Positions 1-36,950 of a stretch of DNA of 36,950 bases are shown here, one piece after another. The notes below the pieces were generated by a model. It did not search any database. It worked only from the letters and a program-made list of their open reading frames with translations, and was not told the origin of the DNA. The stretch covers positions 1-36,950 of IMG/VR virus record IMGVR_UViG_3300031651_000008; one strand, given 5' to 3'. The translations under genes and the position numbers were made by a program. The stretch's first letter is position 1, and every line of letters begins with the position of its first letter. Source of the stretch: a virus.

Positions 1-1
1 G

Positions 2-61
2 TCGGTTAGGGCAGTGACATTGGCATACAGGAAAATAAGAGCAATCACTTTAGGAGAGTAA
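2..61 (+). CDS. C-terminal remnant of tail protein cut by left window edge
   Basis: Frame 2 is open from the edge to a TAA at 59-61 and encodes 19 residues ending in RKIRAITLGE. This style (short aliphatic stretches with V, A, T, R) continues the C-terminal tail of the DUF2341 gene at the right edge, so it is probably the end of that gene in a circular molecule. Joining the two edges directly puts this piece one frame out: the direct join would read V-G-stop at 7-9. Two bases, or two plus a multiple of three, would have to be missing for the frames to agree. Confidence 0.5.
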   Translation, partial: SVRAVTLAYRKIRAITLGE

Positions 62-62
62 G

Positions 63-380
63 ATGGATGTAATCACGAAATTCATAAACAAAACAACGGT
101 ATTGATACGAGCCTATGTCTATGACGAAGATGGTGAACTCGTTGACCCTACGACTTCAATTAAAGTAACGATTAACGATCCCGCTGGTGCAACGAAGGTA
201 ACTGCTCAAGCTATGACAAAGAATGGCTCAAATACCGGAGTTTACGATTATTTCTACGATACCGATGCTGATAGTGCTGAGGGAGATTGGCCTGGTGAGG
301 TTTGGGTTGTTGACGGTTCTGTGCCAACTGAAAGAGTAAGTGTAGGAACATTCAGCTTTGAAGTGAAAGCGGGGCTTTAG
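63..380 (+). CDS. Ig-like beta-sandwich tail/baseplate protein
   Basis: A 105-residue protein with no signal peptide. Its composition is that of a single beta-sandwich: KTTVLIRAYVYDEDGELVDP, then a DPAG turn, then GVYDYFYDTD and a final TFSFEV strand. Such small Ig-like proteins often follow tail-fibre genes in phages and may be adaptor or decoration subunits. The start has a good site (TTTAGGAGAG) and lies two bases after the upstream stop, so it is co-translated with the DUF2341 gene. No named family is certain. Confidence 0.7.
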   Translation: MDVITKFINKTTVLIRAYVYDEDGELVDPTTSIKVTINDPAGATKVTAQAMTKNGSNTGVYDYFYDTDADSAEGDWPGEVWVVDGSVPTERVSVGTFSFEVKAGL

Positions 381-382
381 AG

Positions 383-892
383 ATGCCACAATTAGGAGAA
401 ACTAAAAGTGGTTGGGCATTGGGATATAAGTGCGATAGTCGTCATATATGGCATGCTTGCGTGGATTGTGGTAAAGAGCGTTGGGTACCATTGATAAAAG
501 GAGAACCTGAATATAATCTTTGTAGGTCCTGCGCTGAAAAAGGGGAAAGAAGTGGTAATTGGAACGGTGGTAGGATAAAAAATAATGGGTATATTGTCAT
601 TAAGCTTTCCACTGGTGATTTCTTTTTCCCTATGGTTATGAAAGGCGGTCATAATGAATGTAGTTATGTTCTAGAACATCGCCTTATAATGGCAAAGCAT
701 CTTGGTAGGTGCCTTCAATCCTGGGAATGGGTACATCACAAGAATGGCATTAAGAATGATAACCGTATTGAAAATTTAGAATTAACCACCGCAGGTAGTC
801 ATTCAGTTGAACATAGTAAGGGGTATCGTGATGGTTATCGGCAGGGATATTTGGAAGGAAAAGTAGAAGCTATGAAGGAATTAAATGCGTGA
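383..892 (+). CDS. HNH homing endonuclease with N-terminal zinc ribbon
   Basis: 169 residues. The N-terminus has two CxxC knuckles (CVDC near residue 26, CRSC near 47) that would form a zinc ribbon. The middle carries an HNH_3-type core: LEHRLIMAKHLGR, then WVHHKNGIKNDNRIENLEL, with the HH pair and the two asparagines as active-site candidates. The C-terminus is a Y/G-rich helix. Free-standing HNH endonucleases of this kind cut DNA and spread between phage genomes. It sits between two tail genes and its stop overlaps the next start by 8 bases, so it is translated within the operon and is probably a recent insertion. Confidence 0.88.
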   Translation: MPQLGETKSGWALGYKCDSRHIWHACVDCGKERWVPLIKGEPEYNLCRSCAEKGERSGNWNGGRIKNNGYIVIKLSTGDFFFPMVMKGGHNECSYVLEHRLIMAKHLGRCLQSWEWVHHKNGIKNDNRIENLELTTAGSHSVEHSKGYRDGYRQGYLEGKVEAMKELNA

Positions 893-3110
893 TTTATCTG
901 CCACTAAGCTAGAGGCATATCAGAAGAAGGACTCGCTCGACCCTATCGTTAAGGTCACACTTTCTCTCTCTGGTGAAGATGATGTTGTTATAGAAGAGGA
1001 TAAGATTCTGAATCTCAGCCATGAGGAAGAGCCTTACAGGGCTTCATGTGAATTAACCTGCGATAACAGTGAGGGGTACTTTACCGATTTAGATTTGAAG
1101 GGATACAAGGCTGTTATCTCTTATGGCCTCGTAACCAAAGATGGCGAAGAATACTCCGATGCTGCTCCTCTGTGGGTGATGGCACAACAACTTGATTCTT
1201 CTGAGGGTAAGTTAATCTGCACCTTAACAATGGCTGGTATTCCGAATATGTTAAGCGAGGACAGAGCCAGCGAATCTTACGTACCGGATGAAGACGATAG
1301 TAAGACAGTCAAGGATATTATCAACGACATATTAGATACCTCTATGACCGCCTTTGGCGATTGCGTAGCCTACACCGTAGAGTGGGATTCTGAGGATAGT
1401 CTGGTTGACAGTTATCAGCCAAAAGATTCTTTCAGGATTTACAAGAACGGGAGCAGATTAGCCGCGATAAGAAGGTTATTGGATTATACCAAATGTGTTA
1501 TAAGGTACGGCGGCGATGAGAAGATTCATATTCTTGAACCAACCACGAGCGGAGAGGTATTTGACTATGAGTATAGCTTAGCGGACACATATCACAGCTT
1601 CTTCGCTAAAGCCTACAGAAAAACCCTGGTCATACCGAACAAAGTCGTTGTAGAAAGCCGAACCGATGATGATCCTCAATACTCTGGCAATAAAACCGAC
1701 CCAACTTCTTATGCACTCTTGCCTAAAACAGAATACCGCCAGATGCGGTTGCAAAGTAATGACGAGGCTGAGGACATAGCAGAGGCGATCCTTTCCAAAT
1801 ATCAATTAAACGCTGAGATGGGTGCCGCCAATGTCCCGATGAATGTTGGCGCGGAAGTGTTTGACTATGTGAAAGTGACAGATGAGAGGGAAGATGATAG
1901 TAGGACAGGGAACATTGGCTCATTAACAAGAACATACTCCCCGGGGAAGTATCAATTATCTTTCAGCTTCGGGGACTGGCTGACGGTCAGGAAGTTATTA
2001 AACGACATCGAGATTAACAGCGACGCAGGTGCTTACTTTGAGAGGCTTTCAGTTGATACGCTGTATGCCAATCATATTAGACTAGACGACATTGATGACG
2101 GCGACACTTACCAGAGGATTTTAAGCACTCAATTAACCGCTGAGGGGATAGTTATTCTCGCTCAGATTTCAGGAGACCTTGACGATATTGATGATGGGGG
2201 AACTTACCAGCGGGTCCAGAGTGCAGCATTAACAGCAGGTGGTTTAGTTTTACTCGACCAGGTTACAACGGGAACTTATGGGCTAGTTGCTGCAACTGAT
2301 ATATCGGCTGGACATATTAAGCTATCAGAAAGTATTGGAGACCTTGACGATATTGCGGATGGGAATTATGGGAAGATAAGGACAACTTGTATAAATTCAG
2401 GGTATATTCAACTCAACTCTTCCACAAGAATCAAAACGGGGAGTGGGAGCGAATGGTATAATGAAAGTGGGGTTGTTATTGACGCTGATACAGGCATAGA
2501 AATATGGGGAAACAATGTTCTTGAATTACGAACCAGTGGGGGAAGTCTAAGGGGAACTCTCTTTGGCGGTTCTGATTATCTAGGATTAGAATCTCCCAGT
2601 GATAGCGTAGACATTACATCTGACAATGATGATGTTAGGCTAAGGGCTAGCTTAGGCGAAATAAATGCAAATACTGACTTCTTGCCTATTTCTGCTAGTA
2701 ATTATAATCTTGGCAGCAGCGCCCACTATTGGGGTAACATTTATGCTTACAAATACTATGGCAAAAGTACTGAAATTGAATCCTTCCAAAAACATAATGA
2801 TATTGCTTTGTTAAAAAATATAAAGCATAAAGACAATAGGCTTATTCTGGATAGCTTCCCTCCGGAATTATTGGAAACTAACGAAATGTTAGAAGAGGAG
2901 AGGGGGAAAATCATTAAGAGAATTGAGAAATGGGAAAAGAATTTAGATATTCCTATTGGTGAAGTTAAAAGGAGGAAAGAAGATGCGTTGCTCGAAGCAT
3001 ATAAGGGGTTAGGCATAAAAGGAATAAATATATTTGCATGGCAGAGTTTACTTACAGGAGCTATTTTACAGATTACAGACAGAATAGAGAAGCTGGAGGC
3101 AAAGTTATGA
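885..3110 (+). CDS. Large tail protein with repeat region and C-terminal coiled coil
   Basis: 741 residues. Residues 1-370 resemble a tail-hub or baseplate region (SLSGEDDVVIEEDKILNLSH near the start). Around residues 400-500 a motif of the type LDDIDDGGTYQR occurs three times, followed by beta-rich segments of the receptor-binding type. Residues 600-640 (SNYNLGSSAHYWGNIYAYKY) resemble the stretch preceding a fibre chaperone domain, and the last 110 residues are charged and helical, ending in the heptad-like TDRIEKLEAKL. I infer a trimeric tail fibre or spike with an attachment domain at the front. No enzymatic motif is visible. The start at 885 overlaps the HNH gene. Confidence 0.75.
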   Translation: MRDLSATKLEAYQKKDSLDPIVKVTLSLSGEDDVVIEEDKILNLSHEEEPYRASCELTCDNSEGYFTDLDLKGYKAVISYGLVTKDGEEYSDAAPLWVMAQQLDSSEGKLICTLTMAGIPNMLSEDRASESYVPDEDDSKTVKDIINDILDTSMTAFGDCVAYTVEWDSEDSLVDSYQPKDSFRIYKNGSRLAAIRRLLDYTKCVIRYGGDEKIHILEPTTSGEVFDYEYSLADTYHSFFAKAYRKTLVIPNKVVVESRTDDDPQYSGNKTDPTSYALLPKTEYRQMRLQSNDEAEDIAEAILSKYQLNAEMGAANVPMNVGAEVFDYVKVTDEREDDSRTGNIGSLTRTYSPGKYQLSFSFGDWLTVRKLLNDIEINSDAGAYFERLSVDTLYANHIRLDDIDDGDTYQRILSTQLTAEGIVILAQISGDLDDIDDGGTYQRVQSAALTAGGLVLLDQVTTGTYGLVAATDISAGHIKLSESIGDLDDIADGNYGKIRTTCINSGYIQLNSSTRIKTGSGSEWYNESGVVIDADTGIEIWGNNVLELRTSGGSLRGTLFGGSDYLGLESPSDSVDITSDNDDVRLRASLGEINANTDFLPISASNYNLGSSAHYWGNIYAYKYYGKSTEIESFQKHNDIALLKNIKHKDNRLILDSFPPELLETNEMLEEERGKIIKRIEKWEKNLDIPIGEVKRRKEDALLEAYKGLGIKGINIFAWQSLLTGAILQITDRIEKLEAKL

Positions 3111-3316
3111 AGATAAAATATCTGCTTATATTCCCAATTATATTCTGCTGTTACGACTTCGTATTGCATAGCCTTCAATTTTTCAATATCTATGTAGGCC
3201 CATTCTCAGCAAGAACTTTGGGTTACGAGCTATTTTGGACTACTGGCTGGGGGATTACTTTAGTCTTGCTATGTATAGTTTTTTTCTTAGTATGGAGGCT
3301 TGATAAATGGATATGA
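3107..3316 (+). CDS. Small two-helix membrane protein
   Basis: 69 residues starting at the ATG that overlaps the upstream stop (ATGA). A longer in-frame start at 3038 lies inside the tail gene and is unlikely. There are two hydrophobic segments, roughly residues 4-25 and 45-63, and a short positively charged tail (WRLDKWI). Position after the tail fibre and before an XhlA-like protein is where holins or other lysis membrane proteins often lie, so a holin role is possible but unproven. Confidence 0.7.
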   Translation: MKIKYLLIFPIIFCCYDFVLHSLQFFNIYVGPFSARTLGYELFWTTGWGITLVLLCIVFFLVWRLDKWI

Positions 3317-3468
3317 AAACACAACTAGCAGATGCCACGAAGAGGCAGCAGGAAGTGGTAGACCAGATTAACGCTCTAAAGCAACAGGAGCAATTATTAC
3401 TCCAGGAGGCTCTTAAAATAGAGGGCGAGATTAGAATATTGAAAAGGATGGACGGCGATGGAAAATGA
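3313..3468 (+). CDS. Short coiled-coil protein
   Basis: 51 residues, almost all helical with heptad-like spacing and rich in Q, E, L and K (QEVVDQINALKQQEQLLLQE). An in-frame ATG at 3307 would add two residues. It overlaps the membrane gene upstream and the XhlA-like gene downstream, so the block is tightly coupled. Coiled-coil partners of this size are seen in phage lysis or tail-assembly cassettes. No function can be assigned. Confidence 0.6.
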   Translation: MKTQLADATKRQQEVVDQINALKQQEQLLLQEALKIEGEIRILKRMDGDGK

Positions 3469-3682
3469 ATTTAAGTGCCCCAGAGAAGGCGATTTGGACG
3501 AACTCAAGGCGGATGTCAAGGCTATTATGGACAACCACCTGCCTACTATGGACAAGAAAATAACTCGTATGGACAAAGCAGTCGGGAAGCTCGGAAACAA
3601 ATTTGCCTACCAAGCTGGGATATTAGCGGTGGTTCTTATTTTAATGTCTGTTATTTTAGCTTATGTATTAGGAGTGATATGA
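3458..3682 (+). CDS. XhlA-like coiled-coil membrane protein
   Basis: 74 residues: a charged helical front (residues 10-45, with DELKADVKAIMDNHLPTMDK) and one C-terminal transmembrane helix (residues 50-73, ILAVVLILMSVILAYVLGVI). This is the architecture of the haemolysin XhlA family and related phage proteins, which act with holins at the cytoplasmic membrane. It starts 11 bases before the previous stop. Membership rests on architecture, not on residue-level recognition. Confidence 0.65.
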   Translation: MENEFKCPREGDLDELKADVKAIMDNHLPTMDKKITRMDKAVGKLGNKFAYQAGILAVVLILMSVILAYVLGVI

Positions 3683-3921
3683 GAAGAAAAGACCCGCCAT
3701 TGTATAGACGCAATAAAGGAAAGTGTCACCGGTGTGGCAGCGAGGTTGGCTCGTTCGCAGTAATAACCTTTCCTCATGGCAACATAAATGAAGTAAAGTA
3801 TATGTGCCATGCCTGCTTGGTAAAGGCTCTTTTAACTGCCGAATCTCCATCACCAAAGAAAAAGGAAGTCCCTGACGCTTATAAAGGCGAAGTCCCTGAG
3901 AATAAGCCAACTTCCCCTTGA
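3679..3921 (+). CDS. Small zinc-ribbon protein
   Basis: 80 residues from the ATG overlapping the upstream stop (ATGA). Two Cys pairs, CHRC near residue 16 and CHAC near residue 43, are spaced as in a zinc ribbon, and a hydrophobic strand (FAVITFPHG) lies between. The C-terminus is Pro/Lys rich and probably disordered. It is the last gene of the tail operon before a non-coding gap. Function unknown. Confidence 0.65.
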   Translation: MRRKDPPLYRRNKGKCHRCGSEVGSFAVITFPHGNINEVKYMCHACLVKALLTAESPSPKKKEVPDAYKGEVPENKPTSP

Positions 3922-4134
3922 ATAATCAACGCTACAAGGCGTTTAGCCTTTGCCACTACTTCCACTCCATCTGACGAACACATACTCCACGTTACTCAAT
4001 ATGGGTAAGATAATACCCGGGATGGGTAATTAAACTAAATAAGCGATTCCTTTAATAAGAATGAATGTTGTTAAAGCAAACTTTAATTAGCCTCCAGAAA
4101 TGGGGGCAATTTTCTTTGTTTATCGGCAGGGGGC
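3922..4134. other. Non-coding gap between tail operon and early operon
   Basis: No ORF with a ribosome site is visible. It holds a small hairpin (AAGGC, loop, GCCTT at about 3935-3951), an A/T-rich stretch, a weak terminator near its end and the early promoter at its right border. Confidence 0.5.
4090..4121 (+). terminator. Weak intrinsic terminator of the tail operon
   Basis: A 6-bp stem, GCCTCC paired with GGGGGC (one G-T), with loop AGAAAT, is followed by AATTTTCTTTGTTT. It lies after the last tail gene and just before the early promoter, as expected for an operon boundary. The T-tract is interrupted, so it may be leaky. Confidence 0.5.
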
Positions 4135-4163
4135 TTGACAAATAAAACAGGGGTTTGTATAAT
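4135..4163 (+). promoter_or_regulatory. Consensus sigma-70-type early promoter
   Basis: TTGACA (4135-4140), a 17-bp spacer and TATAAT (4158-4163): a perfect consensus match in both boxes. The expected transcription start is near 4170, two or three bases before the ATG at 4173, so the first gene would be leaderless. Bases 4134-4150 are identical to the promoter of the leftward operon at 19517-19533. Confidence 0.9.
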
Positions 4164-4172
4164 TATCCCAAC

Positions 4173-4388
4173 ATGAAACTAGAAACTTTAAGAAGGATAC
4201 CTCAGAGACTATTTACCAAGACACTCAAAAGGAATGATTTGCATTCCGTTAGCGAAACAGCAAAGATGCTTAATAGAGATACGAAGACTATTTACTACCA
4301 TATAAAAGTCGGGAATCTACGAAAAGTCAGGAAATATGGCATGGTATTGGTTACAGGAGAATCAATCAATGAGTTCCTCAAAAAGTAA
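4173..4388 (+). CDS. HTH DNA-binding protein, excisionase/MerR-like
   Basis: 71 residues. Residues 24-70 form an HTH_17-type winged helix: SVSETAKMLNRDTKTIYYHI followed by a basic wing (NLRKVRKYGMVLV) and the helix SINEFLKK. It would bind DNA as a regulator or an architectural factor. I chose ATG 4173; the TTG at 4155 lies inside the -10 region of the promoter and cannot be transcribed. As the first gene behind the strongest early promoter it is a good candidate for the main regulator, possibly acting on the duplicated promoter sequence. Confidence 0.8.
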   Translation: MKLETLRRIPQRLFTKTLKRNDLHSVSETAKMLNRDTKTIYYHIKVGNLRKVRKYGMVLVTGESINEFLKK

Positions 4389-4593
4389 AACGGGTGTTCC
4401 TATTCATTATCCGCCTGAAGATAACGAATCTCCTTATCGTTTATGCTATGAAATACCATATGCCTCTATAAAAGATAAGATTGATGAAGCCAGGGAAAAG
4501 AAACTTAAAGTTACACACATTGCCCTACCTGTCAGAGCGAATATAGGGGATGTCTATGGTGTACCAGCAAAATTAGTGTTGATAGAAGAATGA
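4369..4593 (+). CDS. Hypothetical early protein
   Basis: 74 residues, starting at an ATG about nine bases after a GGAG and overlapping the HTH gene by 20 bases. It has a short S/K-rich front, a helix (ASIKDKIDEAREKKLKV) and a strand-turn-strand end (THIALPVRANIGDVYGVPAK). No known family recognised, but it is clearly coding by operon context. Confidence 0.6.
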   Translation: MSSSKSKTGVPIHYPPEDNESPYRLCYEIPYASIKDKIDEAREKKLKVTHIALPVRANIGDVYGVPAKLVLIEE

Positions 4594-4712
4594 AACACCC
4601 ATTAAAAGACAATCGGGCCGTTAGCTCAGATAGGATAGAGCACCTGACTTTAGAGGATGTTCAAAGGAAGCACAAGAAATATTCTCCAGCGAAATTGATG
4701 GAGGTGAAATGA
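4590..4712 (+). CDS. Small basic early protein over a tRNA-like stretch
   Basis: 40 residues, overlapping by 4 bases both the upstream gene and the downstream one (ATGA at 4709). The product is basic and helical (LTLEDVQRKHKKYSPAKLME). Bases 4615-4652 within it resemble the 5' half of a tRNA, so part of this frame may be recruited from a tRNA. Coding is likely from the overlaps but not certain. Confidence 0.5.
   Translation: MKHPLKDNRAVSSDRIEHLTLEDVQRKHKKYSPAKLMEVK
4615..4652 (+). other. tRNA 5'-half-like sequence
   Basis: GGGCCGTTAGCTCAG, then ATAGGATAGAGCA and CCTGACTTTAG, reproduce the acceptor 5' strand, a complete D arm (GCTC/GAGC) and the 5' side of an anticodon stem and loop of a bacterial tRNA. 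The 3' anticodon strand (expected TCAGG), T arm and acceptor 3' strand are absent, so this is a truncated relic and not a working tRNA. Confidence 0.55.
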
Positions 4713-5530
4713 GAAAAGTATTGGCTTATAAATTAGCTCGCACAGATGGTTGGGATTTCTACACAGGTAAAACTATCAATTATCGTGATTTTATAGGCAA
4801 GGTTGTCAAATGCCCCAACCCTAACCCGAAGCTAGGGGTTTGCTCAAGAGGAGTAATCCACGCAAGTAAAAATTCCAATGACTGTTTCGTGGGGGCTAGG
4901 ATTCCTTGTTCAGCTTATAGGGTTGAAGGGAAGCCAGCCTGTGGGGATAAAACAAAGTGGGGGTTTACAGAGTTATACATCTTGGAAGAAATTAAGGATT
5001 TAGACGCTTTGTTTGGCTGGCAATATAGCAAAGCTATTAACCCTATCAATCCCCTATCAAGAAAGGTTAAACCGACAAAGAGCGATATAGCATTACTTAA
5101 AGAATGGGCTAGCGTCTGGGTTAGCGTCAGGGATAGCGTCTGGGATAGCGTCGGGGATAGCGTCTGGGATAGCGTCGGGGTTAGCGTCTGGGATAGCGTC
5201 AGGGCTAGCGTCGGGGTTAGCGTCTGGGATAGCGTCAGGGCTAGCGTCGGGGCTAGCGTCGGGGTTAGCGTCTGGGATAGCGTCAGGGCTAGCGTCTGGG
5301 ATAGCGTCTGGGATAGCGTCGGGGCGTATATTGGTAGGCTATTTCCTAATATCAAAGAGTGGAAATATATTAAACACAAAAAAGGGGTATATCCCTATCA
5401 GCCAGTAGTAGATTTATGGGAACGAGGGCTTGTTCCTAGTTTTGATGGGAGTAAGTGGCTACTACATAGTGGTAAAAAGGCTGATATTGTCTTTGAAATA
5501 ACCAAACAGGAACTCTTGGAGGTGAAATGA
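4709..5530 (+). CDS. Protein with 18 tetrapeptide repeats
   Basis: 273 residues. Residues 1-133 form an N-terminal domain with Cys at CPNPN, GVCSRG, DCF, PCS and ACG, ending in FTELYILEEIKDLDALFG. Residues about 135-206 are 18 units of the form [W/G/R][D/V/A]SV. The C-terminal 65 residues contain YQPVVDLWERGLVPSF and KWLLHSG. The repeat may form a regular beta or helical solenoid or a binding array. I recall similar SVWDSV-type repeats in uncharacterised phage and metagenome proteins; the function is unknown. Start has GGAGGTGAA and a 4-base overlap. Confidence 0.75.
   Translation: MRKVLAYKLARTDGWDFYTGKTINYRDFIGKVVKCPNPNPKLGVCSRGVIHASKNSNDCFVGARIPCSAYRVEGKPACGDKTKWGFTELYILEEIKDLDALFGWQYSKAINPINPLSRKVKPTKSDIALLKEWASVWVSVRDSVWDSVGDSVWDSVGVSVWDSVRASVGVSVWDSVRASVGASVGVSVWDSVRASVWDSVWDSVGAYIGRLFPNIKEWKYIKHKKGVYPYQPVVDLWERGLVPSFDGSKWLLHSGKKADIVFEITKQELLEVK
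5108..5324 (+). repeat. 12-bp tandem repeat array, 18 copies
   Basis: AGCGTC recurs exactly every 12 bases from 5111 to 5320 (18 copies). The six bases between copies are NGGGNT, where the first N is T, G or A and the second is A, T or C. Every unit thus encodes (W/G/R)(D/V/A)SV, and variation is confined to two bases per unit. A higher-order block (WDSV, RASV, GVSV) also recurs, which indicates slippage or unequal exchange. Confidence 0.97.
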
Positions 5531-5575
5531 AATCCCCGGTGCTTAGGTCGAGAGCACATATTTGAATAAACAAAA

Positions 5576-5638
5576 GGCTGGCTAGTGGCATACTTAAGTT
5601 CTGGTGATGCCTTAATAGATGAAGGGTGCTAGCCAGCC
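5576..5638 (+). promoter_or_regulatory. Nested stem-loop in leader before strong ribosome site
   Basis: Perfect 10-bp arms GGCTGGCTAG (5576-5585) and CTAGCCAGCC (5629-5638) enclose a second stem, GGCAT (5587-5591) with ATGCC (5607-5611). The outer arm ends two bases before the AAGGAGGG ribosome site of the next gene. There is no T-run, so it is a translational or processing element rather than a terminator. No known riboswitch class recognised. Confidence 0.6.
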
Positions 5639-5651
5639 AAAAGGAGGGCAA

Positions 5652-5945
5652 ATGGAAACAATAGAAGACATGAACGGCAAGAGAATCAAGGTAAGAGTTA
5701 CTGAAGGCGACGAACCGAACAAGTATTCCCTAACGATTGATTTTGATGGAATGGGTAGTTTAACAGCAAACAGCTACGGAGGGGGCGGTGACTTCTCTCT
5801 CTATTCTATGACCCCCGAAGCACTCGTAAACCTCGCTATGGGTATTATTGAGGTTACCGCACACGCTAAGGCAGCAAGGGAACTCAGCCCCATCTTAGAG
5901 GAGAGCGATGACGAAAGCCGAGAAAGAAAGACTGTTCCAGCTTGA
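5652..5945 (+). CDS. Hypothetical protein
   Basis: 97 residues from an ATG directly behind AAGGAGGGCAA; an in-frame ATG at 5619 lies inside the hairpin and is rejected. The front half is a beta-rich module (KRIKVRVTEGDEPNKYSLTI, then GSLTANSYGGGGDFSL), and the back half is helical (PEALVNLAMGIIEVTAHAKA). No family recognised. The strong site suggests high expression. Confidence 0.65.
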   Translation: METIEDMNGKRIKVRVTEGDEPNKYSLTIDFDGMGSLTANSYGGGGDFSLYSMTPEALVNLAMGIIEVTAHAKAARELSPILEESDDESRERKTVPA

Positions 5946-6030
5946 GCAAAAGGGGAGGCTATGCAAGAAGAGATTACTGGAGTGGATGGAGATAATGGAG
6001 CTTTATCAGAAGGAGGAGAGCCGATGTTAG
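5908..6030 (+). CDS. Small helical protein
   Basis: 40 residues, out of frame with and overlapping the end of the previous gene, behind GAGGAGAGCG. Highly charged helix (MTKAEKERLFQLEQKG, then LLEWMEIMELYQKEE). I prefer this reading, with the next gene starting at 6024, over a 64-residue ORF from 5961, because both 5908 and 6024 have good ribosome sites and the 7-base overlap is typical here. Confidence 0.5.
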   Translation: MTKAEKERLFQLEQKGRLCKKRLLEWMEIMELYQKEESRC

Positions 6031-6155
6031 TAGTTAGAATATCAGGAACGATGGCACAGGTGTTGGAGACAATCCGTAGTTTAGCAGAACACGCTGGCGA
6101 TAAGACTGTTGAGTACTTCGCCAGAAGGCCAGTTGTGAGATTAAAGAGGAGGTGA
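6024..6155 (+). CDS. Hypothetical small protein
   Basis: 43 residues (start MLVVRISGTMAQVLETIRSL) behind AAGGAGGAGAGCCG. A strand, a helix and a basic C-terminal strand (RRPVVRLKRR). An alternative start at 5961 would add 21 residues of unstructured sequence. Function unknown. Confidence 0.55.
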   Translation: MLVVRISGTMAQVLETIRSLAEHAGDKTVEYFARRPVVRLKRR

Positions 6156-6156
6156 A

Positions 6157-6342
6157 ATGACTTATAGAGAATTAGCGAAACTTCTTGACCATACAGTGAA
6201 AGAGATTTATGGACTCCCCGAAGATGAGCGAGCTTCTTGGGTTAGTTACTTTTTTGAGGCACTTGAAGCAGAGATGGGTATATCCATCTTAGAGGAATCT
6301 CGGACTGCACTAGAAGAGAGGTTTTCTGCCGGGAGTTGGTAA
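6157..6342 (+). CDS. Hypothetical small acidic protein
   Basis: 61 residues, all helical (TYRELAKLLDHTVKEIYGLP and ASWVSYFFEALEAEMG). It starts behind GAGGAGGTGAA one base after the previous stop. No family recognised. Confidence 0.6.
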   Translation: MTYRELAKLLDHTVKEIYGLPEDERASWVSYFFEALEAEMGISILEESRTALEERFSAGSW

Positions 6343-6359
6343 GACAAGAGGAGGTAGCA

Positions 6360-6611
6360 ATGAAAGGTGAAATAGCAGACCAAGCGGTTGATAGGAAGGT
6401 TGAGGATAAGCACGAAGCAGAGGAGAAGAAGCGGATAATCCAGCACATAGAGGAAGTATTGGGCTTTTGGTATCTTTCACGCCTGAACTTCTTTGATGCT
6501 GTTTATGAGGTTTATCAACTAGCCCAAGGTGATGAGCACATGGCTATGCTAAACAACTACCCCGACTGGATCGGTGAGATAAGAGATGAAGTTTGTAGTG
6601 GGGGTGGTTAA
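6360..6611 (+). CDS. Hypothetical helical protein
   Basis: 83 residues from ATG 6360 behind AGAGGAGGTAGCA; the in-frame start at 6336 has no ribosome site and overlaps the previous gene. Mostly helical with an aromatic central stretch (VLGFWYLSRLNFFDAVYEVY). Its TAA shares one base with the start of the ERF gene, so the two are translationally coupled. Confidence 0.6.
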   Translation: MKGEIADQAVDRKVEDKHEAEEKKRIIQHIEEVLGFWYLSRLNFFDAVYEVYQLAQGDEHMAMLNNYPDWIGEIRDEVCSGGG

Positions 6612-7180
6612 TGGAAAAGTCAGAAACAATCGGGGAACTAGCAAAAGCGTTAGTCAAGGTTCAGGCTGAATTACAACCAGCCGTAAAGGGGCAGGTTAAT
6701 CCTTTCTTCAAAAGTTCTTATGCCAACCTGTTGGAAATTTGGCAGGTATGCCGTAAACCATTAACTGATAATGGGCTATCTATTACCCAAATAGCAGATG
6801 ATAGGGAAGGTAAGACGAACCTAGAGACAGTCTTAATGCACGAAAGCGGAGAATGGATTAAGGGGTGCTTGCCGTTAATGCCTATTAAGCAAGACCCACA
6901 AGGACAAGGCTCGGCTATAACATACGCCAGGAGATATAGTCTCGCAGCAATCGTGGGCATATCTACTGAGGATGATGATGCTGAGGCAGCGACTAGCCAT
7001 AAAGTAAATCCTACTGCACCCGGGCTTGCCACTCAAAAGCAAAAGGATGATTTAGCTAAGTTTGATAAAGGGAGGGTTGCCGAGATTATGAAAGAGCGAG
7101 GCTTCCCAAGAGAACTGACCAAACTTAACGCTGACATTCTGCTTACTCAATTAACTGTTGAAGAGGAGGCAAAGAAATAA
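6611..7180 (+). CDS. erf: ERF-family single-strand annealing protein
   Basis: 189 residues. The core matches the ERF superfamily: KSSYANLLEIWQVCRKPLTD near residues 36-55, then NLETVLMHESGEWI, and the signature QGQGSAITYARRYSLAAIVG near residues 96-115, followed by the acidic EDDDAE. ERF proteins anneal complementary single strands in phage recombination and can circularise terminally redundant genomes. A C-terminal tail follows after residue 130. The start shares one base with the upstream stop. Confidence 0.93.
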   Translation: MEKSETIGELAKALVKVQAELQPAVKGQVNPFFKSSYANLLEIWQVCRKPLTDNGLSITQIADDREGKTNLETVLMHESGEWIKGCLPLMPIKQDPQGQGSAITYARRYSLAAIVGISTEDDDAEAATSHKVNPTAPGLATQKQKDDLAKFDKGRVAEIMKERGFPRELTKLNADILLTQLTVEEEAKK

Positions 7181-7190
7181 AGGAGGAGTA

Positions 7191-7481
7191 ATGGGAATAA
7201 CTAAAGGGGAATGGAAATCTCACAAAGGTTGGGTTTCTTGGGATGAGGGTGACATACAACTAATCAAAGATAGCAAAGGGGTATCTAACATTGCTTTTAT
7301 TCCTAGTGGTGAACACTGTATTGCCAATGCCAACCTTATAGCAGCAGCACCAGACTTGTATGAGGCGTTGAAGGATGCCCGAGAAATCTTTACTCAATAC
7401 GATGCCACTAATGGGGTAGTGTCAGGTATATCCCTAAAGCTCAATGAGGCACTCGCCAAAGCGGAGGGTAAAGATGGCTGA
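7191..7481 (+). CDS. Phage protein with LIAAAPDLYEAL motif
   Basis: 96 residues from ATG 7191 behind AAAGGAGGAG. The motif NANLIAAAPDLYEALKDARE near residues 48-67 is a hallmark of a very common small phage protein found beside recombination genes. The front half is beta-rich (GEWKSHKGWVSWDEGDIQLI). Molecular function unknown in the whole family. Confidence 0.75.
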   Translation: MGITKGEWKSHKGWVSWDEGDIQLIKDSKGVSNIAFIPSGEHCIANANLIAAAPDLYEALKDAREIFTQYDATNGVVSGISLKLNEALAKAEGKDG

Positions 7482-7689
7482 GCCAATAGCAAGACCAATG
7501 ATGGAGATAGTAGACAGTATCAGGAATTTATGCTCAGAAGTCCATGAGGCTGGCAAGGCTGAGGGCAGGAAAGAAGTGGTGGAGGCAGTAAAGTCAATGG
7601 GTTTTACCTATCTAGGTAAATGGTTTCCTTTTGAGAATTTTGAAGATTTGTGGCAAGCCAAGCTCAAAGAATGGGGGTTAAGTGAATAA
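7474..7689 (+). CDS. Hypothetical protein, paralogue of the gene at 13706
   Basis: 71 residues from ATG 7474, overlapping the previous gene by 8 bases. It shares with the product at 13706-13999 a pattern of G-x(3)-G-x-KEVV in a helix, a variable middle, and a closing W-x-A-x-LKExG. Function unknown. Confidence 0.6.
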   Translation: MAEPIARPMMEIVDSIRNLCSEVHEAGKAEGRKEVVEAVKSMGFTYLGKWFPFENFEDLWQAKLKEWGLSE

Positions 7690-8491
7690 AACATCAATAG
7701 AGTGGGTAAAGAACCCCGACAACAAAACGCAAGGGTTTACTTGGAATCCTATCACTGGTTGCTTAAATCACAACAACGGAATGTGCTTAGGTGGAGGCTT
7801 CCCTTGCTATGCCTATAAATTAGCTCATGGGCGATTGAAGCAGAGGTATTTGAATAACCGCAGTATCGCAAAGCTACCTCAAATAGTACCCAAGCCTAGT
7901 AATCCCTTCTATCCTCGCTTCTGGACTGAGAGGTTGAAAGAGCCATATCTAGTTAGGAAGCCAAGAGGCATCTTTACTGTTGATATGGGGGAACTCTTTG
8001 GAGATTGGATACCTCAAAATTGGCAAGAGGCAATAATGGGAGCTACTCTAGCAAATCCTCAGCACCGCTTCTATCTTCTCACCAAGCAGCCACAGAACTT
8101 AATCAAGTGGAGTCCCTTCCCTGAGAATTGCTGGGTGGGCGTAACTGCTACGAATAACGAAGCATATCAACTGGCTAAATGGTATCTAAATCGCATAGAG
8201 GCAAAGGTGAAATATATCAGCTTTGAACCCTTATTAGAGGCAATGCCTATGTCACCACCAATAGGGATAGACTGGGCTATTATTGGAGCACAAACTAAAC
8301 CATACAAGCCACCCGAAATAAAATGGGTTGAAGATTTGGTTTACCTTCTCGACAGATACCGAACCCCTGTGTTTTTCAAGGATAACCTAAAACCGCTATT
8401 TGCTGAAACGGTAACAATAGACGATAAATGGGTATGGGCTAAAGACCGTGGCTATGGTGGATTATACAGGCAGGAGATGCCCGTTGAGTAA
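7682..8491 (+). CDS. Phage Gp37/Gp68-family (DUF5131) protein
   Basis: 269 residues, GTG start overlapping the previous gene by 8 bases. N-terminal IEWVKNPDNKTQGFTWNPITGC, then three Cys (GCLNH, MCLGG, PCYAYKLA), GIFTVDMGELFGDWIP and HRFYLLTKQPQN are the landmarks of this family, which has a radical-SAM-like barrel and a Cys cluster. C-terminal PVFFKDNLKPLF also fits. Common in phages; its reaction is not established. It lies in the DNA-metabolism operon next to ERF. Confidence 0.85.
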   Translation: MNKTSIEWVKNPDNKTQGFTWNPITGCLNHNNGMCLGGGFPCYAYKLAHGRLKQRYLNNRSIAKLPQIVPKPSNPFYPRFWTERLKEPYLVRKPRGIFTVDMGELFGDWIPQNWQEAIMGATLANPQHRFYLLTKQPQNLIKWSPFPENCWVGVTATNNEAYQLAKWYLNRIEAKVKYISFEPLLEAMPMSPPIGIDWAIIGAQTKPYKPPEIKWVEDLVYLLDRYRTPVFFKDNLKPLFAETVTIDDKWVWAKDRGYGGLYRQEMPVE

Positions 8492-8513
8492 TAACCGATT
8501 CTACCGTGAGAGT

Positions 8514-8543
8514 GAGGGGGCTATCAAAGGTGGTAGTCCTCTC
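8514..8543 (+). promoter_or_regulatory. 12-bp stem-loop before the gene at 8561
   Basis: GAGGGGGCTATC (8514-8525) pairs over its full length with GGTAGTCCTCTC (8532-8543), with three G-T pairs and a six-base loop, then TTTATAAGGAGG. It could act as a weak terminator, a processing site or a translational switch, because the ribosome site follows at once. Confidence 0.5.
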
Positions 8544-8560
8544 TTTATAAGGAGGTAAAG

Positions 8561-8779
8561 ATGGATTGGGATTGGGAATATATAGAAAGGTGTCAATATC
8601 CTGTATATGACAAAGGTAAAAACACAGAGATTGCCTGTGGTGAACCTGCGATAGCACGGATAATGTGGGATGAAGAGCAGTATAACAGAGAGGAATTTAT
8701 CTGCCAGGAACACCTTAATTTCATGTTGAAGTGCGAAGCTAAGGCACACCTTGAAGATGTAAGTATTGAGGAATCCTAG
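8561..8779 (+). CDS. Small Cys/His-rich protein
   Basis: 72 residues behind ATAAGGAGGTAAAG. Cys near residues 11, 27, 47 and 57, with CQEH, suggest one metal site in the order C, C, CxxH. A similar C...C...CxxH order is seen in the product at 15627-15980. Function unknown. Confidence 0.65.
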   Translation: MDWDWEYIERCQYPVYDKGKNTEIACGEPAIARIMWDEEQYNREEFICQEHLNFMLKCEAKAHLEDVSIEES

Positions 8780-8935
8780 ATGGAACAAGATGAACATACA
8801 TGGTTAATGGATATAAGGGAAGCCCTTATAGAGATAGTCTTTCTATTAAGGGATATTAAAGACTCTCTTGATAAGTCACCCTCTAATAGTAAACCAACCG
8901 TTAAGGGTGGGGAGGGGTATAAGGGGAGGGGATGA
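8780..8935 (+). CDS. Small helical protein with Gly/Lys-rich tail
   Basis: 51 residues starting at the base after the previous stop. The front is an amphipathic helix (TWLMDIREALIEIVFLLRDI) and the end is low-complexity (VKGGEGYKGRG), produced by a purine-rich stretch that continues into the gap before the ATPase gene. Function unknown. Confidence 0.5.
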   Translation: MEQDEHTWLMDIREALIEIVFLLRDIKDSLDKSPSNSKPTVKGGEGYKGRG

Positions 8936-8973
8936 GGGGTAATAGGGGTAATAATAATAAATAAGAGAATGAG

Positions 8974-9966
8974 TTGTTTGACTTAAAGCGGTTTGTTAAG
9001 GGGCAGAAAGCTCTTGGATATAGCGTGGAAGAGGTGAAGGATTTGGTGAAGGCTCTAGCTATGGGTAATGGGTTTATCAAGGATGTTGATCAAGCGTTAG
9101 CCAGGACTGAAATCATCTTCAAGGCTGACCCAATCAGGAGCCTATCAGAGCAGATTAACGAGTGGGTTAGCGTTACAACGGGTTACTTTTCCGTTACAGA
9201 CTGTGACAGAGAGTTACATTGCGTTACACCGCAAACTAAAACAAACCGCAGGGTTATATTACATCGTTTGGTTGAAGCAGGAGTTCTTGAACGCCACCCT
9301 AAGAAGAATGGAATCTATCGTAGGATAGAAAATGAATCACCTGTTATCGAGTGGGAGACTGCGGATATATCAGCGACCATTCCTTTGAAGTGGCCGTTTG
9401 AGTTGGAGAATTACGCTCTTATCTACCCAAAGAACATTGCTGTAATCGCTGGTGCTCCCAACGCTGGTAAGACTGCGTTTCTGTTGAATCTTATCAAGCT
9501 GAATATGGATAAATACAGAGTCCACTATTACTCTAGCGAGATGGGGCCAGAGGAACTTAAATTGAGATTGTCTAAGTTTGGCAATAGCAACTGGAAGTTT
9601 GACGCTAGAGAGCGGAGTACCAACTTTGCCGATGTTATCTATCCCGACGACATAAACATCATAGATTATATCGAGATTACTTCTGGGGAATTTTATCTTA
9701 TTGGTGAGGAATTACGAGCGATATTCGACAAGCTAAACAAGGGCGTTGCAATCGTAGCGTTGCAGAAAAAGAGAGGGGCAGAGTTAGGAAGAGGTGCTGA
9801 GTTTTCATTAGAAAAGCCTCGCTTGTATCTATCAATGGATTCGGGGGCATTGAAAATCATTAAGGCGAAAAATTGGGCAATAAGTTCAGAAAATCCTAAT
9901 GGCGTTGAGTTTAGCTTTAAGTTAGTAGAGGGGGCTTCTTTTGTTGATATGCATGAAGTTACATAA
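8974..9966 (+). CDS. RecA-like ATPase with N-terminal winged helix (helicase-loader or helicase type)
   Basis: 330 residues, TTG start (an in-frame stop lies three codons upstream, and no ATG is near). Residues 60-125 look like a winged-helix domain (TNRRVILHRLVEAGVLERHP). Residues 150-320 are a RecA-fold ATPase: Walker A GAPNAGKT at 160-167, then YYSSEMGPEELKLRLSKF as in DnaB-type proteins, and IVALQKKRGAELGRGAEFSL corresponding to the QxxR-type region. It probably powers replication or recombination on DNA. Its 3' end overlaps the antisense endonuclease by 8 bases; the C-terminus looks natural, not broken. Confidence 0.82.
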   Translation: MFDLKRFVKGQKALGYSVEEVKDLVKALAMGNGFIKDVDQALARTEIIFKADPIRSLSEQINEWVSVTTGYFSVTDCDRELHCVTPQTKTNRRVILHRLVEAGVLERHPKKNGIYRRIENESPVIEWETADISATIPLKWPFELENYALIYPKNIAVIAGAPNAGKTAFLLNLIKLNMDKYRVHYYSSEMGPEELKLRLSKFGNSNWKFDARERSTNFADVIYPDDINIIDYIEITSGEFYLIGEELRAIFDKLNKGVAIVALQKKRGAELGRGAEFSLEKPRLYLSMDSGALKIIKAKNWAISSENPNGVEFSFKLVEGASFVDMHEVT

Positions 9967-10438
9967 GTTTTGGTTTATGAATCCGTGTATCATTCAGGGC
10001 TTTAACAGCCGCGTGGAGCTTATCCCTTTCTATAAGTTCTTCGTCTGTAAGTTTTTTAACTCTGCCTGTGAGTGTGTAATTGCGATTTCGTTGTCTATCA
10101 CAAAGTTGAAGGAGCAATTGAGCTTGCTCTTTTTTAATACGAAGATAGGGCAAGACGGCTATAATGCAATTACGTGCCGTTTTAAGGGTTGCACTCCAAC
10201 TGTATATGTCTTTATGTCGTGGGTGATGCGACTTTTCAAATGCCTTTCTACCACCAAAAGTTTCGTGCAACAAATTTACAATTTCAGGGCGTACTTGCTT
10301 GAAGATTATGCGTGGGGTATGTTGAGGAGATTTTGCCTTTGCGTTTGGAACACGCAGTACAGTAGTGTTTCGGTAGATACCAAAAGACCCATCACAATCC
10401 AAGCATCCTGCAAGGTAAACTATCAAATCATTGTTCAT
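9959..10438 (-). CDS. LAGLIDADG homing endonuclease
   Basis: 159 residues on the minus strand. The signature YLAGCLDCDGSFGIY near residues 8-22 is one LAGLIDADG helix with the catalytic aspartate, followed by RIIFKQVRPEIVNLLHETFG and LPYLRIKKEQAQLLLQLCD, typical of a single-motif dimeric enzyme. It cuts long DNA sites and promotes its own spread. It runs against the early operon, has its own promoter and no clear Shine-Dalgarno at the right distance, and lies directly behind the ATPase gene, the likely homing target region. Confidence 0.9.
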   Translation of the reverse strand: MNNDLIVYLAGCLDCDGSFGIYRNTTVLRVPNAKAKSPQHTPRIIFKQVRPEIVNLLHETFGGRKAFEKSHHPRHKDIYSWSATLKTARNCIIAVLPYLRIKKEQAQLLLQLCDRQRNRNYTLTGRVKKLTDEELIERDKLHAAVKALNDTRIHKPKLM

Positions 10439-10445
10439 AGCCTTA

Positions 10446-10454
10446 ATTATAACA
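10446..10454 (-). promoter_or_regulatory. Extended -10 promoter of the endonuclease gene
   Basis: On the minus strand TGTTATAAT is an extended -10 box (TGnTATAAT). No good -35 is visible. The expected start is within one or two bases of the ATG at 10438, again implying a leaderless message. Confidence 0.6.
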
Positions 10455-10498
10455 CATTGAGTTTATTTTAGGAAGCGATGATTAAAGGAGAAATGAGA

Positions 10499-10732
10499 AT
10501 GGGAATATGTGAATTATGCGGTAAAGAAGCAGACACAGAATCAACCTCCATGACTGGTTGCTATTGTATTGATTGCTTGCAGCTTGTTCGTTGCGAATGT
10601 CTAGAGGCTATCCGAAAATTACAGAAAGGGGCAAGGAAACGGCGAATAAATAAGGCGAATACCAATAAATCTAAAGAACAGTATGAAGGTGCTCTAAGCA
10701 ATCTCATGCAAGGTCCTAAAGAGGAGGAATGA
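10499..10732 (+). CDS. Small zinc-binding protein
   Basis: 77 residues from ATG 10499 (AAAGGAG at eight bases). CELCG near residue 4, then CYCIDC near 25 and RCEC near 36 give a zinc-ribbon-like set, followed by a strongly basic helix (KLQKGARKRRINKANTNKSK) that could bind nucleic acid. Other in-frame starts at 10478 and 10493 are too close to or ahead of the ribosome site. Confidence 0.65.
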   Translation: MGICELCGKEADTESTSMTGCYCIDCLQLVRCECLEAIRKLQKGARKRRINKANTNKSKEQYEGALSNLMQGPKEEE

Positions 10733-10734
10733 GA

Positions 10735-11037
10735 ATGGAAAGGTTATTGACAGATGAGGAGATAGATAAGGCTGTTCAAGATGCCGAAGATAAATTAGAT
10801 GAGGAGAGTGGTGGTGAAGCTTGGCTTAGTTATCGAGGCGAAACTTTAGTAATAGCAAAAGCCCAAGATGCCAAGACCCTCAAGGCAGTAGGGGGAAGCA
10901 TTGATGACTTTATACAAATGCACCTTTACGCAAGGCCAGACAAACCAATCGCCACTATGAAATTTGAAGATTGGATGGAATTGAAGAGAATTATTGAAAG
11001 CCTAAAGCGAGGCGAGATGCCAGAGGAGGGCAAATGA
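10735..11037 (+). CDS. Hypothetical phage protein
   Basis: 100 residues from ATG 10735 (an ATG at 10729 overlapping the previous stop would add two). Front: MERLLTDEEIDKAVQDAEDK, a phrase typical of short early phage proteins. Middle and end are helical and acidic (MKFEDWMELKRIIESLKRGE). Function unknown. Confidence 0.6.
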   Translation: MERLLTDEEIDKAVQDAEDKLDEESGGEAWLSYRGETLVIAKAQDAKTLKAVGGSIDDFIQMHLYARPDKPIATMKFEDWMELKRIIESLKRGEMPEEGK

Positions 11038-11207
11038 CTGAGGAATTTTGGGCAAGGGCAGAAAAGCAAGGTGGAATAGAGGTCGCAATAACTGATAAAG
11101 GGATAAAGGTTAGAGTGCCTGATTCTAAAAATCCTGCTCCACCTGCCCCTTATACATTGGAGGATTTTAAGCACTTTCTGGAGTTTCTGGCAAAGGAGAA
11201 GAAATGA
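11034..11207 (+). CDS. Hypothetical small protein
   Basis: 57 residues, overlapping both neighbours by 4 bases (ATGA type). A beta hairpin (IEVAITDKGIKVRVPD), a Pro-rich linker (NPAPPAPY) and a C-terminal helix (TLEDFKHFLEFLAKEKK). Function unknown. Confidence 0.6.
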   Translation: MTEEFWARAEKQGGIEVAITDKGIKVRVPDSKNPAPPAPYTLEDFKHFLEFLAKEKK

Positions 11208-11398
11208 CTTATGAGGAATTGGAGGATGCAATATGGGATATTGTTGCTGATAATGACGAAACTAGGGCACTAATGGCTATAATAGCTGAGAGGTGCTGGC
11301 TAAAGGATGAAGAAAGAGAATTATTAGGAAATCGTGGGCTAATAAAGGCTGGTTGGCATCCAGTAAAGGAGATAAAGAAGGAGGAGATAGATGGCTGA
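11204..11398 (+). CDS. Hypothetical small acidic protein
   Basis: 64 residues, helical (YEELEDAIWDIVADNDETRA, then LMAIIAERCWLKDEERELLG). The 4-base overlap upstream and 8-base overlap downstream put it firmly in the operon. Function unknown. Confidence 0.6.
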   Translation: MTYEELEDAIWDIVADNDETRALMAIIAERCWLKDEERELLGNRGLIKAGWHPVKEIKKEEIDG

Positions 11399-11606
11399 AC
11401 AGAAAGAAGAAGTTAAAACTAACGGAGACCCTAAAGCGTGGGTAAGGCAATGGATGGCGATAGTAAATACTATCTTCCTTGCTATTGGCGCAGGTATTGA
11501 GGTGTTTACTGAACTCAAGGTGCCACTCTGGTATATCAGCATAGCAGCACCGACGATAGGCTGGTTTTATATCAGTCGCGAGATTGAGAAATGGAAGCAA
11601 AAATAA
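11391..11606 (+). CDS. Two-helix membrane protein, holin-like in shape
   Basis: 71 residues. Charged N-terminus, two hydrophobic helices (about residues 21-38 and 46-60), and a basic tail (SREIEKWKQK). Size and topology match small phage holins, but its place in the early/middle operon is unusual for lysis genes; other membrane roles are possible. Confidence 0.6.
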   Translation: MAEQKEEVKTNGDPKAWVRQWMAIVNTIFLAIGAGIEVFTELKVPLWYISIAAPTIGWFYISREIEKWKQK

Positions 11607-11980
11607 AAATATATATCGCTGCACCCTATTCAAGTGATCCTGAGCAAAACACTCTAAGGGTATTAAAGGTTGCCGATAGATTATTAGAGATGGGATATAT
11701 CCCTTTCGTCCCTCACTTGAGCCACTACTGGGACAAGGTATCACCGAAACCCTGGGAGACTTGGATAGAGATTGATAGGGTGTGGCTTAGATATTGCAAT
11801 GTCTTGCTAAGGTTAACGGGTGAATCAAATGGTGCTGATGGTGAGGTTAAAGATGCCGTAAAGCTGCATATCCCTATCTTCTTTGCCATTAATGATGAGC
11901 TCACAGCCTTTGAAGAATGGGTGAAATTCAGGGAGATACACAAGAAAGGATGGAATGGAGTTGGGGATGGTTTGTTATAG
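11591..11980 (+). CDS. Nucleoside 2-deoxyribosyltransferase-like (DUF4406/DUF1937 type) protein
   Basis: 129 residues. IYIAAPYSSDPEQNTLRVLK at the front and MGYIPFVPHLSHYWD in the middle are diagnostic of this Rossmann-like family, followed by ESNGADGEVKDAVKLHIPIF with the acidic residue expected near the active site. Family members cleave or transfer the sugar of nucleosides or nucleotides. In a phage this could alter the dNTP pool. It overlaps the membrane gene by 16 bases. Confidence 0.75.
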   Translation: MEAKIKIYIAAPYSSDPEQNTLRVLKVADRLLEMGYIPFVPHLSHYWDKVSPKPWETWIEIDRVWLRYCNVLLRLTGESNGADGEVKDAVKLHIPIFFAINDELTAFEEWVKFREIHKKGWNGVGDGLL

Positions 11981-12036
11981 GGATGATGATTGGCTTAATC
12001 GCAGTGCTACTAATTTGGCTTAATAAGAAGATATAA
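11950..12036 (+). CDS. 28-residue single-span membrane peptide
   Basis: Out of frame over the end of the previous gene: MEWSWGWFVIGMMIGLIAVL and a basic end (LNKKI). One membrane helix with aromatic front and lysine tail. The start at 11950 has only AAGAAAGG directly ahead; an ATG at 11983 would give 17 residues. Tentative. Confidence 0.4.
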   Translation: MEWSWGWFVIGMMIGLIAVLLIWLNKKI

Positions 12037-12037
12037 G

Positions 12038-12448
12038 GTGAAGAAGATACGGGTAGATAAACTTGACAGGCTATTCTCTGAATATATCAGGCGAAGGGCT
12101 ATTCAAAGAGTAGGTGGTTGTGAGCGTTGCTTGGCTCAGAAGCACGACACAACAAGGGAAGATGGTTCTACCCGTCCAGCATATATGGAACTTCAATGCT
12201 CTCATTTCTGGGGGAGGGCGAAGCTCAATGTCAGGTGGGATGAAGATAACGCAGCGGGAATTTGCGCAGGCTGTCATTTATATCTGACCGCTAATCCAGA
12301 AGAACATAGCTGGTGGTTTGCAGAGCATTTAAGGCGGGAGAAGTTTGAGATGCTTCTTGCAAGAGCAAATGAAAAGGGCAGTCCAGACCGCAAGGCTATT
12401 GAGCTGTATCTAAAGCAGAAGCTAGAGGAGATTAAAGGGATTGAATGA
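12038..12448 (+). CDS. ninG: NinG/Rap-like recombination nuclease
   Basis: 136 residues, GTG start. LDRLFSEYIRRRA, a CERC knuckle near residue 28, then LQCSHFWGRAKLNVRWDEDN and AGICAGCHLYL make the zinc-bound HNH-like core of NinG (Rap) family proteins, which cut branched DNA during phage recombination. The C-terminal helix (LARANEKGSPDRKAIELYLK) also fits. It overlaps the methyltransferase start by 4 bases and works plausibly with ERF. Confidence 0.82.
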   Translation: MKKIRVDKLDRLFSEYIRRRAIQRVGGCERCLAQKHDTTREDGSTRPAYMELQCSHFWGRAKLNVRWDEDNAAGICAGCHLYLTANPEEHSWWFAEHLRREKFEMLLARANEKGSPDRKAIELYLKQKLEEIKGIE

Positions 12449-13356
12449 GATTCATAGATATGTTCTGCGGAATAGGGGGTTTTAGACTTGGGCTTGAACA
12501 AGCGGGTTCTCAAATACAGCAGGGCAAACAAGAAGAACAAAGAGGGCAAGATAGAGATAACCTATCACGAAGGGGAAATAGTGGGTTCTCTGAAAGGCCC
12601 AACGGGCAACCAGCGGAATTTCATTGTGTCTGGGCCAATGACAACGATAAATACGCCTGTCAAATCTACCGAAGGCACTTTGGGGAAGTCACAGAGGCAG
12701 ACATCAAAACAGTTGACGCTAGTGCCATACCAGACCACGAACTCCTCTGTGCGGGATTTCCTTGCCAATCTTTCTCTAAGGCTGGGAAGCGACGAGGCTT
12801 CGAAGATACTAGAGGGACACTATTCTTTGATATATGCCGAGTCCTACGGGCTAAAAGACCTCGCTTGCTTTTCCTTGAGAATGTTAGGGGGCTCCTCTCC
12901 GCTGACGAAGGTAGAACCTTTCTCATTATTCTACAATCGTTGGATGAACTGGGGTATGACTGTCAATGGCAGGTGCTTAACAGCAAGGACTACGGCGTGC
13001 CACAGAACCGAGAGCGGGTGTTCATTATCGGACATCTTAGAGGACAACCCAGACCAAAAGTATTTCCTCTCGGAGAAGCAGGTCAACTCAATGAAACAAT
13101 GGAACTCACAGGAGAACCCACTACCGGCTGTTTACGGGCGAGAGGAGAAGAAGATATGCACTCTGGTTTGAATCTAGTGAGCGAAATGGAAGGAATAAGG
13201 CGCTTAACTCCCATAGAGTGTGAACGCTTACAGGGATTCCCCGACAACTGGACGGCTGGTATAAGCGATGCGCAAAGGTATAAATGCCTGGGCAACGCCG
13301 TGAGTGTTCCAGTCATAGAGGCAATCGGAAGGCAGTTAATGGAGTTTAATGGCTGA
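12445..13356 (+). CDS. dcm: C5-cytosine DNA methyltransferase (Dcm family)
   Basis: 303 residues with all key motifs: I FCGIGGFRLG (7-16), IV GFPCQSFS with the catalytic Cys (about 104-111), VI ENVRG (about 143-147), VIII QNRERV (about 187), IX TPIECERLQGFPDNW and X GNAVSVPV. It would transfer a methyl group to cytosine C5 and protect phage DNA. Odd features: a 37-residue polar insertion (residues 22-58) between motifs I and II, a short target-recognition region of about 50 residues, and a long ORF in the +2 frame inside it. No restriction partner is present. Confidence 0.95.
   Translation: MRFIDMFCGIGGFRLGLEQAGSQIQQGKQEEQRGQDRDNLSRRGNSGFSERPNGQPAEFHCVWANDNDKYACQIYRRHFGEVTEADIKTVDASAIPDHELLCAGFPCQSFSKAGKRRGFEDTRGTLFFDICRVLRAKRPRLLFLENVRGLLSADEGRTFLIILQSLDELGYDCQWQVLNSKDYGVPQNRERVFIIGHLRGQPRPKVFPLGEAGQLNETMELTGEPTTGCLRARGEEDMHSGLNLVSEMEGIRRLTPIECERLQGFPDNWTAGISDAQRYKCLGNAVSVPVIEAIGRQLMEFNG
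12581..13171 (+). CDS. Nested out-of-frame ORF inside the cytosine methyltransferase
   Basis: The +2 frame is open from 12488 to 13171 (227 codons). A GTG at 12581 has AAGGGG five bases upstream and would give 196 residues. The product is not random-looking: SSVRDFLANLSLRL, WMNWGMTVNGRCLTAR, then CSLSDILEDNPDQKYFLSEK near the end. From memory, phrases like SLSDILE..P.KYFLS occur in a family of phage proteins encoded near Dcm genes. It may be a true overlapping gene or a shadow reading conserved because motif VIII is conserved. Confidence 0.4.
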   Translation: MGSLKGPTGNQRNFIVSGPMTTINTPVKSTEGTLGKSQRQTSKQLTLVPYQTTNSSVRDFLANLSLRLGSDEASKILEGHYSLIYAESYGLKDLACFSLRMLGGSSPLTKVEPFSLFYNRWMNWGMTVNGRCLTARTTACHRTESGCSLSDILEDNPDQKYFLSEKQVNSMKQWNSQENPLPAVYGREEKKICTLV

Positions 13357-13696
13357 ATACACTAAACAGGAAGCAAGGGAGTTAATCAATAAGACACATC
13401 GCAAGTGGGTGGAGACTTGCTTACGGCAGGACATAAGAAACTATATGGAGCTATGCCCTGCTTTAGGCGAGCCGAGCGAGACGACTGTAATGGACTGGGC
13501 TACTGATATTTATCATTACAAGCCGAATGGGTTACATAACGGCTGGGCGAAGAAGCTCATCAAGAGAGCATTAAAAGCCGAGAAACTGCCGACAAATGTC
13601 CGAGAAACTAGCTTCGTGGTGTATTCAGAAAGGAATATCCCGCAAGTTTCCCTGTATAGCCCGAAGCTGGCAGATATAACGTTGTTGATAAAATAA
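13349..13696 (+). CDS. Hypothetical protein
   Basis: 115 residues overlapping the methyltransferase by 8 bases. Helical and basic in the middle (NGWAKKLIKRALKAEKLP), with a beta-rich end (SFVVYSERNIPQVSLYSPKL). The placement directly behind a methyltransferase might suggest a DNA-linked role, but nothing is recognised. Confidence 0.55.
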   Translation: MAEYTKQEARELINKTHRKWVETCLRQDIRNYMELCPALGEPSETTVMDWATDIYHYKPNGLHNGWAKKLIKRALKAEKLPTNVRETSFVVYSERNIPQVSLYSPKLADITLLIK

Positions 13697-13705
13697 AGGA
13701 GGAAC

Positions 13706-13999
13706 ATGGAAGCTAAAGACACAGTAATGGGTAAGGTGCAACGGGACAATATATTTTATCACGGTATAGGAACACTTGAAGGAGTGTGTACAATGCAAGC
13801 TGAAATCTCATTCAAGGCAGGGCAGGAGTCAGAAGTTGCCCATAGTGCAGATTTATGTGCCGCATATTGGGATGCCATTAAGGAAGAAGGACACAAGGCA
13901 GGGATAAAGGAAGTGGTGGATTGGATACAAAATCATGGAGGTTGCTTAGATGGTTCTCGTAATGAGTGGCATGCCTTCCTCAAAGAGAGGGGGATTTAG
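13706..13999 (+). CDS. Hypothetical protein, paralogue of the gene at 7474
   Basis: 97 residues behind AAAGGAGGAAC. The back half (EEGHKAGIKEVVDWIQNHGG, later EWHAFLKERGI) shares the order G-x(3)-G-x-KEVV and W-x-A-x-LKExG with the product at 7474-7689. A second start at 13793 with GGAGTG upstream would give a shorter form lacking the first 29 residues. Confidence 0.55.
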   Translation: MEAKDTVMGKVQRDNIFYHGIGTLEGVCTMQAEISFKAGQESEVAHSADLCAAYWDAIKEEGHKAGIKEVVDWIQNHGGCLDGSRNEWHAFLKERGI

Positions 14000-14215
14000 A
14001 TGATAATAATACCCCCTAACGAGTTATTTTCTACGAGCGATGAATGGCACGCCTTTGTTATAGGCTTCTTTGAGGTAATCTGCCCGTTGCCGCCGAGGGT
14101 AAAAATAGCACCGGCAAAGCCTGAGATACTCAAAGAATATCATTACTATATGTTTGGCAGAGGGTGTGGTATAGGAGTTTGGCTGATACTACTGGCGATA
14201 TTATTATGGGGATAG
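14000..14215 (+). CDS. Small C-tail-anchored membrane protein
   Basis: 71 residues starting at the base after the previous stop. A soluble front (PPNELFSTSDEWHAFVIGFF), then one hydrophobic segment at the C-terminus (residues 53-71, IGVWLILLAILLWG). Function unknown. Confidence 0.55.
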   Translation: MIIIPPNELFSTSDEWHAFVIGFFEVICPLPPRVKIAPAKPEILKEYHYYMFGRGCGIGVWLILLAILLWG

Positions 14216-15612
14216 CAGAGCCTTATTATCAAGATAGCCACATCAGAATCTATAACAAGGATTGTCGCTCAATGCTCGAGCTCGAGGCTGAAAGCATCCA
14301 GTGTGTCATAACATCGCCGCCTTATTGGGGACTTCGCAAATACTCCGGTAATCAGGACTTAATCTGGGGGGATAATCATTGTGAGCATCGGTGGGGACAA
14401 GAACTTTTAGTTGATAAGCAAGGCAATTGGGATACTTGGAAAGCAAACGATGGTAAAGCGGAAGATAGGTTTACTAGAAAAAGGGCTGAAGGTGGTAGCT
14501 CACAAGGCTCATTCTGTTCCCTCTGCGGAGCGTGGAAAGGTGCTTTCGGTTTAGAGCCTACACCGGAGATGTATGTCCAGCACACGATAGAGATATTACG
14601 GGAGATAAAAAGGGTGTTGAGGAAGGACGGTGTTGTGTTCTGGAATATCGGGGACTCTTATGCTACTAGCCACGCCGAAGTAGGCACGATTGATAGAGAA
14701 ACTGGCTGGACAAGTACCACCGCTAAAATTGACATGAAGGATAGAGGCAGAACATCAACAAAGGGGCATCCTATCCTCAAACCCAAAGACCTCTGTTTAA
14801 TCCCCTTCAGGATAGCAATAGCAGCACAAGAGGACGGCTGGTGGGTTAGGTCGGTTATTATTTGGAGCAAAAATAATCCTATGCCCGAGAGCGTAACTGA
14901 TAGACCGACTGAATCACATGAATATATTTTAATGCTAACAAAGAGCAAGAATTACTATTGGGATGCTGATGCGGTGAGAGAGCCGATATCTGAAAGTTAC
15001 GCCGCTGATAAGAGACCGCATGGAGTTTTAAGGCAACGCTTTTATCCCAACTCCAAATATGTTAAGGCGGGTATGGTGGAGCACGACAGTTCCCCATTCC
15101 CTAGTGGTGAGAGAGCAGATGGCCGCAATCTCCGTTCAGTCTGGGAGTTCCCAACACAGCCTTATCCTGAAGCTCACTTTGCGGTATTCCCTGAGAAATT
15201 ACCCGAGCTATGTATTAAGGCAGCCACGCCAGAGGTAGGATGCTGTTCAAAGTGTGGTAAGCCCTGGGTGAGGATAGTTGAAAAGAAAAGGGCAGAACCA
15301 CAACGGCAAAACTGGCGATTCCAAAAGGATACTGAAGGGCGGAGCGATTATTCTGAAGCAGGCGGGTGGTATGATGCCCAAAATATCACTCTCGGCTGGC
15401 AACCCACCTGTAACTGCAAAGACGCCACAAAGACGCCACCTATACCTGCAAAGACGCCGTCCGTAGTCCTGGACCCGTTTATGGGAACGGGGACTACTTT
15501 ATGGGTAGCAAAGAAGCTCAGCAGGAAAGCGGTAGGATATGACACTTCAGAGGAGTATTGCCGGCTGGCATTAGAAAGAAACCGACAGTATGCAATGGAG
15601 TTTAGCCAATAG
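14206..15612 (+). CDS. N4-cytosine/N6-adenine DNA methyltransferase with zinc-ribbon insertions
   Basis: 468 residues from ATG 14206, overlapping the previous gene by 10 bases. Catalytic motif IV TSPPYWGLRKY is near residue 36, and SAM motif I DPFMGTGTTLW near residue 423, the order of beta-class amino-methyltransferases. Between them: VFWNIGDSY, SVIIWSKNNPMPESVTDRP and EYILMLTKSKNYYWD, which fit the family. Two Cys clusters (CEH with CSLCG near residues 65-110; CCSKCG with CNC near residues 346-405) are likely zinc ribbons in the DNA-recognition part. Target sequence unknown. Confidence 0.9.
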   Translation: MGIAEPYYQDSHIRIYNKDCRSMLELEAESIQCVITSPPYWGLRKYSGNQDLIWGDNHCEHRWGQELLVDKQGNWDTWKANDGKAEDRFTRKRAEGGSSQGSFCSLCGAWKGAFGLEPTPEMYVQHTIEILREIKRVLRKDGVVFWNIGDSYATSHAEVGTIDRETGWTSTTAKIDMKDRGRTSTKGHPILKPKDLCLIPFRIAIAAQEDGWWVRSVIIWSKNNPMPESVTDRPTESHEYILMLTKSKNYYWDADAVREPISESYAADKRPHGVLRQRFYPNSKYVKAGMVEHDSSPFPSGERADGRNLRSVWEFPTQPYPEAHFAVFPEKLPELCIKAATPEVGCCSKCGKPWVRIVEKKRAEPQRQNWRFQKDTEGRSDYSEAGGWYDAQNITLGWQPTCNCKDATKTPPIPAKTPSVVLDPFMGTGTTLWVAKKLSRKAVGYDTSEEYCRLALERNRQYAMEFSQ

Positions 15613-15626
15613 AATGGAGGTAAAAG

Positions 15627-15980
15627 ATGAATAAATGCAGAGATGCTTTAGAGGCTATGGTTTGGCAGTTTGGCTATCAAGGTGTTAGAGATGGCAAGCC
15701 AATTATATGGACTGGTGGGCTTAGTGCTTTAGAGGAAGCTTTTGAAGCATTGGGATGGGAAGACCCTAGGTTTGTTGAAGACTCGGATGCTATTTGCGAT
15801 GTAGAAGGGTGTCCAGAATGGACTGTCTCGCAAGGTGTAGCATGGGAAGATACGGGATACTGGCACATATGCCACAAACATTCGGCAGCAGCAAGAAACA
15901 ATGAGCTTCAGCCTCAAATGAAGCAACGGGCTATTGATAGAGAAGCAAGCCGAGACCCGATAACAGGGTATTTACCATAG
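15627..15980 (+). CDS. Hypothetical phage protein with Cys/His site
   Basis: 117 residues behind AATGGAGGTAAAAG. The front (ALEAMVWQFGYQGVRDGKPI, GGLSALEEAFEALGWEDP) is a module seen in many small phage proteins. The back has CDVEGC and CHKH, a likely metal site. Function unknown. Confidence 0.65.
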   Translation: MNKCRDALEAMVWQFGYQGVRDGKPIIWTGGLSALEEAFEALGWEDPRFVEDSDAICDVEGCPEWTVSQGVAWEDTGYWHICHKHSAAARNNELQPQMKQRAIDREASRDPITGYLP

Positions 15981-15982
15981 AG

Positions 15983-16432
15983 ATGGAAGAAGAGTTCTAT
16001 GCACCTTACCAGATAAGATTCACTACTTCTCAAATTGTTTGGCTGCTGAGATACCTCGACTTACTTAAAGATGGAAGGTGGCCTCCCGGGGAGCCTGACG
16101 ATATAATCACCCGAAGGGGTGTTGAGGGAAGGTCATACTTTGAAATTCCTGTTACTATCGCGGCGGAAATAGACATACGATTGGAGAAAACAGGTGATGA
16201 CGGGTTTATACTCAAAGATAGATTCTGCTTTGAGCAAGACAAGCGAACACTAAGCCGTAAATATCACCTTTCAGTAGAAGACATTGAAATGAGGATAAGA
16301 CGAGGGCTGAGATTTATGAGCGGCGAGGCAAGGAAAAAGATTACTTATCAGGAATTTATAAATCATAGGCGGGAAAAGTATCGCATCCCAAAGCTAACTG
16401 CGACACAAAAGCCAGGAATTTTGACCCCTTGA
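15983..16432 (+). CDS. ArpU/RinA-like late transcription regulator
   Basis: 149 residues. The stretch RTLSRKYHLSVEDIEMRIRR with GLRFMSGEARKKITYQEFIN looks like the sigma-region-4-type HTH of phage ArpU or RinA regulators and similar proteins. The front is a different domain (QIRFTTSQIVWLLRYLDLLK). It is the last gene of the early operon and ends exactly over the next promoter, the usual place for a late activator or antiterminator. Assignment is from motif and position. Confidence 0.55.
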   Translation: MEEEFYAPYQIRFTTSQIVWLLRYLDLLKDGRWPPGEPDDIITRRGVEGRSYFEIPVTIAAEIDIRLEKTGDDGFILKDRFCFEQDKRTLSRKYHLSVEDIEMRIRRGLRFMSGEARKKITYQEFINHRREKYRIPKLTATQKPGILTP

Positions 16433-16458
16433 CAATCAATTTACGAAGGAATTATACT
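16429..16458 (+). promoter_or_regulatory. Second rightward promoter
   Basis: TTGACA (16429-16434), 18-bp spacer and TATACT (16453-16458). The -35 overlaps the stop of the regulator gene. The expected start is near 16465, leaving a leader of about 190 bases, unlike the leaderless promoters elsewhere in the window. Confidence 0.75.
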
Positions 16459-16465
16459 ATTAGTG

Positions 16466-16655
16466 GGTGTAATCATTATGCCCTTTTTTATTTCGATAGC
16501 CAGCCAAGTTTGGGATATAACGGCAGCCGTATTCCCAAGTAATGCTGGCCTTAGCTCGCCCACCAAGTGTGGGAGGAGTACTGACCCCGTCTTACAAAGG
16601 CGGGGTTTGTATTTTAGAGTGGGATAATCCCACTTCTTTATTTCACGGAGGAATT
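16466..16655 (+). promoter_or_regulatory. Long structured 5' leader
   Basis: A chain of hairpins: GCCAGC pairing with GCTGGC around an inner TTGGGATA/TATTCCCAA stem (about 16499-16549); CCCAC/GTGGG (about 16559-16573); ACCCCG/CGGGGT (about 16584-16606) followed by TTGTATTTT, which resembles an attenuator; and GTGGGA/TCCCAC (16619-16633) just before the ribosome site ACGGAGGA. A 49-codon ORF (16478-16627) crosses it and might be a leader peptide, though its ribosome site is poor. No known riboswitch class recognised. Confidence 0.55.
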
Positions 16656-16856
16656 ATGAAAACCTACGATAATGTCACAATCAAAGAGGAAAAAGATAAT
16701 GTCATTCTAAGCACGCCGTCAATGACTATGCCTTTAATCATACCCCGTGAGGTTTGGCGAGCTATCGTAGCTGACCATGTGAAAGACGTAATGAAAGGTG
16801 AGCCACGTCCCGATAATGTAACGATTACCTACGATAGTGGCATTCCTTGGGATTGA
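16656..16856 (+). CDS. Hypothetical small protein behind the structured leader
   Basis: 66 residues from ATG 16656 with CGGAGGA seven bases ahead; an in-frame ATG at 16542 lies inside the leader hairpins and is rejected. Beta-strand front (YDNVTIKEEKDNVILSTPSM), a helix (REVWRAIVADHVKDVM) and another strand. Function unknown; the elaborate leader suggests its dose matters. Confidence 0.6.
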   Translation: MKTYDNVTIKEEKDNVILSTPSMTMPLIIPREVWRAIVADHVKDVMKGEPRPDNVTITYDSGIPWD

Positions 16857-16880
16857 AGTCTAGCTAGGCTTAATCATATT

Positions 16881-16919
16881 GCGCCGTGCTGGGTTTACTC
16901 CTTTGCTCGGCACGGTGCG
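16881..16919 (+). promoter_or_regulatory. Stem-loop before the phosphoesterase gene
   Basis: GCGCCGTGC and GCACGGTGCGC form a stem with a two-base bulge and a loop of about 20 bases. No T-run follows. It lies eight bases before the ATG at 16927, which lacks a Shine-Dalgarno sequence, so it may control that start. Confidence 0.45.
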
Positions 16920-16926
16920 CCTTATT

Positions 16927-17739
16927 ATGGAAGTAATCATAAGTCCACCAATTAAATGTAGTCGTAGCCAAGAGTTCCTATTGTTTCCTCTTGGAGATAT
17001 TCATGCTGGTTCTATTGACTGCTCTGAAAGTGCCATCAAGGCGAAAGTAGAGGAGATAAGGACTACCAAGAACGCCTTATGGCTTGGCATGGGGGATTAT
17101 GTTGATAGTATAACAAAGAACGACCCACGCTTTAGCATGGATGGACTAGCACCCTGGGTAAAGAAAAGCAATATCATAGAATCTCAGCGGAAATGGGTAG
17201 GTAACTTATTCACGCCGATTAAAGACAAATGCTTGGGATTATTAACAGGCAATCATGAGGAGAACGAGCATTTAAGGTATCAGAACGATATTACCAGGAA
17301 CATCTGCGATGATTTAGGCGTTCCATATGCCAGCTATTCAGCGTTCTTTATTCTGGATTTTCATAGAGCAGAATCGGCAATCCATCAAGTAATTGTCCAC
17401 GCCTGGCATGGTGCGGGGGCGGCTCAGACGGAAGGGGCCAGGTTGATGCGGTTAATGAGATTAGTCAACGAGGTGCAGGCTCATATCTATTTAATGGGTC
17501 ATCTGCACGCTATGACACAGCATACGCCTGACAGATTAGTATGCCAGAGAGGAAGGGTTAAGAGTATTAAATTAGCAGCGACAATTACTGGTAGCTGGCT
17601 GAAAGCATACACGCAACCCAAGCAAGGGCAGGTTCTAAGCCCGACATACGCTGAGATGAAAGGCTACAAACCTTCAAGGATCGGCTGTCCAGTAATACAT
17701 ATCCGACCTGATAAAGAAGAATTTACAGTTGAGAGTTAA
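16927..17739 (+). CDS. Metallophosphoesterase (calcineurin-like)
   Basis: 270 residues from ATG 16927. Metal-binding motifs in order: GDIHAG (about 23), MGDYVD (about 55), GNHEE (about 108), HAWHGAG (about 158) and GHLHA (about 190). This is the full two-metal set of the family, which hydrolyses phosphomono- or diesters such as nucleotides, RNA or DNA ends. Phage members include nucleases and phosphatases of unknown target. A longer GTG start at 16879 would run through a hairpin and is less likely. Confidence 0.88.
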   Translation: MEVIISPPIKCSRSQEFLLFPLGDIHAGSIDCSESAIKAKVEEIRTTKNALWLGMGDYVDSITKNDPRFSMDGLAPWVKKSNIIESQRKWVGNLFTPIKDKCLGLLTGNHEENEHLRYQNDITRNICDDLGVPYASYSAFFILDFHRAESAIHQVIVHAWHGAGAAQTEGARLMRLMRLVNEVQAHIYLMGHLHAMTQHTPDRLVCQRGRVKSIKLAATITGSWLKAYTQPKQGQVLSPTYAEMKGYKPSRIGCPVIHIRPDKEEFTVES

Positions 17740-17910
17740 ATGGAAGAGCTAGTTGAACAACTGAAAACGATAAAGAATCTGGCTGATATTTCAGTTTTGT
17801 TGATTGAAGAGGGGAAAATGGATTTATTGCCGACAGCCTTAGAATTGATTTATATGGAATCCCAACAGATACTTGACGAACACTGTGTTAAGCATAATCC
17901 CGATAAATGA
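17740..17910 (+). CDS. Hypothetical small helical protein
   Basis: 56 residues starting one base after the phosphoesterase stop. Acidic and helical (MEELVEQLKTIKNLADISVL, LPTALELIYMESQQILDEH). No ribosome site is clear, so it depends on coupling. Function unknown. Confidence 0.5.
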   Translation: MEELVEQLKTIKNLADISVLLIEEGKMDLLPTALELIYMESQQILDEHCVKHNPDK

Positions 17911-17977
17911 GCATAAAAGGGTAAGTGAATACCCAAATCAGGTATGTTTAATGTGGAGGCAACACTTATTCGCCTAA

Positions 17978-18148
17978 ATGAGTGCAAAAACGGAACCAGA
18001 AACTGAACTAATTACTGATGATGAGCTAATGCAGTATATACGTGGCTTTGATTGGTTGCAGGTTGTCGAATATGGGCAGGTGATAATCCATATTAGAGAG
18101 GGCAAGCCATGTTTGCTGACACTCCAGCGAACTATCAAAATGGATTGA
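17978..18148 (+). CDS. DUF2292-like small protein
   Basis: 56 residues. After a charged front (TEPETELITDDELMQYIRGF) comes VVEYGQVIIHIREGKPCLLT and QRTIKMD, which follows the DUF2292 pattern: a strand around YGxVxIxIxxGK, then a short strand ending in an R/K-rich motif. Bacterial members are tiny proteins of unknown function. The ribosome site is weak (GGAGG about 17 bases upstream). It is the last gene before a terminator. Confidence 0.5.
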   Translation: MSAKTEPETELITDDELMQYIRGFDWLQVVEYGQVIIHIREGKPCLLTLQRTIKMD

Positions 18149-18190
18149 ATTATACAACTGAATAGCTACTAGCTAGTTTAAGGCTGAATC

Positions 18191-18248
18191 GGGGAACGAT
18201 AGGTCTAACCAGAAATGGTTGGCTTGTTGTTCCCCGTTTTTTTTGTTT
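18191..18248 (+). terminator. Strong intrinsic terminator with branched stem
   Basis: GGGGAAC (18191-18197) pairs with GTTCCCC (18229-18235), enclosing an inner hairpin AACCA-GAAA-TGGTT, followed by GTTTTTTTTG. This closes the second rightward transcription unit. Confidence 0.9.
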
Positions 18249-18255
18249 TTGTGGT

Positions 18256-18417
18256 ATGAATAATAGCAAATATAGAGCAGGCATTCTTGTTTATAGGGCA
18301 ATTAAGGCAGAGAAGCGTAGAGACTGTCGGCTTGATAAGAAAATAAAGAAAGAGGGTTCTCGTTATCCCGAACCTACGAAGATATTACCTAATGGTTGCC
18401 GAGTGTGGGTATTTTAA
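18256..18417 (+). CDS. Possible small basic protein after the terminator
   Basis: 53 residues, strongly basic (YRAIKAEKRRDCRLDKKIKK) with a hydrophobic end (NGCRVWVF). It begins eight bases after the T-run with no Shine-Dalgarno, so it would need read-through or a leaderless message. Composition is protein-like. Tentative. Confidence 0.35.
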   Translation: MNNSKYRAGILVYRAIKAEKRRDCRLDKKIKKEGSRYPEPTKILPNGCRVWVF

Positions 18418-18430
18418 TCATGTTCACTTC

Positions 18431-18499
18431 CCTCATTGCTTAGGTAATGAGGCCACTGGGCGTTTCACGGAATGCCTAGCTTTCACAAAACGGTGAAAC
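18431..18499. terminator. Hairpins between convergent units
   Basis: A perfect stem CCTCATT (18431-18437) with AATGAGG (18446-18452), then GTTTCAC (18462-18468) and TTTCAC (18481-18486), which can each pair with GTGAAA(C) (18493-18499). The two TTTCAC copies give alternative folds. There are no long T-runs, but the position between converging genes suggests a bidirectional stop. Confidence 0.45.
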
Positions 18500-18519
18500 T
18501 GCTGTCGTTCTTTAACAAC

Positions 18520-18645
18520 CTATGGTCTAGATATAATCTTCCCAGTCTTGTCAAACACAACACCGCACTTGCGGCACCACCAGGAATTAGTGGACTTGTT
18601 ATAGAGAACATACTTTGATTTACAGTTGGGGCATTGTAGTTTCAT
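18520..18645 (-). CDS. Tiny zinc-ribbon protein
   Basis: 41 residues on the minus strand behind GGAGGTAAAC. CPNC near residue 5 and CRKC near residue 24 form a complete four-Cys ribbon (MKLQCPNCKSKYVL, then SWWCRKCGVVFDKTGK). Last gene of the leftward operon. Could bind nucleic acid or a host protein. Confidence 0.7.
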   Translation of the reverse strand: MKLQCPNCKSKYVLYNKSTNSWWCRKCGVVFDKTGKIISRP

Positions 18646-18668
18646 TGTTTACCTCCATTTATTTTAGC

Positions 18669-18758
18669 TTACCACTTATGATTACAAGCGGGGCATTTCT
18701 TACTAGACGGGACAGTTGGTATCCATCTTCTGCAATGCCGACAATATCTCATATACAT
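18669..18758 (-). CDS. 29-residue zinc-knuckle protein
   Basis: Minus strand, behind AAAGGAGGAGTGAA, a strong site. MRYCRHCRRWIPTVPSSKKC is followed by PACNHKW, so CRHC and CPAC make a minimal four-Cys ribbon. It starts two bases after the upstream stop. Too short for routine gene callers. Confidence 0.65.
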   Translation of the reverse strand: MYMRYCRHCRRWIPTVPSSKKCPACNHKW

Positions 18759-18759
18759 T

Positions 18760-18984
18760 TCACTCCTCCTTTAACTTATTTACCTTATCGTAAAGGCAAC
18801 TAGCGTGTTCAGGTTTGCCATTGTCATCAAAATAGAATGTTTGTCCTGGTAGCATTGGCAACCCGCAAATGGCACACTTTGCGTCTGTCCACATTGCTCG
18901 ATTTGCTGCACAATCCTTATGTTGACAAGGTTGTTGGCATACAACAGCTTCATCTTTGATGTTTGGCACTATTGCATATCCCAT
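18760..18984 (-). CDS. Cys-rich small protein
   Basis: 74 residues from the ATG at 18984 behind AAAGGAGGTAAGAGA. Seven Cys and one or more His: CQQPCQHKDC near residues 16-25, CAICG near 37-41 and EHASC near 59-63, enough for two metal sites. The C-terminal helix is charged (YDKVNKLKEE). An extended start at 19050 overlaps the upstream gene and is rejected. Confidence 0.68.
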   Translation of the reverse strand: MGYAIVPNIKDEAVVCQQPCQHKDCAANRAMWTDAKCAICGLPMLPGQTFYFDDNGKPEHASCLYDKVNKLKEE

Positions 18985-18997
18985 TCTCTTACCTCCT

Positions 18998-19150
18998 TTA
19001 ATGTTTGCTATCCCTTCCCCACCATTCAAAGAACCAATGCCAAAATCCAAGAGTGATAATAATTACTTCGGGTGAGATTGATAGCCCAATGCCAAATGTA
19101 TAACTCGTTATCTTGTGATGATAAGCTACCCACTTTCGTCTTATAATCAT
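18998..19150 (-). CDS. Small membrane protein in the leftward operon
   Basis: 50 residues on the minus strand behind GAGAGGTG. A basic front (MIIRRKWVAYHHK) and one hydrophobic, aromatic-rich helix (SISPEVIIITLGFWHWFFEW) ending in GRDSKH. The only membrane protein among the zinc-ribbon genes. Function unknown. Confidence 0.6.
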   Translation of the reverse strand: MIIRRKWVAYHHKITSYTFGIGLSISPEVIIITLGFWHWFFEWWGRDSKH

Positions 19151-19161
19151 ATAAGCACCTC

Positions 19162-19362
19162 TCAGAACCTAAATACCATATAGCCATAACGAGGTTCGGG
19201 TGATCGTCTATGCCAAGAGTGTGCTATAAAATCACCGTTATGAACTATCATACACTCTAGGAATTTGCAACCAGTGCCAGCAGGTAATGATTCTGTGTTC
19301 TTGATACGGTGGTCATAATTGCAGTTATATCCTACTGAGTATGGTCTATAATCCCTTGTCAT
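19162..19362 (-). CDS. Hypothetical protein of leftward operon
   Basis: 66 residues on the minus strand behind AAAGGAGGTAAGAGA. Rich in Y, R, H and C (DYRPYSVGYNCNYDHR, CKFLECMIVHNGDFIAHSWH). Overlaps the first gene of the operon by 4 bases (ATGA). Function unknown; the C/H content could bind a metal. Confidence 0.62.
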   Translation of the reverse strand: MTRDYRPYSVGYNCNYDHRIKNTESLPAGTGCKFLECMIVHNGDFIAHSWHRRSPEPRYGYMVFRF

Positions 19363-19496
19363 TCTCTTACCTCCTTTTGTTTATTCCAGTAAGGTGAGCC
19401 ACAGCCAGGACAACGCAGGACTTCTCTTTTCCTGGGCGTCCACTTGTGACCACACCTCAGACACGTGAGCGTTTGTGGTATTTTAACTCTTTTCAT
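19359..19496 (-). CDS. Zinc-ribbon protein, first gene of leftward operon
   Basis: 45 residues on the minus strand. IPQTLTCLRCGHKWTPRKRE then LRCPGCGSPYWNK is a textbook zinc ribbon of a family common in phages and archaea. The ATG is six bases after the -10 box and has no Shine-Dalgarno, so it should be read from a leaderless message. Possibly a DNA- or RNA-binding regulator. Confidence 0.75.
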   Translation of the reverse strand: MKRVKIPQTLTCLRCGHKWTPRKREVLRCPGCGSPYWNKQKEVRE

Positions 19497-19502
19497 ACCT
19501 AT

Positions 19503-19532
19503 ACTGTAACATTATGCTGTTTTATTTGTCAA
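19503..19532 (-). promoter_or_regulatory. Promoter of the leftward operon, twin of the early promoter
   Basis: On the minus strand TTGACA (19532-19527), 18-bp spacer and TACAGT (19508-19503). Bases 19533-19517 read CTTGACAAATAAAACAG, identical to 4134-4150, also preceded by a run of G. The -10 is weaker than that of the early promoter. The predicted start coincides with the A of the ATG at 19496. Confidence 0.7.
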
Positions 19533-19533
19533 G

Positions 19534-19688
19534 TCCCCCTAGGCACGCGGTTAAAAAGAAATTTGCATATTAGCAACAGGTCAGTCATAAATCGGCCGGC
19601 TACATCAATGTCTTATTGTTAATGGTGATTGATACAAAGTATCTCATTAAGCTAGTGTCACTTTTCTCAATAATCTGTAGGAGCAACT
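19534..19688. promoter_or_regulatory. Intergenic region before the late operon
   Basis: No gene. It contains two small palindromes, TTGC-ATATTA-GCAA near 19562-19575 and GATAC-AAA-GTATC at 19630-19642, and a weak promoter candidate TTGATA (19629-19634), 18-bp spacer, TAGTGT (19653-19658). A regulated late promoter is expected here because terminase follows. Confidence 0.45.
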
Positions 19689-19844
19689 ATGAAAAAGCTA
19701 TTTCAATATATTAAACGATTATTCCAGAAAAGATACTCATTCAGAACCTATGAGGGTTATCCAAAGAGTGGCAAGGTATGGGAGCATAGTACCTTTCACT
19801 GGTTATGGAGTAGGCGAATTAAGAGGGAAGTAATCAAGGTATGA
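19689..19844 (+). CDS. Small basic protein before terminase
   Basis: 51 residues behind TAGGAGCA, very basic and aromatic (MKKLFQYIKRLFQKRYSFRT, then WLWSRRIKREVIKV). It overlaps the small terminase start by 4 bases. Might bind DNA near the packaging site; unproven. Confidence 0.6.
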   Translation: MKKLFQYIKRLFQKRYSFRTYEGYPKSGKVWEHSTFHWLWSRRIKREVIKV

Positions 19845-20407
19845 AAACTATGGAGAAGAATAGATTAACTCAAAAGCAGGAAACATTTTGCATAAAGTAT
19901 TTTGAATTAGGTAATGCTACTGAGGCTGCCCTTGTTGCTGGTTACAGTCGCAAGGTAGCAAGGTCTATAGGTTCGGAAAACCTAACAAAGCCTGACATTC
20001 AGTCTCGTATTCAAGAGCTTCGGGAAAGAGTTGAGGATGCCTCTATTACCAGTGTTCTTGAACGCAAACAGATACTTGCGGAGATAGCCAGGGGGCGGCT
20101 TGCTGATTTTGTCGAAGTAGGTGCTGATGGAGCTTGGTTTAATATCGAGCCTGAGGCAATGAACTCACGGGCTCTTGCTTCAGCTACCAGTAAAACTATA
20201 GTCGGTAAAGATGGGGCGGATGATGCTGTTTTTATACGGGTGGGCTTGCATAACCCTATTCAGGCTATAGCCGAGCTCAACAAAATGGAAGGGATATATG
20301 AAGCTGGGAATGTAACTAACATTAACAACAGGATAGTTAATATCAAGGTGATGTATGACGGTAGCAACGGAACAAGAGTATATCGTTCACTTGCGGAAGC
20401 CACATGA
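19841..20407 (+). CDS. terS: Terminase small subunit
   Basis: 188 residues. LTQKQETFCIKYFELGNATE, then AALVAGYSRKVARSIGSENL and IQSRIQELRERVE is the Terminase_2 signature: an HTH that binds the packaging site followed by helices for oligomerisation. The C-terminus (NRIVNIKVMYDGSNGTRVY) would contact the large subunit. An alternative ATG at 19850 would remove three residues. Confidence 0.92.
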   Translation: MKTMEKNRLTQKQETFCIKYFELGNATEAALVAGYSRKVARSIGSENLTKPDIQSRIQELRERVEDASITSVLERKQILAEIARGRLADFVEVGADGAWFNIEPEAMNSRALASATSKTIVGKDGADDAVFIRVGLHNPIQAIAELNKMEGIYEAGNVTNINNRIVNIKVMYDGSNGTRVYRSLAEAT

Positions 20408-21641
20408 CAAACAAATAGAGTTTCTTCAAAGTCCTGCACCTCGAAAGGTAATAAGGGCAGGGCGAAGGTCAGGCAAGACTGTTGGTATCTCTATTAAGGC
20501 AGTGGAGAGATTCCTGGATGGTAGGAGGGTATTATACGCTGCCCCTACTAATGAGCAGGTAGGTCGGTTCTGGTATGAGATTTGTAGTGCTTTAAGTGAA
20601 CTGGTGGATGCCGGCGTTTATAAGAAGAATGAGTCTGAGCATTTCATAGAACTACCTGGGACCGAGAATAGGATTAAGGCAAAGACAGCATGGAACGCTA
20701 ACACCCTGAGGGGTGATTATGCCGACTACCTGATATTTGACGAGTGGCAACTTATGGCTGAGGATGCGTGGGATGAGGTTGGAGCGCCTATGCTACTCGA
20801 TAACAACGGGGATGCTGTGTTTATCTACACTCCCCCTTCTCTGGCAAGCAGTGGGATATCAAGAGCTCGGGACCCTCGTCATGCTGCCAAGATGTTCAAG
20901 GCTGCGAAGGAAGACGAAACTGGTAGGTGGGAGGCGTTTCACTTTACCTCACATGATAACCCTTATATCTCCGAAGAGGCGCTACAGGAGATTACAGGGG
21001 ATATGTCCAGGGAGGCGTACTTCAAGGAAATCATGGCTGAGGATGATGAACTACAAGCATCCTGGCTGGTGTATGGTGTATTCAATGAGGACACTTGCTG
21101 GATAGACCCCTTCCCTATACCTAAAGAGTGGTTACGCTACTCAGGGCACGATTTTGGCTCTGCTAACCCTGCAGCCTTGTTTATCGCTCAAGACCCCGCT
21201 ACTGGCTTTTTTTATGCTTATTATGAGTATCTTCCAACGGGTGGTAGGTCAACGGCACAGAATGTAGCGGAGTTTAAGCAGATAACAGAGGGAGTTAACA
21301 TCATTCGAAGGGTTGGGGGAAGCCATCAAGAAGAGGAGATACGTACTGGATACACAGCGCATGGCTGGCCTATCCAGGAGCCAAAGATAAACAGTGTCAA
21401 TGCTCAGCTAGACAGGGTTAAGGCATTGATGGAGTTGAATAAACTCTATGTATTCAAGAACTTAGTCCATTACCACGAAGAGTTGATGAACTGTATGTGG
21501 AAGTTAGACGAGCAAGGGGTGGCTACAAATGTGATAAAAGACGAGAAGAAATACCATCTTTGTGCTTGTGCTCGGTACATATTAAGCGACTTCACACCTG
21601 AGACGGTACAAGCAGAAGAAGGACAGGTTTGGAATTACTAG
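20355..21641 (+). CDS. terL: Terminase large subunit
   Basis: 428 residues, overlapping the small subunit by 53 bases. ATPase: adenine-binding QIEFLQSPAPRKVIRAGRRSGKT with Walker A near residues 34-42, and Walker B YLIFDEW near 124-130. Nuclease: GHDFGSANPAALFI near 264, with further acidic residues toward EEEIRTGYTAHGWPIQEPKI. It packages DNA into the prohead and cuts it. Complete family length. Confidence 0.95.
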   Translation: MTVATEQEYIVHLRKPHDKQIEFLQSPAPRKVIRAGRRSGKTVGISIKAVERFLDGRRVLYAAPTNEQVGRFWYEICSALSELVDAGVYKKNESEHFIELPGTENRIKAKTAWNANTLRGDYADYLIFDEWQLMAEDAWDEVGAPMLLDNNGDAVFIYTPPSLASSGISRARDPRHAAKMFKAAKEDETGRWEAFHFTSHDNPYISEEALQEITGDMSREAYFKEIMAEDDELQASWLVYGVFNEDTCWIDPFPIPKEWLRYSGHDFGSANPAALFIAQDPATGFFYAYYEYLPTGGRSTAQNVAEFKQITEGVNIIRRVGGSHQEEEIRTGYTAHGWPIQEPKINSVNAQLDRVKALMELNKLYVFKNLVHYHEELMNCMWKLDEQGVATNVIKDEKKYHLCACARYILSDFTPETVQAEEGQVWNY

Positions 21642-21648
21642 GAGACTT

Positions 21649-23295
21649 ATGGAAAAGAAGGACATAGAAGAAAAAGAGTCCGAGTTCAGTGCCTTATACT
21701 CTCGGATGGATACGGATAAGGATTTATGTTATGGGAAGGCATTTAAGCTGTTGACCGTTGACGGCCAGGAGATGCCGAGGGTTCGGAATGTAACCTTACC
21801 CGATGGCAAGATGTTTGCCAGGAAAACTATTTCAGTTATTACTGGATCGAATCAGCAAGCGGTAATAGAGGGGGAGCAACTAAAGGACAAGGAAACGACT
21901 CTTATCGAGGAGTTCCTGAAGGATGCTTATATCGAAGCTGACAACAGGCTGGCTAAAAGAGGGATAACAGGACTATTCCCGTTCCTTGTTGAGCAAGCGT
22001 GCGCCAGAGGGCATCTGGCTGCTAGGTGTCTGGTGAGGAAAGTAGGCAAGGAAATTGTTATGGACATCCTTCCTATTGATAGCCGATATTTCGTCTATGA
22101 ACTAGGTGTTAACGGCCTTAAGTGGGCTGCTTATAAGACGACACGAAGTAAAGCAAGAATCAAGGAAGAGTACAAAGTTGATGTGCCAGGTGATGAAGAG
22201 GTTGTCTGGGATGTGTGGGAAAACGATAAGAATACAGTTTTCATTGGGGAAGAGGTAAGGACACAACCGAACCCCTACAAGTATGTTCCCTTCGTGTGGC
22301 AGATGTGCCCAGCGGGGTATATGTTTGGAGGGACTGATAATCTAAGCCACGAAGGGGAAAGTATCTTTGAGCTTTCAAGGGATATATTCCCTGAGATGAA
22401 TACATTGGCAACGGTGCTTCAGACTCTTAATGTAAAAGCTATTAAACCAGACTACCAGTATGAGAGCTCAGAGGGAGTAACGGCGAAGAAGCCAGGGAAG
22501 GCACCTTATGGAGAAGGAACTGTTGTACCTGTTGAAAAAGATATGGGCTACAAGGCTTTCCCATTAGCTGACATTCATGCTGCCACAAAGTTGTTCTATG
22601 CAATGTGGGAGGCTAGGCTACAAAGAGCTACTATGGCTGCAACCGACCTGGGCAACCTGACCTTCCCTTTGTCCGGACAGGCTATCAGGGACTTATCTCA
22701 GAAGGATGATCTTGTCTTACCGCGACTTCAGTTATTGGCGATGTTCTATCAACAGTTATCCAGGATGATTATTCGCCAGTATCAACAGTGGGGATTGAAG
22801 GCTGAACTCGGGGAAGAGGGACACCGAAGGGTATATTTCCCTAAAGACCTGAACGGTGAGTACACGATTAAATACAAATACTTCTCCTCTTCGCCAATGG
22901 AGAAATTAGCTAATTACTCGGTAGCTAACGCTGCTGGTAACATTCTCTCGGAAGATACCAAGCGAAGGGACATTCTGAAACTTGAGGACCCTGACGGTGA
23001 GGCTACGAAAGTCAGAGCTGAGATGGCTGAGAAACTTGACCCTGCTATTGCCCTTTACAGACTATCAGGGAGCTTGATCGACGCAGATAAACCTCTTGAA
23101 GCGAGATTGGTTGCCGATAGGCTGGTGGCTTTGTTAAAACAGCGTCAGATGGGGATAGAAGCGCCGACACCTGAAGTTAAAGAGCCTGAGAAGAAGGACT
23201 TAACTCCGTTATTGAAGGGTGGTAGTTCTAAGAGTGAGACTCCTGGAAGTGAGCTAACAGAGCCGTTGAAAGAGCCAGAGGAGAAGATTGAATGA
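21649..23295 (+). CDS. Portal protein
   Basis: 548 residues. It lies right behind terminase, has the usual size, and shows portal-like features: IIEEFLKDAY-type front helices, KYVPFVWQMCPAGYMFGGTD, then a long stem-like helical region (SRDIFPEMNTLATVLQTLNV) and QLLAMFYQQLSRMIIRQYQQ. The last 40 residues are Pro/Glu/Lys rich and flexible. It forms the dodecameric DNA gate of the head. Confidence 0.85.
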   Translation: MEKKDIEEKESEFSALYSRMDTDKDLCYGKAFKLLTVDGQEMPRVRNVTLPDGKMFARKTISVITGSNQQAVIEGEQLKDKETTLIEEFLKDAYIEADNRLAKRGITGLFPFLVEQACARGHLAARCLVRKVGKEIVMDILPIDSRYFVYELGVNGLKWAAYKTTRSKARIKEEYKVDVPGDEEVVWDVWENDKNTVFIGEEVRTQPNPYKYVPFVWQMCPAGYMFGGTDNLSHEGESIFELSRDIFPEMNTLATVLQTLNVKAIKPDYQYESSEGVTAKKPGKAPYGEGTVVPVEKDMGYKAFPLADIHAATKLFYAMWEARLQRATMAATDLGNLTFPLSGQAIRDLSQKDDLVLPRLQLLAMFYQQLSRMIIRQYQQWGLKAELGEEGHRRVYFPKDLNGEYTIKYKYFSSSPMEKLANYSVANAAGNILSEDTKRRDILKLEDPDGEATKVRAEMAEKLDPAIALYRLSGSLIDADKPLEARLVADRLVALLKQRQMGIEAPTPEVKEPEKKDLTPLLKGGSSKSETPGSELTEPLKEPEEKIE

Positions 23296-23453
23296 CAGCG
23301 AAATTCACCCGTAAAGATTTAGACAAGCTAGTTGAGGATGCATTGAAGCCAGAGGGGAAGGTTGAGGATATTGCACAAAGAGGCAAGTCTGCCTTTCAGA
23401 AACTATTGGGGAAGAAACCTAAAATACCTATGGATAAAGGAGAGAAATTATGA
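23292..23453 (+). CDS. Small basic protein
   Basis: 53 residues, ATGA overlap with both neighbours. Helical and Lys-rich (FTRKDLDKLVEDALKPEGKV, then RGKSAFQKLLGKKPKIP). May be a head-assembly factor; not recognised. Confidence 0.55.
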   Translation: MTAKFTRKDLDKLVEDALKPEGKVEDIAQRGKSAFQKLLGKKPKIPMDKGEKL

Positions 23454-23587
23454 ATTGGTATTATTTTGGAATGGCAATGATAGTGACGTGCTGTTTAATA
23501 CCCCTAATTATAGGTGGGATTGAAGATGAGATTAGGATACGAAAAGCAAGAAGGCAAAGGGAACTAGACAGATTAAATGAACGATAA
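23450..23587 (+). CDS. Small single-span membrane protein
   Basis: 45 residues: one membrane helix (about residues 4-23, YYFGMAMIVTCCLIPLIIGG) and a charged cytoplasmic tail (RIRKARRQRELDRLNER). Overlaps the upstream gene by 4 and the giant gene by 11 bases. Function unknown. Confidence 0.55.
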   Translation: MNWYYFGMAMIVTCCLIPLIIGGIEDEIRIRKARRQRELDRLNER

Positions 23588-26500
23588 CCTGACCGAGCTA
23601 TTACGCAAATATAGCACCGAACCCGAGGACATGGAGAAGCTGTTAAAAGAGCTTCATGCTGGCATAGAACAACGGAAGATAGAAAAACCCGAAGTAGCGG
23701 TATTGAACACCCCTCAGATATTCGACTGGGAAGAGGCCAGGGGGATGGGGATTCCTGTCCGCCAGGGCTGGATGCTGAAATTAACTCCCGATACCAGCGA
23801 GAGAGGGTATAAATTAAGTTTCCTCACACCGGAGAAGTGGGAGATAACCGAGGATTGGAAGTATATCTCTCCCGAGGGTAAGGCATACGACTATACTGAG
23901 ATGGAGACTGTGGTTGGTGAGCATCCCGAAGCGGTGTATGGGGAACTTCCCCCTGAGGAAGATTTATTGGGTATTGTCTCATATCTCGAAAGCAACCCAG
24001 AGGAATTTATGGCTGACTTAATGGAAGCTGGCAGGACAACCGAGAGTGAGGATTTACTTAAGCAACTGGGAGCAAGTGAGGCTTATATTGATTATGTCTT
24101 TATGAGTGAGGAGGAGCAAAACGCTCTCTTATATGACATTTACAAGGCTGGTAGAAGCCCAGCAAGCGAAAGTATGTTAAAGGACATCTTCACTGATGTC
24201 ACAGAGGAACAACTAGCAGAGTTCTTTGTTAATGCGCCACAGGCTTATCAACAGGAAAGCAAGCTAAAGAATATCTGGGATGCTTTCTATTCTGGTATGG
24301 CTAATAGGTGGTATGGGAGCAAGCAATATCTCCTCACGGAATTGCCGTTAAATATACTATCGGGGAAATCTAAACTCTTTGGGGGCTATGGGTTTCTACC
24401 AACATTCTCTGAGGTTACAGGACTAAGAATTGAAGAATCAGAGAAGTTCCTTGAAGGGTTACGTGACAAATTCAGGCAAGGGTATATTAAACGCAAAGAC
24501 GAATACGCTGAATGGGTGGAAGGTCATCCTGAATTAAGACCTCCTCCCGAGTGGGAAGGCGGAACTCTTGAGAAGATTCAGGAAGCCCCGGGGATTCTGA
24601 AAGACCCTGCTTATTGGGCGTATGTGGCTGCTGATACCGCAGCTTTTACACTCGCTTTCTTGGGAACAACTATGGTGGTAGGTGGCATCACAAGGAATCC
24701 TTTTCTTGGATTAGCTGCTGGTGTAGCGGTTACAACCCCTGCTCAATCACATGATTTATACGAGGATTTATTGATGAGTGGGGCTACGGAAGAGCAAGCA
24801 ACAGACCTTTCAGTCCCTATTGGGGCGTTGATTTCTTCGATTGAAGTCGTTGGGGGTATGCCAGTATTAAAAGCTATATTCCCCTCTGTCTTCCAGGGTT
24901 TAAGAAGGAATGTTCAGAGAGAGATAGCCAGACGGACAATAGGGGAATTAACAAAACGAGGAGTGACAACTGTTACCAAGATTGAGTTAGCTGAGATATT
25001 CGAGGAGATTGTTCAGGGTGCTATCCAGGATGCTACGGTCAAGACTATTGACGAGAACCGTGAGTTACTTGCAAATATACCAGAGACCACGATACGAACG
25101 GCAATGGCTACTCTTCCCCTTGCACTTATCGGTGGGGGAAGTGCTGTAGGTCAATTTCATAAAGCAATGTCTCCCGAATTAAAAGCGGACTATGACGGCT
25201 GGGTGGCGAAGCTAAAGGAACAAGGCATTCCTGAAGAGCAAGCCAAGATAATAGCTGCTGGTAAGATATTAGAAACCCCCGAAGGGCAAGAGGCTTTAGA
25301 GAAGGCTATGGGGGAAGTGGATCGAGTGGAAATTACGCCAGAGGTTGCAAAGCCTAAAATTGAACTAAGAAAAGAACAACCCAATGTATGGACTATTTAT
25401 CGGGATGATGAATTGGTAGGGAATGTTCAATTTGAACGAGTAGGCAGGGATAAAGCAGGGGCTAATTTAAGATGGATTGACCCCAATACAGGCGAAAAAC
25501 AGTCAATTCATTTGGTTGGAGCTTCAGAGCAATCAGTAGAAGCCAATATAGAAAAATTAGTAGAGAAACATATTCCTAGAGCAATCCCCAAGGCTGTGAC
25601 TGAAGCTGGATTCAAAACAGTAGGCCGTATGCCAAGCGGTGAAGCTAACCTATTACAAACACCAGAGGGCGTAATTATAGAACGCATTGCTACTGGTAAA
25701 CAAAAGGGTTGGTGGAAAATAATCGTTGGTAATACAGAGTATGTTGGGAAAACCCCTGAAAGTGTATTGGAAATTGCTCATAGTAAGGGGGCTATCCCTA
25801 AAGCTATACCTATCCACGCTACCAAAGGTGAAGCAGAAGCATCTGCTAAACAGGTTATATTTGATGCGGTAAAGGAAGAAGCTAATCTTGAAGAGACACA
25901 AGATGTAGTCAAGAAACTAACCGACCTTATCAAGAACGCAGAACCGATAAGGGAAGCAACAGAGAAGTTAAAGCATGAAGAGTTAGTTAAGAGGTCTGGT
26001 AGAGCTGCTTCCATTTTAAGGTCAGCGGAAGGTAAAGAGGCGTTTGAGAAGTCTAAGGCAGCGTTGAAGGGAGAACTCCCGAGAGCGGACTTTGCACCGC
26101 CTGAACTACAACTTACGGATGGTGATATTAAAGCGTTATACGATGCCATAAGGGATGCTGACTTACGTTATTTTGAGCAGTTAAACACAGCCGAAGCCTT
26201 AACCAAATTACTTTCAGGAAATATCCCAACATCAGGGGAGTTGAAGTTACTGGAAGATATGTTTGGGGGCGATTTGGTCAAAGCGGTGATGGACAAAAGA
26301 ACCGCAGGGCAAAAGGCTTGGGAGATAACATTAGACGTTCTGAATATACCCAGGGCGGTATTAGCTTCGTGGGACTTATCAGCACCGTTAAGACAGGGGG
26401 CACTTCTATTCTGGGGTCAGCCGAAGGAATCAGTACCAGCGTTAAGACCTATGGTTATATCGTTTTTCAGCAAGAAGCATGCTAGAACGGTTGATGAGAT

Positions 26501-29141
26501 TATCAGGGCTAATCCCTATTATAACCTATCCCAAGACTCGGGGTTATATGTTGCTCCGCTATATGGCGTTTCTGAGAAGATAACACAGAGAGAAGAGGCA
26601 TTTATGTCCAGGTTTGCCCGATATTTCCCTCTTGTATCTCATTCAGAGAGAGCTTATGTTACCTATCTTAACAAGCTGAGAATGGATGTCTTTGCCAGTT
26701 ATGCCAGGGCGTGGGAAGGAACGAGTAGGACGGTTGCTGACTATAAGGCACTCGCCAGGGCTATAAATGTAATGTCAGGAAGAGGTCTGCTTGGCAAGAT
26801 GTCAGAGATAGGTGGAGTTCTCAATGCTGCCCTTTTCTCGCCTCGCTATCAGGCGAGTAGGATAATGCTACCGATAGAATTTGTCAGAGCTACTCCTGTT
26901 GTTCGTAAGATGATGGCTCGGGGCATACTCTCCTTTGTAATGGCTAACTGCACGATACTAACTCTATGGGTATTAGCCGATGATGATGCCAGCGTGGAGC
27001 TTGACCCTCGTTCTACTGATTTCGGCAAACTGAAAATCGGCAATACGAGATTGGATTTCTGGGCAGGCTTTCAACAGTATTTCAGGACGATTGTTCAGAT
27101 AATCACAGGAATGAGGAAGATATCAACAACGGGGAAACTCACCGAAGTTCAGAGAGACCAGGTAGTGAACCAGTTTGTCAGGAGTAAGCTATCTCCTGTC
27201 TTTGGGTTTGTCGCCGACCTTCTCAAAGGCGAGACTTTTGTTGGTGATGAGTTATCGCTGGAACCTGAATCGGTAATACAGCAAGCACGTGAGCGGTTAG
27301 TCCCGATGTTTGTTCAGGACTTGATAGAAGCTATAGAGGAGACAGGGCTTGCTGGTGGTCTATTAGCTCTCCCAGGTATGTTCGGCGTTGGTGTGCAGAC
27401 TTATGGTGGAGGTTACTGGGATGAGTTTATAGATATGTTAGGGCAGCCGAAGCAGTCTGACACGCTACCGTATTCTGTGAACAAAGAGGACATATACGAT
27501 ACTAAAGACTTCTATGGCGATATATCACCTAGAGTAAGCGGGATAAAACCAGAGGATATTGACCCGAAATACCACATACCCGATTTGGTTCAGTCTGTCA
27601 TTAAGGCGAAGGCGATAAAAGAGGAATACCAAAATCGCCCGAGTTCTCGGTATGTTGATATAAACTCAGACTTTAATGAGGGAGACACCTTCGAGGAGTA
27701 TTTCCTACAGTGGCAGGCATATCAAAAGGCAACAACCGATGAGGAGAGGGTAGGGATTAAAGAGAAGTACCCTCAGTATTATATAGGCAACTTTAGCCGA
27801 CAGACTTTAGCTTTACTCAGGGAGTATTATTCGTTAGACAAAAGAGACCAGGCTGAGTTTTTGAAAGACCATCCCGAACTCAAACAGAACCCCCGGGAAG
27901 AATGGCTGAAAAGTCATCCTGAAGATAACGCTCTGTTAGCATTGTGGGGGCAGGCTAAGATTTATTCCTTAGAGGCTTACAACGATGTCAAGAAACTCAT
28001 TGACGAATTGGATATACCGGGTAAAGCGGTAGAATTCAATTTACCCCCTAAAGACTCAATAGAAAACTACTTCAAGTATCTTGACACGAGTGCTGAGTTT
28101 GGGAGTAATAGCTGGGAAGTGAGGCGGTTGTTATTAGACGATGACCCTTTGAGAGACTGGTTAGGGCGTGAGCTGATAGAGGACAATCCGAAAGTCCTAG
28201 ACTTGCAGATTAAAAACCGTGAGTTGAGTGAGGAGTATGAGGGTTACGGAGACAAGGATTCGCCGTATTATATTTCAAACGATGAAGCCAGAGACGAAGC
28301 CAGAGAAGCATTTAAGCTAAATCATCCAGAATGGGTTGCTGATGAGCATAGAATAGATGCTTACAAAGCGGAGTTCCCTGAAGGATTGATTGACGATTAT
28401 GTTACCTGGTACACCGACTTCTCCAAGAAGCCCGAAGATTTTGAGGGGACTTGGTATGCAGATGACCGCTGGCTGATGGAGCATAGAGAGTTTTATAACA
28501 CGATGCTTCGTTTAGGGATTTGGACTGAGGAAAGGGACTTCACGAAAGTTCCTACCGTAGAACAGGAAAGGTGGCTCAGATACTATGACAATCTTCCTAA
28601 ACACCTGAGATTGGAAGCGAGATGTGGCAATAAAGCTCTTAATGACGCAGTAATGAATAAAGATTGGGGTTATGGCTTACAACCTCTTGGTGATAGATGT
28701 GATAAGTTTGGAGGTGGCGGTGGTAGTGGAGGTGGTGCAAGTGTGGGCATTCCTTATTCGGGCGTGTCGCCAGCAGTACAAATAGCTGAAATGATAAAAC
28801 AACTATGGGAGGGGGAAGGGAAAGAAATACCACCAGCCGAGCGTCCTATTTGGGAAGACCCACATGAGCAATGGATGACTTATAGTCAAAAAACTCACAC
28901 AGATTTCAGTGATATGGTACGTTCAGCTAGGGAGGCAGGGGCAAAGGTAATAAAGAGAGGCCAATATCGGCATCGCTTGGACTATGTACCAGAGGGCTAT
29001 GACCCTTATGAGATATTTGATGTAGCATTACTGGAAAAGCCTGATGGAAGCTGGCTTATAGTAAGGTGGGGGCATCACTACAAGCACTTACAAGTGATAA
29101 ACATGGGCGAGCATCATAAATACGCTGGGCTTATGAGTTGA
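23577..29141 (+). CDS. Giant virion protein, probable internal/ejection polyvalent protein
   Basis: 1,854 residues between portal and scaffold. Helical, acidic front; hydrophobic segments near residues 341-385 (AADTAAFTLAFLGTTMVVGG), 501-525 and 1118-1135 (FVMANCTILTLWVLADD). Between 560 and 800 there is a compact basic domain. Residues 1030-1200 (NAALFSPRYQASRIMLPIEF and following) resemble domains of large polyvalent phage proteins. A Gly/Ser linker GGGGGSGGG near 1710 separates a C-terminal domain of about 130 residues ending in DGSWLIVRWGHHYKHLQVIN. It may be carried in the head and injected with the DNA. No catalytic site is certain. Confidence 0.7.
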   Translation: MNDNLTELLRKYSTEPEDMEKLLKELHAGIEQRKIEKPEVAVLNTPQIFDWEEARGMGIPVRQGWMLKLTPDTSERGYKLSFLTPEKWEITEDWKYISPEGKAYDYTEMETVVGEHPEAVYGELPPEEDLLGIVSYLESNPEEFMADLMEAGRTTESEDLLKQLGASEAYIDYVFMSEEEQNALLYDIYKAGRSPASESMLKDIFTDVTEEQLAEFFVNAPQAYQQESKLKNIWDAFYSGMANRWYGSKQYLLTELPLNILSGKSKLFGGYGFLPTFSEVTGLRIEESEKFLEGLRDKFRQGYIKRKDEYAEWVEGHPELRPPPEWEGGTLEKIQEAPGILKDPAYWAYVAADTAAFTLAFLGTTMVVGGITRNPFLGLAAGVAVTTPAQSHDLYEDLLMSGATEEQATDLSVPIGALISSIEVVGGMPVLKAIFPSVFQGLRRNVQREIARRTIGELTKRGVTTVTKIELAEIFEEIVQGAIQDATVKTIDENRELLANIPETTIRTAMATLPLALIGGGSAVGQFHKAMSPELKADYDGWVAKLKEQGIPEEQAKIIAAGKILETPEGQEALEKAMGEVDRVEITPEVAKPKIELRKEQPNVWTIYRDDELVGNVQFERVGRDKAGANLRWIDPNTGEKQSIHLVGASEQSVEANIEKLVEKHIPRAIPKAVTEAGFKTVGRMPSGEANLLQTPEGVIIERIATGKQKGWWKIIVGNTEYVGKTPESVLEIAHSKGAIPKAIPIHATKGEAEASAKQVIFDAVKEEANLEETQDVVKKLTDLIKNAEPIREATEKLKHEELVKRSGRAASILRSAEGKEAFEKSKAALKGELPRADFAPPELQLTDGDIKALYDAIRDADLRYFEQLNTAEALTKLLSGNIPTSGELKLLEDMFGGDLVKAVMDKRTAGQKAWEITLDVLNIPRAVLASWDLSAPLRQGALLFWGQPKESVPALRPMVISFFSKKHARTVDEIIRANPYYNLSQDSGLYVAPLYGVSEKITQREEAFMSRFARYFPLVSHSERAYVTYLNKLRMDVFASYARAWEGTSRTVADYKALARAINVMSGRGLLGKMSEIGGVLNAALFSPRYQASRIMLPIEFVRATPVVRKMMARGILSFVMANCTILTLWVLADDDASVELDPRSTDFGKLKIGNTRLDFWAGFQQYFRTIVQIITGMRKISTTGKLTEVQRDQVVNQFVRSKLSPVFGFVADLLKGETFVGDELSLEPESVIQQARERLVPMFVQDLIEAIEETGLAGGLLALPGMFGVGVQTYGGGYWDEFIDMLGQPKQSDTLPYSVNKEDIYDTKDFYGDISPRVSGIKPEDIDPKYHIPDLVQSVIKAKAIKEEYQNRPSSRYVDINSDFNEGDTFEEYFLQWQAYQKATTDEERVGIKEKYPQYYIGNFSRQTLALLREYYSLDKRDQAEFLKDHPELKQNPREEWLKSHPEDNALLALWGQAKIYSLEAYNDVKKLIDELDIPGKAVEFNLPPKDSIENYFKYLDTSAEFGSNSWEVRRLLLDDDPLRDWLGRELIEDNPKVLDLQIKNRELSEEYEGYGDKDSPYYISNDEARDEAREAFKLNHPEWVADEHRIDAYKAEFPEGLIDDYVTWYTDFSKKPEDFEGTWYADDRWLMEHREFYNTMLRLGIWTEERDFTKVPTVEQERWLRYYDNLPKHLRLEARCGNKALNDAVMNKDWGYGLQPLGDRCDKFGGGGGSGGGASVGIPYSGVSPAVQIAEMIKQLWEGEGKEIPPAERPIWEDPHEQWMTYSQKTHTDFSDMVRSAREAGAKVIKRGQYRHRLDYVPEGYDPYEIFDVALLEKPDGSWLIVRWGHHYKHLQVINMGEHHKYAGLMS

Positions 29142-29163
29142 AGCCTACGGCACTGATAGGTGT

Positions 29164-29409
29164 TCAGAGTAGAAGTAGCCCGATTAAGAAACATACCCCT
29201 ACATAGCCCAAGACTCCGAGCCCTACTAATCCCCTTAATTTCCAATCCCTCTCTATGCAAGCCCAGATAACTATTGCCGTAGCTAAGGCAAAATAGACAC
29301 CAAGAGTCCATGTGGGTAGGAGTATCGAGGGTTTGAACGTTCCTATTATCAGGTAGCCAAAGAACCCATAAAGAACAACACCGAGTAGTATCTGTTTCTT
29401 AATAGCCAT
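29164..29409 (-). CDS. Antisense three-helix membrane protein
   Basis: 81 residues, opposite to the late operon. Three hydrophobic helices (residues 6-24, 32-50, 59-81), one charged loop (CIERDWKLRG). It has its own promoter and no Shine-Dalgarno. Autonomous genes like this (morons) often alter the host; superinfection exclusion is one possibility. Function unknown. Confidence 0.65.
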   Translation of the reverse strand: MAIKKQILLGVVLYGFFGYLIIGTFKPSILLPTWTLGVYFALATAIVIWACIERDWKLRGLVGLGVLGYVGVCFLIGLLLL

Positions 29410-29417
29410 CTATATTC

Positions 29418-29447
29418 AAAATACCAAAACATAATGTTAAAAGTCAA
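29418..29447 (-). promoter_or_regulatory. Promoter of the antisense membrane gene
   Basis: On the minus strand TTGACT (29447-29442), 18-bp spacer and TATTTT (29423-29418). Eight bases separate the -10 from the ATG, so the message would have at most one or two leader bases. Confidence 0.5.
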
Positions 29448-29462
29448 GTTTAGAGAGGAATT

Positions 29463-29561
29463 ATGAAACCAAAAAGAGACGGTTCTGGCAGAGGGGTCAG
29501 GGCGAACAGAGGACGGGGTGGTTGTAAGACAACCCAAAGAACAGGTAGGGGAAGAAGGTAA
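29463..29561 (+). CDS. 32-residue Arg/Gly-rich protein
   Basis: KRDGSGRGVRANRGRGGCKT plus TQRTGRGRR, behind AGAGGAATT. Highly basic and unfolded, like small RG-rich proteins seen near head genes of other phages. Could bind DNA or RNA. Short but has a clear ribosome site and stop. Confidence 0.6.
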   Translation: MKPKRDGSGRGVRANRGRGGCKTTQRTGRGRR

Positions 29562-29753
29562 TCAGCTAAACTTCCCCTTAAAACTCGTTGATACTGGCGT
29601 TTTCTTTACCTTATACCACATATACATCAAGTCGGGCTTATTAAAGGCTATTTTAACAGTCTAAATCTTATTAAAGAAAAACCCAAAAACTTTAACAAGG
29701 GTCGAAAGGTTAGCCTGCACCATAAGCAGGCAATAAACTAGGAGGTTTATACA
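29562..29753 (+). promoter_or_regulatory. Leader region before the scaffold gene
   Basis: No gene in 192 bases. A/T-rich, with a hairpin GCCTGC-ACCATAA-GCAGGC (29713-29731) a few bases before the strong site TAGGAGG. A promoter may exist but no clear consensus is seen. Confidence 0.4.
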
Positions 29754-30455
29754 TTGGACGAAACTGGGAAAGCCGAAAAGGACGAGAAGACTTCTGAAGG
29801 CGAGCCTACGAGTACTTCTGACAAAAAGGAAAAGACTTTTACAGAGCAACAGGTCACAAAGATGGTTAGTGACGCGAAAGCTGCTGCCGGAAGGGAGCAG
29901 AAGAAACTTGCTGACCAGCTCGAGGCTGCTAACGCTGCGTCTGAATCGCTGAGGCAGGATGCGGAAACAACAAAAGGGAAGTTGACTGCGCTACAGCGTC
30001 AGATTGACGAAGCAGAACTCGACAAGGCGAGAGATGACCCGGCACTTTTGAACCTTTACCAGCGCAAGCAGGACCTTGAACAGAGGGCAACCGCTATCGA
30101 AGAGAGGGAGAGGAAGGTGGCAACGAGCGAGGCACAGCTAAAAGCCGACAAAGAGGCTATAGCTAAAGCCAAAGCAGACGCAACGGTAGCCCAAGTCGCC
30201 GTCAAGTATCATCTGAATATCGAGGACTTAGCAGACCTCGGTATAACCGATGAAGAGGCACTTGAGAAAGTTGCTGCGAAGATAGGGAAACCTAGCAAGA
30301 AAAAAGCTGGTGAGGGGGAAAAGGAAGATGAGGACTTAACGCCTGATTCTGCCCTGACCTCTGGTGGTGAAGGTACTCCAACGATGGAAGAGCGGGACAA
30401 AATGAGTCCTGAACAGTACATCGCCTGGAGGAAAAAGCAAGAAAAGACGGCGTAA
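29754..30455 (+). CDS. Scaffold-like capsid assembly protein
   Basis: 233 residues from a TTG start with GGAGG nine bases ahead. Disordered acidic front (GKAEKDEKTSEGEPTSTSDK), a long coiled coil (about residues 30-140, rich in A, E, K, Q), and an acidic tail ending in SPEQYIAWRKKQEK. This composition and the place directly before the coat gene are those of scaffolding proteins. Would template the prohead and then leave or be degraded. Confidence 0.8.
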   Translation: MDETGKAEKDEKTSEGEPTSTSDKKEKTFTEQQVTKMVSDAKAAAGREQKKLADQLEAANAASESLRQDAETTKGKLTALQRQIDEAELDKARDDPALLNLYQRKQDLEQRATAIEERERKVATSEAQLKADKEAIAKAKADATVAQVAVKYHLNIEDLADLGITDEEALEKVAAKIGKPSKKKAGEGEKEDEDLTPDSALTSGGEGTPTMEERDKMSPEQYIAWRKKQEKTA

Positions 30456-30505
30456 TAAAGGTCGTCTCCGTCTCTAAACAAAATCTCTAACAGGAGAAAC
30501 CCTAA

Positions 30506-31624
30506 GTGAGTAATACTCTAATTACCCCGAGCATCATCGCAAAAGAGGCTTTGATGGCTCTGGAGAATGAGACAGTCCTTGCGAGCTTGGTTCATAGGGC
30601 TTACTCAAAGGAATTCCAAAAGGTTGGTTCAACAGTCACTATTCGCAAGCCAGCATCCTTTACTGTGGATACCTTCGCTGACACCGCTACTGCTCAGGCT
30701 GTTACTGAGTCTAGCGTGCAAGTAGTGCTTGACAATCATCTGGATGTGTCCTTTGAAGTAACGACCTCAGAACTAAGCCTGGACGTTGTGAGTTTTTCAG
30801 AGCAGTTAATTGCCCCGGCGATGAGAGCTATGGCACAGAGAGTGGACGAGCTATTGGCAGCCTTATATGTGGATATAGGTGGGCATACCGATGTTACGGC
30901 TACGACTCAGGTTGTAGGCGACATTGCCCAACTTCGAGAGCAACTTAACTTACAGAAAGTCCCGATGAGCCAAAGATATGCTGTGCTTCACCCAACAACT
31001 GAAGCCAGATATATTGCTCTGGACGCTTTTCTACATGCTGAGAAGCGTGGTGACACGAAGGCTCTGAAAGAAGGCTCTATGGGGCGCGTGATGGGGATGG
31101 ACTTCTACATGGATCAGAACATCTCTGAGCATACCGTAGACTCTTCATTAGTCGGCGACTTAGCAGGTGCCTTGAAAGGGGCAGGCGTGAAAGCAGCTAC
31201 CAGTATAACTGTTGATGCCCTTGCCAGTGGTGCAACCGTTACTGCTGGCGATGTCCTCAAGATTGCTGGCGACCCTCATGGCTACGTTGTGACTACAGGT
31301 GTAACCGCAACCGTGTCTACTGCGGTGTGTGTTATCAGTCCTGCGCTTTATCAAGATGAGGACGATGACGCTGTAGTAACCTTCCAGTCCACCCACCTTG
31401 CTAACCTGGCTTTCCACAGGAACGCCTTTGCTCTGGTGACTGCACCTTTAGCCCCTCCGATTGGTGGAGCTAAAGCGGCTGTCGAGAACTACAAGGGTCT
31501 TTCTTGCCGTGCAGTCTATGACTACACAATGGCAACCAAGACGAATGTAGTGTCTATCGATATGCTGTGTGGTGTAAAGACACTGGACAACGTGTTAGCG
31601 GCTCGTCTGTGTGACGCTCAATAA
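30506..31624 (+). CDS. Major coat protein, P22 gp5-like
   Basis: 372 residues, GTG start behind CAGGAGAAAC. MSNTLITPSIIAKEALMALE, then GSTVTIRKPASFTVD, FEVTTSELSLDVVSFSEQLI and PAMRAMAQRVDELLAALYVD match the P22-coat family of the HK97 fold. Residues 225-300 (ITVDALASGATVTAGDVLKI) look like an inserted beta domain as in P22. A strong terminator follows, suggesting that the coat message is made in excess. Confidence 0.9.
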   Translation: MSNTLITPSIIAKEALMALENETVLASLVHRAYSKEFQKVGSTVTIRKPASFTVDTFADTATAQAVTESSVQVVLDNHLDVSFEVTTSELSLDVVSFSEQLIAPAMRAMAQRVDELLAALYVDIGGHTDVTATTQVVGDIAQLREQLNLQKVPMSQRYAVLHPTTEARYIALDAFLHAEKRGDTKALKEGSMGRVMGMDFYMDQNISEHTVDSSLVGDLAGALKGAGVKAATSITVDALASGATVTAGDVLKIAGDPHGYVVTTGVTATVSTAVCVISPALYQDEDDDAVVTFQSTHLANLAFHRNAFALVTAPLAPPIGGAKAAVENYKGLSCRAVYDYTMATKTNVVSIDMLCGVKTLDNVLAARLCDAQ

Positions 31625-31625
31625 A

Positions 31626-31677
31626 CCGATTCGTTAATCGGACTTTAAGGGGAGGGGCTTCGGTCTCTCCCCTTTTT
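31626..31677 (+). terminator. Intrinsic terminator after the coat gene
   Basis: A 12-bp stem AAGGGGAGGGGC/GTCTCTCCCCTT (two or three G-T pairs) with a TTCG tetraloop at 31647-31674, then more T. A second small hairpin CCGATT-CGTT-AATCGG (31626-31641) stands just upstream. It probably reduces transcription into the tail genes. Confidence 0.88.
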
Positions 31678-31689
31678 AGAAAGGAAACT

Positions 31690-33240
31690 ATGAGAATTTT
31701 ATGGCAAAGTGCTAGTCCATTATGTAATTCAGGTTATGGGCTACAAACTGCATCGGTAACTAAACAATTAAAGCAAGCAGGGTATGAGGTAGCTATCTTT
31801 TGCTTCTTCGGATTCAGTGGCGCAAGAACTAATTGGGGTGATATTCCCTTATACCCGAATGTTCCGCATGACGGCTATGGCGTTATGCATATTGAGAATG
31901 ACTATAAAGACTGGAACGCTGATTTACTTATTTCACTTGTTGATATATGGGTATTAAAAGGAACACCAATGTCATTAAACTGGGCTCCTTGGATACCGAT
32001 TGACCACGACCCAATACCGCCAAGAGTCTTAGAAGTATTAAAAGAAAGTCCAGGTATTATCAAGCCGATAGCTATGTCAAAGTTCGGGCAAGCGGAACTT
32101 AAAAAGCAAGGATTCGATAGTTATTATATCCCTCACTCGGTAGACTGCCGTATCTACAGCCCGAACGCCGAATTACGCAAAACAGCAAGGGAGTCTCTCA
32201 AGTGGGAAGATAAGTTTGTCATTGGCACGGTGGCTACAAATTGCAAGCGCAAGAACTGGAACGCTTCTTTGTGGGCAGTAAGCCAGTTAGCCAAGAGACA
32301 TTCTAATATCGTGTGGTATATGCACACTCCGCCTTATGACAGTTTAGGGTTTAACCTTGAAAAAGCAAGGATAGGATTCGGTTTGAAAGATAAGACGGTC
32401 TTCCCTAAACAACAGGAGATGAGATTAGGGATACCCCCGGAAGTCATGGCTAGAGCCTATAACGCTATGGACGTTTTCTTACTACCATCTAAGGGTGAAG
32501 GGTTTGGTATTCCAGCGTTAGAGGCTCAGGCTTGCGGTTGCCCGACAATCGTGAGTAATAACACTGCACAACCAGAGATACAAGCTGGGGGGTGGTTATT
32601 AAAGGACCAATTTGCCCAATGGGATTTACAGGACTCGTTTGAATATAACTGTAACCCTAAAGAGATTCTGGAATATCTTGAGCAGGCTTATAACTTATGG
32701 AAGAACGGGAAGATGGAAGAGAGGCAACGCCAGGCCAGGAAGAAAGCCTTAGAGTACGATGAGCCTAAAGTGTTTGAGGAATACTGGCTGCCAACCTTAA
32801 AGGATATTGAGGAGAGGCTAAAGAAGCCTAGAAACATGGAGGGTGTGCAGCCCTGGAGACTTTTATTATTGCCTCAAGTCTGTAGTCCTAAGAAAGTTCT
32901 CGACATCGGATGCGGTGTTGTTCAGGTATATCGCAAGCCATTGGAGCAATTAGGAGAATATGTGGGGATAGATATTAAAGAGGGTGAGGGAGTAACAGTG
33001 ATGGATGCGCATCATTTGAATTTCAAAGATAAAGAGTTTGGTTTTGTCTGGATGAGCGAAGTCTTAGAGCACGTGGATAAACCAGAGCAAGTTTTGGCTG
33101 AGGCTCAAAGAGTAGGGGTTCATGGCGTGTGTTTGTTCAGCACGCCTGAGAATAAGTTTTTCCATTTAGACCCAGAACATAGAGAGGTAAAGATACCGCA
33201 CACGCTGACTCGTTCAGGTGACGGTCTTATTACATGGTAG
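31690..33240 (+). CDS. Glycosyltransferase (GT4-like) fused to a SAM methyltransferase
   Basis: 516 residues. Residues 1-375 are GT-B: MRILWQSASPLCNSGYGLQT, then YYIPHSVDCRIYSP, NRKNW-type region near 185, and the donor-site EX7E motif in SKGEGFGIPALEAQACGCPT near residues 270-289. Residues 390-510 are a Rossmann methyltransferase: KVLDIGCGVVQVY (motif I), YVGIDIKEG, then FGFVWMSEVLEHVDKPEQVL. It could attach and methylate a sugar on a virion protein or on the host surface. Its place among head and tail genes favours a structural target. Confidence 0.85.
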   Translation: MRILWQSASPLCNSGYGLQTASVTKQLKQAGYEVAIFCFFGFSGARTNWGDIPLYPNVPHDGYGVMHIENDYKDWNADLLISLVDIWVLKGTPMSLNWAPWIPIDHDPIPPRVLEVLKESPGIIKPIAMSKFGQAELKKQGFDSYYIPHSVDCRIYSPNAELRKTARESLKWEDKFVIGTVATNCKRKNWNASLWAVSQLAKRHSNIVWYMHTPPYDSLGFNLEKARIGFGLKDKTVFPKQQEMRLGIPPEVMARAYNAMDVFLLPSKGEGFGIPALEAQACGCPTIVSNNTAQPEIQAGGWLLKDQFAQWDLQDSFEYNCNPKEILEYLEQAYNLWKNGKMEERQRQARKKALEYDEPKVFEEYWLPTLKDIEERLKKPRNMEGVQPWRLLLLPQVCSPKKVLDIGCGVVQVYRKPLEQLGEYVGIDIKEGEGVTVMDAHHLNFKDKEFGFVWMSEVLEHVDKPEQVLAEAQRVGVHGVCLFSTPENKFFHLDPEHREVKIPHTLTRSGDGLITW

Positions 33241-33256
33241 TAAAGGAGGAGATTGA

Positions 33257-33388
33257 ATGAAAGAGATTTGGAGTGATATGGGTGACTTAGAAAAGGAATC
33301 TGGCTTAGATGGCATCCGTTGGCTGATACCGATTTCCCTAGTTGGATTATTAGTTGTTAGCCTACTTTGCCTTGTTGGTATTTTTTAG
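33257..33388 (+). CDS. Small single-span membrane protein
   Basis: 43 residues behind AAAGGAGGAG. Acidic front (MKEIWSDMGDLEKESGLDG) and one C-terminal membrane helix (RWLIPISLVGLLVVSLLCLV). Function unknown. Confidence 0.58.
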   Translation: MKEIWSDMGDLEKESGLDGIRWLIPISLVGLLVVSLLCLVGIF

Positions 33389-33398
33389 GAGGAAATAA

Positions 33399-33557
33399 AT
33401 GCCTTATTCGGAGGATCAAAAGAAACTGGCTTGCATAGCGTTGTCAATGAAGCGCGGAGAAACACCACGAAGTTACAGCGAAGAGGCGGCTAAGATGGCT
33501 GACTCTATGACAGAAGCACAGCTTATTGACTACTGTGAAAGCCCGGTGAAAAAGTAG
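33399..33557 (+). CDS. Small head-region protein
   Basis: 52 residues behind TAGGAGGAAATAA. MPYSEDQKKLACIALSMKRG, then AAKMADSMTEAQLIDYCESP, a pattern often seen in tiny proteins beside coat genes of tailed phages. Function unknown. Confidence 0.62.
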   Translation: MPYSEDQKKLACIALSMKRGETPRSYSEEAAKMADSMTEAQLIDYCESPVKK

Positions 33558-33566
33558 AGGTGATAT

Positions 33567-34166
33567 ATGAAGCTATTAAGCGGAATAAGAACCGTAGCAA
33601 GGCAAAAGCTCAACGATGAATTAGTATCATCCAGCGAAGATTATAAATGGACTGACGATGAGCTTGATGTTTATATCTCTGACTGTCTAATAGAGATGGC
33701 GAAGTATTCTCCCTATGAGGTGAAGGAAACAGTGACAACCGTCGCATCATCGAGAGAGATTGACCTTAGCTCAATAGACGATTTACTTGAAGTCAAAGAG
33801 GTGGAATACCCGGTGGATAAACAGCCTCGTAGATTCAGGCAGTTCTCCGTGTGGGGGGATATTCTCAGAATAGAATTAGATACTGCGCCTTCGGCGGTTG
33901 CGAATGTTTATCTCTATTGTAAGGAATATCACTCTCTGTCAGACACAGCGTCAACGCTGAATCCTAACTTAGAGAGAATCTTGGTTCTAGGTGTTTGCGG
34001 TCAGGCTGCCGTTGCTAAAGCACAAACAAAGATAAACAAAGTCAACAAAGCTGTCGGCGTAGCAGGGAATCTACAATCGTGGGGGTTGGCTCAATTAAGT
34101 CTATATTACACGGAGCTTAATAAACTCGTGACTGCTGATTCTTTTAAGGAATATCCAACGGACTAG
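33567..34166 (+). CDS. Head-tail connector/adaptor protein
   Basis: 199 residues. The front (GIRTVARQKLNDELVSSSED, KWTDDELDVYISDCLIEMAK) is the helical bundle of gp4/gp6-type head completion proteins, the middle is a beta hairpin (VEYPVDKQPRRFRQFSVWGD), and the end is helical (WGLAQLSLYYTELNKLV). Position after the coat gene fits. It would bridge portal and tail. Confidence 0.75.
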   Translation: MKLLSGIRTVARQKLNDELVSSSEDYKWTDDELDVYISDCLIEMAKYSPYEVKETVTTVASSREIDLSSIDDLLEVKEVEYPVDKQPRRFRQFSVWGDILRIELDTAPSAVANVYLYCKEYHSLSDTASTLNPNLERILVLGVCGQAAVAKAQTKINKVNKAVGVAGNLQSWGLAQLSLYYTELNKLVTADSFKEYPTD

Positions 34167-34173
34167 GAGGTTT

Positions 34174-34467
34174 ATGAAGGTTTTAAGTTTAGGTGCAAAG
34201 GCAACAGCTTCGGGGGCGAAGGCTAGCTTTGCTGCCGACCACAAGACAGGAGATGGCAGGCTTATTAGCCGTCAGAAGACTCGGAAATTTGGGGTGATAG
34301 GCAACTGGTATGATGGCTGGCGAGTTGGTTATTGTGAGAGACATCGCAATTCTAACTTACCATTAAGTTTCAGGGAGGGTCGATTAACTCCCTTTGCACT
34401 CTTTTTGAGTGTGGTACTAAGAATAAGCGACCGCGATAAAGGAAATTGTAGTCGCTTAGGAGGTTAA
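34174..34467 (+). CDS. Doubtful small basic protein
   Basis: 97 residues behind TAGGAGGTTT (spacing short). The front is protein-like (KVLSLGAKATASGAKASFAA, then GVIGNWYDGWRVGYCERH). The last 25 codons run through a hairpin that precedes the next ribosome site, so the C-terminus may be a product of the RNA structure. Function unknown. Confidence 0.45.
   Translation: MKVLSLGAKATASGAKASFAADHKTGDGRLISRQKTRKFGVIGNWYDGWRVGYCERHRNSNLPLSFREGRLTPFALFLSVVLRISDRDKGNCSRLGG
34424..34458 (+). promoter_or_regulatory. Stem-loop before the gene at 34471
   Basis: TAAGCGAC (34424-34431) pairs with GTCGCTTA (34451-34458), 8 bp with a 19-base loop, immediately before AGGAGGTTAAGAA. A second small hairpin, CACTC-TTTTT-GAGTG, lies near 34398-34412. 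No T-run follows, so a role in translation or message stability is likelier than termination. Confidence 0.45.
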
Positions 34468-34470
34468 GAA

Positions 34471-34893
34471 ATGGCACAATCACAAGAACCAACTAAAGAG
34501 GGGTATGGTGAGGCTGTAAGGCTCTTATGTGGTGAAGAGACAGTAGCGGACAATGCTTACAAAAGCGTTGTGTGCTATGAAGGCACTTGTACCGCAGCCG
34601 CAGAAACTTCAACGTATGCTACTCCTGCTGCTACTAAGAGTACTAAGTCAGGGGTCAGCATAGCTGATGCAGACTCAGTAGCAAGCGTGGCAACCACCGT
34701 AACAGATGACACTGTTCAAGTTGACCATGAGTTCACCGCTGGCGAAACTGTGACTGTCACTGGGTTTGGTGTGTGTAACGATGCTAACGACAAGTTATAT
34801 GCCGAGTGCTGCTTTAATGCTGGCATAGCGTTGGAAGACACCGACAAACTCACCGTGCAGATGAAAGTTCTGTATCAGAAAGATAGTGGTTAA
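34471..34893 (+). CDS. Structural protein, probable tail or decoration subunit
   Basis: 140 residues behind AGGAGGTTAAGAA. Beta-rich (KSVVCYEGTCTAAAETSTYA, VQVDHEFTAGETVTVTGFGV, DKLTVQMKVLYQKDSG) with four to six Cys, an Ala/Thr-rich middle and no charged helices. Followed by a terminator. Might be a tail component; not firmly recognised. Confidence 0.6.
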   Translation: MAQSQEPTKEGYGEAVRLLCGEETVADNAYKSVVCYEGTCTAAAETSTYATPAATKSTKSGVSIADADSVASVATTVTDDTVQVDHEFTAGETVTVTGFGVCNDANDKLYAECCFNAGIALEDTDKLTVQMKVLYQKDSG

Positions 34894-34907
34894 TGGTAGT
34901 AAATAAG

Positions 34908-34940
34908 GGGGCAGTCAGGAAACACCTGGCTGTCCCTTTT
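34908..34940 (+). terminator. Intrinsic terminator before the DUF2341 gene
   Basis: A 12-bp stem (34908-34919 with 34925-34936, two G-T pairs), five-base loop AAACA, then TTTT. Probably partial, because the next gene follows within 15 bases and has no clear own promoter. Confidence 0.8.
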
Positions 34941-34952
34941 AAGGATTAGATT

Positions 34953-36950
34953 ATGGCTTGGTATGACAACGACTATAAGTACCGCAAAAAGATAACGATA
35001 AACGCTACCTCTGCTGGTGCACAGACTAATTACCAGAAGAAAGTAGTTGTCTATAAGACGATTGGGACAACTACGCCATTCTCGTTTCCTGTTATCACTA
35101 CACTTGAAGACAAAATTGATGCTGACCCTGAAAGTGGTGGTAATCATGCTGAGGGTGTAACTACAGATGGAACTTATCTATACGCTACTGATAGATTCCA
35201 TATTTATAAACTGGATAAGAATGGAGACCCACTAGACCCTGTTATTGAGAACGACCATGCTATGACTGATGGCACAGACTGTTATGCAGTTACAGGGCTT
35301 TGGGCAAAAGACGGGAAACTCTATGTTGGTTCTGGCACATGGGATGCTGTATCTAATGGGCTCCCTACAACAAATTATGTCAAAGTTTTTAACTGTAGTG
35401 ATTTGAGCTATGTGGAAGAACACTATATTGGGTTTCTAACAGCGAGAGGCACTATCGAAGGGGCTTGCTATCACAAGGGTAGCTGGTGGGTAGTTTTCCA
35501 TGATTGGAAAACTCACATTTCCAGGTTTGATAATGACTGGAATCATGTTGCGGACTATGCTGCAAGCACACAAGGCGACTGTGGAGATGGTATATTTGGT
35601 ATTGGAGATTATCTTGCTATTCAAACCTGTGAGTTATCAGGTGGACATCATGATAGGTGCTATTTCTTTAAGTGGAACGGCAGTAGCCTAGACGCTTGTG
35701 GGTATGCTACTGTCTCAGGTGCAACTTGCTTGCAAGGTGGTGGGGTAGAACCTGGAGAAGATATAGCGTGGTTTGCTGATAATACTGGGGCTAATGCAGA
35801 TGGCGATATTATAAAAACATCTGTAAAGCAAGAGATTCATAGCCTAGATGGGCATTGTTTGGATAACTTTAATGATGTCCGCTTTACTCAATCAGACGGA
35901 GAGACTGAACTATACCACAAAAAAACGAACTATACTTCTGGCGATAACGCAACCTTCTGGGTAAAGTTCAATTCCATTCCTGATAGCGGAATTGCTACTT
36001 TCTATGTTTATTATGGCAAGGCTGGTGACAGTGATGGTAGCGATGCTGCTAATACCTTTCCTGAGTTCTTTGATGATATTGAGAATGACAACTTAAACTT
36101 ATGGGACACAATAGACAACTGGGTATCGCAAGACACTGTTGTAAAACATGGAACTTATGCTGCCGGAGAACCAGGTAGCGCAGGAAGCACTCAATGGCTG
36201 AAAAAGACTCATAATTCAACCCTTCTATTAGCTCATGTATGGGCTAGAGTAGCAGCTACAACGGGTACTACATTTATTGCTCTTGCTGATAACAATGGCA
36301 ACAGTACAATTTGGGTGCAGATGTGTAATGGACACTTCAGGTATCGTGATACTGGAGGCTATCATTACTTTCCGACTGATAAAACTTATGTAATAAATAC
36401 TTGGTATGAGATTGAGTGCGGTTGGGATTTTGCAAATGACAAGATTCACGTTTGGGTTGATGGAGCTAAACTTACTGGAGATGGAATAACTCTCCCTTAT
36501 TATAACACACCCAAGCCTACCTCAATTACAGAACTTCGTATAGCGAATGGTGGGAGTTCTGGTGCTGCTTATATTGATGATTACTTTGTAAGGAAATTCG
36601 CTTATCCTGAGCCAACATGGGGAATTTGGGGAGATGAAGAACCTTTAATAGAAAGCAGTGTTATAGTAGGGCTAACAGTAACTGCTTTAGGCTTTCTTGG
36701 GTTTGCTCGGAAGGCTGCTGTTTCTGTCGGGCTAGTAGCTTCTGCTACAATAATCGAAATAGCCCAGATAGTCGCTTCTGTAGCTGTAGGAGTTGTGACT
36801 TCTGCTGCAAGAGCGATTATTACAACTAGGAATACTGCGACTTCCGTTGGGCTAGTTGCTTCTGCCACTAAGGGGTTTACGTCTTCTGTTATTGTAGGTG
36901 CTATCGCCAGCGTAACTAGGCTAGTTGAAACTATTAGAAATGCTGCTACT
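34953..36950 (+). CDS. DUF2341 tail protein with inserted propeller-like domain (right end cut)
   Basis: 666 codons to the window edge. Residues 8-45 (YKYRKKITINATSAGAQTNY) and 296-370 (DVRFTQSDGETELYH, IATFYVYYGKAGDSDGSD) are the two halves of a DUF2341 domain. Between them, residues about 48-295 carry blade-like repeats (EGVTTDGTYLYATDRFHIYK, AVTGLWAKDGKLYVGSGTWD, GACYHKGSWWVVFH) typical of a beta-propeller. Residues 383-549 resemble a LamG/concanavalin fold (IECGWDFANDKIHVWVDGAK). Residues 568-666 are A/V/S/T repeats (SVGLVASAT twice). Likely a receptor- or sugar-binding tail component. Confidence 0.8.
   Translation, partial: MAWYDNDYKYRKKITINATSAGAQTNYQKKVVVYKTIGTTTPFSFPVITTLEDKIDADPESGGNHAEGVTTDGTYLYATDRFHIYKLDKNGDPLDPVIENDHAMTDGTDCYAVTGLWAKDGKLYVGSGTWDAVSNGLPTTNYVKVFNCSDLSYVEEHYIGFLTARGTIEGACYHKGSWWVVFHDWKTHISRFDNDWNHVADYAASTQGDCGDGIFGIGDYLAIQTCELSGGHHDRCYFFKWNGSSLDACGYATVSGATCLQGGGVEPGEDIAWFADNTGANADGDIIKTSVKQEIHSLDGHCLDNFNDVRFTQSDGETELYHKKTNYTSGDNATFWVKFNSIPDSGIATFYVYYGKAGDSDGSDAANTFPEFFDDIENDNLNLWDTIDNWVSQDTVVKHGTYAAGEPGSAGSTQWLKKTHNSTLLLAHVWARVAATTGTTFIALADNNGNSTIWVQMCNGHFRYRDTGGYHYFPTDKTYVINTWYEIECGWDFANDKIHVWVDGAKLTGDGITLPYYNTPKPTSITELRIANGGSSGAAYIDDYFVRKFAYPEPTWGIWGDEEPLIESSVIVGLTVTALGFLGFARKAAVSVGLVASATIIEIAQIVASVAVGVVTSAARAIITTRNTATSVGLVASATKGFTSSVIVGAIASVTRLVETIRNAAT

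Follow-up and report, generated by a model that had tools for sequence, protein, structure and literature searches.

What kind of coding sequence holds ten of its twelve bases fixed through 18 tandem copies and lets only the other two vary? The question is raised by a repeat in a viral genome record (IMG/VR record IMGVR_UViG_3300031651_000008), of which we analyzed the whole 36,950-nucleotide stretch, here termed the window. A sequence-only reading had described 18 units of 12 bases, NGG GNT AGC GTC, with two variable bases per unit and AGC GTC unchanged even synonymously. Column counts and Tandem Repeats Finder (5105-5324, period 12, 18.3 copies) agree with this description. The consensus NGGGNTAGCGTC fits all 18 units, and ten columns are invariant. 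Unit base 1 is T, G or A (9, 5 and 4 units), and unit base 5 is A, C or T (9, 5 and 4 units). The four third codon positions of the unit are all invariant, and synonymous change is zero. The span first given, 5108-5324, contains a real array but begins 3 bases too far downstream; in codon register the array ends directly before GGGGCGTAT (Table 1). Eight of the nine possible unit types are present, and the ninth (AT) occurs in a sister phage, L002. The proposed nine-letter alphabet is local: six letters (W/G/R by D/A) are used by most relatives, and other arrays have different alphabets. WDSV-RASV-GVSV, thought to be a recurring block, is present a single time; GVSV-WDSV-RASV is the recurrent triple, with three copies (three copies of some triple arise in 3.7% of shuffles). 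No repeated block exceeds the length expected by chance (p=0.25).

Table 1. The array gene, its parts and a neighboring recombinase gene in the window
Feature	Position	Strand	Basis or remark
ORF with array, 273 aa	4709..5530	+	89% identical protein in L002
N-terminal domain, DUF7666-like fold, with LLKE motif at its end directly before the array	4709..5104	+	Foldseek, hhalign
Array of 18 twelve-base units NGG GNT AGC GTC, encoding (W/G/R)(D/V/A)SV	5105..5320	+	Codon register; only unit bases 1 and 5 vary
C-terminal domain GAYIGxLFPxIxxWKY...LWxxGLVPSFDGxxWRLHxG, common to the window-type family	5321..5527	+	Alignments; no family named
ERF-family single-strand annealing recombinase, ~1.1 kb downstream of the array gene	6611..7180	+	Pfam PF04404, E 4.6e-25

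To see whether the tetrapeptide pattern recurs in other phages, as the sequence-only reading had proposed checking, we scanned viral contigs (78 loci) and species genomes (11 more), the first searches using repeat peptides with W, G and D as bait. The pattern does recur: phages and genomes hold 78 distinct (W/G/R)(D/A/V)SV arrays, totalling 1,610 units. Within an array the Ser-Val codons are frozen, and across arrays 14 codings are represented (e.g. AGC GTC, TCG GTC, TCC GTG). Nearly all 78 arrays vary at position 1 of the first codon and position 2 of the second. Minor-allele units number 870 in column 1 and 553 in column 5, versus 356 in the ten other columns together, and 24 of the 78 arrays obey the two-column rule strictly. 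It had been suggested that relatives with many other substitutions would expose the pattern as an accident of recent duplication; what the relatives show is that the same two sites vary whichever codons are frozen. Tetrapeptide-like arrays were also seen in short or frame-disrupted ORFs at four loci (L063, L064, L073 and L076), possibly as decaying copies or reads in another frame.

The window protein matches no family in Pfam, PHROG or NCBIfam. Serine-repeat matches of its relatives in NCBIfam fall far below cutoff and were rejected. Proteins of the window type have varied N-domains, followed by the array and then by a C-domain with the LWxxGLVPSFDGxxWRLHxG signature. When the predicted N-domain of the window protein was compared with BFVD by Foldseek, several DUF7666 proteins were matched with a probability of 1.00 (best E 1.3e-4), the compact matches covering ~105 residues at ~3.3 Å. 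Profile comparison with NTG-type DUF7666 proteins gave a weaker result than the fold (hhalign, E 2.8e-4, probability 41%). In Pfam, the window protein has no DUF7666 (PF24703) match, and two relatives, L005 (E 0.0032) and L006 (E 0.0013), score below cutoff. The N-domain matches DUF7666 by predicted fold and falls outside it by the Pfam gathering cutoff. Neither the window protein nor its array DNA has a match among 50,697 phage records, and the same is true of the relatives L022 and L005; the array DNA also has no match among E. coli genomes.

Several other features of the window were observed in passing. Just upstream of the array gene, at 4616-4660, is a tRNA-like beginning (GGGCCGTTAGCTCAG...); ARAGORN finds no tRNA in the window. 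A 159-aa ORF on the minus strand (9959-10438), whose neighbors run the opposite way, resembles a LAGLIDADG homing endonuclease by eye. The ORF at 12445-13356 looks, also by eye, like a C5 DNA methyltransferase (MRFIDMFCGIGGFRLGLEQAG), and a long ORF (12488-13171) overlaps it. A single 1,854-aa ORF (23577-29141) lies upstream of the capsid gene.

The same type of array is found in a second carrier. DUF6745 (PF20530) proteins contain (W/G/R)(D/A)SV arrays (E 3.5e-44 for the domain in L035), and in this respect they are like the window protein. They differ from it in their N- and C-domains: Pfam finds no DUF6745 domain after the array of the window protein, and the window-type C-domain has no detectable relation to that of DUF6745 proteins (profile-profile probability 0.4%), so that homology between the two is unsupported. 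DUF6745 proteins also carry other cores. Those of Mycobacterium prophages have (W/G/R)(D/G)QL arrays, and others have SL arrays. A search with the DUF6745 profile, which is independent of the repeat, recovered L181, L179 and L170 from cellular genomes. L181 has 57 units of (D/R/N/G/Y)(G/D)AV, with five residues at the first variable site and two at the second, and L179 has 25 units of (H/G/D)(G/D)AV; synonymous variation is zero in both. The array of L170 is of the SV type. Since codons other than NGG serve in the AV arrays, a translational effect of the NGG codons was set aside. In 15 of 40 loci, the flanks contain a small gene (RQGDV...GEVTGHxHAV, phrog_27831), often adjoining the DUF6745 array gene (examples are L031:3979-4437 and L097:1466-1795, with others next to DUF6745 genes in L034-L053 and L089); a gene of this type is also found upstream of a Streptomyces DUF6745 gene that has no array.

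We also searched directly for SAATNTG repeats, a feature of prophage proteins. Here the unit is SAATNTG followed by two further residues (27 bases), and we found 77 arrays with 881 units. The codons of the final two residues hold most of the variation (0.46 in column 22, 0.20 in column 25 and 0.29 in column 26). Minority units include 186 synonymous versus 962 nonsynonymous cases, synonymous change being less completely absent than in SV arrays. The N-domain of these proteins is DUF7666, above cutoff (E ~1e-34). Like the window protein, they have an N-domain predicted to fold similarly, then a frozen repeat in which two adjacent residues vary, then a short C-domain, and their arrays turn over between near-identical phages. 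Unlike the window array, their unit has nine residues, on an unrelated scaffold, and the variable residues are D/Y/N/H and Q/R/W/C/Y. Among the carriers, the annotation of ES18 gp53 and of the protein of Salmonella phage SEN22 is unknown function or c-type lectin precursor, and that of the proteins of Acinetobacter phages fLi-Aba02 and fLi-Aba03 is putative ADP-ribosyltransferase; Pseudomonas phages carry arrays of this type as well. A search of E. coli for SAATNTG arrays, meant as a population test, gave no match.

AlphaFold2 models the window array as mostly helix, with confidence down to ~50 mid-array, and the array of a DUF6745 carrier at a pLDDT of ~30. Foldseek finds no PDB relative of either model (for the window protein, none below E 0.001). 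Because a straight alpha-helix has no constant face at a four-residue period, a plain amphipathic helix would not be an obvious solution. The idea of a tunable binding solenoid is accordingly not borne out as regards the fold, given mostly helical models of weak mid-array confidence; binding by the array may reasonably be inferred. Our preferred reading, to which we assign a probability of roughly 55%, is that the array is a hypervariable recognition surface of a phage accessory protein, with units that are reshuffled and two residues per unit under diversifying selection.

A different and rather unlikely account is that the array is a structural heteropolymer, a spacer or scaffold that needs a mix of bulky, charged and small residues, in which order is irrelevant and no partner is read. 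Unit order is indeed near random, without conserved positions, and composition is even along arrays. The only hints of a period in unit order are weak signals at lag 2 and lag 4, with inconsistent parity. The W fraction varies among arrays no more than chance allows (chi2/df 1.04). Moreover, an xxQL period persists in diverged, non-homogenised form in some cyanobacterial chromosomal DUF6745 proteins, suggesting that the four-residue period has a structural role. Yet the G, R, D and A fractions are more variable among arrays than expected by chance, and alphabets differ widely from array to array. Filler would also hardly explain why a nine-residue scaffold shares the two-residue design.

Selection on the two residues was assessed by counting minimum events. 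SV arrays require at least 29 synonymous versus 383 nonsynonymous events, against an expected synonymous fraction of 0.23 (p=2e-18, a value that is indicative only, because the arrays share ancestry to some degree and the events are not fully independent). QL and SL arrays require 30 versus 247 (p=1e-7, likewise indicative). Within arrays, paralogous pN exceeds pS in 74 of 78 SV cases, and pS is zero in 47. A neutral model combining unit turnover with mutation gave a window-like array in none of 600 runs. Arginine is encoded by AGG in some arrays and by CGG in others, with the two mixed in just 1 of 78, indicating that residues rather than bases are kept varied. Together, the nonsynonymous excess, the neutral model and the use of Arg codons point to several residues being maintained at two sites while neutral positions are homogenised. 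The pattern of selection at these sites is well supported.

These data bear on two further explanations, both largely refuted. One is targeted mutagenesis of two bases, akin to that of diversity-generating retroelements, with no selection on the protein. Concentrated nonsynonymous variation in a phage protein is a shared trait, and a mutator of this kind would suit both the restriction to two codon positions and the presence of eight of nine unit types in one array. But the window, possibly an incomplete record, has no match to the PF00078 reverse transcriptase, and there is no adenine-specific pattern, the A of AGC being invariant. Besides, AGG and CGG are not mixed as randomised bases would be, and some arrays vary at other codon positions. 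The second is a very recent expansion, in which a few founder units multiplied and had no time to vary further. Identical synonymous positions and a triple present three times are what it would predict for the window; it does not predict that the same two sites vary on 14 codon backgrounds, that adjacent units are no more similar than random ones, or that neutral turnover never produced a comparable array.

Comparisons of closely related phages show that the arrays turn over. L002 matches the window at 99.5% over 402 bases of left flank and 100% over 1,488 bases of right flank, but its array has 14 units instead of 18, in a different order. Two Mycobacterium prophages (L096 and L101) match completely over the 1,488 bases on each side of the array and have 47 versus 20 units; a third (L102), with the right flank in common, has 21. 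For SAATNTG pairs in which both flanks are >98.5% identical, arrays differ in 26 of 27, and the one identical pair has the same contig name. In the Pseudomonas phages Flu_PA14_4 and YA3, arrays are reordered and the remaining DNA closely matches. Arrays do not always differ: Flu_PA14_4 is the same as Komp_PA14_gP throughout, and one short array is common to S107 and S135. The differences in unit number and order support the earlier suggestion of a rapidly recombining combinatorial array. They do not extend to on/off contingency. That the locus serves mainly to switch or grade expression or protein length through copy number, the variable residues being incidental, is very improbable: copy number does differ between near-identical phages, but steps of 12 or 27 bases preserve the frame and switch nothing off, and the near-exclusive nonsynonymous variation is left unexplained.

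Some caution applies to assembly. In 26 of 88 loci, the available sequence ends no more than 60 bases from the array, and a published study found short-read assemblies of fungal HNWD arrays unreliable (PMC12222747). Short-read assembly may therefore have altered unit order and number in some contigs; the two-site pattern is independent of assembly, and the exact unit order may depend on it. In fLi-Aba03 (L318:2953-3828), ambiguous bases occur in the variable-residue codons, and compared with fLi-Aba02 the array gene lacks 162 bases, equal to 6 units of 27. This could stem from a stock containing several arrays or from collapse during assembly. That the pattern itself arose through the collapse or shuffling of repeats in short-read contigs is most improbable, since an assembler cannot make differently frozen codons vary at the same two sites and deposited complete phage genomes have the pattern too.

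How might a hypervariable recognition surface arise and be maintained? Each unit would consist of a frozen Ser-Val scaffold, with frozen codons, and two adjacent variable residues. Slippage or annealing recombination would duplicate units, delete them and exchange them, and through this turnover all neutral positions of an array would be homogenised by concerted evolution. Several residues would persist at the two positions because diversifying or balancing selection acts on the protein. The number and order of units might then set the target bound, and the partner would be a fast-changing one, with a defence factor of the host or a rival phage as the likeliest candidates. Near-random unit order without conserved positions would fit selection on composition alone as well. 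The ERF recombinase of the window is a candidate driver of the reshuffling. In ES18, the array gene likewise lies upstream of erf, in the immunity region and beside a gene resembling gene 24 of P22; the array genes of ES18 and SEN22 adjoin antitermination and repressor genes of this region. This setting, and the proximity of the ERF gene in the window, suggest that the window array protein is probably expressed early. We claim no general link between arrays and recombination genes, ERF, RecT or YqaJ genes being near 7 of 40 long loci with no background rate.

Two known systems may work in a similar way. In TAL effectors, the residues at positions 12 and 13 of the repeat set specificity (PMC5121632). 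In phage arrays as in TAL effectors, near-identical units are repeated in tandem and two neighboring residues of each unit vary; the sequences are unrelated, and the likeness is one of working only. The TAL unit has ~34 residues (33-35), forms a helical superhelix and reads DNA, whereas the phage unit discussed here has four. WD40 repeats of the HNWD family (HET-D and HET-E of Podospora) undergo concerted evolution, with hypervariable sites under diversifying selection (PMC12222747, PMC1805685, PMC2873952). The phage arrays likewise combine concerted evolution with diversifying selection at few sites. Unlike the phage array, which is predicted to be helical and has no Pfam match, HNWD repeats form WD40 beta-propellers in fungal NLR immune receptors, and they differ from it in unit size and biology too. 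In the open-access literature (subscription journals being mostly outside it), we found no paper describing the phage arrays under DUF6745, DUF7666 or the repeat motifs.

More broadly, and tentatively, the arrays may represent an undescribed class of modular recognition proteins of phages, which use two adjacent residues per unit as letters, have arisen several times on different scaffolds (xxSV, xxQL, xxSL, xxAV and SAATNTGxx), are continually reshuffled without a dedicated mutator, and track a fast-changing partner in the host or a rival phage. If so, phages would possess a retroelement-free form of combinatorial protein diversity, in which frozen units with two variable residues are reshuffled between near-identical phages. 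Its parallel appearance on at least two unrelated scaffolds would make two variable residues per unit a recurrent solution, as it is in the immune receptors of fungi and in TAL effectors. Two domains of unknown function, DUF7666 and DUF6745, would also become easier to approach, and their targets could expose a rapidly shifting line of conflict between phages and bacteria. The nine-residue version is carried by cultured phages such as ES18 and is thus open to testing.

Follow-up and report, generated by a model that had tools for sequence, protein, structure and literature searches.

Our analyses support the conclusion that the C5 cytosine methyltransferase gene of this phage carries, overprinted on its first two thirds in the +1 frame, a second, conserved protein-coding gene. 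The window, by which we mean the whole 36,950-nucleotide stretch of IMG/VR record IMGVR_UViG_3300031651_000008 that was analyzed, contains the main-frame (frame 0) methyltransferase gene (Dcm) at 12445..13356 on the + strand. Its 303 aa product matches PF00145 (9.9e-91) and phrog_116 (3.9e-98) and contains motifs I, IV (GFPCQSFS), VI (ENVRG), VIII (QNRERVF), IX (RLTPIECERLQGFPDNW) and X (CLGNAVSVPVI), in agreement with an earlier, sequence-only reading of this DNA. Directly upstream is a NinG/Rap-like endonuclease gene (12038..12448, + strand; phrog_5034, 8.1e-12), the end of which overlaps the Dcm start by ATGA. The sequence-only reading had also proposed that the methyltransferase gene is overprinted, and this proposal is now backed by the length of the nested frame, which is beyond chance, by its conservation, by purifying selection acting on it, and by start sites that recur across the family.

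The +1 frame, which begins one base later than the Dcm frame, is open from 12476 to 13168 and ends with a stop codon at 13169-13171, giving a stop-free run of 231 codons plus stop (12476..13171, + strand) whose product matches phrog_16143 (3.7e-26). The 227-aa ORF at 12488-13171 that was originally noticed is present as described and is the TTG-started version of this run. All +1 stops of the window Dcm fall outside the open run, at codons 1, 4 and 10 and then from codon 242 onward. When the gene's synonymous codons were shuffled 10,000 times, the longest run obtained was 189 codons (mean 83), and when codons were drawn 10,000 times according to the usage in nine further genes of the phage it was 198 (mean 78); the observed run exceeds them all.

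Searching with the nested product by tblastn yielded matches in 245 phage records, and every hit whose frame was checked against its Dcm lay inside the Dcm in the +1 frame, except in BV739P1, where the Dcm frame itself holds the motif. We analyzed two sets of relatives, both picked by similarity, such that the proportions given here are not the share among all phage Dcms, and the related loci within them are not independent of one another. Set A comprised 84 loci with window-like Dcms, from 80 viral contigs chosen by similarity to the main-frame protein, and set B comprised 81 proteobacterial-type loci, for which the query was the nested product of Roseobacter phage CRP-822 (the divergence of profile A1 made it unsuitable for locus searches). 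A nested match in the +1 frame was present at 84 of 84 set A loci, and the longest +1 run was significantly long (p<=0.05) in all 84, with a median of 204 codons (78 in synonymous shuffles); the other alternative frame behaved as expected by chance (42 codons vs 41 expected). In set B the +1 frame was open in 81/81 (median 159 vs 88 codons; p<=0.05 in 67), bringing the relatives that keep the nested frame, close and more distant ones together, to 165 of 165 examined; the stop codons in relatives that the sequence-only reading had named as a sign against a gene were thus not what we found. Among control Dcm genes (n=38; 37 bacterial ones plus the Dcm of phage KP15), p<=0.05 was reached in only 3, with a median of 69 codons vs 78 expected, and among neighboring phage genes in 15 of 199 (median 44 vs 43.6 expected). 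Because both kinds of control behave as chance predicts, the test of open-frame length is calibrated. The KP15-type Dcm lacks the nested ORF. Carriers of the nested gene include phages of Firmicutes, Proteobacteria, Actinobacteria and cyanobacteria, a methanogen virus, and phages P1 and P7. In six contigs (L051, L052, L075, L077, L082 and L091) the Dcm main frame is itself divided over two frames, reflecting either a real frameshift or sequencing error.

Main-frame synonymous sites within the overlap are more conserved than codon usage predicts. In a sliding profile, the excess sets in near 12661-12685, is greatest (2.5-fold) at 13021-13065 and has fallen to 1.03 at 13093, which delimits a constrained core of the nested gene at 12685..13095 (+ strand); the ratio is 1.1-2.5 inside the core and 0.97-1.09 from 13093 on. 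At positions where two Dcms share an amino acid, the fraction with identical codons is 0.51-0.71 in the overlap and 0.35-0.44 in the C-terminal part, the codon-usage expectation being ~0.37. Third-position variability is therefore reduced across the overlap, not normal as would be anticipated for a frame without function. Given both main-frame proteins, +1 similarity to the window exceeded that of synonymous shuffles in 71 of 71 comparisons (mean z 4.3). We also estimated nested-frame dN/dS by an overlap-aware substitution count. The set B values were 0.17 (dSN/dSS) and 0.13 (dNN/dNS), compared with 1.72 and 2.26 downstream of the overlap; in set A, dNN/dNS was 0.58 vs 1.58 downstream, and dSN/dSS was saturated. 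The window's own clade points in the same direction (dSN/dSS 0.85 vs 1.64; dNN/dNS 0.49 vs 0.69), the signal among these nearest relatives being weak because of saturation.

The position at which constraint begins favors translation starting around 12638-12713 rather than at 12488. Across the family, a start codon with a Shine-Dalgarno (SD) site precedes the conserved DFLA motif in the nested frame at 49 of 81 loci, but in the other two frames at only 10 and 4, and these start sites cluster just before the constrained stretch, at recurring alignment columns (ATG at -20/-22, TTG at -14). The window offers three candidates on the + strand, all weak: an ATG at 12638..12640 (177 aa) without a clear SD site; a TTG at 12680..12682 (163 aa) with GAAGG upstream and a 4-nt spacer, which shares its column (-25) with the ATG and SD-like site of loci L054 and L081; and a TTG at 12713..12715 (152 aa), the column of which (-14) holds GGAG-N11-TTG in many relatives, the SD site in the window being weaker and more distant. 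The start at 12581 named in the sequence-only reading, which would give a 196-residue product, has a good SD site, yet it lies upstream of the constrained region and is not favored.

The best-conserved portion of the nested product is a C-terminal stretch, CSLSDILE..V/P..KYFLS (CSLSDILEDNPDQKYFLSEKQVNSMKQ in the window; 13019..13099, + strand), which overlaps main-frame motif VIII and the segment that follows it. This stretch resembles the frame-0 segment after motif VIII of canonical Dcms. When a DILE..KYFLS profile was run against 207 Dcm main-frame proteins, it scored at least 10 bits in frame 0 in 7 of 38 control Dcms but in only 1 of 165 Dcms with a nested ORF, and the frame-0 segment (e.g. 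GDILEKSVDEKYTLS) nearly always lies ~30 residues past motif VIII; IME-SA4 has such a segment and BV739P1 a frame-0 match. A short motif of this kind suggests a link between the nested product and canonical Dcms. A profile of the 27-residue C-terminal motif gave no C5 methyltransferase match in the PDB. According to the sequence-only reading, SLSDILE...KYFLSE recurs in phage proteins encoded near Dcm genes: the recurrence holds, but the motif lies within Dcm genes rather than near them, read in +1, or in frame 0 where the Dcm is a canonical one. A Dcm with a ~0.5 kb insert after motif VIII (L069, 2501-4053) reads DILE..KYFLS in frame 0 and its C-terminal Dcm motifs in another frame. For the N-terminal part of the nested product, the only relatives are other +1 ORFs of this kind, most of it having no methyltransferase counterpart, and neither Pfam nor NCBIfam gave a consistent family for the product. 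Predicted folds are of low confidence overall (mean pLDDT 59.8 and 49.8), the confident parts being two C-terminal helices in the set B model and one in that of the window; in the version starting at 12581, AF2 pLDDT is 84-96 in blocks at residues 151-180. The set B structure model returned no fold match.

A third group of loci (n=80) was collected with the pattern WPTPTASDW, a family that we had taken to be a stand-alone phage protein. Nearly all 80 overlie a Dcm in another frame, and the remainder are either truncated at contig ends or, in L273 and L275, fused to Dcm in one frame, so this family gives no independent support for the nested product. Nor is the 54-bit match between the WPTP profile and the nested product independent: the nested profile gives up to 48 bits with +1-frame fragments of ordinary bacterial Dcms, showing that similarity to a profile can be no more than a shadow; the caution about motif conservation voiced in the sequence-only reading was sound in this respect. 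That reading had further counted a lack of standalone homologues against a gene, and here the result goes that way: we found no free-standing homologue of the nested product, as the complete relatives found all overlie a Dcm apart from the one-frame fusions. The WPTP-type +1 ORF is longer, with LNPTWVEWLMGFPIGWTDL at its end, and a profile of that segment matches motif IX in set A Dcms. In frame 0 of the WPTP-type genes (n=47), motifs IV and VI are present in 47/47 and motif X in 43/47, but motif IX in only 2/47; the +1 frame is significantly long in 44/47, and its motif IX-like segment has no frame-0 counterpart in 45/47. The frame-0 ORF of an Embleya plasmid terminates past motif VIII, and motifs IX and X are instead encoded in its +1 ORF. 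Some members of the family thus have, in the +1 ORF, methyltransferase parts missing from frame 0, and this makes translation of their +1 ORF very likely. The target-recognition region of WPTP-type loci (L196-L275) often contains repeated modules, several copies per gene, which read VAD..S.RLEG in the main frame and, in +1, WPTPTARDWK.

M.EcoHK31I is a C5 methyltransferase composed of two polypeptides (YGGCCR). Its small polypeptide is reportedly encoded within the gene for the large one, in a different frame, and the window resembles this arrangement, with a large C5 methyltransferase, a small second polypeptide and an ORF that also lies inside the large gene. In M.EcoHK31I, motifs I-VIII and X are in the large polypeptide and motif IX alone is in the small one, while M.AquI is split into alpha and beta within the variable region after motif VIII (as stated in the background of a paper on fragment complementation of C5 methyltransferases, PMC3404938). 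WPTP-type relatives share the M.EcoHK31I division, with motifs I-VIII and X in frame 0 and motif IX absent from it but present in the other polypeptide. In the window, by contrast, frame 0 keeps both IX (RLTPIECERLQGFPDNW) and X, and the nested product contains DILE..KYFLS rather than motif IX; we therefore do not classify it with the EcoHK31I-type enzymes. The present loci also differ in being mostly phage genes and not restriction-modification genes. The Embleya plasmid locus is similar to M.AquI but has a long overlap, whereas the large protein of the window, instead of ending before motifs IX-X, is complete through both, and its second ORF is wholly internal. The names of two PHROG families reflect the overlain gene. 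The family phrog_16143 (“DNA methyltransferase”) matches 63 of 63 nested products aligned (best 2.4e-86) and phrog_1008 (also “DNA methyltransferase”) matches WPTP-type +1 ORFs at ~1e-30, yet the products here are +1 ORFs without catalytic motifs. Streptococcus phages MM1 1998 (orf14) and P0092 (P0092_45) have nested ORFs alike in position, frame and sequence family, annotated only as “C5 methyltransferase beta subunit” in the former and as a second “DNA methyltransferase” in the latter. In the literature searched, we found no published report of this overlap in phages.

We read the nested protein as a probable helper subunit of the methyltransferase, and the explanation that we favor as a whole, and consider fairly likely, is an overprinted gene whose translated product acts in trans as a beta-like partner subunit. 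Translation from an internal start of its own (at about 12638-12713) would yield a protein of 150-177 aa, and since both proteins would come from one mRNA, they would be made together. The nested protein would then bind the methyltransferase in trans, its DILE..KYFLS segment taking the place of the one found, in canonical Dcms, in the main frame after motif VIII and ahead of the target recognition domain. The argument from missing motifs does not apply directly to the window, as its main frame has IX and X, and by analogy with M.EcoHK31I the window enzyme may still work with a beta-like subunit. A broader reading, which we put forward tentatively as quite possible, is that an ancient second gene, overprinted in +1, is very widespread among the C5 methyltransferases of phages; it would have taken over motif IX, or even X, in some lineages and would be, in others such as the window with its complete enzyme, a new kind of subunit tuning activity or target choice.

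A real nested protein could instead have arisen by overprinting and act independently of methylation, for example in anti-restriction, anti-defense or regulation, being kept where it is only by sharing the Dcm transcript. The window methyltransferase, having all its motifs, could work by itself, the greater part of the nested N-terminus resembles neither methyltransferases nor other known families, and the prediction is mostly of low confidence, as for a disordered stretch. We nevertheless regard such a role as unlikely, though it is the strongest competitor, because the +1 ORF was never found apart from a Dcm, motifs IX and X of the methyltransferase occur in related +1 ORFs, and the nested C-terminus resembles a Dcm segment.

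Programmed ribosomal frameshifting out of the Dcm frame, which would produce a Dcm with an alternative tail and no separate protein, would fit the position of the +1 DILE..KYFLS segment after motif VIII, where canonical Dcms have their frame-0 version, and the fusion of motifs I-VIII with a +1-type tail in one frame in L273 and L275. We consider it improbable, since constraint on the nested frame starts ~330 bases upstream of that point, SD-bearing start codons cluster where constraint begins, and seven set A loci have a +1 stop within the aligned core, several of their open frames beginning just before an ATG at -20/-22. The fusions themselves (L273, 3028-3814; L275, 1702-2491) join Dcm motifs I-VIII to a WPTP-type tail whose counterpart in other phages is read in +1.

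Synonymous constraint alone does not name its cause, and an overlapping nucleic-acid element, such as an RNA structure or a regulatory site, could produce it. This account is very improbable, as the constraint is frame-specific, with stop-free runs in the other alternative frame no longer than expected, and +1-silent changes are tolerated far more often than +1-nonsilent ones. Least probable of all is a shadow ORF, the alternative raised in the sequence-only reading, in which conserved methyltransferase motifs such as motif VIII merely make the frame look open and conserved: the nested profile does score as much as 48 bits against +1 segments of ordinary bacterial Dcms, but the synonymous-shuffle tests with their calibrated controls, the sharp end of synonymous constraint at 13093 and a nested-frame dN/dS of 0.13-0.17 lead us to reject it.

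To our knowledge, long same-strand overprinting has rarely been documented in dsDNA phages, and we know of no common gene caller that reports a fully nested gene; here, a nested gene of ~150-200 codons is kept across phages of several phyla. Since the overlain enzyme is known and the laboratory phages P1 and P7 are among the carriers, the question can be tested directly. If the favored explanation is true, many “orphan” cytosine methyltransferases of phages would be two-protein enzymes, cloning the annotated gene alone would give an enzyme that fails or changes specificity, and two PHROG families (phrog_16143 and phrog_1008) would be misnamed.

Several methyltransferase genes encountered during this work have other unusual features. 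The dmt gene of Escherichia phage P1 (OP279344; L181, 973-4014) has an intein-like insert in motif IV (CFTAGHMVLCKNGYKP...VHNC) that its P7 homologue (L182) lacks. In Mycobacterium phage Constella (L185, 1321-1938), an HNH endonuclease ORF is annotated within the methyltransferase CDS, suggesting an inserted homing element. Finally, the window encodes a second phage DNA methyltransferase 0.8 kb downstream of the Dcm gene (14164-15612, 482 aa; phrog_67, 8.1e-69), the two conserved parts of which are separated by a long stretch.
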